A stretch of 34,807 bases of DNA from the NCBI GenBank assembly GCA_028287865.1, contig JAQBOU010000097.1, forward strand, positions 1 through 34,807. Reading direction: 5' to 3'. Below the pieces are notes generated by a model that was given only the letters and a program-made list of their open reading frames with translations, had not been told where the DNA came from and ran no database searches. A program made the translations under genes and the position numbers. This stretch comes from Mucilaginibacter sp. (lineage in GTDB: Bacteria; Bacteroidota; Bacteroidia; Sphingobacteriales; Sphingobacteriaceae). Shown here piece by piece: positions 1 to 34,807 of the stretch. Within the stretch, counting starts at the first letter, position 1. The number at the start of each line of letters is the position of its first letter.

Positions 1-146
1 TTTTTAGGTAGATGAATTGTTAGTCAGGAAATTGTAAAATGACTCAAGTGGAATAAAATTTTGTATTAACTTTTGGTTAAAATGTATTTATATTCAGTTA
101 CTTATGTAGATTATATAAACATATAATTTAGGTTTAAGTTTAAAAA
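1..146. other. AT-rich spacer at left edge
   Basis: Very AT-rich sequence downstream of proA on the minus strand. No open reading frame, RNA gene or convincing terminator hairpin was seen, and the neighbouring gene to the left is outside the window. Confidence 0.5.
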
Positions 147-1397
147 TCAAGGCGTACGTATTTGTCCGTTTCCTTTAACGATCCATTTATAACTGGTCAA
201 TTCTTCCAGTCCCATCGGACCACGGGCGTGCAATTTTTGCGTGCTTATTCCAATTTCTGCACCCAGTCCAAACTGCGCACCATCAGTAAAAGCGGTGGAG
301 GCGTTCACATAAACGGCGGCTGCATCAACCTGGTTTAAGAAGGCTTCGATGTTTTCACTATTCTCAGATATAATGGCCTCACTGTGTTTCGAGCTATAGG
401 CAGCGATATGATCCAGCGCTTCTTCAAAGCTCTCCACAACTTTAATTGCCATTTTTAATGATAGAAATTCCGTTCCAAAATGTTCAGGTTTGGCATGGCT
501 TAAGAGTCCATCGGGATAATGCCCTTTAAGGATCATAAACGCAGTTTTGTCCGCATAGATCACTACCTTTTTTTCAGCCAATGGTTTTATCATGGCGGGC
601 AAATCACGCAGTCTTGTATAATGCACAATCAAACAATCCAATGCATTACACACGCTTACCCGGCGGGTTTTTGCGTTGAAGATTATGGAGCTGCCTTTTT
701 CCAGGTCGGCAAATTCGTCAAAATAAGTATGGACAATCCCTGCGCCTGTTTCAATTACCGGTACTTTGCTGTTAAAACGAACATGATCTATCAAACCCTG
801 GCTTCCCCGCGGGATTAAAACATCCACATAACCTATGGCATTTAACAACGCGTCGGTGGCTTCACGTTCTGCGGGAAGCAGTATGGCCACGTTTATATCT
901 ATTTGGTACTTTAATAAAACCCCATGAATGATGGAAATAATAGCCCGGTTGGAAAAATCCGCATCGCTGCCACCTTTCAAAATGCAAATATTCCCGGTTT
1001 TAAAACAAAGGGAAAATACATCAAAGGTAACATTTGGCCGGGCTTCATAAATTACGCCAACCACTCCAAGCGGCACCCGTACTTTGGAAATATGTAAGCC
1101 ATTGGGCATTATTTTTTGTGAAAGAACATCGCCAAGAGGGCTTTCCAGGTTTGCCACGTTGTTTATTTCGGCGGCAATATCTTCAATGCGGGCGGCGGTT
1201 AGTTTTAAGCGGTCGTACTTTGGATCATTCACATCCATTCGCTCCAAATCCTTTTCATTCTCCTGCAATAAATATCCGGTTTGGGCAATAGCCGTTTCAG
1301 CAAGGTCTGTTAACACCTCGTTTATAACGGCAGCATCAACACTTTTTCTGCCTGCTATACGCGCGCTTTCAAAATACTTAGTGTAGTTATTTAGCAT
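147..1397 (-). CDS. proA: glutamate-5-semialdehyde dehydrogenase (gamma-glutamyl phosphate reductase)
   Basis: Second enzyme of proline biosynthesis from glutamate: it reduces gamma-glutamyl phosphate to glutamate-5-semialdehyde with NADPH in the cytoplasm. At 416 residues it matches the usual family length (about 417). Visible family signatures are the nucleotide-binding stretch [16 protein letters not shown] (about residues 136-150), the PRGSQGLI segment near 196, and the catalytic-cysteine region [14 protein letters not shown] with Cys250. The C-terminal half contains the expected [20 protein letters not shown] block. The start codon overlaps the last 7 bases of proB, so the two are almost certainly one transcript, with translational coupling likely. 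No truncation or odd residue was seen. Confidence 0.96.
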
Positions 1398-2470
1398 TCA
1401 AGGTAAAGATAATCATAATGTACCAGCGCTTTTTGATTTTTTTGGCCGATCATTCCGGCTGCTTTATCCGAGCCATATTCCGCAATACCCAAGCCGACCG
1501 GCTTGTTATTTTCATCGATTAATTTAATGATCTCTCCCTTTTTAAACTCAGCAACTATATTTATTACCCCTACAGGAAGCAGGCTGGATGCTTTGGCAGA
1601 GGTAAGTGCTGCCTTTGCACCTTCATTAACCTGCACAATACCCTTGGCGTAGTTACCGGAATGTGCTATCCATTTTTTTTTGCCCGAGGCGTTTTTATTT
1701 GGAACGAAATGAGTGTGCTCCGCCTTATTCTCCAGCACATCAAGTAAAATGTTGTCTTTTGTTCCATTGGCAATATGAACGGCAATACCAAGCTGGGCTA
1801 TTTTTTGCGCCATGGTTGATTTAGTGATCATCCCCCCCCGGCCAAACTGAGAACGGGCCGAGCTTACAAAAGATGCAAAGTCCATGGATTTATCAGTAAC
1901 TTCTTCAATCACTTTAACACCTTCATTTTCCGGGTTACCATCATATATTCCGTCAACATTGGTCAGCACTATTAGTGCCTGTGCATTCAGCATTGAAGCA
2001 ATGAGTCCCGCCAGTTCATCATTATCTGTAAACATCAGTTCGGTAACGGATACCACATCATTTTCATTTACCACCGGGATCACATGGTGCTGCAGTAAGA
2101 TTTTGAGACAGTTCTTCATGTTCAGGTAATGAAGCCTGTCCCTGAAGTCTTCCTTGGTTACCAATACTTGCGAACAAAGGATATTAAATTTTTCGAACCG
2201 TTGCGCATAGGTATTAATTAGCTTTACCTGGCCGATTGAAGCAAAGAGCTGTCTTGTTGCAATGGAATCATATTTTTCAGAAATGGTGATCAAACTGCGG
2301 CCCGAAGCTACTGCGCCAGAGGATACTAATATCACTTCCTTACCCTGTTGTTTTATCGCAGCAATTTGATCAACCAGGTGATTTATCCGTTTAATGTCGG
2401 GCAAACCATCTTTTTGAGTCAAAACGTTTGAACCAATCTTAATAATTATACGCTGATAGTTATAGGCCAT
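1391..2470 (-). CDS. proB: glutamate 5-kinase
   Basis: First and normally proline-feedback-inhibited step of proline synthesis: ATP-dependent phosphorylation of glutamate to gamma-glutamyl phosphate, an unstable product handed to ProA. The N-terminal amino-acid-kinase domain (about residues 5-245) shows KIGSNVLT at 11-18, SSGAVASG at 50-57, NENDVVS, and [14 protein letters not shown]. The C-terminal part (about 270-355) fits a PUA domain, as in the long bacterial form; 359 residues compares with 367 in E. coli. It is the first gene of the proBA pair and overlaps proA. The 186 bp upstream should carry the promoter, but no confident promoter match was found. Confidence 0.95.
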
Positions 2471-2656
2471 TTTGGTAATAAATGGTGCAATATACAGGTA
2501 AAAAAATAGTAAATTGTATATTTTAGGAATGATTTTAGCATATAAATATAATTTTAACGGTTTTGTTACTGAAAAATATACTTATTTAACAAAAAAACAA
2601 TCGAAGCATAATAAAATGCCCATGTTTTAGCCTAAAATTGGGTTAAAATCCATTTT

Positions 2657-3418
2657 TTAACTGATAAATCCCTTTACATACTCCTTAGTCAGCTCCTCTT
2701 TTGGGCTTAGTAAAACTTCTTCTGTCGGACCGAATTCAATGATGCGGCCCATATAAACAAATACGATATAATCAGAAACACGCCGGGCCTGACGCAGGAT
2801 ATGTGTTACCAGCACAATGGAGTATTTTTCTTTTAAGCTGATAAAAAGGTCTTCAATTATCGAGGTAGAAACAGGATCAAGCGCGGAGGTTGACTCATCT
2901 CCTAAAATAATCTCCGGACCTACAGCCAATCCCCTGGCCAGGCATAAACGCTGCTGCTGACCTATGGATAAACGTGTTGCCGGTGCATTTAAACGGTCTT
3001 TAACCTCGTTCCATAAACCGGTAGCTTTTAATTGTTCTTCTACCAGCTCATCCAGTACCTGTTTTTTACGGATGCCATGAATCCGCGGTCCGTAAGCTAC
3101 ATTATCATAAATAGACATGGGCAGCGGGTAAGGCCGCTGGGAAAGCAATCCCATTTTTTTTCGGATATGGGTTACTTCGGCATCCGGTGCATAAATGTCT
3201 TCACCATCAACCAAAACCTTACCTGTTATTTTTACACCGTCGGTATTATCAAGCAGGCGGTTAAAGGATTTTAAAAGCGTTGTTTTACCGCAGCCAGAGG
3301 GACCTATAATAGAAGTTACTTTTTTATCAGGGATATTTATGTTGATATCATTTAAAATGTGCTGGTTGCCGATATGCACATTTAAATGCTGTACACTGAT
3401 ATGTGGTGTTTGGGTCAT
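2657..3418 (-). CDS. pstB: phosphate ABC transporter ATP-binding protein
   Basis: Cytoplasmic ATPase powering high-affinity phosphate import through PstCA. Of 253 residues, the Walker A motif GPSGCGKTT lies at 39-47, the Q-loop near LLSQRPYPLP, the ABC signature as LSIGQQQR, Walker B plus catalytic glutamate as IILGDEST, and the switch histidine in VTH. The residue after the catalytic Glu175 is Ser176 where Pro is the rule (DEP); LSIGQ in place of LSGGQ is common in PstB proteins. Its ATG shares one base with the pstA stop codon. It is the last gene of the operon; no phoU follows, since the next gene on this strand is proB. Confidence 0.95.
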   Translation of the reverse strand: MTQTPHISVQHLNVHIGNQHILNDININIPDKKVTSIIGPSGCGKTTLLKSFNRLLDNTDGVKITGKVLVDGEDIYAPDAEVTHIRKKMGLLSQRPYPLPMSIYDNVAYGPRIHGIRKKQVLDELVEEQLKATGLWNEVKDRLNAPATRLSIGQQQRLCLARGLAVGPEIILGDESTSALDPVSTSIIEDLFISLKEKYSIVLVTHILRQARRVSDYIVFVYMGRIIEFGPTEEVLLSPKEELTKEYVKGFIS

Positions 3419-4263
3419 TAAATGTTATGTTTTGAGAATTTCTTTATCAGTATTTCAGCTAATATGGTAATGCCTAATACAATAATGGTGAGGATGAGTG
3501 CAGAGGCATAGCCACGGCCCTGTACTTCTTCTACCGGGCTGCTTAATTGAAAAAAGATAGCCAAAGGAAGTGTGGCTGCAGGTTCATGCAGCGAGGTGGG
3601 TATATTGTCGCTGAAACCTGCGGTAAATAATACTGATGCAACATCGCCAATTGCCCTGCCGAAAGATAACAATATAGCGGTAAGTATACCGGGCCTTATC
3701 TGCCTTAAAACCACTTTGGCCATTTCCCAGCGGGTAGCGCCTAACGAAAGTGCCGCATCCCTTAATTCTAATGGTACGGTACGGATCACCTCATCCAGCG
3801 TACGTACAAGGATGGGTATAACCAGTAGCGTAACAGCTATAATGCCACCTAATAATGATGCCCTGATGCCGAAATAAACCATTATCAAAAAGCCAAAAGC
3901 GCCATAAACAATAGAAGGGATACCAAATAATACGTCAAATGCCGCCCGTAGCGTGTTGGATAAAAACTTTTTACCATCCATATACATATTGATAAATATG
4001 GCAACAGGTATGCTGATAATAAGCCCCAACACTGTTGCACCGCCAGCTACATAAAGCGAGCCGATAATCGCATTCAAAATGCCCCCTTCTTTGCCGATGT
4101 AAAAGCCGCCGCCGGGTGTTTTGGTAAGCATATCCCAGGTCATATAGGGCGCACCTTTAATGAATACCGTTCCTACAATCAGGAAAAAGCTGCCACCAAC
4201 AACCACGGTGGCTATTACCATGAGCGACCGGAAAAATAATTCTTCTAATTTTCGTCTTTTCAT
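3418..4263 (-). CDS. pstA: phosphate ABC transporter permease PstA
   Basis: Inner-membrane permease subunit forming the phosphate channel with PstC. The 281 residues contain about six hydrophobic segments. The cytoplasmic coupling loop that docks on PstB is visible as ELRDAALSLGATRWEMAKVV, the EAA-type motif of binding-protein-dependent permeases. The start overlaps the pstC end by four bases (ATGA) and the stop overlaps pstB by one base, so pstC, pstA and pstB form a tightly coupled unit. PstA rather than PstC is assigned from gene order and from the N-terminal MKRRKLEELFFRS followed directly by a membrane segment. Confidence 0.93.
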   Translation of the reverse strand: MKRRKLEELFFRSLMVIATVVVGGSFFLIVGTVFIKGAPYMTWDMLTKTPGGGFYIGKEGGILNAIIGSLYVAGGATVLGLIISIPVAIFINMYMDGKKFLSNTLRAAFDVLFGIPSIVYGAFGFLIMVYFGIRASLLGGIIAVTLLVIPILVRTLDEVIRTVPLELRDAALSLGATRWEMAKVVLRQIRPGILTAILLSFGRAIGDVASVLFTAGFSDNIPTSLHEPAATLPLAIFFQLSSPVEEVQGRGYASALILTIIVLGITILAEILIKKFSKHNI

Positions 4264-5147
4264 CCAATCAGCTTTCTTTCCAAACGGGTTAATATCACCC
4301 TTGAAATAATGTTAAACAACAGAATAATTATAAAAAGCAGCAACGCTGCAAACATCAGTGCAGAATCATAAAGTGGAATTGACATCATCTCGCCGTAATT
4401 ATTAGCTATTAACGCCGGAAGCGGATAACCCGGATCAAAAACGGAATTCGGTACAACCGCGTTATTGCCGCATACCATTAACACAGCTATGGTTTCGCCA
4501 AACGCACGTGATATAGCTAAAACTACGGCTGTAACAATTCCGGGAAGCGCTTTACGCAGTGCAACATTTTTTATGGTTTCCCATTGGGTAGCGCCTAACG
4601 AAAGTGAGGCATCTTTTAATTCCTTCGGTATTGTTCTGAGTACTTCGCTGATAATGCTTACTATGAGCGGAAAGATCATCACCGCTAAAACAATTCCGCC
4701 GGCTAAAACCGAATAACCGGTGGAATAATCAACAAAGTGGGGCGCAATATATTTTTGAATAAGCGGAATGATAAAAAGCACCCCCCAAACGCCAAATATA
4801 ACCGGCGGTATGCCAGAAAGCAGGTTTACAAAGGGAACCAGAATTCTTTTTATACGGGCATGTGCATATTCCACTATGTATAAAGCGGTAAACAAACACA
4901 AGGGCAAGGCTATAACAATAGCTATACCGGTTACCCATAAAGTGCCCATTATAAACGGGTAAAAGCCAAATAACCCTTTGAGTGGTTTCCATACACTTGA
5001 AGTGACAAGTTCACCCCATGATGATTTCTGTAATAAAGGGATGGAATGGTAATACAATCCAATCCCTATAACCAATAATAATGAAACTGATGCCAGTGTA
5101 AATACCAGCATCAGTTTTGAAAGGATCTTATCTTTTAGTAAACGCAT
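4260..5147 (-). CDS. pstC: phosphate ABC transporter permease PstC
   Basis: Partner permease of PstA in the inner membrane. It has 295 residues with about six transmembrane segments and the PstB-docking loop ELKDASLSLGATQWETIKNV, paralogous to the loop in PstA. The GIPPVIFGVWG and AISRAFGETIAVLMVCGN stretches are typical of PstC. It lies 123 bp downstream of pstS, and that gap is filled by a palindromic repeat that could separate expression of the binding protein from that of the permeases. The ATG start is followed by a short cytoplasmic N-terminus and a membrane helix. Confidence 0.93.
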   Translation of the reverse strand: MRLLKDKILSKLMLVFTLASVSLLLVIGIGLYYHSIPLLQKSSWGELVTSSVWKPLKGLFGFYPFIMGTLWVTGIAIVIALPLCLFTALYIVEYAHARIKRILVPFVNLLSGIPPVIFGVWGVLFIIPLIQKYIAPHFVDYSTGYSVLAGGIVLAVMIFPLIVSIISEVLRTIPKELKDASLSLGATQWETIKNVALRKALPGIVTAVVLAISRAFGETIAVLMVCGNNAVVPNSVFDPGYPLPALIANNYGEMMSIPLYDSALMFAALLLFIIILLFNIISRVILTRLERKLIG

Positions 5148-5164
5148 GTGTTAGTAATTGGTTC

Positions 5165-5267
5165 GCCCCCTCTAAATCTCCCCTGTTGGGGAGACTTTAA
5201 CTTCATTCTTCCTTAAAGCCTCCTTTCCGGTCCGTAGGACTCCTTTGGAGGGAAGGTTGGGTGGGGC
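5165..5267. repeat. palindromic intergenic repeat within the pst operon
   Basis: Imperfect palindromic element filling the pstS-pstC gap. The outer arms read GCCCCCTCTAAATC and, at the far end, GGTTGGGTGGGGC. Inside are the hairpins CTCCCCTGTTGGGGAG and CTCCTTTGGAGG, plus the small palindrome GTCCGTAGGAC. The same layout recurs at 18703-18793, and the right half recurs inverted at 16191-16239. This is a dispersed family, probably spread through the genome. Here it could fold in the mRNA just after the pstS stop codon. Confidence 0.75.
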
Positions 5268-5270
5268 TTT

Positions 5271-6251
5271 TCAATCCGCCTTCTTCAGCTCCTCCTGGAT
5301 TTTGGTTTTAGATAGCGGGATATAACCATTTTCGTCAACAAATTTTTGGCCTGCTGTTAATACGTATTTCACAAATTCTACCAGCTCTTTTTTCTTTGGC
5401 TTTCCCTTAAATAAAAAGCCAAGATTACGGGCCGGGGGCGAGGGATACTTTCCTTCGCCTATTGCAGTGGTTAATTCATCAATGGTGGCATAGAAATTTT
5501 CATTGGCATCGATTTTACCATTGCCATTCACATCAATTGGCAGCGCATGCACACCGGCAACCGGCTTGCGTGTTTTCAGATCATACAAGTATGCCAGATT
5601 GTTATAACCGATGGCCGCCGGATCTTTTTTAACTGCCTGCGCTAAACCGGGATCGCCAAAAACACCTACTCCAAGCAGGTCTTCCTGTTTTTTACCAAAA
5701 TATTTAGCCCAGGTTTCTCCGGCGCCGGCAGCATCTGAGCGGGTGTAAACATGTATGGGTACAGCCGCTTTGCCTGCTACCTGCTTCCAGTTTTTTATAC
5801 TGCCGGTTACAAAAATGTTCAGGAATTGGTCTTTTTTAACGCCTTTTGCAAGTATTTCTGACGCATCAGGATTCCCGGTATTAAATGTTTGCACCATCGC
5901 ATCCTTTGTCACATAGATAGTATAAGCGCCTTTTTTTACTTCCGAAGGATCAATATCCCTTGAGGCCAATCCGATATCAACCAAGCCCGATAAGGCATCG
6001 GTTATCCCTTTACCGGCACCACCTGCCGAAATATTAAACTTAACATTTGGATGCAGTTTTTTAAACTCATCGGCCCATTTTACGGTGATAGGGTATAAAG
6101 CAAAGGCACCTGAGATACTTATTGTCCCTTCAAGGTCATCCGCAGGAATCATATTAGTCTTGTGCCCGACAAATGATGAAGTAATTAATAACACACCTGA
6201 AACAGCTATTACTGCTATAAGTGATCTGGGTTTTAATATTTTTTTTATCAT
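5271..6251 (-). CDS. pstS: phosphate ABC transporter substrate-binding protein
   Basis: Periplasmic phosphate receptor delivering phosphate to PstCA. It has 326 residues: a hydrophobic N-terminal signal (about 10-30, no lipobox Cys), then a PBP-like domain with the binding loops ISGAFALYPITVKW (about 46-59), ISAGGAGKGITDALSG (74-89) and SRDIDPSE, and the TRSDAAGAGETW segment. Near the C-terminus, residues 240-251 (DVNGNGKIDANE) match an EF-hand calcium loop, which is not a generic PstS feature. The gene starts 10 bp after the porin gene ends, so both belong to one operon. Confidence 0.93.
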   Translation of the reverse strand: MIKKILKPRSLIAVIAVSGVLLITSSFVGHKTNMIPADDLEGTISISGAFALYPITVKWADEFKKLHPNVKFNISAGGAGKGITDALSGLVDIGLASRDIDPSEVKKGAYTIYVTKDAMVQTFNTGNPDASEILAKGVKKDQFLNIFVTGSIKNWKQVAGKAAVPIHVYTRSDAAGAGETWAKYFGKKQEDLLGVGVFGDPGLAQAVKKDPAAIGYNNLAYLYDLKTRKPVAGVHALPIDVNGNGKIDANENFYATIDELTTAIGEGKYPSPPARNLGFLFKGKPKKKELVEFVKYVLTAGQKFVDENGYIPLSKTKIQEELKKAD

Positions 6252-6261
6252 CCTGTTTTAT

Positions 6262-7398
6262 TTAAAAAGTCAATTGTAATTGAGCCTCAAAAATGTTGTT
6301 TTTAACCTGGGTAACTGCTTCACGGCGGTCGAGGTAATCAATTGCTAACCTTGCCCATGCATTAAAGAAGTAATTAACCCCACCTGTATAATAGTTGGTG
6401 CGAACGTTTGCCGTAACCTGGTTAGGGTCATAGGTATCGTATTTTGCGGCAAGCTGTAGTTTTTTGGGGATCACAAAATAGGTGGCCTGGCCATACCAGC
6501 CATCTCTTTTAATGATGCCGTCTGTGCCTTTATCATATTCAGCCTGTAAAGCGAGGCCGCCTATTACATACCTGGCATCAAAACCAACCCGGTTACGTTT
6601 TTGGTTTTTTGCCGGTGTACCATAATTACCTTGCCCGTTATAAAAATCACCGGATATAGTAAGGTCCCTAACAGGATGAACGCTAAACCGCCCCACTATA
6701 TCTTTATGGTTATTGTTATCAGTGGTTACATCATACCCTGCACCGTTAAAAATACCCAGGGTATAATCAAACAGGTACCTGCCGTCCACCTTTGCAAAGC
6801 TGCCATTTACCTGGATGCCAATGTCACGTCCATTCTGATTGCCAATTACATCTGACGATCTTCCGGAAAGCGCATTAACCACCTGTGAGCGGTCAATAAA
6901 GTCAAGTTGACTATCCGCAATCAGGCTTTCGAGCGAGTAGGGGACTTTGAACTGCCCCGCCGTGAACTTTAAATAATCAGCTATTTTATAAGTGGTATAA
7001 GCATCCAGCAGCTTAGTAGTTCCGGCAAATTCAGTATATACTTCATAATTCCAGTTGTCATTAATATCCCCTTTTACATCAAGGCGGGCACGGTGAAGGA
7101 GGAATGTGTTATTTACACCGGTTTGCTGAAATCCCTCATATTCTGTTTGGATCAAACCGCTTATTTGTAAAGCCCTGCTGCCTATGGTTATACCATGCTG
7201 ATTTTCCTTTTCTTTATCTTTTTTTGCCTGTTCTTTTACGGCCTGGTCTGCGCGGATTGAATCGGCTTCCCGCTCCGTCAAAACGTTCTTTTTAATAAGC
7301 AGGTTTAAAAGGTCTTCATTTTGTTGCGCTTTTGAAGTAAAAGCAGCGAAAAGTATAGCCAATACAATGGCCGTTCTGATTATGTAAGGTAATTTCAT
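6262..7398 (-). CDS. OprO/OprP-type (phosphate-selective) outer-membrane porin
   Basis: Outer-membrane beta-barrel of 378 residues heading the phosphate operon. It has a signal peptide ending TSKAQ at residue 25, then a charged, probably coiled N-terminal segment (LLNLLIKKNVLTEREADSI through a KEQAKKDKEKE stretch). Alternating barrel strands such as GLIQTEYEGF, FTAGQFKVPYSLESL and GVNYFFNAWARLAIDY follow, and it ends in LQLTF. The pattern fits the OprO/P porin family. Its place directly upstream of pstS supports phosphate as cargo, although the family also includes pyrophosphate and polyphosphate channels. The likely operon promoter lies in 7399-7680. Confidence 0.85.
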   Translation of the reverse strand: MKLPYIIRTAIVLAILFAAFTSKAQQNEDLLNLLIKKNVLTEREADSIRADQAVKEQAKKDKEKENQHGITIGSRALQISGLIQTEYEGFQQTGVNNTFLLHRARLDVKGDINDNWNYEVYTEFAGTTKLLDAYTTYKIADYLKFTAGQFKVPYSLESLIADSQLDFIDRSQVVNALSGRSSDVIGNQNGRDIGIQVNGSFAKVDGRYLFDYTLGIFNGAGYDVTTDNNNHKDIVGRFSVHPVRDLTISGDFYNGQGNYGTPAKNQKRNRVGFDARYVIGGLALQAEYDKGTDGIIKRDGWYGQATYFVIPKKLQLAAKYDTYDPNQVTANVRTNYYTGGVNYFFNAWARLAIDYLDRREAVTQVKNNIFEAQLQLTF

Positions 7399-7680
7399 TT
7401 GTTAATTTTATTCGTGAAAAGTTTAATTAATAGCTATATCAGATTGAAGCGGCATCAATAATAACACCTACAACAACCGGGTATTTTGGAATAGCAGAAT
7501 AAAGTTGAATTAAATTGCAAGTACAGATTCAAGGTTTTCATTTGTTTAATATCTATAATATCTACCGATTTAGTAGTGTAAAAATAGATGTATTATTTTA
7601 ATTCACAAATGTTTATTTAAAAAAAGTGAAAATTAAAAGAAATATTATTGTTATTTGTTGATAATAAGGTAGTTATTAAA
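7399..7680. other. spacer upstream of the phosphate operon
   Basis: With the terminator at 7681-7714 this makes a 344-bp gap. It is AT-rich and should hold the promoter of the porin-pst operon (minus strand). No clear Bacteroidetes-type TAnnTTTG box was found and no phosphate-response site is proposed. Confidence 0.4.
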
Positions 7681-7714
7681 TAAAAAAACCGGTAGCTTTT
7701 ATAGCCACCGGTCA
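7681..7714 (-). terminator. intrinsic terminator of the RND efflux operon
   Basis: Read on the minus strand, the arms ACCGGTGGC and GCTACCGGT flank a short AT loop and are followed by a run of seven T. It sits about 30 bp past the adaptor stop codon, exactly where the efflux transcript should end. Confidence 0.85.
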
Positions 7715-7742
7715 TAAAACAATAAAATAACCACAAACTTTA

Positions 7743-8822
7743 TTATATTTCATCTCCCTGTTTGATCTCATCCGAGGCATGCAACAAGATTTTATCATCC
7801 GGTTTAAGGTCGCCGAATACTTCTGTCGAGTCCTTGCTTGTCAATCCTTCTTTAATATTAACCAGGTTAGCTTTACCGTTTCTTACAGTGACAACATATT
7901 CTTTTTCGGTAGACCTGACAATGGCTGAGTTTGGCACCAGCAAAGATTTTGCTCCCGAAACCATCGGTATTTTCACTTCGGCGTACATGCCGGGTTTCAA
8001 TTGCCCGCTTTTGTTTGCCACATCAATTTCGATAGCTTCCTGCCGCATGCTGCCCAAAGCATTTGCCGAACGGCTTATTTTGGCAGTATGCGCCTGTCCG
8101 GGCATCGCATTAAAAGTAAAGGTGACAGGCTGATTCAGGTCTACCTTATCTACATAATCTTCAGGAATATAAACGGTAAGGCGCATTTTATTTATGTCCT
8201 GTATAATCAACATTGGCTGGTCGGTTTCTTTCCCTGGTGCTACCAATGCGCCCGGAGAAACGTTTCTTTGGACTATCATTCCATCAAAAGGAGCGTAGAT
8301 GCGCAGGTATCCCTGCATTGTTCTTACTGCATCTACATTTGAATGCTCGGATTGTGCCATTGCCAGATCTGCTTTCATTTTAGAATTTGCATTGTCAAGG
8401 TCCAGCGGTGATACAGATCCCGGCTCTTTAGCGGCTTCCTTAAGGCGTTCATATTTTTCTTTGCTGGCCTCGGCGTTTTCCTGCGATTGTATATAACGGG
8501 AATTGGCCGCCTGCAATTGCGACTCCATTTCAGGCGCTTCCAATGTCATCAGTAACTGACCCTTTTTTACAATAGAGCCGCGGTCAACAAATAATTGCTT
8601 TACAAACCCGTTTACCTTTGGGAAAAGGTTTACTTCATTAAAGGGAACTAACTGTCCCGGCAAATTGGCTGAACTTGATAATGCCTTTTCAGAAACAGTA
8701 CCAAATTCATATTTACCGGTATTTTTCTTCGATTGGCCGGTTAAATCAACCGGTTTCTGATTTCCTGAACAGGCTGCAAACAAGCCGGTTACGGCTAATA
8801 ACAAATAAGATCTATATTTCAT
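7743..8822 (-). CDS. RND efflux periplasmic adaptor lipoprotein (HlyD/MFP family)
   Basis: Membrane-fusion protein that bridges the RND permease and the outer-membrane factor. It has 359 residues and a lipoprotein signal with lipobox LFAAC (Cys18). A lipoyl-like half-motif follows (GFVKQLFVDRGSIVKKGQLL), then an alpha-hairpin of about residues 103-170 rich in Gln, Ala and Glu, then the second lipoyl half (LRIYAPFDGMIVQRNVSPG) and beta-barrel and membrane-proximal domains. Its ATG lies inside the end of the RND gene (11-bp overlap), indicating co-translation. The substrate cannot be read from sequence. Confidence 0.92.
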   Translation of the reverse strand: MKYRSYLLLAVTGLFAACSGNQKPVDLTGQSKKNTGKYEFGTVSEKALSSSANLPGQLVPFNEVNLFPKVNGFVKQLFVDRGSIVKKGQLLMTLEAPEMESQLQAANSRYIQSQENAEASKEKYERLKEAAKEPGSVSPLDLDNANSKMKADLAMAQSEHSNVDAVRTMQGYLRIYAPFDGMIVQRNVSPGALVAPGKETDQPMLIIQDINKMRLTVYIPEDYVDKVDLNQPVTFTFNAMPGQAHTAKISRSANALGSMRQEAIEIDVANKSGQLKPGMYAEVKIPMVSGAKSLLVPNSAIVRSTEKEYVVTVRNGKANLVNIKEGLTSKDSTEVFGDLKPDDKILLHASDEIKQGDEI

Positions 8823-11800
8823 GGTGTTGGATATTTAAATTGGTGGTTTTGGTTGATTCTTCCGGCATTAATGATGGTTCGTCGTAGGTTGTTTTATTTT
8901 GTACCCAGGCAAATACCATAGGCAGTATAAACAAGGCAGCAAGCGTTGACGCAAACAGGCCGCCGATAACTGCGCGGCCAAGTGGGGCGGATTGTTCGCC
9001 AGCCTCACCCATGCCCGAAGCCATCGGGATCATCCCGGCAATCATTGCCAAGCTTGTCATCAGGATTGGCCGTAAACGGATAGAGGCACTGGTAATTGCA
9101 GCTTTGGTGGAATCCCTGAACTCCAGCCGCAATTTTTCAGCGTTGGTTACGATCAGTATAGCATTTGCTACCGATACCCCCGTTGACATGATCATACCCA
9201 TGTACGACTGCAGGTTGAGTGTGGAACCTGTTATTAATAGGGCGGTTATTGAACCTAATATTACGGCCGGGATAGTTACCAGTACCGTTAACGATACTTT
9301 AAAGGATTGATAGTTTGCGGCCAGCAATAAGAATATTACCAGGATTGCAAACGCCAACCCGTTTTGCAGGCTGGTTAGCGTCTCAGTTAAAAGACCTGAC
9401 ATACCGCCAATTTCTGCAATTAAGCCTTTGGGAGGGGCACCTATGGATTGCACCGCATTCTGAACAGCAGTAGTAGCCGAACCAAGATCCTTTTTATAAA
9501 TATTTGCGCTTACCGTGATAAAACGCCGGGGACCGGTGCGGTCATACTCGCCGGGAGCTGTAGTTATTTTAAAAGTGGCAACATCTGCAAGGGTAGGGCT
9601 GCTTTGGCCTTTTAAAAGAGGTATCTCCTTCAGCTCATCCATATTATCCATCACATACTCAGGTACCTGGGCCTGTACCTGGTAGGTATAAGCATTTTTC
9701 TCATCCAGCCATAAATTTTTTAGTGTAAACCGGCTGGAGGAGGTACTTGCCGTTACGGAACGTGCAATATCACTTACATTTAATCCTAATTGCGATACTT
9801 TTAAACGGTCGAGCGTGATGGCAATTACCGGGTAATCCAAAGGCTGATTTATTTGCACGTCGCGCAGGTAGGGAATTTGTTTCAGTTTCCCTAAAACCTT
9901 GTACGCGTAAGTTTTTATCTGCTGCAGATCCTTACCTGCCACCTGAACTTCTATGGGCGTATTGGCGCCCTGGCTCATGATCTTTTCAGTCATGTCGATA
10001 GGTTCAAAAGTAATTGACATTTCGGGTAGCTCATGGGCTATGTTTTTTCGCAGCGCATCCTTTAACTCGTCCATATTAACCTTATAATTTTCGTCAAGGT
10101 TTACCTGTAAAACGGCCTCGTGTGTGCCGGTATTAAAAACGTACAGGTTGCTGCTTCCAAAACTGCTGGGCACTAAACCAATATAGCCGGATGTGATTTT
10201 CACATGGTTATTTACGGTCTGGTCTATAATGTGCAATACCTGTTTAAATTTGTCTTCCGTACGTTCCAATCTTGTGCCCTGGGGTTCTTTTAAGCGGATC
10301 TGGAACTGGCCGTTATTGAGTTTTGGCATCATATCTTTACCAATAACAACAAATCCAATACCGGCCAATACAATTACCACAACCAGGTAAGTGAGTACGT
10401 ACAGTTTTTTACGCGGCATTAAGCGCTTTATAATTTTTATAAACCGCTGTTTAACTTTTTCAAAAAGATCGTTTTCTTCAGGATGCTCTTCTTCCTGCTG
10501 CTGGTGCATATTCACCTGACCTTCCTCATAGCTATCCATTGATTCCCCTGCATGGGCATGTACTTTGCCGTGGTGATAAGTTTGATAGCGCTCTGCTTTT
10601 ATCATCCAGTTGCTTAATATGGGCACCAGGGTTTGAGCAATAATGAAAGAAACGATCATGGTTAAGCCGATTGACATCGACAACGGTAAAAACATCGCCT
10701 TTGGCACACCATTCATCATAAAGGATGGAGCAAAAACGGCCAGGATACATAATAATATCAGTAACAGGGGAAACGAAATTTCCTCGCAGGCATCATAAAT
10801 AGCCAGCCGTTTGGATTTTCCCATTTCCAGGTGCTGGTGGATGTTTTCGATGGTCACCGTTGCCTGATCGACGAGGATGCCAATAGCCAGCGCCAGCCCG
10901 CTCAATGTCATAATGTTTATGGTTTGCCCAAATAAGCTAAGCAAAAGTACCCCGATTAATATGGATACCGGAATAGTGATCACCACAATTAAACTGCTGC
11001 GCCAGTCGCGCAAAAATAACAATACCATTAACCCGGTTAATATCGCGCCAAGGCCGCCTTCGGTCATTAAGCTTTTTACAGCGTTTACCACAAACACTGA
11101 TTGGTCAAATTCATAGGAGATTTTTACATCATTTGGCAACAGGCTTTGCATTTCGGGCAGCTTACTTTTTAAATTTTGAACCACTGTCCAAGTTGATGCC
11201 GAAGCCGTTTTTACCACCGGAATATAAACAGAACGTTTGCCATTGATGAGTGCATAATCCACTGTAACATCGGCTGCATCGGTAACCCTTGCTATATCCT
11301 TCACATAAATCGGCACTCCATTTTTGGTGATCACCGGAATATTGCCAAAGTTTTCGGAGTTTTTAATCAAGGTATTCATAGTGGTTAGATACATGGTATT
11401 GCCAACCCTGAGGTTACCTGACGGCGACATCACATTGTATTTTGACAATGCTTCAACCACCTCATCAGGGGTAAGGTTAAAGCTTCTCAATTTATTCGGA
11501 TCAATACTAAAAACAATTGTTCTGGCATTTGACCCAAACGGCGGCGGGGCAGACAGGCCCGGTATAGTTGAAAACATCGGCCGGATGCGGGTGGCGGCCA
11601 GGTCATAAATGTCTTTCAAATTTTCACTTTTACTATCCAAAACCAGTTCTCCCACCGGCAGGGATGAAGCATCGTACCTGATCACCTGCGGAGGTAAAGC
11701 ACCTGGAGGAAAAAAGCTTTGCGCCCTGTTAACCTGCAGGGCTACCTGGGCCGAAGCTTCGGCCATATTGGTAGTTTCGTAAAACGATATTTTAACGATT

Positions 11801-12066
11801 GTTAAGCCTTGTATGCTTTTACTGCTGATGTTCTTTACACCATCAACATAAAGGAACTGATTTTGCAGTCCTGTTGCAAAGAAACCTTCCATTTGCTGCG
11901 GCGACATGCCGCCGTAGGATTCGATCACATAGATTGTTGGAAGGTTAAGCTTCGGGAAAATATCGATCGGTATATTTATTGCACTGAGCACTGCAAATAT
12001 TAAAAGGCTCATGGTTATTACTATTACAGTAACAGGCCTTTTCAGTGCGGATGTGACCATTGACAT
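8812..12066 (-). CDS. RND efflux permease (HAE1/AcrB-like)
   Basis: Inner-membrane, proton-driven efflux pump of 1084 residues with the usual duplicated layout: helix 1 (about 10-30), a large periplasmic loop, helices 2-6, a cytoplasmic linker, helix 7, a second periplasmic loop and helices 8-12. The TM4 relay motif reads GILVDQATVTIENIH, with Asp400 followed by Gln401 where AcrB has two Asp. The TM10 motif reads GVSVANAIL, with Ala967 where AcrB has its relay Lys. The linker at about 492-535 is rich in His, Gln and Glu (HHGKVHAHAG, HQQQEEEHPEE). It starts 6 bp after the outer-membrane factor gene and overlaps the adaptor. Family certain, substrate unknown. Confidence 0.94.
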   Translation of the reverse strand: MSMVTSALKRPVTVIVITMSLLIFAVLSAINIPIDIFPKLNLPTIYVIESYGGMSPQQMEGFFATGLQNQFLYVDGVKNISSKSIQGLTIVKISFYETTNMAEASAQVALQVNRAQSFFPPGALPPQVIRYDASSLPVGELVLDSKSENLKDIYDLAATRIRPMFSTIPGLSAPPPFGSNARTIVFSIDPNKLRSFNLTPDEVVEALSKYNVMSPSGNLRVGNTMYLTTMNTLIKNSENFGNIPVITKNGVPIYVKDIARVTDAADVTVDYALINGKRSVYIPVVKTASASTWTVVQNLKSKLPEMQSLLPNDVKISYEFDQSVFVVNAVKSLMTEGGLGAILTGLMVLLFLRDWRSSLIVVITIPVSILIGVLLLSLFGQTINIMTLSGLALAIGILVDQATVTIENIHQHLEMGKSKRLAIYDACEEISFPLLLILLCILAVFAPSFMMNGVPKAMFLPLSMSIGLTMIVSFIIAQTLVPILSNWMIKAERYQTYHHGKVHAHAGESMDSYEEGQVNMHQQQEEEHPEENDLFEKVKQRFIKIIKRLMPRKKLYVLTYLVVVIVLAGIGFVVIGKDMMPKLNNGQFQIRLKEPQGTRLERTEDKFKQVLHIIDQTVNNHVKITSGYIGLVPSSFGSSNLYVFNTGTHEAVLQVNLDENYKVNMDELKDALRKNIAHELPEMSITFEPIDMTEKIMSQGANTPIEVQVAGKDLQQIKTYAYKVLGKLKQIPYLRDVQINQPLDYPVIAITLDRLKVSQLGLNVSDIARSVTASTSSSRFTLKNLWLDEKNAYTYQVQAQVPEYVMDNMDELKEIPLLKGQSSPTLADVATFKITTAPGEYDRTGPRRFITVSANIYKKDLGSATTAVQNAVQSIGAPPKGLIAEIGGMSGLLTETLTSLQNGLAFAILVIFLLLAANYQSFKVSLTVLVTIPAVILGSITALLITGSTLNLQSYMGMIMSTGVSVANAILIVTNAEKLRLEFRDSTKAAITSASIRLRPILMTSLAMIAGMIPMASGMGEAGEQSAPLGRAVIGGLFASTLAALFILPMVFAWVQNKTTYDEPSLMPEESTKTTNLNIQHHEI

Positions 12067-12072
12067 AGTTGA

Positions 12073-13530
12073 TTATTTTAATAAGTTTAAAACAGAATTT
12101 ACCTGGTTCTCGGTAATGGCTTTCTGGAACAGCGCATTTGAGTAATCATATTTGGCCTGCATGTAATCAGTTTCAGCGCGATACAGAATATTAAGGGCTG
12201 CATCCAGCGTAATAATATCTGATAAGCCATTTCTATATAGTGACAGGTTTTGCCGGTAGCTGTCATTTGCAGATTTCAGCTGATTTGGGATTTCTTTTAA
12301 GCGGTTTAAAGCAGTCTGCATTTCTACATCTGCCTGGCTGGCACTTACGGAGAGCAGTTGCTCTTGTTCCTGCAGTTTTTTAGATGCATAGTCAGTACTG
12401 GCTTTTTGCGTACGCAATTTTAGCTGTCTTCTCCGCAGATCGAACAAGTTATAAGATACGCCAACACCTATCAGGTAATTGCCTCTTTGAAAGCCATAGC
12501 CCGTTGAAAGACTATTGTATTGCCCGGCAGCGTCAACGCTCGACCCGCGGCCCCATGCTGCAGCTTCGAGGGATATTTTGGGATTATATAGATTTTTAAC
12601 CAGGTTTTCGCGTTCCAGGTTATTTTGATAAACAGACCTGTAATAATTGATCAACGGGTGATTGATGGTATCCTGCGGAAATAAATAAGCAGCTGGCTGA
12701 CCGATCAACGTATTTTCGATGGTTGTATCAGGCACTATTGACTGGTACGGAAAACCGCTCACAGCCGAAAGCTGTAATTGAACCTGCTTCAGCTGGTTAT
12801 TTACTTCTATATAATTTAGCCTGGCTTTTGACAGCTCGGCCTGTGCAATACTTGTATCAACACCGGCCCGTACGCCGCTTTTGGCAAGTGACATAATCGA
12901 CCGCAAGATCTCCCCGGTACGCTGAATATTCTGGTATTGTATACCGAGCAGACCCTGTAAGCGGAGAAGTTGTAAATAACCGCTGATGGTGTAAGCTTTC
13001 AGATCGTACTTTGACTCTGCATACTGGCTTTGCTGAACCGTTATATCTGAATTGGCAACTTTATTTTGAGCCCTGTATTTACCGAAGTTGTAAACTTCCC
13101 AATTGAGTTCGGCAATTCCAAGGTTATCTGATAACGCAGTGGTAACATTGGTATTATGGATACCACCCGAACTGGAAGGGATAATACCGAAGCCAAAATA
13201 AGGGCCGGTAGTATTGTTACTTGTACCTAAATCTGCCTGGTAATTTAATGTCAGGTCGGGCAGCCAGTTATTTCGTACTTCGTTTGCTTGCGCACGACGG
13301 ATAAGTATGGCCGCCGAATCCGTTAATAACGCAGGCGCTTTTTGATCAACGCTGTTAAGTAACTGTCTTAAAGTTATGGCCGACGATTGCATTGCATTCG
13401 CCGGTGGCGGCATTAGTATATTGCCGGGGAATGGTTTTGGTGTGTTGGCAGGTAATGATTGCTGTGCATTGGCGGCTATTGCAATCAATAGCAATACGCA
13501 CAAATACAAGCATCTCTTATAGTTGAACAT
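12073..13530 (-). CDS. TolC-family outer-membrane efflux protein
   Basis: Outer-membrane channel of the tripartite pump, 485 residues, with a signal peptide ending AANAQ at residue 23. Two TolC repeats are visible as long helical stretches: QYAESKYDLKAYTISGYLQL through KSGVRAGVDTSIAQAELSKA in the first half, and QADVEMQTALNRLKEIPNQL through NGLSDIITLDAALNILYRAE in the second. Both carry the typical motif of GV or GL, then D, then a helix of A, E and L. It is the first gene of the operon. An N-terminal Pro/Ala-rich stretch (about 24-50) precedes the first domain. Confidence 0.92.
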   Translation of the reverse strand: MFNYKRCLYLCVLLLIAIAANAQQSLPANTPKPFPGNILMPPPANAMQSSAITLRQLLNSVDQKAPALLTDSAAILIRRAQANEVRNNWLPDLTLNYQADLGTSNNTTGPYFGFGIIPSSSGGIHNTNVTTALSDNLGIAELNWEVYNFGKYRAQNKVANSDITVQQSQYAESKYDLKAYTISGYLQLLRLQGLLGIQYQNIQRTGEILRSIMSLAKSGVRAGVDTSIAQAELSKARLNYIEVNNQLKQVQLQLSAVSGFPYQSIVPDTTIENTLIGQPAAYLFPQDTINHPLINYYRSVYQNNLERENLVKNLYNPKISLEAAAWGRGSSVDAAGQYNSLSTGYGFQRGNYLIGVGVSYNLFDLRRRQLKLRTQKASTDYASKKLQEQEQLLSVSASQADVEMQTALNRLKEIPNQLKSANDSYRQNLSLYRNGLSDIITLDAALNILYRAETDYMQAKYDYSNALFQKAITENQVNSVLNLLK

Positions 13531-13623
13531 TTCAATAATGAATTAGATGAATATTATAACAAAATATAAAGGCTATAAAGCCAAATTGTTAAATAATCGC
13601 GGAAGGCGATTAACAAAGAAATG

Positions 13624-14034
13624 TCAGATAAGAAGTGCGCTGTTGATCAGCCAGGTTCCCCTGTCGGGGTGCAAGTTTAATTGTAAGCGGCGCAAAAACC
13701 GGGCGCTTATACCAGCCTGTATATTAAAAAGAATAGGGAATAGAATACCCAGGAAAAATGAAAACCGCAAAAATAGCTGGGTGCCAGGCTCTGCAAGCTT
13801 TTTTTGAACAGCGCTCATGTTGAACCGGCTGTTTTCTGAATATTCCAGCGTGCGCTTGGTGAACGCTTTTACTAAAATATTTTTGCCCAAAGGAGGGTGG
13901 ATGCGGCTAAACATGGTAAACCCTAAAAATGGCTTGGCCACTAATAGCATTACAGCAAAACAGAAATATATTTTAGCCGGTTTGAACAGGTGCATGTTTA
14001 AAAACAATAATATTATAATACTATTGAAATACAA
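13624..14034 (-). CDS. small membrane protein of unknown function
   Basis: Not recognised as a named family. The ORF gives 136 residues; the more likely start is the internal ATG at 13995 (MHLFKPAKIYFCF), which gives 123 residues and drops an AT-rich leader. Two hydrophobic segments are visible, KIYFCFAVMLLVAKPFLGF near the N-terminus and FLRFSFFLGILFPILFNI in the second half. A basic loop between them contains KAFTKRTLEYSENSRFN, and a basic tail follows. It lies 93 bp upstream of the efflux operon on the same strand, so it could be co-transcribed, but nothing ties it to efflux. No overlapping ORF is a better candidate. Confidence 0.6.
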   Translation of the reverse strand: MYFNSIIILLFLNMHLFKPAKIYFCFAVMLLVAKPFLGFTMFSRIHPPLGKNILVKAFTKRTLEYSENSRFNMSAVQKKLAEPGTQLFLRFSFFLGILFPILFNIQAGISARFLRRLQLNLHPDRGTWLINSALLI

Positions 14035-14206
14035 AGTTCGACAGAAATTGTTAAATAAAACTTCGGTAACATTAATGTTGCAAAGGTGGAATTAACAAGA
14101 TTTCTTTTAAGTGGGAATCTATTTCAAGAATAAGTATAATTGTAAATAGAAAATGTTACCGTTTTAAGAGCGGGTTATTTTTGTTGGGTGTTCCATTTTT
14201 TGAGAA

Positions 14207-14242
14207 GGAACGCGTGGAACGTTTGGAACGGGTGGAACACTT
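14207..14242. repeat. four tandem 9-bp GGAAC repeats
   Basis: Four consecutive 9-mers, GGAACGCGT, GGAACGTTT, GGAACGGGT and GGAACACTT, with GGAAC invariant except for the base after it. GTGTTCCA about 12 bp upstream (14188-14195) is the reverse complement of TGGAACAC at the end of the array, so the block can also fold back on itself. Confidence 0.8.
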
Positions 14243-14286
14243 GATATAAACCTATTTAATTATATATAGTACAGTTATTTATGTTT

Positions 14287-14313
14287 TTTAGTTAAATAAT
14301 AAGTTTAACTAAA
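14287..14313. promoter_or_regulatory. operator-like inverted repeat upstream of the DUF1080 gene
   Basis: Perfect 10-bp arms TTTAGTTAAA and TTTAACTAAA separated by 7 bp, about 77 bp before the DUF1080 start and overlapping a TATGTTTT near-match to a -7 box. Half-sites of the same kind (TTTAGTT and AACTAAA) flank a 13-bp gap upstream of the isomerase gene at 30923. A regulator binding site is inferred, not shown. Confidence 0.45.
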
Positions 14314-14389
14314 TAGATCGGCGATCTACCAGTTGAACGCCCAATAAATTAGAAAACCAAGTTACCGATTACCAACTATAAAACCTGAT

Positions 14390-15763
14390 ATGAAAAATCT
14401 AACCCAAAAAATCGCAGTCGTTTTTTTGTTCGCAACTTTCCTTATTCCATTAATCAGCAAAGCACAAAGCAGTCCGGAATTATTTGATGGTAAAACCCTT
14501 AAGGGCTGGAAACGCCTGGCCGGAACAGCGGATTATAAGGTGGAAGACGGTGCTATCGTTGGTACAACCGTGCTTAACTCCGGTAATACTTTTCTGGTAA
14601 CAGATAAAGAATACGGCGACTTTATTTTGGAGATGGATACTAAAATTGAAAGCCCGCTAAGTAATTCAGGAGTTCAAACCCGTAGCCATTATGATCCATC
14701 CGGCAATAACGGTAAAGGCAAAGTTTATGGCAGGCAGTTTGAGATCGATCCATCAGTACGCAAATGGTCGGGTGGGATCTATGACGAGGGCAGGCGCGAT
14801 TGGCTGTATCCGCTTGATCTGAACGCAAAGGCTAAAGATGCGTTTAAGGTGGGTGAATATAACCACATCCGTATAGAATGTATCGGCAACGAAATGAAAA
14901 CATGGATAAACGGCACCCCGGTTGCTTACATGGTGGATACAGTTGATAGCAAAGGATTTATCGGTTTACAGGTTCATGCAGTAAGCACAACTGAGCAAGC
15001 CGGTAAAAAAGTGTATTTCAAAAATCTCCGCATCCAAACAAAAAACCTGGTACCTAAGCCATTTCCGAAAGATGTATTCGTGGTAAATTACACACCTAAT
15101 ACCCTATCTGCCCATGAAAAAGCAAGTGGCTGGAAATTACTGTACGATGGTCATACCTCAACCGGATGGCGCGGGGCAACAATAACTGCGTTTCCGGCTA
15201 AAGGCTGGGTGTATAACGAAGGCGCTATGCATGTACTGCCATCGGCCGGGAAAGAAGAGTCAGGCGGCGGCGATATTGTTACTGATGACATGTACAGCGC
15301 GTTTGACCTCTCCTTCGAATTTAAATTAACACCGGGAGCCAATACCGGCGTAAAATACTTTGTTACCCTGAGCGAAGTTACCAAAGGATCGGCTATTGGT
15401 TTGGAATACCAGGTTTTGGATGATGCGCTGCACCCCGATGCCAAGCTGGGCCGTAATGGCGACCGCACGCTGGCCTCTCTTTACGACCTGATCCCATCCA
15501 AAAAACAGGAGCGTTTTACAAGGTCGATAGGAGCATGGAATACCGGCCGGATCGTGGTTTATCCTGATAACCATGTGGAGCATTATTTAAACGGCGTTAA
15601 AGTACTAGAGTATGAAAGAGGCTCAAAAGAGTTCCGCGACCTGGTAGCCATTAGTAAATATGTGATCTGGAAAAACTTCGGCGAAGCCAAAGAAGGGCAT
15701 ATTTTATTACAGGACCATGGAAATGAGGCGTATTTCAGGAGTATTAAGATCAGAAAGCTGTAA
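14390..15763 (+). CDS. secreted protein with two DUF1080 (3-keto-disaccharide hydrolase) domains
   Basis: Exported 457-residue protein with a signal peptide (to about residue 26, ending SKAQ). Two concanavalin-like DUF1080 domains follow: one opens with ELFDGKTLKGWKRL (about 30-215), the other with LLYDGHTSTGWRGATI (about 248-455). Both contain the usual core, seen as LEMDTKIESPLSNSGVQTR and LSFEFKLTPGANTGVKYFV, with GRQFEIDPS and GLEYQVLDD as the ligand-side strands. Members of this family act on 3-keto-glycosides in Bacteroidetes and related groups; which substrate this one acts on cannot be read. It stands alone as a transcript, with an operator-like palindrome upstream. Confidence 0.88.
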   Translation: MKNLTQKIAVVFLFATFLIPLISKAQSSPELFDGKTLKGWKRLAGTADYKVEDGAIVGTTVLNSGNTFLVTDKEYGDFILEMDTKIESPLSNSGVQTRSHYDPSGNNGKGKVYGRQFEIDPSVRKWSGGIYDEGRRDWLYPLDLNAKAKDAFKVGEYNHIRIECIGNEMKTWINGTPVAYMVDTVDSKGFIGLQVHAVSTTEQAGKKVYFKNLRIQTKNLVPKPFPKDVFVVNYTPNTLSAHEKASGWKLLYDGHTSTGWRGATITAFPAKGWVYNEGAMHVLPSAGKEESGGGDIVTDDMYSAFDLSFEFKLTPGANTGVKYFVTLSEVTKGSAIGLEYQVLDDALHPDAKLGRNGDRTLASLYDLIPSKKQERFTRSIGAWNTGRIVVYPDNHVEHYLNGVKVLEYERGSKEFRDLVAISKYVIWKNFGEAKEGHILLQDHGNEAYFRSIKIRKL

Positions 15764-15787
15764 TCCGGTCCTCATGACATCGATTTG

Positions 15788-15880
15788 AAAAATTCCTCCC
15801 AGTGAAGGGGTGCGGTTGACAGTGAAGTAGCAGGGGAGGGGTTTCGCAGCGAATGCCCGCTGAGTAGTTTCCAGAAAATT
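15788..15880. repeat. left direct repeat flanking element E1
   Basis: About 93 bp, matched by 16075-16167 with small indels. The central stretch TGCGGTTGACAGTGAAGTAG is identical in the two copies, and similarity continues through TTTCGC, AATGCC and TTTCCA. It ends exactly where element E1 begins. Confidence 0.8.
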
Positions 15881-16060
15881 CCCGCCCGTTCAAGTGTCCA
15901 CACTTGAATGCAAAAAGTTTAAGCATCCACGCTTAAATTATTAACTATTTCTAAAGAGCGTTCAGATTCGCACCGATATATCAAAATTTGCAATGCATGT
16001 TTTTGACGTAAGCGTGGACGCTTACAATTTCAGGTGTCCAAGTGTAGACACTTGAACAGG
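15881..16060 (-). repeat. nested-palindrome element E1
   Basis: Four hairpins in mirror order: TTCAAGTGTCCACACTTGAA (15889-15908), TTTAAGCATCCACGCTTAAA (15918-15937), a core of about 70 bp, GTAAGCGTGGACGCTTAC (16008-16025) and CAAGTGTAGACACTTG (16039-16054). The left margin CCCGCCCGTTCAAG equals the reverse complement of the right margin of E2 apart from one base, and the right margin matches the left margin of E2, so E1 is the inverted counterpart of E2. Strand is given relative to E2. The cores are unrelated. Confidence 0.8.
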
Positions 16061-16074
16061 CGATGGTTGCCGCT

Positions 16075-16167
16075 AAAATTCCCTCCCAAGGGAGGGGTGC
16101 GGTTGACAGTGAAGTAGCAGGGAGGGGTTTCGCCGGCCAATGCCTGCTAATCAATTTCCAAAAGAAT
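16075..16167. repeat. right direct repeat flanking element E1
   Basis: Second copy of the 15788-15880 repeat. It opens with the small hairpin CCTCCCAAGGGAGG, of which the left copy keeps a decayed version. The 26 bases beginning GGGGTGCGGTTGAC are identical to the left copy. Confidence 0.8.
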
Positions 16168-16190
16168 AAGCATTAATGAACAGTTCGTAA

Positions 16191-16239
16191 ACCCCTGCCT
16201 CCACCTTCCCTCCAAAGGAGTCCTATGGACCAGGGAAGG
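16191..16239. repeat. partial inverted copy of the pst-type palindromic repeat
   Basis: The reverse complement reads GTCCATAGGACTCCTTTGGA followed by GGGAAGGT, matching the right half of the element at 5165-5267 (GTCCGTAGGACTCCTTTGGA) with one mismatch in that stretch. It sits just downstream of cydB on the minus strand. Confidence 0.65.
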
Positions 16240-16277
16240 AATCGCAAGGTCCTTGTTTTTAATCCCGATTCATTCAT

Positions 16278-17291
16278 TCACACTACCTCATTCTTCTTCT
16301 GAAAACTATAATACAAATAGAATAACGAAGGAAGTATTAAAAAGCTACCTATAATAAGCCCCCAGCCTAAATCGTCTATAGTTTTTGGCGGGGCATGCAG
16401 CGCCATTAATGATAAATTTTGACCGCCCTTTACCATCACCATATAAGGCCAGTGCATATAACCCACCGCTAAAAGGATCATGGTTACCTGGAAACCGGCA
16501 AATATCCTGATGATCTTTCTTTTTCCCTTATAGATCAGCACCCAAAGCGTAATCAGCGACAAAGTTGCAGCTATTACCGCTACCAGGCTCACGGGATTGC
16601 CAAATATCCAGTGTGCCAGGCGGATATGTTCAATTTCAGCCGCTAAAAATACCGCACCACCAAAAATTACCGCAATAATGTTCATAACCCTGGCTTTTTT
16701 AATAAAACGACGGGCGTCATTATCATCTTCAGCCTCGCCGATGAGGTAAATAGCTGCCAGGTAACCGCTTAAGGCTACAGTAAATAGTCCTACGGCAACC
16801 GAAAAATAGTTAAGCCAGCTAAAAATATAGCCCGTAACAAACGAGGTAGGGTGCAGGTCTATTTGCCTGGAGATAACGCTCCCGGCAATAATGCCTAAAA
16901 ACAGCGGGGTAACAAAGCTGGAATAGACAAATACGTGATTATAGATCCGCTGCGTATTTTCGCCTTTTATAGCATCATAGTTTCTGAAAGAGAAAGCGGT
17001 ACCCCGGGCAGTGATTCCCAGCAGCATAATAAGCAGCGGGATATGCAGGTAAGTACACATTTGGCTGTATATAAACGGAAAGCCAACAAACATGATCACC
17101 ACGGCTATGATCAGCCACATGTGGTTTGCTTCCCAAATAGGGCCCATTGCCTGATACATGGTTTTTCGGGTGCGTGATTTATTTTTATCCGAGGTAAAAA
17201 GCTCGATAATACCCGCGCCAAAATCGGCCCCGCCAAGCAAAAAATATAACACAATGGCTAAAAACAAAAAAGCGATCACAACATATAACAT
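16278..17291 (-). CDS. cydB: cytochrome bd ubiquinol oxidase subunit II
   Basis: Membrane subunit of the cytochrome bd terminal oxidase, which oxidises quinol and reduces O2 at high affinity. The 337 residues hold about eight or nine transmembrane segments. Family hallmarks include the N-terminal GGADFGAGIIELF and GPIWEANHMWLI (about 51-62), with the conserved Trp-Glu-x-Asn-His block, and LLIMLLGITARGTAFSFRNY. It starts 6 bp after cydA and ends in the repeat-rich region. No cydX-like small ORF or cydCD genes are visible nearby, which is common in this phylum. Confidence 0.95.
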   Translation of the reverse strand: MLYVVIAFLFLAIVLYFLLGGADFGAGIIELFTSDKNKSRTRKTMYQAMGPIWEANHMWLIIAVVIMFVGFPFIYSQMCTYLHIPLLIMLLGITARGTAFSFRNYDAIKGENTQRIYNHVFVYSSFVTPLFLGIIAGSVISRQIDLHPTSFVTGYIFSWLNYFSVAVGLFTVALSGYLAAIYLIGEAEDDNDARRFIKKARVMNIIAVIFGGAVFLAAEIEHIRLAHWIFGNPVSLVAVIAATLSLITLWVLIYKGKRKIIRIFAGFQVTMILLAVGYMHWPYMVMVKGGQNLSLMALHAPPKTIDDLGWGLIIGSFLILPSLFYLYYSFQKKNEVV

Positions 17292-17297
17292 AAGCTT

Positions 17298-18608
17298 CTA
17301 TTTAACGTCGTACAATTCAGGAACCATCTTTATTTGCCTGCTTAACAGGAAGATAACAGCAATACTTAAAGTGAAGTAAATAGCCGTAAAAAGATAAAAA
17401 GAGTAATGGATACCAGGCATGGGTGTTACCGCGGCGCTCGTCCGCATAATTCCCTGGATGATCCATGGCTGACGGCCAACTTCGGTAACTGTCCATCCGG
17501 CCTCTACCGCAATAAAGCCAAATGGAGTTGCTAAAATAAACAGATTCAAAAACCAGTTCTTGTTGAGCCAGCTTCTTTTTTTCCAAAGAGCAATAAAATA
17601 TATGATGCCCAACAACATCATAGCCGAGCCGATAGCGATCATCAGCTCAAAGGCCAGGTGGGTAACCATAACCGGAGGTTCATCCTGGTCGGGGATGGTA
17701 TCGAGCCCTTTAACAGGTTCTTTAAAATTATCGTTTACCAAAAAACTTAATAGTCCGGGTATTTCAATGCCGTATTTAACTTTCTTATTTAAGGTATCCG
17801 GTATGCCGCCAATAACCAATGGCGAGTAGGACTGCGTATGATAATAAGCTTCCATTGCAGCGAGTTTGGCAGGTTGATTTTTTGCTGCATTTTTAGCAGA
17901 GATATCACCGCTAAAGGGTTGTAATATAGCTGCTACCGCTCCAAAAATGATGGCAATTTTAAATGCCTGGGTATGAAACCGGATATTTCTTTGGCGGGCG
18001 ATCATCAGGGCATGTATTCCGGCTACTGCAAAACCGGTGGCAGAAAATGCAGCCAGCGTCATATGCAACGCTTCTGAGAACCAGGAACCATTAAACATGG
18101 CTTTAATGGGATCGATATTGAGATACTGGCCATTTACATAATCAAAACCGGCCGGGTTATTCATCCATGAATTGGCAGATACCACTAAAATTCCCGAAGC
18201 GATACCGCTTATACCCACTATAACACCGGTAAACCAGTGAAACCATTTATTAAACCTGTTCCATCCGTAAAGGAAAAACCCGAGCGCAATGGCCTCGATA
18301 AAAAAAGCAACCCCTTCCAGCGAAAAAGGCATGCCGAATATCGGCCCCGCGTGTTCCATAAATTTGGGCCACAACAGCCCTAGCTCGAAAGATAAAATTG
18401 TGCCAGATACGGCGCCGGTAGCAAAAAATATAGCTACTCCCTTGCTCCATGCCTGCGTAACGTTTTTATAAACAGCATCGCCCGTGCGTATCCATTTGTA
18501 GTGCGATACGGCCATAAACAATGGCATCACCATCCCTATACAGGAGTATATGATGTGAAAGCCTAACGATATGGCCATTTGCGACCTTGCAGCTATAAAG
18601 TCATTCAT
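17298..18608 (-). CDS. cydA: cytochrome bd ubiquinol oxidase subunit I
   Basis: Catalytic subunit carrying hemes b558, b595 and d, 436 residues and about nine membrane segments. Expected ligand regions are present: His18 in SLGFHIIYS (the E. coli His19 position), Glu98 and Glu105 in SLEGVAFFIEA, SANSWMNNPAGF at 144-155, His182 in SEALHMTLAAFS (the His186 equivalent) and the GWTVTEVGRQPWIIQGIMRT signature. The loop between helices 6 and 7 is short, so this looks like a short-Q-loop bd oxidase rather than the E. coli long-loop type. It is the first gene of the cydAB operon. Confidence 0.95.
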   Translation of the reverse strand: MNDFIAARSQMAISLGFHIIYSCIGMVMPLFMAVSHYKWIRTGDAVYKNVTQAWSKGVAIFFATGAVSGTILSFELGLLWPKFMEHAGPIFGMPFSLEGVAFFIEAIALGFFLYGWNRFNKWFHWFTGVIVGISGIASGILVVSANSWMNNPAGFDYVNGQYLNIDPIKAMFNGSWFSEALHMTLAAFSATGFAVAGIHALMIARQRNIRFHTQAFKIAIIFGAVAAILQPFSGDISAKNAAKNQPAKLAAMEAYYHTQSYSPLVIGGIPDTLNKKVKYGIEIPGLLSFLVNDNFKEPVKGLDTIPDQDEPPVMVTHLAFELMIAIGSAMMLLGIIYFIALWKKRSWLNKNWFLNLFILATPFGFIAVEAGWTVTEVGRQPWIIQGIMRTSAAVTPMPGIHYSFYLFTAIYFTLSIAVIFLLSRQIKMVPELYDVK

Positions 18609-18702
18609 ATATTATGTTCGCTCTAAATTGTGTCGCGAAGCCTGCAAACACGCAGCGCGACTTTTATTTGTATAAAAGGTGGATAAGCTTTCTTATCTAT
18701 TT

Positions 18703-18793
18703 GCCTCACCTAAATCCTTTCCAAAGGAGAAAACTTTGACCGACAAAGTAGTATTTTAAGCCCTTCTCCAAGGGAGATAGGTTGGGATGAGGC
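18703..18793. repeat. palindromic intergenic repeat (pst-type family)
   Basis: Outer arms GCCTCACCTAAATCC and GGTTGGGATGAGGC. Inside are TTTCCAAAGGAGAAAACTTT and CCCTTCTCCAAGGGAG. It has the same order of parts as the element at 5165-5267, with diverged sequence. It lies upstream of cydA and downstream of the transporter pair, both on the minus strand, so it separates the two transcripts. Confidence 0.7.
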
Positions 18794-18843
18794 ATCCCTC
18801 ATTGCTTATCCAAACTTATTTAACAGGGTTGGGCGGAGCCGGT

Positions 18844-19257
18844 TTAATGAGGCAATCCGTCCCTTACTGCTCCGTAAACCCAGGTCCCTGCTATAGCGCT
18901 TAAAAGCGTTACGGTAACAACCAGGAAGCCGCTTCCTATTTGTGCAAACAAAGGGCCGGGGCAGGCTCCTGTAAGTGCCCATCCTAAACCAAATATTAAT
19001 CCGCCATAAACATTTCCCCAGTGGAATTTTTTTGTTGGTATGATGATGTCCTCGCCACTGAACGTTTTAAGCCTGAACCGTTTGATAATTAATATAGCGA
19101 TCAGACCGACAACTATCGCGCTGCAAATAATACCATACATATGAAAAGCCTGCAGCCTGAACATTTCCTGGATCCTGAACCATGAAATAACTTCCGACTT
19201 TACCAGGATAATGCCAAATACCAAACCTGCCAATAAATATTTAAAGTTACGCTTCAT
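18844..19257 (-). CDS. DUF6691 / YeeE-YedE family protein, C-terminal half transporter
   Basis: 137-residue inner-membrane protein with about four transmembrane segments and the family signature GLGWALTGACPGPLFAQIGS near residues 90-109. This signature carries a conserved Cys that in the full-length thiosulfate transporter family (TsuA/YeeE) lines the substrate path. Together with the upstream 186-residue protein it makes up the two halves of a YeeE/YedE transporter, here encoded separately. The start overlaps the upstream gene by four bases (ATGA), so the halves are probably made in step. Thiosulfate or another reduced sulfur species is the likely cargo by family. Confidence 0.85.
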   Translation of the reverse strand: MKRNFKYLLAGLVFGIILVKSEVISWFRIQEMFRLQAFHMYGIICSAIVVGLIAILIIKRFRLKTFSGEDIIIPTKKFHWGNVYGGLIFGLGWALTGACPGPLFAQIGSGFLVVTVTLLSAIAGTWVYGAVRDGLPH

Positions 19258-19814
19258 AATTTAATAAGGTAAGGTAAAATAAACCAGGTCATTACAAAAC
19301 CGCCGATCATAAAACAGCAGGTAGCAACTACCGAAGGCCATTGAAGGGACGCTATGCCCATAATAGAATGACCGGAGGTACATCCACCGGCATACCGGGT
19401 GCCAAAGCCTACCAAAAAACCGCCTGCCACCATAAAAATAAGTCCTCTTAAAGTAAACAGTTGATGAAAGCTGAAAATATCCTGCGGCAATAAACCGCTG
19501 AAATCTTTCAAGCCCTGTTGTTTTAGCAATGCGGTAGTATGTGGATTAATAGCGACAGCATGCTGCCCATTTAAAAATTGCGCGGCAACAAATCCGCCTA
19601 AAACAATACCGGCAACAAAAAACAGGTTCCAGCTTTCTTTTTTCCAGTCGTACTTAAAAAATGAAATATTAGCAGGGATACAAAAAGCACAAATATGTCT
19701 GAGTGATGAGGATATGCCAAATGATTTATTTCCTGCAAATAACAATGCAGGTACGATTAGGCCCATTAACGGTCCTGCTATATACCATGGCCATGGTTCC
19801 TTTAAAAACTCCAT
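19254..19814 (-). CDS. YeeE/YedE family protein, N-terminal half transporter
   Basis: 186-residue membrane protein with about four or five hydrophobic segments. The hallmark GFGTRYAGGCTSGHSIMGIA (about residues 136-155) holds the conserved Cys of the sulfur-transport motif. A second Cys pair, HICAFCIP (about 41-48), and a CC pair in VATCCFMIGG may also take part. It is the first gene of the two-gene unit. The C-terminal half is DUF6691 in the next gene. In many bacteria such pairs sit beside rhodanese or metallo-beta-lactamase sulfur genes; none is visible here. Confidence 0.87.
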   Translation of the reverse strand: MEFLKEPWPWYIAGPLMGLIVPALLFAGNKSFGISSSLRHICAFCIPANISFFKYDWKKESWNLFFVAGIVLGGFVAAQFLNGQHAVAINPHTTALLKQQGLKDFSGLLPQDIFSFHQLFTLRGLIFMVAGGFLVGFGTRYAGGCTSGHSIMGIASLQWPSVVATCCFMIGGFVMTWFILPYLIKL

Positions 19815-19947
19815 ATATTATAATGTAAAATATGCATTACAAATATACCCAATACTGAATTTAACTATCCGGCTTTAAAAAATTGCTTGTTAAATAGAAT
19901 TATTCTAAAGAATTTAAAAATGGTAACTGCATCATATTCAAAAAGGA

Positions 19948-20010
19948 GGCTCCTATGGAGCCGAAAACGGTGGCGGCTGTTTTCTATAAACAGGGTACTC
20001 CTGCGGAGTA
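19948..20010. repeat. two short palindromes, left pair
   Basis: GGCTCCTATGGAGCC (19948-19962) and TACTCCTGCGGAGTA (19996-20010). Each has six-base arms and a three-base loop. They belong with the two palindromes at 20182 and 20231. Confidence 0.75.
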
Positions 20011-20052
20011 AAAAAACGAACCTGTAAATATATAACAGGATTATTCTGTAAC

Positions 20053-20140
20053 ATGTCAACTAAAATCCGGACAAGACCGCGTCTATAAATAATGGTTTTA
20101 ACCTCACCAAAAATGTCAACTAAAATCCGGACAAGACCGT
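20053..20140. repeat. two 28-bp direct repeats, possible mobile-element end
   Basis: Two copies starting ATGTCAACTAAAATCCGGAC, 60 bp apart and identical over 28 bases (20053-20080 and 20113-20140) except for one base near the end. A related TGTCAACTTATTTTAGGAC begins at 20143. Repeated TGTCAAC-type termini inside a gene-free region resemble the multiple terminal repeats of some insertion sequences (IS21 type is one option), but no transposase is present. Confidence 0.6.
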
Positions 20141-20181
20141 GTGTCAACTTATTTTAGGACGGCACGTGATTATGGCGCACT

Positions 20182-20245
20182 GGCTCCATAGGGGCCGCCT
20201 GTTTGTAGACATGTATTTTAAAGTTTTCCAGGCTCCGTAGGAGCC
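20182..20245. repeat. two short palindromes, right pair
   Basis: GGCTCCATAGGGGCC (20182-20196, one imperfect pair) and GGCTCCGTAGGAGCC (20231-20245). Both are followed by GCCT, so they also form direct repeats of about 19 bp. Confidence 0.75.
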
Positions 20246-20402
20246 GCCTAAAAGGTACACGGTATGGAATTTAGCTTGGTTTTAATGTTTGCCTTGAAAC
20301 TCACGGACTTTTATTCCTGAATTTCAGGAAATATTTCTTTCTATCAAAAATATTACATACTTTCATCCCATCATAACCAATTGTGAGTCAATTCCTGTTT
20401 AA

Positions 20403-20957
20403 TTGAAACGTTTTTTCGCCATCGTATTACTAAGTGTTCACCTGTTTAGCATAGGGGGATATGCATTGCTGTTCCAGTATTACATCCATCAATCAGATGT
20501 ACAAATGGTTAAGCAGATCTTCGATAATAAAATTGATGAAGCAAAATTACTGGAGATAAAAATACCGGTGCACATGCCCACTATTCAAGATTGGACCGAG
20601 TATGAAGTGATTGAGGGCCAGATCCAGTTAAAAGATGCCTATTATAACTATGTAAGGCTTAAAATGACCCGCGATACCATGTATTTTGTTTGTATCCCCA
20701 ATACGGCAAAAACACGTCTCGAAAAAGCAAATATCATTACCGCCAAAGAAATAAGTGATGTTCCGCTAACCAAGAGAGGTCAAAGCCCTGCGTCAAAAAA
20801 GGTTAATACGCTTAGCGAATATAATCTGCAGGCTTTTCAGTATAACTATTCTGCATTTGGGAATACTTTACAAACAAAAAATAATAAGTTTCTTTCTACA
20901 GAAATAAACAATCCCTACATTTCATCTCCCGGGAAACCACCCAACCACATCGGCTAA
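20403..20957 (+). CDS. small exported or membrane-anchored protein of unknown function
   Basis: 184 residues with no recognised domain. The start is TTG at 20403: the encoded MKRFFAIVLLSVHLFSIGGYALLFQYYI is a good signal or anchor segment, and the next in-frame ATG (Met35) would remove it. The mature part is hydrophilic, with KIPVHMPTIQDWTEYEVIEG around 56-75, a DAYYNYVRLKMTRDTMYFVCIPN block and a Tyr/Asn-rich tail with QAFQYNYSAFGN. This looks like a periplasmic beta-rich protein. It lies 239 bp upstream of the barrel gene on the same strand and may be part of the same functional group. Confidence 0.65.
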   Translation: MKRFFAIVLLSVHLFSIGGYALLFQYYIHQSDVQMVKQIFDNKIDEAKLLEIKIPVHMPTIQDWTEYEVIEGQIQLKDAYYNYVRLKMTRDTMYFVCIPNTAKTRLEKANIITAKEISDVPLTKRGQSPASKKVNTLSEYNLQAFQYNYSAFGNTLQTKNNKFLSTEINNPYISSPGKPPNHIG

Positions 20958-21196
20958 AGCTGCTTTTAAACTTTTCTATACGTCCTTATTTTGTAGGGCT
21001 GTAAATTAATTTTTATGGAAATGTCATTCATTACCTTGGTTATCAGGTATTATATCGATTTATCTGTACTGATTATCAAAGTTTAAGCAGTTTCCTGCCC
21101 TCGCTGAATGTCAGCTTATGTTAGTTCATCTTTAAAGTTGATAACATAGACATCAGCATTTTTCAACTACTTCTATTTACTTTTTAATAAAAGATT
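20958..21196. other. spacer between the small exported protein and the first barrel gene
   Basis: AT-rich, 239 bp, no ORF above 25 codons and no clear terminator hairpin. It probably contains the promoter for the 21197-24879 genes. Confidence 0.4.
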
Positions 21197-22138
21197 ATGA
21201 ATAAATCTTTACACCTGTATTTTGTAAGGTGTTGTTTGATAATATGCTGTTTAACCACTTTTTCAAAGGTCTTGCATGCCCAGACAGACGCCGATGGGCA
21301 GATGATCCCAAAAAACTTTTTCTGCGGCGTAGTAATGTACGACCACAGTAGCTGGAATAACTATTGGGAAGGAACTTTTAAACGCAACAACCTTAACATC
21401 GGAACATTAACAGCCAATACGTATTCAGTTATGGGTAATTACGGTATCAGTAATAAGCTCGACTTTTTATTTACCGTACCTTATATAACTACCAACGCTT
21501 CTGGCGGTACGCTTGCCGGGCAAAAGGGTTTTCAGGACCTCAATATATCCTTAAAGTGGCATCCTTATCAAACCAAAATTGGCAAAGGAGCTTTTGGTTT
21601 ATATGCTGTTGCAGCAGCTTCAACCCCCACAAGCAATTATGAGCCAAATTTTCTGCCTGTTTCCATCGGCTTACACAGCACTACCGCCTCATTAAGGGTA
21701 TTAGCTAACTACCAGACAGGCAGATTTTTTGTTGCCGGGGCCGGGCAATATATATACCGCAGTAATATTACTATTGATGCGGATGCCTATTATACTACCC
21801 GGGAAATTTACAGCAACAGGGTTTATATGCCTGATGTAACCAACTTTTTATTCAGCACGGGTTACCGCAGCGTCCATTTTAATGCAGAAGCTATTATATC
21901 GCAAACAACTACACATGGTGGTTTTGATATCCGCAAAAATGATATGCCTTTCCCAAGCAACGAAATGAATATGACAACGGCGGGTGTACTGTTTAAGTAC
22001 AGCTTTGACGCTGTTGCGGGTTTGGAGCTTACTGCCGGGGGCAATCGTGTTTTAGATGGCCGCAACGTTGGCCAAAGTACTGATTTCTTCGGAGGGGTGC
22101 TGTACCTGTTTGATTTTTCAAAAAACAACAAAAAGTAA
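21197..22138 (+). CDS. outer-membrane beta-barrel protein, transporter-like (MetA/phenol-degradation type)
   Basis: 313 residues with a signal peptide ending LHAQ at about 29. Alternating amphipathic strands such as TYSVMGNYGISNKLDFLFTV, GFQDLNISLKWHP, FFVAGAGQYIYR and AGLELTAGGNRVLDG make a barrel of roughly a dozen strands. The motif of a lean mean-field barrel with a GxxDLxxxLK-like strand fits the putative MetA-pathway transporter family often called transporter or hypothetical in Bacteroidetes. It is 7 bp before the PAP2 lipoprotein start, so the two are co-transcribed. No ligand can be inferred. Confidence 0.7.
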   Translation: MNKSLHLYFVRCCLIICCLTTFSKVLHAQTDADGQMIPKNFFCGVVMYDHSSWNNYWEGTFKRNNLNIGTLTANTYSVMGNYGISNKLDFLFTVPYITTNASGGTLAGQKGFQDLNISLKWHPYQTKIGKGAFGLYAVAAASTPTSNYEPNFLPVSIGLHSTTASLRVLANYQTGRFFVAGAGQYIYRSNITIDADAYYTTREIYSNRVYMPDVTNFLFSTGYRSVHFNAEAIISQTTTHGGFDIRKNDMPFPSNEMNMTTAGVLFKYSFDAVAGLELTAGGNRVLDGRNVGQSTDFFGGVLYLFDFSKNNKK

Positions 22139-22145
22139 TTTAGCC

Positions 22146-23699
22146 ATGAAAAAGAATTTATACTATATAACCGGTCTGCTTGGTTTAACCGTTTTAGTTT
22201 TTTTAGGGTCGTGTAAAAAATCGGTGATAGATCGAACTGCATTATATCCGGCTCTTGCACCGTCAAATATTGATCTGAATGCAGATACCTGGAAACCGGT
22301 ATTGATTACAGATGCAAGCATATTTAATGTGCCTGCGCCGGATGCCGTTACTTCACCTGCCTATGTGGCGGATCTGAATGAGATAAAAGCCTATCAAAGC
22401 AATTTAACCGACGATCAGAAAGCCATTATTAAATACTGGAGCGCAGGAGCGGTATTACGCTGGAATGAAATTTTACGGGGTCTGGTGGCAAAACACAATT
22501 TGCCGCCTTATCAAAATGAAGATGGCACCTATCCGGCACCCAGTTCCACCAACCCTTTTGCATATCCGCAGTTTCCATTTTCTAATCCGCCTTATGCGGC
22601 CCGTGCTTACGCTTACGTAAGTGCAGCGCAATATGACGCCCTTATTGCTGCTTATCATTTTAAAAAAATGTATAACCGTGCAGCACCATATAATATTGCC
22701 GGCATACAGGCGCTGATCCCAAAGTCGGCATTAGCTTCATATCCGGGTGAAGATGCAGTAGTGGCGGGAGCAACGGTTGAAATTATGAAATTGTTATTTC
22801 CTACCGAGATTGCTTATATCCAACAAAAAGCCAGCGAAGAAATGCAATACCGGATGATGGCCGGCGCCAATGTAAGGGGTGAGCTGAATGCCGGACAATC
22901 GCTCGGTAGCCAGGTTGCGGACGTTTTTGCCGCCCGAGCCCGTACTGATAATGCCGGAAAAGCGATTGGCACGCAGGCAGTATGGACGCAATTACAGGTT
23001 CAAACTGCCGCCCGCGGCGAAACTTACTGGATCAGCCTGGAATCACCGTCGAGGCCGCCAATGTTGCCATTGTTCGGTAAGGTTATTCCGTTTTTGTTTG
23101 ATACTGCCGCCGTCAAAACGTTAAGGCCCGGCCCGCCAAATTTAACCAACTCAGCGGCATTTAAACAGGAGGTGGCAGAAGTGCTATCCTATAGTAAAAA
23201 TTATACACGCGAACACCAGGCGCAGGTTGAGTTTTGGGCTGATGGTGCCGGAACCTACACGCCTCCCGGACATTGGAATGCCATTGCTGCCACCGAGTTT
23301 GTACAACAAAATTACAGCGAGGTGCGCTGGGCACGGAATTTAGCACTGTTAAATATGGCCGAAATGGATGCTGCGATATGCTGCTGGGATACTAAGTATT
23401 TTTACTTTAACCAACGCCCAACACAGGCTAATCCTGCTATTAAAACCTTAACCGGCATACCCAATTTTCCTTCTTATACTTCGGGGCACTCCAATTTTAG
23501 CGGCGCTGCATCCACTATTTTAACTTATTTATTGCCGGATAGGGGTACAAAATTTACTGACTTTGCTAACCAGGCCGCAATGTCGAGGTTGTATGGCGCT
23601 ATTCATTTTCGCAGTGATTGCGAAGCTGGGTTGGTGACCGGGAATAAAGTTGGCCAATATGCAATTGCACGGGCAAAAACTGACGGAGCAGGAAATTAA
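22146..23699 (+). CDS. PAP2-superfamily lipoprotein resembling vanadium-dependent haloperoxidases
   Basis: 517 residues from the ATG at 22146. The ORF-track start at 22056 lies inside the barrel gene and is rejected because MKKNLYYITGLLGLTVLVFLGSC is a clean lipoprotein signal with lipobox Cys. The C-terminal 100 residues hold the complete vanadate/phosphate pocket: KxxxxxxRP as K417-R424-P425, TSGH at 445-448 (classical PSGH) and SRxxxxxHxxxD as S480, R481, H487 and D491. Spacing fits vanadium haloperoxidases and related acid phosphatases. Peroxidase versus phosphatase activity cannot be settled from sequence. It is anchored in the envelope and sits between two barrel genes. Confidence 0.85.
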   Translation: MKKNLYYITGLLGLTVLVFLGSCKKSVIDRTALYPALAPSNIDLNADTWKPVLITDASIFNVPAPDAVTSPAYVADLNEIKAYQSNLTDDQKAIIKYWSAGAVLRWNEILRGLVAKHNLPPYQNEDGTYPAPSSTNPFAYPQFPFSNPPYAARAYAYVSAAQYDALIAAYHFKKMYNRAAPYNIAGIQALIPKSALASYPGEDAVVAGATVEIMKLLFPTEIAYIQQKASEEMQYRMMAGANVRGELNAGQSLGSQVADVFAARARTDNAGKAIGTQAVWTQLQVQTAARGETYWISLESPSRPPMLPLFGKVIPFLFDTAAVKTLRPGPPNLTNSAAFKQEVAEVLSYSKNYTREHQAQVEFWADGAGTYTPPGHWNAIAATEFVQQNYSEVRWARNLALLNMAEMDAAICCWDTKYFYFNQRPTQANPAIKTLTGIPNFPSYTSGHSNFSGAASTILTYLLPDRGTKFTDFANQAAMSRLYGAIHFRSDCEAGLVTGNKVGQYAIARAKTDGAGN

Positions 23700-23793
23700 A
23701 AAAAGTAACAGGAGCGGGCAAGGCTCGCGAAAAATGAGCTTATTAACAAATGATTATAAACAAAATTAATTAAACCATATCAGCATAATATAC

Positions 23794-24879
23794 ATGAAAA
23801 CTACATTTAAAATTCTTACCGCTATTTGCCTTTTTATTTTACTTACACGTACAGGCGTTTACGCCCAGGGGTGTGTAGCCATCAGGAGCACAGGCGGCAT
23901 CTGCGAAATGAATGAACACCCGGACAGTACCACAACAAACGGGTATTGGTTATTTAACAGCAACGATCGTTATTATAAATCATTCAGGCACTTTGTAGGT
24001 AAAGCCGAGCAGTACCAACGCTTTACATTGCACAATAACGTAATTAATAAGGTGTTTACGCAGGATAACTCTTTAACCCGTATATTCAATAACCGGTGGT
24101 CGGCAACTTTTGATATGCCTTTTGCGGATAACAGTCGGTCGCAGGTAAGCAGCGGCACCCGTTTCAGCACCCATTCGTTTGGTGTTGGCGATATAAGTGT
24201 CACCGGTTTTTATTGGCTGTTCAACCCGGCTAAGGCAACAAAAGCTAATATCCAGGTAGGCCTGGGTATAAAATTTGCTACCGGGGCTTCCAATTACCAG
24301 GATTATTTCTTAAACGGCGCCACCGGTGCCAGAACGCTTGGGCCGGTTGATCAATCCATCCAGTTAGGCGACGGCGGTACTGGTATTTCTTTTAATATGA
24401 ATACCTATTATAACTTCACCCATTCTTTTGGCCTTTACGGAAATTTCTTTTATCTGTCTAATCCAAGAGACGTAAACCAAACATTACGGTCGGCAACCCC
24501 TGCAAGCGCCACTACAATAGCCGCTACCGGCGATGTATTAAGTGTGCCGGATCAATACCTCATCAGGTTTGGGGCAGGTTTAGCAGTTAAAAAATTCAAC
24601 TTTTCTTTAGGCGTGCGCGACGATTGTTTGCCTGTACATGACCTTGTTGGAGGCAGTGATGGTTTCAGAAGGCCTGGCTACATTATTTCAGCCGAGCCGG
24701 GCATAACTTATGAGTTTAAAAATATTGCCCTGTATGCTTACGTACCGATTGCGATCATCCGCGACCGTACCCAAAGCGTACCGGATATAAGAACTACAGA
24801 AATAACAGGAGTTTACACCCACGGTGATGCTGCCTTTGCAGATTACGTTGTCAACGTGGGGATAACCGTTAAATTTTAA
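23794..24879 (+). CDS. outer-membrane beta-barrel protein of unknown function
   Basis: 361 residues, signal peptide ending VYAQ at about 25, then a Cys-containing stretch (GCVAIRSTGGICEMNEHP) where two Cys could form a disulfide. Barrel-like strands follow: RWSATFDMPFADNSRSQ, GDISVTGFYWLFNP, IQVGLGIKFATGASNYQDYF, YLIRFGAGLAVKKFNFSLGV and, at the end, VNVGITVKF with C-terminal Phe. It is probably the distal gene of the 21197-24879 group (94 bp after the PAP2 lipoprotein) and is followed by an intrinsic terminator. It is similar in style to the first barrel but not an obvious close copy. Confidence 0.65.
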   Translation: MKTTFKILTAICLFILLTRTGVYAQGCVAIRSTGGICEMNEHPDSTTTNGYWLFNSNDRYYKSFRHFVGKAEQYQRFTLHNNVINKVFTQDNSLTRIFNNRWSATFDMPFADNSRSQVSSGTRFSTHSFGVGDISVTGFYWLFNPAKATKANIQVGLGIKFATGASNYQDYFLNGATGARTLGPVDQSIQLGDGGTGISFNMNTYYNFTHSFGLYGNFFYLSNPRDVNQTLRSATPASATTIAATGDVLSVPDQYLIRFGAGLAVKKFNFSLGVRDDCLPVHDLVGGSDGFRRPGYIISAEPGITYEFKNIALYAYVPIAIIRDRTQSVPDIRTTEITGVYTHGDAAFADYVVNVGITVKF

Positions 24880-24903
24880 CAAAGTTGATACTTGATTTAA
24901 GAC

Positions 24904-24932
24904 AAGCCGGGCGTGAGATACCCGGCTTTTTA
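24904..24932 (+). terminator. intrinsic terminator after the second barrel gene
   Basis: Arms AGCCGGG and CCCGGCT with a 9-bp loop, followed by TTTTATTTT. It ends the upstream transcript. The GTG start of the ORF-track RidA frame (24913) lies in its loop, which argues against that start. Confidence 0.88.
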
Positions 24933-24966
24933 TTTTATGTTTGTTTTTAAATTATACCTTTTAAAA

Positions 24967-25431
24967 ATGAATACTGCTGATCAGAATTTTGCAGCGCTTG
25001 GACTAAGCCTGCCGCCGGCACCAAAGCCGCTGGGCGTTTATAAACCTTGTTTAATTGATGGTAAATATCTCTATGTGTCAGGCCACGGTACTGTAAAGGA
25101 CGATGGTACCCTGATCATTGGTCGTATAGGAGCTACGTTAACACCGGAAGAGGGCAAACTGGCCGCACGCCAGGTAGGCCTTGCCATACTGGCAACCATT
25201 AAGGCAAACCTCGGAACCTTTGATAAAGTAAAAAGGGTTATTAAAGTATTAGGAATGGTTAATTGCACCCCCGACTTTGAAAAACATCCTTTTATTATCA
25301 ACGGCTGCAGCGAGTTGTTTTCGAAGGTTTGGGGCGAGGATAATGGAATAGGGGTACGTAGCGCCGTTGGCATGGGATCGTTACCCGATAATATTCCGGT
25401 TGAAATAGAGGCGTTGTTTGAGCTTTATTGA
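24967..25431 (+). CDS. RidA/YjgF/UK114-family protein
   Basis: 154 residues from the ATG at 24967. The track start at 24913 is a GTG inside the terminator loop; the true N-terminus MNTADQNFAALGLSLPPAPK is the usual one for the longer RidA-like subgroup. Core signatures are YLYVSGHGTVKDDG, RIGATLTPEEG and GVRSAVGMGSLPDNIPVEIE, with Arg131 at the position of the catalytic Arg of RidA. RidA proteins hydrolyse reactive enamines and imines released by PLP enzymes, which fits the D-TA enzyme encoded next. TATGTTTG at 24936-24943 matches the Bacteroidetes -7 box, though no good -33 TTG was seen. Confidence 0.9.
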   Translation: MNTADQNFAALGLSLPPAPKPLGVYKPCLIDGKYLYVSGHGTVKDDGTLIIGRIGATLTPEEGKLAARQVGLAILATIKANLGTFDKVKRVIKVLGMVNCTPDFEKHPFIINGCSELFSKVWGEDNGIGVRSAVGMGSLPDNIPVEIEALFELY

Positions 25432-25432
25432 A

Positions 25433-25464
25433 AGTCCGGAAGTCGGGGAGTCCGGAAGACCGAA
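25433..25464. repeat. four tandem 8-bp repeats
   Basis: AGTCCGGA, AGTCGGGG, AGTCCGGA, AGACCGAA in succession, placed between the RidA and D-TA genes. Confidence 0.7.
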
Positions 25465-25491
25465 AGATTAATTAATCAAAAATAAAAACCA

Positions 25492-26607
25492 ATGGACGAA
25501 AAAAATTGGTATGTCATAGATGATATTGAAATATTAGATACACCGGCTTTGGTAGTTTATCCCGCCAGGGTAAAACAGAATATCGAACTGCTTAAAAGCA
25601 TGATCGATAACCCTGCCAGGTTGCGGCCGCATGTTAAAACCTATAAAAACAGGGAGGCTACCTTGCTGGCTATGGATGCAGGTATCACAAAATTTAAATG
25701 CGCTACCATTGCGGAGGCCGAAATGCTGGGTATATGCAAAGTACCCGATGTTTTGCTGGCTTATCAGCCCGTAGGGCCGAAGCTTAAAAGGTTTATTCAG
25801 CTTATTACCTCTTTCCCCGAAACCAAATTCTCTTGCCTGGTTGATAACGGCAACGCTGCACGGGATATATCCTCTTCAGCTGTATCAAATAACATCCGCA
25901 TACCTGTTTATATTGATTTGAATGTGGGTATGAACCGCACAGGGATTTTACCGGGCGGGGAAGCGTTGCAGCTTTACTTGGATTGTGACTTATTACCCGG
26001 TATAAAACCAGTTGGTTTGCATGCTTATGACGGCCATATCCATGATCCTGATCTGCAAACCCGGGCTGAAAAGTGTAACCAAGGTTTTGAACCGGTTATT
26101 AAATTACAGACTGAATTGAAGCAAAAGGGATATCCCGAACCGGTGATCATAGCAGGCGGTTCGCCAACATTTCCTATCCATGCAAAAAGGGATGCGGTTG
26201 AATGCAGTCCGGGTACTTATATTTATTGGGACAGGGGCTACCAAACCGCATTAAACGAACAACCATTTTTAACGGCCGCATTGGTGGTAGCAAGGGTAAT
26301 ATCCCTGCCTACCGAAACAAAAATATGCCTCGACCTGGGCCATAAGTCCGTTTCTGCCGAAAATGATTTAAGCAAACGGATTTACTTTCTGAATGCACCC
26401 GAATTAGTGATGACCGGGCAAAGTGAAGAACATTTGGTAGCAGAGGCCGGTAAAGATCATCGATATAAAATAGGGGATATATTATACGGATTGCCGTACC
26501 ATATTTGCCCTACCGTGGCATTATATGAACGGGCAATTATCATAGAAAACAAAAAGATCGCCGGTGAATGGAAAAACATCGCCCGCGACCGCAAAATAAC
26601 CATATAA
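25492..26607 (+). CDS. D-threonine-aldolase-like PLP enzyme (D-TA family)
   Basis: 371 residues of the alanine-racemase fold III type. The PLP-lysine motif LRPHVKTYKNREAT places the Schiff-base Lys at 49. The metal-site region typical of D-threonine aldolase and D-serine dehydratase appears as GHKSVSAEND and GLPYHICPTVALYE, with His337 and Cys339. AYDGHIHDPD and IIAGGSPTFPIH fit the barrel strands. Family members cleave or dehydrate D-3-hydroxy-amino acids; the exact substrate here is open. It lies between the RidA-like and dipeptidase genes on the same strand, suggesting degradation of D-amino acids from peptides or peptidoglycan. Confidence 0.87.
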   Translation: MDEKNWYVIDDIEILDTPALVVYPARVKQNIELLKSMIDNPARLRPHVKTYKNREATLLAMDAGITKFKCATIAEAEMLGICKVPDVLLAYQPVGPKLKRFIQLITSFPETKFSCLVDNGNAARDISSSAVSNNIRIPVYIDLNVGMNRTGILPGGEALQLYLDCDLLPGIKPVGLHAYDGHIHDPDLQTRAEKCNQGFEPVIKLQTELKQKGYPEPVIIAGGSPTFPIHAKRDAVECSPGTYIYWDRGYQTALNEQPFLTAALVVARVISLPTETKICLDLGHKSVSAENDLSKRIYFLNAPELVMTGQSEEHLVAEAGKDHRYKIGDILYGLPYHICPTVALYERAIIIENKKIAGEWKNIARDRKITI

Positions 26608-26643
26608 CCTCGTAGAGACACAATACTTTGTGTCTCTACGAGG
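26608..26643. repeat. long perfect palindrome directly after the D-TA gene
   Basis: Arms CCTCGTAGAGACACAA and TTGTGTCTCTACGAGG, 16 bp each with loop TACT, starting at the base after the D-TA stop codon. A decayed partner, GACGCAAAGTATTGGGTCTC, lies at 26685-26704. It may attenuate or stabilise the transcript; there is no T run, so it is not a standard terminator. Confidence 0.8.
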
Positions 26644-26725
26644 TGTCTCTGAATTGATAATTATATAATTACACACAATGCAAGGACGCAAAGTATTGGG
26701 TCTCTACATTGTAAAACAATAAAAC

Positions 26726-27796
26726 ATGTTCACCATAGATGCCCATTTAGATTTAAGCATGAACGCCCTGGAATGGAACCGCGACCTGCGGAAACCTGTT
26801 GCAGCAATAAACGAACGCGAAAAAGGCTTAAATGATAAACCTGACCGCGCCAAAGCAGTGGTTTCACTACCCGAATTACGAAATGGCAATATTGGCCTGG
26901 TGGTAGCCACACAGATCGGCAGGTATGTTGCGCCGGAAAACCCGCTGCCCGGCTGGCACTCGCCCGAACAGGCATGGGCGCAAACCCAGGGCCAGGTAGC
27001 ATGGTATAAAGCAATGGAAGAAGATGGCGGGATGGTACAAATAAATGATCTGCTCAGTCTTGAAAAGCATTTGAAGTTATGGAATGATGGGACACCCAAT
27101 AGTTCAAAGCCAATCGGATATATTTTAAGCCTGGAAGGCGCTGATTCTATCATTACCATAAAACACCTGGAACGTGCATATAATTATGGTTTAAGGGCAG
27201 TTGGCCCGGCACACTATGGCCCCGGCCGCTACGCACAAGGCACGGATGCTACCGGTTTTATGGGGCCGCAAGGGCATGAGCTGTTAAAGGAAATGGAGCG
27301 CCTGAATATTATTTTAGATGCCACGCATTTATGCGATGATAGTTTTTGGGAAGCACTGGATCATTTTAACGGGCACATTTGGGCTAGCCACAACAATTGC
27401 CGGGCTTTAGTGAACCATAACCGTCAGTTTAGTGATGAAATGATAAAAGAACTGGTAAACCGGGGTGCCGTGATAGGTGCTGCGTTAGATGCCTGGATGA
27501 TGGTGCCCGGTTGGGTAAGAGGTGTATCAACCCCCGAAGGAATGAACTGTAACCTGGAGGTGATGGTTGATCATATCGATCACATCTGCCAGCTGGCCGG
27601 CAATGCCCTCCATGTAGGCATCGGCTCCGACCTCGACGGCGCTTTTGGTCGCGAGCAATGCCCGTATGATTTAGAGACCATTGCTGATCTTCAAAAATTA
27701 CCTGCATTATTAACAAAGCGGGGTTATACTGAATCAGATATCGTAAATATGATGCACGGTAACTGGCTCAGGTTTTTAAGAAATGCGTGGAAATAA
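26726..27796 (+). CDS. membrane dipeptidase, peptidase family M19
   Basis: 356-residue binuclear-zinc dipeptidase. Metal-site signatures are the N-terminal HxD (FTIDAHLDLS, His7 and Asp9), the bridging Glu in LSLEGADSI, the His pair in DATHLCDDS and IWASHNNCRAL, and the late Asp in GIGSDLDGAFG. No signal peptide is visible, so it is probably cytoplasmic, unlike the mammalian membrane enzyme after which the family is named. M19 enzymes tolerate D-residues at the C-terminal side, which fits the neighbouring D-TA enzyme. A palindromic repeat and 82 bp separate it from that gene; co-transcription is plausible. Confidence 0.92.
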   Translation: MFTIDAHLDLSMNALEWNRDLRKPVAAINEREKGLNDKPDRAKAVVSLPELRNGNIGLVVATQIGRYVAPENPLPGWHSPEQAWAQTQGQVAWYKAMEEDGGMVQINDLLSLEKHLKLWNDGTPNSSKPIGYILSLEGADSIITIKHLERAYNYGLRAVGPAHYGPGRYAQGTDATGFMGPQGHELLKEMERLNIILDATHLCDDSFWEALDHFNGHIWASHNNCRALVNHNRQFSDEMIKELVNRGAVIGAALDAWMMVPGWVRGVSTPEGMNCNLEVMVDHIDHICQLAGNALHVGIGSDLDGAFGREQCPYDLETIADLQKLPALLTKRGYTESDIVNMMHGNWLRFLRNAWK

Positions 27797-27844
27797 GGGT
27801 ACAATTAATGTTTACATTGTGCTGCGGTATTATACCTTGTTAAC

Positions 27845-30442
27845 ATGAATGCAGAACAATCAAGATTAAAAGATTCAACCTGGAAAAAATGGGGGCCTTA
27901 TGTAAGCGACCGTCAATGGGGAACTGTTAGGGAGGATTACAGCGCCAACGGTGATGCCTGGAACTACATAACCCATGATATGGCCCGCAGCAAAGCCTAT
28001 CGCTGGGGCGAAGAAGGCATTGCCGGGATCTGCGACAACGAGCAATTGCTTTGTTTTGCGGTGGCATTTTGGAATAAAAAGGATCCTATTATCAAAGAAC
28101 GCTACTTCGGCCTCAGCAACCCCGAGGGCAACCATGGCGAGGATGTTAAAGAGCTATATTATTACCTTGATAATACGCCCACCCATTCGTACCAGAAAAT
28201 GCTGTATAAATATCCGCAAAACGAATATCCGTATGAGTGGCTGGTCGACGAAAATAAAAGACGGAGCCGTAACGACCCGGAATTTGAATTAATAGATACA
28301 GGCTTGCTCGACCAGGACGCTTATTTTGATATTTTTATCGAATACGTAAAAAACACACAGCAGGACATATTAATAAAGATCACCGTTAATAACAGGGGAG
28401 GTGAGGACGCCGCATTAAATGTATTGCCAACCTTATGGTTTCGTAATACCTGGGTATGGGGTTATGATAATTTTACCCCTCAATTAAGTGACGGTTCGCA
28501 CGGCGTAATTGAGATCTATCATAAAGACCTTGGTCAGTTTTATTTAAACACCGAAGGCTCGCCGGAGATACTGTTTTGTGACAACGAAACAAATACCAAA
28601 CAGCTTTATGATTATAACGATGGCAGGCAATTTTGTAAAGATGGCATCAATGACCATGTTGTTCATGGCGCGGATACCATCAACCAAAAAAAAACCGGGA
28701 CAAAGGCAAGCGTTAATTTTGATATAAATGTACCGGCAAAGCAAAGTGTTACGCTTCGTCTGAGGCTTTCACAGGATGCAGGGAATGGTTTTGATGATTT
28801 CGATAAGCTATTTGATGCCCGTAAGCAGGAAGCCGACCAATTTTATGCTGATCTGCAAAAAGGCAATAACGATACCGACCGCCGTATGGTACAGCGCCAG
28901 GCTTTCGCAGGTATGTTGTGGAGCAAACAGTTCTATTATTATGATGTAAGGCACTGGATCAACGGTGATCCGGCCGAACCTGCGCCTCCTGCCGAAAGGT
29001 TATTTACCAGGAACAGCAAATGGACACATTTAAATACAAAGGACGTTATTTCGATGCCTGATAAATGGGAATATCCCTGGTTCGCCTCCTGGGACCTGGC
29101 TTTTCATTGTTTGCCGCTTGCCTCACTGGATATGGCCTTTGCAAAAAATCAGCTCACGCTGCTCATCAGGGACTGGTATATGCATCCTAACGGGCAACTG
29201 CCGGCTTATGAGTGGGATTTTAGTGATGCAAATCCTCCTGTGCATGCCATGGTAACCTGGAAAATTTATCAGAAGGATAAAGAAGCCAACGGGGGTAAAG
29301 GGGATACCTATTTTTTAGAGCGCATTTTCCATAAGTTGATGCTCAATTTTACGTGGTGGGTAAACCGTAAGGATGCAGCAGGGAATAATATTTTTGAAGG
29401 GGGTTTTTTAGGGCTGGATAACATAGGCGTATTTGACCGCAATGCAAAACTGCCTCTGGGTGAACGCCTGGAGCAGGCCGACGGCACCAGCTGGATGGCC
29501 ATGTATTCTTTAAACCTGTTGCGTATTGCCGCAGAGCTGGCTGTAACCAACAAGGCCTACAATGATATTGCCAGTAAGTTCTTCGAACATTTTATTTACA
29601 TTTCGGGTGCGTTATCGAATCTTGGACAAAATAAGGAAGGTCTTTGGGACGATACAGATGGCTTTTTTTACGACCAGTTGCGCTTGCCCGATAACAGTAC
29701 TGAGAAAATGCGGGTTAGGAGCCTGGTTGGTTTAATCCCTTTGTTTGCTGCCGAAGTGCTGGATGATGACGATATAACCAACAACCCTATCTTTAGAGAC
29801 CGCATGACCTGGTTTGCCGAAAATCGTCCAGATCTTGCTTTGCTGGTGTCACGCTGGGCAGAAACCAAGGGAACGGGTAAGCACCTCATCAGTTTGTTAC
29901 GGGGCTACCGCATGAAATCCCTGCTTAAATATATGCTGGACGAAAATGAGTTTTTAAGTCCTTATGGGATTCGCTCGGTTTCAAAATATCATTTAAATAA
30001 TCCTTATCAGGTTAAAGTGGATGGCATGGAGTTCAGTATAAAATATACCCCTGCCGAAAGTGACAGCGGTTTATTTGGCGGCAACAGTAACTGGCGCGGC
30101 CCTATATGGATGCCCATGAACTTTTTACTGATCGAAAGCCTGCAAAAATTTCATGAGTATTACGGCGATGACTATAAAATTGAATGCCCTACAGGTTCGG
30201 GTGTTTTCATGAATATGCAGCAGGTTGCGGAGGAATTGTACCGGCGCGTGTCTAATATATTTTTGCGGGATAAAGACGGTAAAAGGGCAGTATTCGGCAA
30301 TTACGCCAAGCTGCAAAACGACCCCAACTTTAAAGATTATATATTGTTTTATGAATATTTTGATGGGGATAACGGCCGCGGGGTAGGCGCCTCCCATCAA
30401 ACAGGGTGGACAGGGTTGATAGCTAACTGCTTGCATCAGTAA
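27845..30442 (+). CDS. GH63/MGH1-type glycoside hydrolase (alpha-glucosidase-like)
   Basis: 865-residue cytoplasmic-looking protein (no signal peptide). The N-terminal domain opens with KKWGPYVSDRQWGTVREDYS and DAWNYITHDMARSKAYRWGE, typical of this family. The (alpha/alpha)6 catalytic part includes WFASWDLAFHCLPL, GQLPAYEWDFSDANPPVHA, RLEQADGTSWMAMYSL and WRGPIWMPMNFLLIESL. Family members act on alpha-glucosides such as glucosylglycerate or mannosylglycerate relatives; the substrate here is undefined. The last six codons and the hairpin downstream are duplicated 363 bp further on, around element E2. It starts 48 bp after the dipeptidase gene, but no functional link is evident. Confidence 0.88.
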   Translation: MNAEQSRLKDSTWKKWGPYVSDRQWGTVREDYSANGDAWNYITHDMARSKAYRWGEEGIAGICDNEQLLCFAVAFWNKKDPIIKERYFGLSNPEGNHGEDVKELYYYLDNTPTHSYQKMLYKYPQNEYPYEWLVDENKRRSRNDPEFELIDTGLLDQDAYFDIFIEYVKNTQQDILIKITVNNRGGEDAALNVLPTLWFRNTWVWGYDNFTPQLSDGSHGVIEIYHKDLGQFYLNTEGSPEILFCDNETNTKQLYDYNDGRQFCKDGINDHVVHGADTINQKKTGTKASVNFDINVPAKQSVTLRLRLSQDAGNGFDDFDKLFDARKQEADQFYADLQKGNNDTDRRMVQRQAFAGMLWSKQFYYYDVRHWINGDPAEPAPPAERLFTRNSKWTHLNTKDVISMPDKWEYPWFASWDLAFHCLPLASLDMAFAKNQLTLLIRDWYMHPNGQLPAYEWDFSDANPPVHAMVTWKIYQKDKEANGGKGDTYFLERIFHKLMLNFTWWVNRKDAAGNNIFEGGFLGLDNIGVFDRNAKLPLGERLEQADGTSWMAMYSLNLLRIAAELAVTNKAYNDIASKFFEHFIYISGALSNLGQNKEGLWDDTDGFFYDQLRLPDNSTEKMRVRSLVGLIPLFAAEVLDDDDITNNPIFRDRMTWFAENRPDLALLVSRWAETKGTGKHLISLLRGYRMKSLLKYMLDENEFLSPYGIRSVSKYHLNNPYQVKVDGMEFSIKYTPAESDSGLFGGNSNWRGPIWMPMNFLLIESLQKFHEYYGDDYKIECPTGSGVFMNMQQVAEELYRRVSNIFLRDKDGKRAVFGNYAKLQNDPNFKDYILFYEYFDGDNGRGVGASHQTGWTGLIANCLHQ

Positions 30443-30496
30443 TCAAAAACCTGTTGTGAAGAAAGATTTCCGAAGTTTTTGAAACTTCGGAAATCT
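30422..30496. repeat. direct repeat copy A: GH63 gene tail plus hairpin
   Basis: 75 bp including the codons for ANCLHQ, the stop codon and a perfect hairpin with 15-bp arms (AGATTTCCGAAGTTT and its complement) around a 3-base TTG loop. Copy B lies at 30785-30859, with eight mismatches and no indels. Confidence 0.9.
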
Positions 30497-30784
30497 AAAT
30501 TGCCTGTTCAAGTGTCTACACTTGAACCTTCTTCACCTCGTAATTCCTATATTGCCCGTTCAAGTGTTCACACTTGAACGTCTAAAATTTTAAGCGTCCA
30601 CGCTTAAATCAAAATAGCCATTGTTAATTCACAATAAAAATCCCATATTTATTTCATGTCACGCAACGCCTCAACGACGAACTTTAGCGCAAATCCGGAA
30701 AGCCCATTAAAAATAATTAGTTAATTTAAGCGTGCACGCTTAAAAAAAATTACATTCAAGTGTGGACACTTGAATGGGCGGGTT
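30497..30784 (+). repeat. nested-palindrome element E2
   Basis: Hairpins in mirror order: an extra outer one (30506-30527), outer left GTTCAAGTGTTCACACTTGA at 30558, inner left TTTAAGCGTCCACGCTTAAA (30589-30608), a core of about 115 bp, inner right TTTAAGCGTGCACGCTTAAA (30725-30744, fully self-complementary) and outer right TTCAAGTGTGGACACTTGAA (30755-30774). It fills exactly the space between direct repeat copies A and B. Orientation is opposite to E1. No ORF in the core. Confidence 0.82.
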
Positions 30785-30859
30785 GCTAACTGCTTGCATC
30801 AATAATCAAAAACCTGTCCTGAAGAGAGATTTTCGAAGTTTCAAAAACTTCGGAAATCT
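30785..30859. repeat. direct repeat copy B: duplicated GH63 gene tail plus hairpin
   Basis: Second copy of 30422-30496. It keeps the codons for ANCLHQ and a stop (CATCAATAA) although it is far outside the gene. Its hairpin loop is CAA where copy A has TTG, the reverse complement. Confidence 0.9.
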
Positions 30860-30922
30860 GAAGCCGTAAATCTCTTAATGTGTTAAATTGACACAATAAA
30901 ATTTCTTTTTCTCCTTTTATTC

Positions 30923-30953
30923 ATTTAGTTTTACGTAACCACATAAACTAAAT
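30923..30953. promoter_or_regulatory. operator-like inverted repeat upstream of the isomerase gene
   Basis: Perfect 9-bp arms ATTTAGTTT and AAACTAAAT separated by 13 bp, ending 12 bp before the ATG. TTTAGTT/AACTAAA half-sites are shared with the site upstream of the DUF1080 gene at 14287. A regulator site is inferred. Confidence 0.45.
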
Positions 30954-30965
30954 TATCAAATAAAC

Positions 30966-31898
30966 ATGAATTTCAGCAGGCGTAAGTTTTTGCAAAGTAC
31001 CGGTACACTGGCACTTGGCAGTTTGGCTTTTTCAGGAAAAGCCGGTTCTCTTTTTAATTCAGCGGAGCTGCACCCGGTTGGTTTGCAGCTTTTTACATTT
31101 TTTGGGGTGATAGATGATGATGTAAAAGGTACCTTAAGCCGCATCGCGGCTATCGGTTACAAAGAACTGGAATCGGCATTCAGCAAAAAGGGTGGTTATT
31201 ATGGCATGAAACCAAAGGAATTCAAGGCCATGGTGAATGACCTGGGGATGTCGTGGAAATCGCATCACGTATTGGGTGCGCCGTTTAAATTGCCCAAAGG
31301 CTATAAAATGCCGCTCGGCACTGATGGCAAACCGATGGTGATACCACAAAAGATGGCTAACCTGCAGGATAATATGCAGCAATTGGTAGATGAAGCTGCC
31401 GCAGGCGGTATTAAATACCTGGTTTGTGCTAATGCGCCTACCGGCACGCTTGAAGAGATCAAAACCACTGTTGAAACGTTAAACAAAACCGGCGAAGCAG
31501 CAAAGAAAGTTGGGATACAGTTTGCTTACCACAACCACGACATGGAATTTCATGAAGTGGAGGGTAAAATTCCGTACCATTTGCTGCTGAAAGAAACAGA
31601 TGCGAAAAATGTAAAGATGGAGCTCGACCTGGCATGGGCTGTTAAAGGTGGTCATGACCCCGTAGAAATATTTAAAGCTTATCCCGGCCGTTTCCCGTTG
31701 TGGCATGTAAAGGATTTGGATGCCAGCCATAACGATATATTACCTGTGGGCAGGGGGACTATCGATTTTAAAAGAATATTCGAGAATAAAGCAATTGCCG
31801 GAATGCAGCATTTCTTTGTTGAGCATGACATGCCTAAGGATGCTTATGCAAGTGCTAAAAGCAGCTTTGAGTATCTTACCAAAACCCTTAAGGCCTGA
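30966..31898 (+). CDS. Tat-exported sugar phosphate isomerase/epimerase (TIM barrel)
   Basis: 310 residues of the xylose-isomerase-like TIM-barrel superfamily. The N-terminus MNFSRRKFLQSTGTLALGSL is a twin-arginine signal (SRRKFLQ), so the folded protein should reach the periplasm. Barrel strands bearing metal or substrate ligands are PVGLQLFTFF, YHNHDMEFHE, MELDLAWAVKGG, LWHVKDLD and FFVEHDMPKD. Family members have been tied to 3-keto-sugar metabolism in Bacteroidetes, which would link it with the DUF1080 protein, also exported; this is inference. The gene stands alone behind the E2 repeat region. Confidence 0.87.
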   Translation: MNFSRRKFLQSTGTLALGSLAFSGKAGSLFNSAELHPVGLQLFTFFGVIDDDVKGTLSRIAAIGYKELESAFSKKGGYYGMKPKEFKAMVNDLGMSWKSHHVLGAPFKLPKGYKMPLGTDGKPMVIPQKMANLQDNMQQLVDEAAAGGIKYLVCANAPTGTLEEIKTTVETLNKTGEAAKKVGIQFAYHNHDMEFHEVEGKIPYHLLLKETDAKNVKMELDLAWAVKGGHDPVEIFKAYPGRFPLWHVKDLDASHNDILPVGRGTIDFKRIFENKAIAGMQHFFVEHDMPKDAYASAKSSFEYLTKTLKA

Positions 31899-31917
31899 TG
31901 ATTAAAGAAGAGGTCAA

Positions 31918-32361
31918 TTACCTGAATTGCGTACTTATTTTGAAGTTTCTTTTAAGGTCCTGATTGATCATTTTACTTTCCATGGTAACCGGGATAATGT
32001 GAAAATATAAGGATCCGGTTTTCATTTCGTTGAGTTTTTCATCAAGCGGAACATAAAAGGTTTCAGCGCAGGATTCACCGAGCGAATAGCTGCCAAGATA
32101 TTGCTTCGAATTGAGAGAATATTGAGGTTTTTCACCCTTTTTTACTACAAAAACCCGGAAAGCGATATTACAATAACCACTCTTTGAACCATCATAATAA
32201 ATTTTCAAATATGGTTTTCCATTTACCTGCCTGCTTTTTAAAGAATCTGGCGACCAACTATAAATAACGGGCTTATAATGTTGGGAAAAAGAAAAATGAT
32301 GATGATCCGCTGCATTAAATGCCCGGATCACCATCATTCCGCATATTAGTAAAAAGTTCAT
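31918..32361 (-). CDS. small secreted protein downstream of tyrosinase, function unknown
   Basis: 147 residues, N-terminal hydrophobic signal MNFLLICGMMVIRAFNA (about 1-17). The mature part starts with a His-rich DHHHFSFSQHY, then beta-rich sequence with YLKIYYDGSKSGYCNIAFRV and SLGESCAETFYVPL, where two Cys could pair or bind metal. No family recognised. It starts 2 bp after the tyrosinase stop codon on the same strand, so co-transcription is nearly certain. The HHH run close to the N-terminus, and the gene order, would suit a copper-handling caddie-type partner of the tyrosinase, but this is only a hypothesis. Confidence 0.7.
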   Translation of the reverse strand: MNFLLICGMMVIRAFNAADHHHFSFSQHYKPVIYSWSPDSLKSRQVNGKPYLKIYYDGSKSGYCNIAFRVFVVKKGEKPQYSLNSKQYLGSYSLGESCAETFYVPLDEKLNEMKTGSLYFHIIPVTMESKMINQDLKRNFKISTQFR

Positions 32362-32363
32362 TC

Positions 32364-33794
32364 TTAACCTGCTTTCTCAGCAATAACAATTTCAACTTTG
32401 CCTGTAGTCAGCTTAGCTTCACTGTTTTCATTCATAGGTACTGCTATCAGCTGCACCTTAACTTCATCACTGACTTTATTGGTACTAACGGAAAAATGAC
32501 TGCTTAAATTGCGTGTTGCGTCCAAAACGAATTTAAGCCGGTGAGGCGGCATTGGTTCCATGTTGTTATCCATTTTCATAACATGGTTAGAACCAAAAAA
32601 GCTGATACTTCCAACATAATGAGGATCGGTTATCGGCGTATTGACAGTTAAGTCCGGCGCATCCACAAAAACCCTCACAAAAAAGTCTTCTTTACCCGGA
32701 GGAACGATGTCACTAAGGATGATCTTGATCTCTTTTTTACCAGTACTTATCTGATCAAAAGTAACAGCATTCCCTTTATTGATTTTATGTCCCATCAAAT
32801 TTGAAAACCTTTGGGCGCCTGCCAGAGAAAAAACAGCCGGCGCCTGTTTAGTTGCGGTTGCACTGGCGGTGCTCACCAGTTCATCATTGCTTATAATATT
32901 AAATGTACTGGCTAACCTCGGTATGTTAAGAATGTTGTGTTGTGTATCATACATATAGCCAAGGTTACGCTCGTTCATCATACTTTTAACCACAATATCA
33001 ACCGGGGCTCCGTTAATATTATGGAAGTTTTGTTTGAAAACATAGTTGTTATACGGTACATCGGTTGAGTTTTGGTGCCCTCTGTCGTTCCAGGTGGCCC
33101 ACAAGCGGTCAATATTGGCATGATGAAGCCAGAAAATAGGATCAAGAGGAGACCAGTAATTGCCCATATTACCGCCTATCCGTCCATGTACATTATTGTG
33201 CGGCCTGCCTTCCAGCTGGCCGGTGCCGCCGCCTGAAGGCGGCCGCTGTGATACGGCCTTGTAGCTTCCGAAATCCTCGTACGAATCAAGATTTAAAATA
33301 GTGGCAATTACCGGCGGCCCCACAAATTCTGCAGGCATGGGTGTTGTTGGCCCCGCCTGCCTGGTGTTATCAAATAAAACGTTTCCATTTCCCCAAAATG
33401 AAGCCGGAATAGTAGGATGCGTTGTCCAGTCCCAATAAGGTAAATTAAAAGCAGGATTACCGCAGGCCGCCCGGCATATTTCTTCAAACTTTAACAAGTA
33501 GGCGCGGTGCCATGGTAAAAAAAACCAATTGCCGTGTGGGCAAAAGTTATAATGGATACTTGCCTGGTAGTGCCAGCTGGTAGGATCGGAAGCGGGTCTT
33601 TGTTTCATCACCTGTACCGCTTTACTGTAAAGGGAAAGGTCGGAATTTGTTGGGCTGAGATTTGCAACATTTTTACGAACCCTTAAAGCAGGAGCCGCCA
33701 GGCTCTTAGCCCATGAAAGTTCTTTACCGGCTAATAATACACTCCCTGCAAGCAGGGACGATGATTTAATAAAATTGCGTCTTTTGATTTGCAT
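32364..33794 (-). CDS. Tat-exported tyrosinase / polyphenol oxidase
   Basis: Type-3 dicopper oxidase of o-diphenols or monophenols, 476 residues, with a twin-arginine signal (KRRNFIKSS, about 1-23). CuA ligands: His81 (with Cys85 as in HxxxC of thioether-bearing plant enzymes), His87 and His96 in CPHGNWFFLPWHRAYL. CuB ligands: His199 and His203 in RPHNNVHGRIGG, then the HH pair at 224-225 in DPIFWLHHANIDR. The part from about 340 is the C-terminal beta-domain seen in plant polyphenol oxidases. The Cys85-His87 loop is just one residue. It forms a pair with the small secreted protein downstream. Confidence 0.92.
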   Translation of the reverse strand: MQIKRRNFIKSSSLLAGSVLLAGKELSWAKSLAAPALRVRKNVANLSPTNSDLSLYSKAVQVMKQRPASDPTSWHYQASIHYNFCPHGNWFFLPWHRAYLLKFEEICRAACGNPAFNLPYWDWTTHPTIPASFWGNGNVLFDNTRQAGPTTPMPAEFVGPPVIATILNLDSYEDFGSYKAVSQRPPSGGGTGQLEGRPHNNVHGRIGGNMGNYWSPLDPIFWLHHANIDRLWATWNDRGHQNSTDVPYNNYVFKQNFHNINGAPVDIVVKSMMNERNLGYMYDTQHNILNIPRLASTFNIISNDELVSTASATATKQAPAVFSLAGAQRFSNLMGHKINKGNAVTFDQISTGKKEIKIILSDIVPPGKEDFFVRVFVDAPDLTVNTPITDPHYVGSISFFGSNHVMKMDNNMEPMPPHRLKFVLDATRNLSSHFSVSTNKVSDEVKVQLIAVPMNENSEAKLTTGKVEIVIAEKAG

Positions 33795-33817
33795 GACAAT
33801 AAGATTTAGGTTATTTA

Positions 33818-33835
33818 ATAGTATAAATATACTAT
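33818..33835. promoter_or_regulatory. palindrome upstream of the tyrosinase gene
   Basis: ATAGTATA and TATACTAT with a 2-bp centre, 23 bp before the tyrosinase ATG on the minus strand. Perfect symmetry and position suit an operator or a promoter core; the low base complexity makes chance a real option. Confidence 0.35.
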
Positions 33836-33943
33836 GTATTTTATTAAATGCAAATAATAATGATATTAAATTTTGCTAAAGCACAGTAATAGATAAATGC
33901 ATATACCTCGTAATCAGCTTACCGCATCCGTAACCTATTCAAT

Positions 33944-33980
33944 GCCTTATATTAGAAATAAATATTATTTCTAATAAGGC
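33944..33980. repeat. inverted repeat at the left edge of the XRE remnant
   Basis: GCCTTATATTAGAAATAA and TTATTTCTAATAAGGC, about 16 paired bases with a 2-base bulge and ATA loop, ending four bases before the remnant ATG. Confidence 0.6.
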
Positions 33981-34097
33981 CGAATGGAGTTTAATACCGT
34001 AAGTCGTGTTGAACGCGGTCTTTTAAATGCAAGTATCTCACTGATTTTTGCTATTGCAAATACATTAAATATTAAGCCGACGCAATTACTTGAGTAA
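33973..34097 (+). pseudogene. remnant of a Cro/C1-type (XRE) helix-turn-helix regulator
   Basis: From ATG 33984 the frame encodes 37 residues including NTVSRVERGLLNASISLIFA and ANTLNIKPTQLLE, which matches the second half of an HTH_3 domain (recognition helix with S-x-V-E-R-G, then the AxxLxIxPxxLL end). The first half, with the LxxxRxxxxLSQ-type helix, is missing. One base upstream shift would join NKAE in another frame to MEFNTVSRVERG, which hints at a frameshift plus truncation. It is too short to be a working repressor. Confidence 0.5.
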
Positions 34098-34160
34098 TCG
34101 CTCTATTGTCAATACCAGTATAAAGCTACGAAAGTCTTTGTTAGATAAACTTCCTTTTTT

Positions 34161-34274
34161 TTAGAGAAAAGAATATTGAATCTATATTTGAAATAGCAGG
34201 TTGTCAACATTTTGTTATCTTCTGATCAAATCAAACAAATTGTTGACAATCGCTATTTAGGATTCTTTCTCTAA
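34161..34274. repeat. imperfect inverted repeat, MITE-like
   Basis: Outer arms TTAGAGAAAAGAAT and, reversed, TTAGAGAAAGAAT; inner arms AAATAGC..TTGTCAACA and TGTTGACAA..GCTATTT. The total is 114 bp with an AT-rich centre and no ORF. It resembles a small non-autonomous element or a hairpin RNA, and no transposase is nearby. Confidence 0.55.
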
Positions 34275-34376
34275 AAACCATTTTTACAGAAAACGGAAAT
34301 TGTTTTACAACTGTTTAAAAATCGCTTTTTTCGTGAAATGAACGATTGTTCCACAAATGTTCCACAACGGTATATT

Positions 34377-34413
34377 AAAAAAGAGTGTCACTGAATAAGT
34401 GACACTCTTTTTT
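34377..34413 (-). terminator. bidirectional intrinsic terminator downstream of ssrA
   Basis: Arms AAAAAAGAGTGTCAC and GTGACACTCTTTTTT, 15 bp each around a 7-base loop, with T runs on both strands. It is 36 bp beyond the 3' end of the minus-strand tmRNA. Confidence 0.88.
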
Positions 34414-34449
34414 AATACTACTAACGTGTTGAAAATAAGTTAGTTACCG

Positions 34450-34807
34450 TGGAGTCGGAGGGATTCGAACCCTCGTCCAAACATGGTATAAGGTAAGCTT
34501 TCTACATGCTTATCTGCTGTTTAATTGTAGGGAAGGGGAAGGTCAGCTGCTTACCTGTACCGTCTTCCTTAGGTGCTTTATCTCGCCCGCTATGCACACC
34601 TTAAGCAGGCCAGTTCCATCTTTCGATGCCCCTGATGCCGATCCGATGAAACGGAAAACCGGCGGGACAAAAGCTAGCTAAATTCTAAATTAAGCAGCTA
34701 AGGCGTAGTTATTTTCGCCATTTGTAAGTTTGAGTGTTCAGATTAAAGCGCTAGTCACACAACGCGCTGCATGCTTACTTACTTATCTCCATCCTGTCAA
34801 TTCCGGT
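34450..34807 (-). ncRNA. ssrA: transfer-messenger RNA (tmRNA)
   Basis: Rescues stalled ribosomes by trans-translation. Read on the minus strand, the 3' tRNA-like end has the T-arm GGTTCGAATCC and acceptor GACTCCA, with the discriminator A at 34450. The next bases are CGG, so CCA is not encoded. The tag frame reads GENNYALAA then TAA (34719 down to 34690), matching Bacteroidetes tags. The resume codon is probably the Gly codon. At the window edge the sequence ACCGGAATTGACAGGATGG is the conserved 5' region just after the acceptor strand, so only about seven 5' bases are missing. Confidence 0.95.

Follow-up and report, generated by a model that had tools for sequence, protein, structure and literature searches.

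The repeated gene end and its surroundings

The window, that is, the whole stretch of DNA analysed here, comprises 34,807 nucleotides of a genome of the genus Mucilaginibacter; genome-wide counts for this source genome are from sequence searches. On its plus strand, an ORF at 27845-30442 codes for a GH63-like glycoside hydrolase of 865 amino acids (Pfam MGH1-like_GH, 8.8e-24; Glyco_hydro_63, 2.1e-10), and it is the 3' end of this gene that is duplicated. Copy A (30413-30499, plus strand) consists of the final codons, the stop codon and a hairpin downstream, while copy B (30780-30862, plus strand) is a gene tail plus hairpin with no gene attached. The whole gap between them is taken up by E2 (30500-30779), which abuts A and B within 0-2 nt. 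A xylose isomerase-like TIM-barrel gene follows downstream (30966-31898, plus strand) and served as the anchor of the orthologue comparison.

A sequence-only reading of the window had described the repeat as 75 bp at an offset of 363 bp, with eight mismatches and no indels. The duplication is real and the offset is correct, as the repeat search returned a direct repeat of 87 nt (30413-30499 and 30776-30862) with a spacing of 363 and 85% ungapped identity. The extent has to be revised, however: the best gap-free stretch (30422-30499 and 30785-30862) covers 78 nt with 9 mismatches (88%), which places the overall identity at 85-88%, and the fuller match includes a 4-nt gap. When this gap (ATAG in A, absent in B) is allowed, the match runs outward, on direct reading, to GGGTTG, and copy B then starts at 30780, the next base after the end of E2 (GGGC, 30779). 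In a whole-genome search the long match was found at these two positions only (E = 1.4e-22), and the comparison of one flank with the other gave a score of 111, the maximum among 200 shuffles being 26. The repeat is no assembly echo or artefact, given the divergence of about 12% between copies A and B.

The hairpin of copy A, AGATTTCCGAAGTTT...AAACTTCGGAAATCT (30464-30496, unstranded), has a perfect 15-bp stem and the loop TTG. That of copy B (30827-30859, unstranded) carries the loop CAA and, at 97%, matches the hairpin of copy A more closely in inverted than in direct orientation. This portion of the repeat, of about 33 bp, is itself a dispersed terminator-like repeat with about a dozen further places in the source genome (G000), and a 34-bp copy of it, 97% identical, is present in a genome of another family (G043:C53:101764-101797).

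The comparison of both copies with orthologues, suggested in the sequence-only reading, has been carried out. Copy A is in frame and has retained ATAG as in the closest relative, RYN_329, while B lacks it, so that A is the ancestral and B the derived copy. As a scar, copy B has no coding function.

Element E2 and the RAYT family of Mucilaginibacter

The view that E2 fills the space between the gene tails holds insofar as the copies bound it, but this space is composite, being made up of a REP hairpin (30502-30527, plus strand), 26 nt, and the element proper (30554-30779, plus strand). When 7 nt of flank are included, the extra left-end hairpin repeats 30547-30579 in tandem, as a 33-nt copy of 88% identity with a period of 52. 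The termini of the element are inverted pairs of 20-bp palindromes, the outer one being TTCAAGYGTNNACRCTTGAA after GCC and the inner one TTTAAGCGTNNACGCTTAAA. The left double palindrome (30559-30608, plus strand) reads TTCAAGTGTTCACACTTGAA at 30559-30578 and TTTAAGCGTCCACGCTTAAA at 30589-30608; the right one (30725-30774, minus strand), with its palindromes at 30725-30744 and 30755-30774, is inverted relative to the left. Sequence and fold prediction agree on two REP palindromes in inverted orientation that form a long hairpin, as is characteristic of REPINs, and folding of E2 as single-stranded DNA is predicted to be far above that of shuffles (z = -8.9).

The ends of the E2 type also bracket units of 650-680 bp (about 670 bp), seven of which with the same ends were found to code for a 173-amino acid protein. 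In profile searches this protein matches Y1_Tnp and NF047646, the REP-associated tyrosine transposase (RAYT) family, scoring 91 bits (cutoff 80) with the REP-associated family versus 22.5 bits (cutoff 55) with the IS200 family; the profile-based family assignment is clear. The source genome has its own full RAYT unit on contig C165, so that there is a cognate RAYT gene with these same hairpins at either end, as in REPIN/BIME systems. E2 proper is collinear with both ends of the seven units, but about 450 bp from their central part are missing. In its relic mini-ORF, MSRNASTTNFSANPESPLKIIS with stop codon (30656-30724, plus strand), the beginning of the RAYT reading frame is fused in frame to its end. 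On these sequence features, E2 is a non-autonomous REPIN/MITE of the Mucilaginibacter RAYT family that originated from a RAYT unit by internal deletion. The exact end pattern occurs in 42 of the 121 genomes of the genus, and the reversed control pattern in none; family copies are multiple and dispersed across the genus, and few in the source genome.

A literature search on REP elements in Mucilaginibacter yielded nothing relevant. In P. fluorescens SBW25, REPINs are small, RAYT-linked mobile units made up of two inverted REP hairpins (Bertels and Rainey 2011, PMC3116915). E2 resembles them in its inverted REP hairpins, in its RAYT linkage and in the duplication that includes a flank; it differs in having two palindromes per end and in being an internal-deletion derivative which retains the RAYT coding ends. 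The tetranucleotide GTAG/GTGG of the SBW25 REPINs is also not present at the hairpin foot of E2, which is GCC, but that motif is canonical in certain subclasses only, and the Bacteroidetes subclass 2.6 is without it (PMC6006769). Subclasses 2.6 and 2.4 of TnpA-REP are reported mainly or abundantly in Bacteroidetes (PMC6006769). The Mucilaginibacter RAYT has in common with them its occurrence in Bacteroidota, atypical flanking secondary structures and copies elsewhere in the genome. Like IS200/IS605-type elements and their MITEs, it has a Y1 (HUH) transposase as well as derivatives that lost internal sequence and conserved their ends, whereas the better score as a REP-associated protein and the long flank repeats, which are not an IS200/IS605 feature, set it apart. 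By most features, the system not only works like a RAYT/REPIN family but is one.

Several further arrangements were encountered among the RAYT units of the genus. At one orthologous locus, a RAYT unit is present in several species (L061 in G004, L106 in G103, L100 in G028), its orientation being opposite in L061 versus L106, and shorter family elements take its place in L111 (G009) and L134 (G008); this suggests inversion and shrinkage of the unit in place. Within 5 kb at L051 (G010:C2), four RAYT-unit deletion derivatives of about 220 bp, 94-97% alike, are found at 5423-5648, 6547-6773, 8423-8656 and 9474-9687, at intervals of about 1-2 kb that contain small ORFs; the cluster is a recent local expansion. 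Double-foot REPs, in which a single palindrome has the GCC foot on both sides (G009:C39:8455-8484, G123:C3:239502-239531, G026:C1:561127-561156), are as expected after central deletion of an inverted REP pair.

Gene tails in relatives and flank repeats in the genus

The orthologue comparison covered 36 named relatives in which the GH63 tail lies no more than 2.5 kb upstream of the TIM-barrel gene. A second gene tail is absent in all 36, and the duplication bounded by E2, as had been read from the window, was seen in the source genome only; nor was an element box recognisable in these relatives with up to 3 mismatches. Seven adjacent loci that were read agree with this result. A weak second-tail match of 21 bp in L222 was judged to be chance.

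RYN_329 (G163), the relative nearest to the source genome with about 91% at the TIM gene, carries a single tail and, beside the TIM gene, a decayed remnant of the E2 family, namely three decayed half-REPs directly upstream of the conserved pre-TIM region. By this locus, an element was probably present before the tail was duplicated. The remnant may be an independent insertion, since it is too decayed to prove the same insertion as E2; and, as the divergence between A and B (about 12%) is close to that from RYN_329, the sequence of steps is read from a single decayed locus. In RYN_329 alone, a START-domain gene separates the GH63-like gene from the TIM-barrel gene (L190, 2066-2791, minus strand); it was rejected as ancestral content, being in no other relative tested.

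A second element of the family lies in the window (15884-16061; a REPIN with its RAYT sense on the minus strand), between the flank copies F1 (15788-15876, plus strand), which is derived, and F2 (16075-16163, plus strand), which is ancestral. The two copies of this local repeat are 84% identical and the only full ones in the genome. At this site RYN_329 has the right copy alone and no element.

The generality of such repeats was surveyed on 72 elements of the genus with flanks of 120 bp, a flank repeat being defined by a score of 24 or more. Flank repeats were found at 12 of the 72 elements, as compared with 2 of 216 shifted controls and with 9 of 416 cross pairs from the same genome (p = 4e-6). 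In view of this significant excess over controls, some kind of link exists between E2 and the duplication. The remaining 60 elements are without a flanking direct repeat, from which it follows that insertion does not normally create one, and a long target duplication as a rule of the family was rejected on this count. Repeats arise near elements, not as a rule upon insertion, and the comparison with related genomes suggests that DNA next to E2-type elements tends to be duplicated onto their other side. The lengths of the repeats vary from about 20 to 174, and their distances from the element ends from 0 to 41 nt. Long, local flank repeats are those of the two window sites and of L054 (G015), where a complete flank-element-flank-element tandem is preserved (322 bp, 92%, period 341). 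L145 (G107) and L139 (G089) have an orthologous element in common, the flank repeat being in L145 alone. As to the quality of single cases, the repeat at L099 was rejected as a local duplication because it is dispersed, with about 46 matches across that genome; L086 consists of two unrelated ends paired by the script; and some short repeats (L145, L146) sit in low-complexity sequence. Segments present in L123 (G123:C2) and missing from L095 (G026) lie on both sides of the element and resemble inverted copies of each other, and thus inverted flank duplications may also occur; the species behind these two genomes are about 95% alike at such loci.

Origin of the duplication

The explanation favoured for the GH63 site, with a probability of roughly 0.55, is a local tandem duplication of flank and element, with the distal element lost afterwards. 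The element would first have settled downstream of the GH63 gene. Then the 87-bp flank and the element, a unit of 363 bp, would have been copied in tandem to give flank-element-flank-element, either through hairpin-associated slippage or template switching or through single-strand cutting by the RAYT; that hairpin slippage or RAYT nicking was the driver is inferred. The distal element would eventually have been lost by excision or hairpin bypass, to leave flank-element-flank.

Such a course would be consistent with the single tail of all 36 relatives, and with the decayed element and one tail of RYN_329. Flank repeats are enriched at elements yet absent at most of them. The complete tandem of L054 and the pair L145/L139, in which the element is shared and the flank repeat is not, would likewise fit. 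Read in the RAYT sense, both window sites carry the ancestral flank 5' and its copy 3' of the element, and L054 has the same order; although these are three cases only, a unit composed of 5' flank and element would give just this order. A further parallel is offered by SBW25, where REPIN clusters are tandem repeats with flanks (5' flank, REPIN, short second flank) and where REPIN excision was observed in population sequencing of P. fluorescens (PMC3116915). At the GH63 site, unlike in those clusters, the distal element is missing and the flank copy alone remains, so that the site holds no tandem of two or more flank-plus-REPIN units. No second element after copy B and no recognisable excision scar were found there, which speaks against the favoured course, as do the possibility that the remnant in RYN_329 was inserted independently and the A-B divergence close to that from RYN_329. 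A further point against it is that both full MITE elements of the source genome show the arrangement flank-element-flank (2/2), which exceeds the expectation from the family rate. Tandem copying and subsequent loss probably acted at the second element of the window, too. The inverted hairpin loop of copy B and the opposite orientations at L061 and L106 indicate that hairpin sites also rearrange in other ways.

The sequence-only reading had considered that the arrival of E2 and the duplication were one event, in which insertion itself would have made a long target duplication of about 85-95 bp, for example by filling in of widely spaced single-strand nicks. Copies A and B do abut both ends of E2, and the second window element has the same layout, its site in RYN_329 showing a single flank copy and no element. 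This is nevertheless unlikely in view of the 60 elements without a repeat, the varying lengths and distances of the others, and the separation of element and flank repeat in L145/L139. Single-strand transposition of the IS200/IS605 type, moreover, is not known to cause target duplication. An element with a single tail had been named as the case that would separate the two events, and RYN_329 provides it at the level of the family, its remnant not being provably E2. Still less probable is the general form of this idea, that RAYT-linked REPIN insertion itself produces long target duplications whose length varies (about 20-170 bp). If true, a long target duplication would be an undescribed outcome for a single-strand (HUH) transposase, with the two elements of the window as recent examples; most insertions of the family lack the abutting repeat of fixed length by which such a transposon would be recognised.

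It is similarly improbable that the flank was duplicated in tandem first and the element inserted between the copies later. Short unrelated spacers separate element and repeat at several loci, which would fit insertion of the element into a spacer, but no relative has two tails without an element, and insertion exactly at the junction of the GH63 site would be a coincidence. The poorest prospect is a single template switch at a replication fork that stalled at the E2 hairpin, recopied the flank and skipped the folded element without a full tandem ever existing: the strong hairpin, the inverted loop in copy B, a short GGG common to the junction and other small rearrangements at the locus, such as the period-52 REP copy, would suit it, but it is hard to tell from tandem copying and loss by sequence alone, and L054 is proof that complete tandems form.

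Summarizing, tandem REPIN arrays that include flanks are already published (PMC3116915); new here are a further member of the family, a derivative that clearly arose by deletion, and flank-repeat counts with controls. A RAYT/REPIN family is thereby described in Mucilaginibacter, and the origin of one small element is shown by its fused RAYT relic. REPIN loci would then be hotspots of local duplication, able to copy gene ends and terminator-like hairpins.
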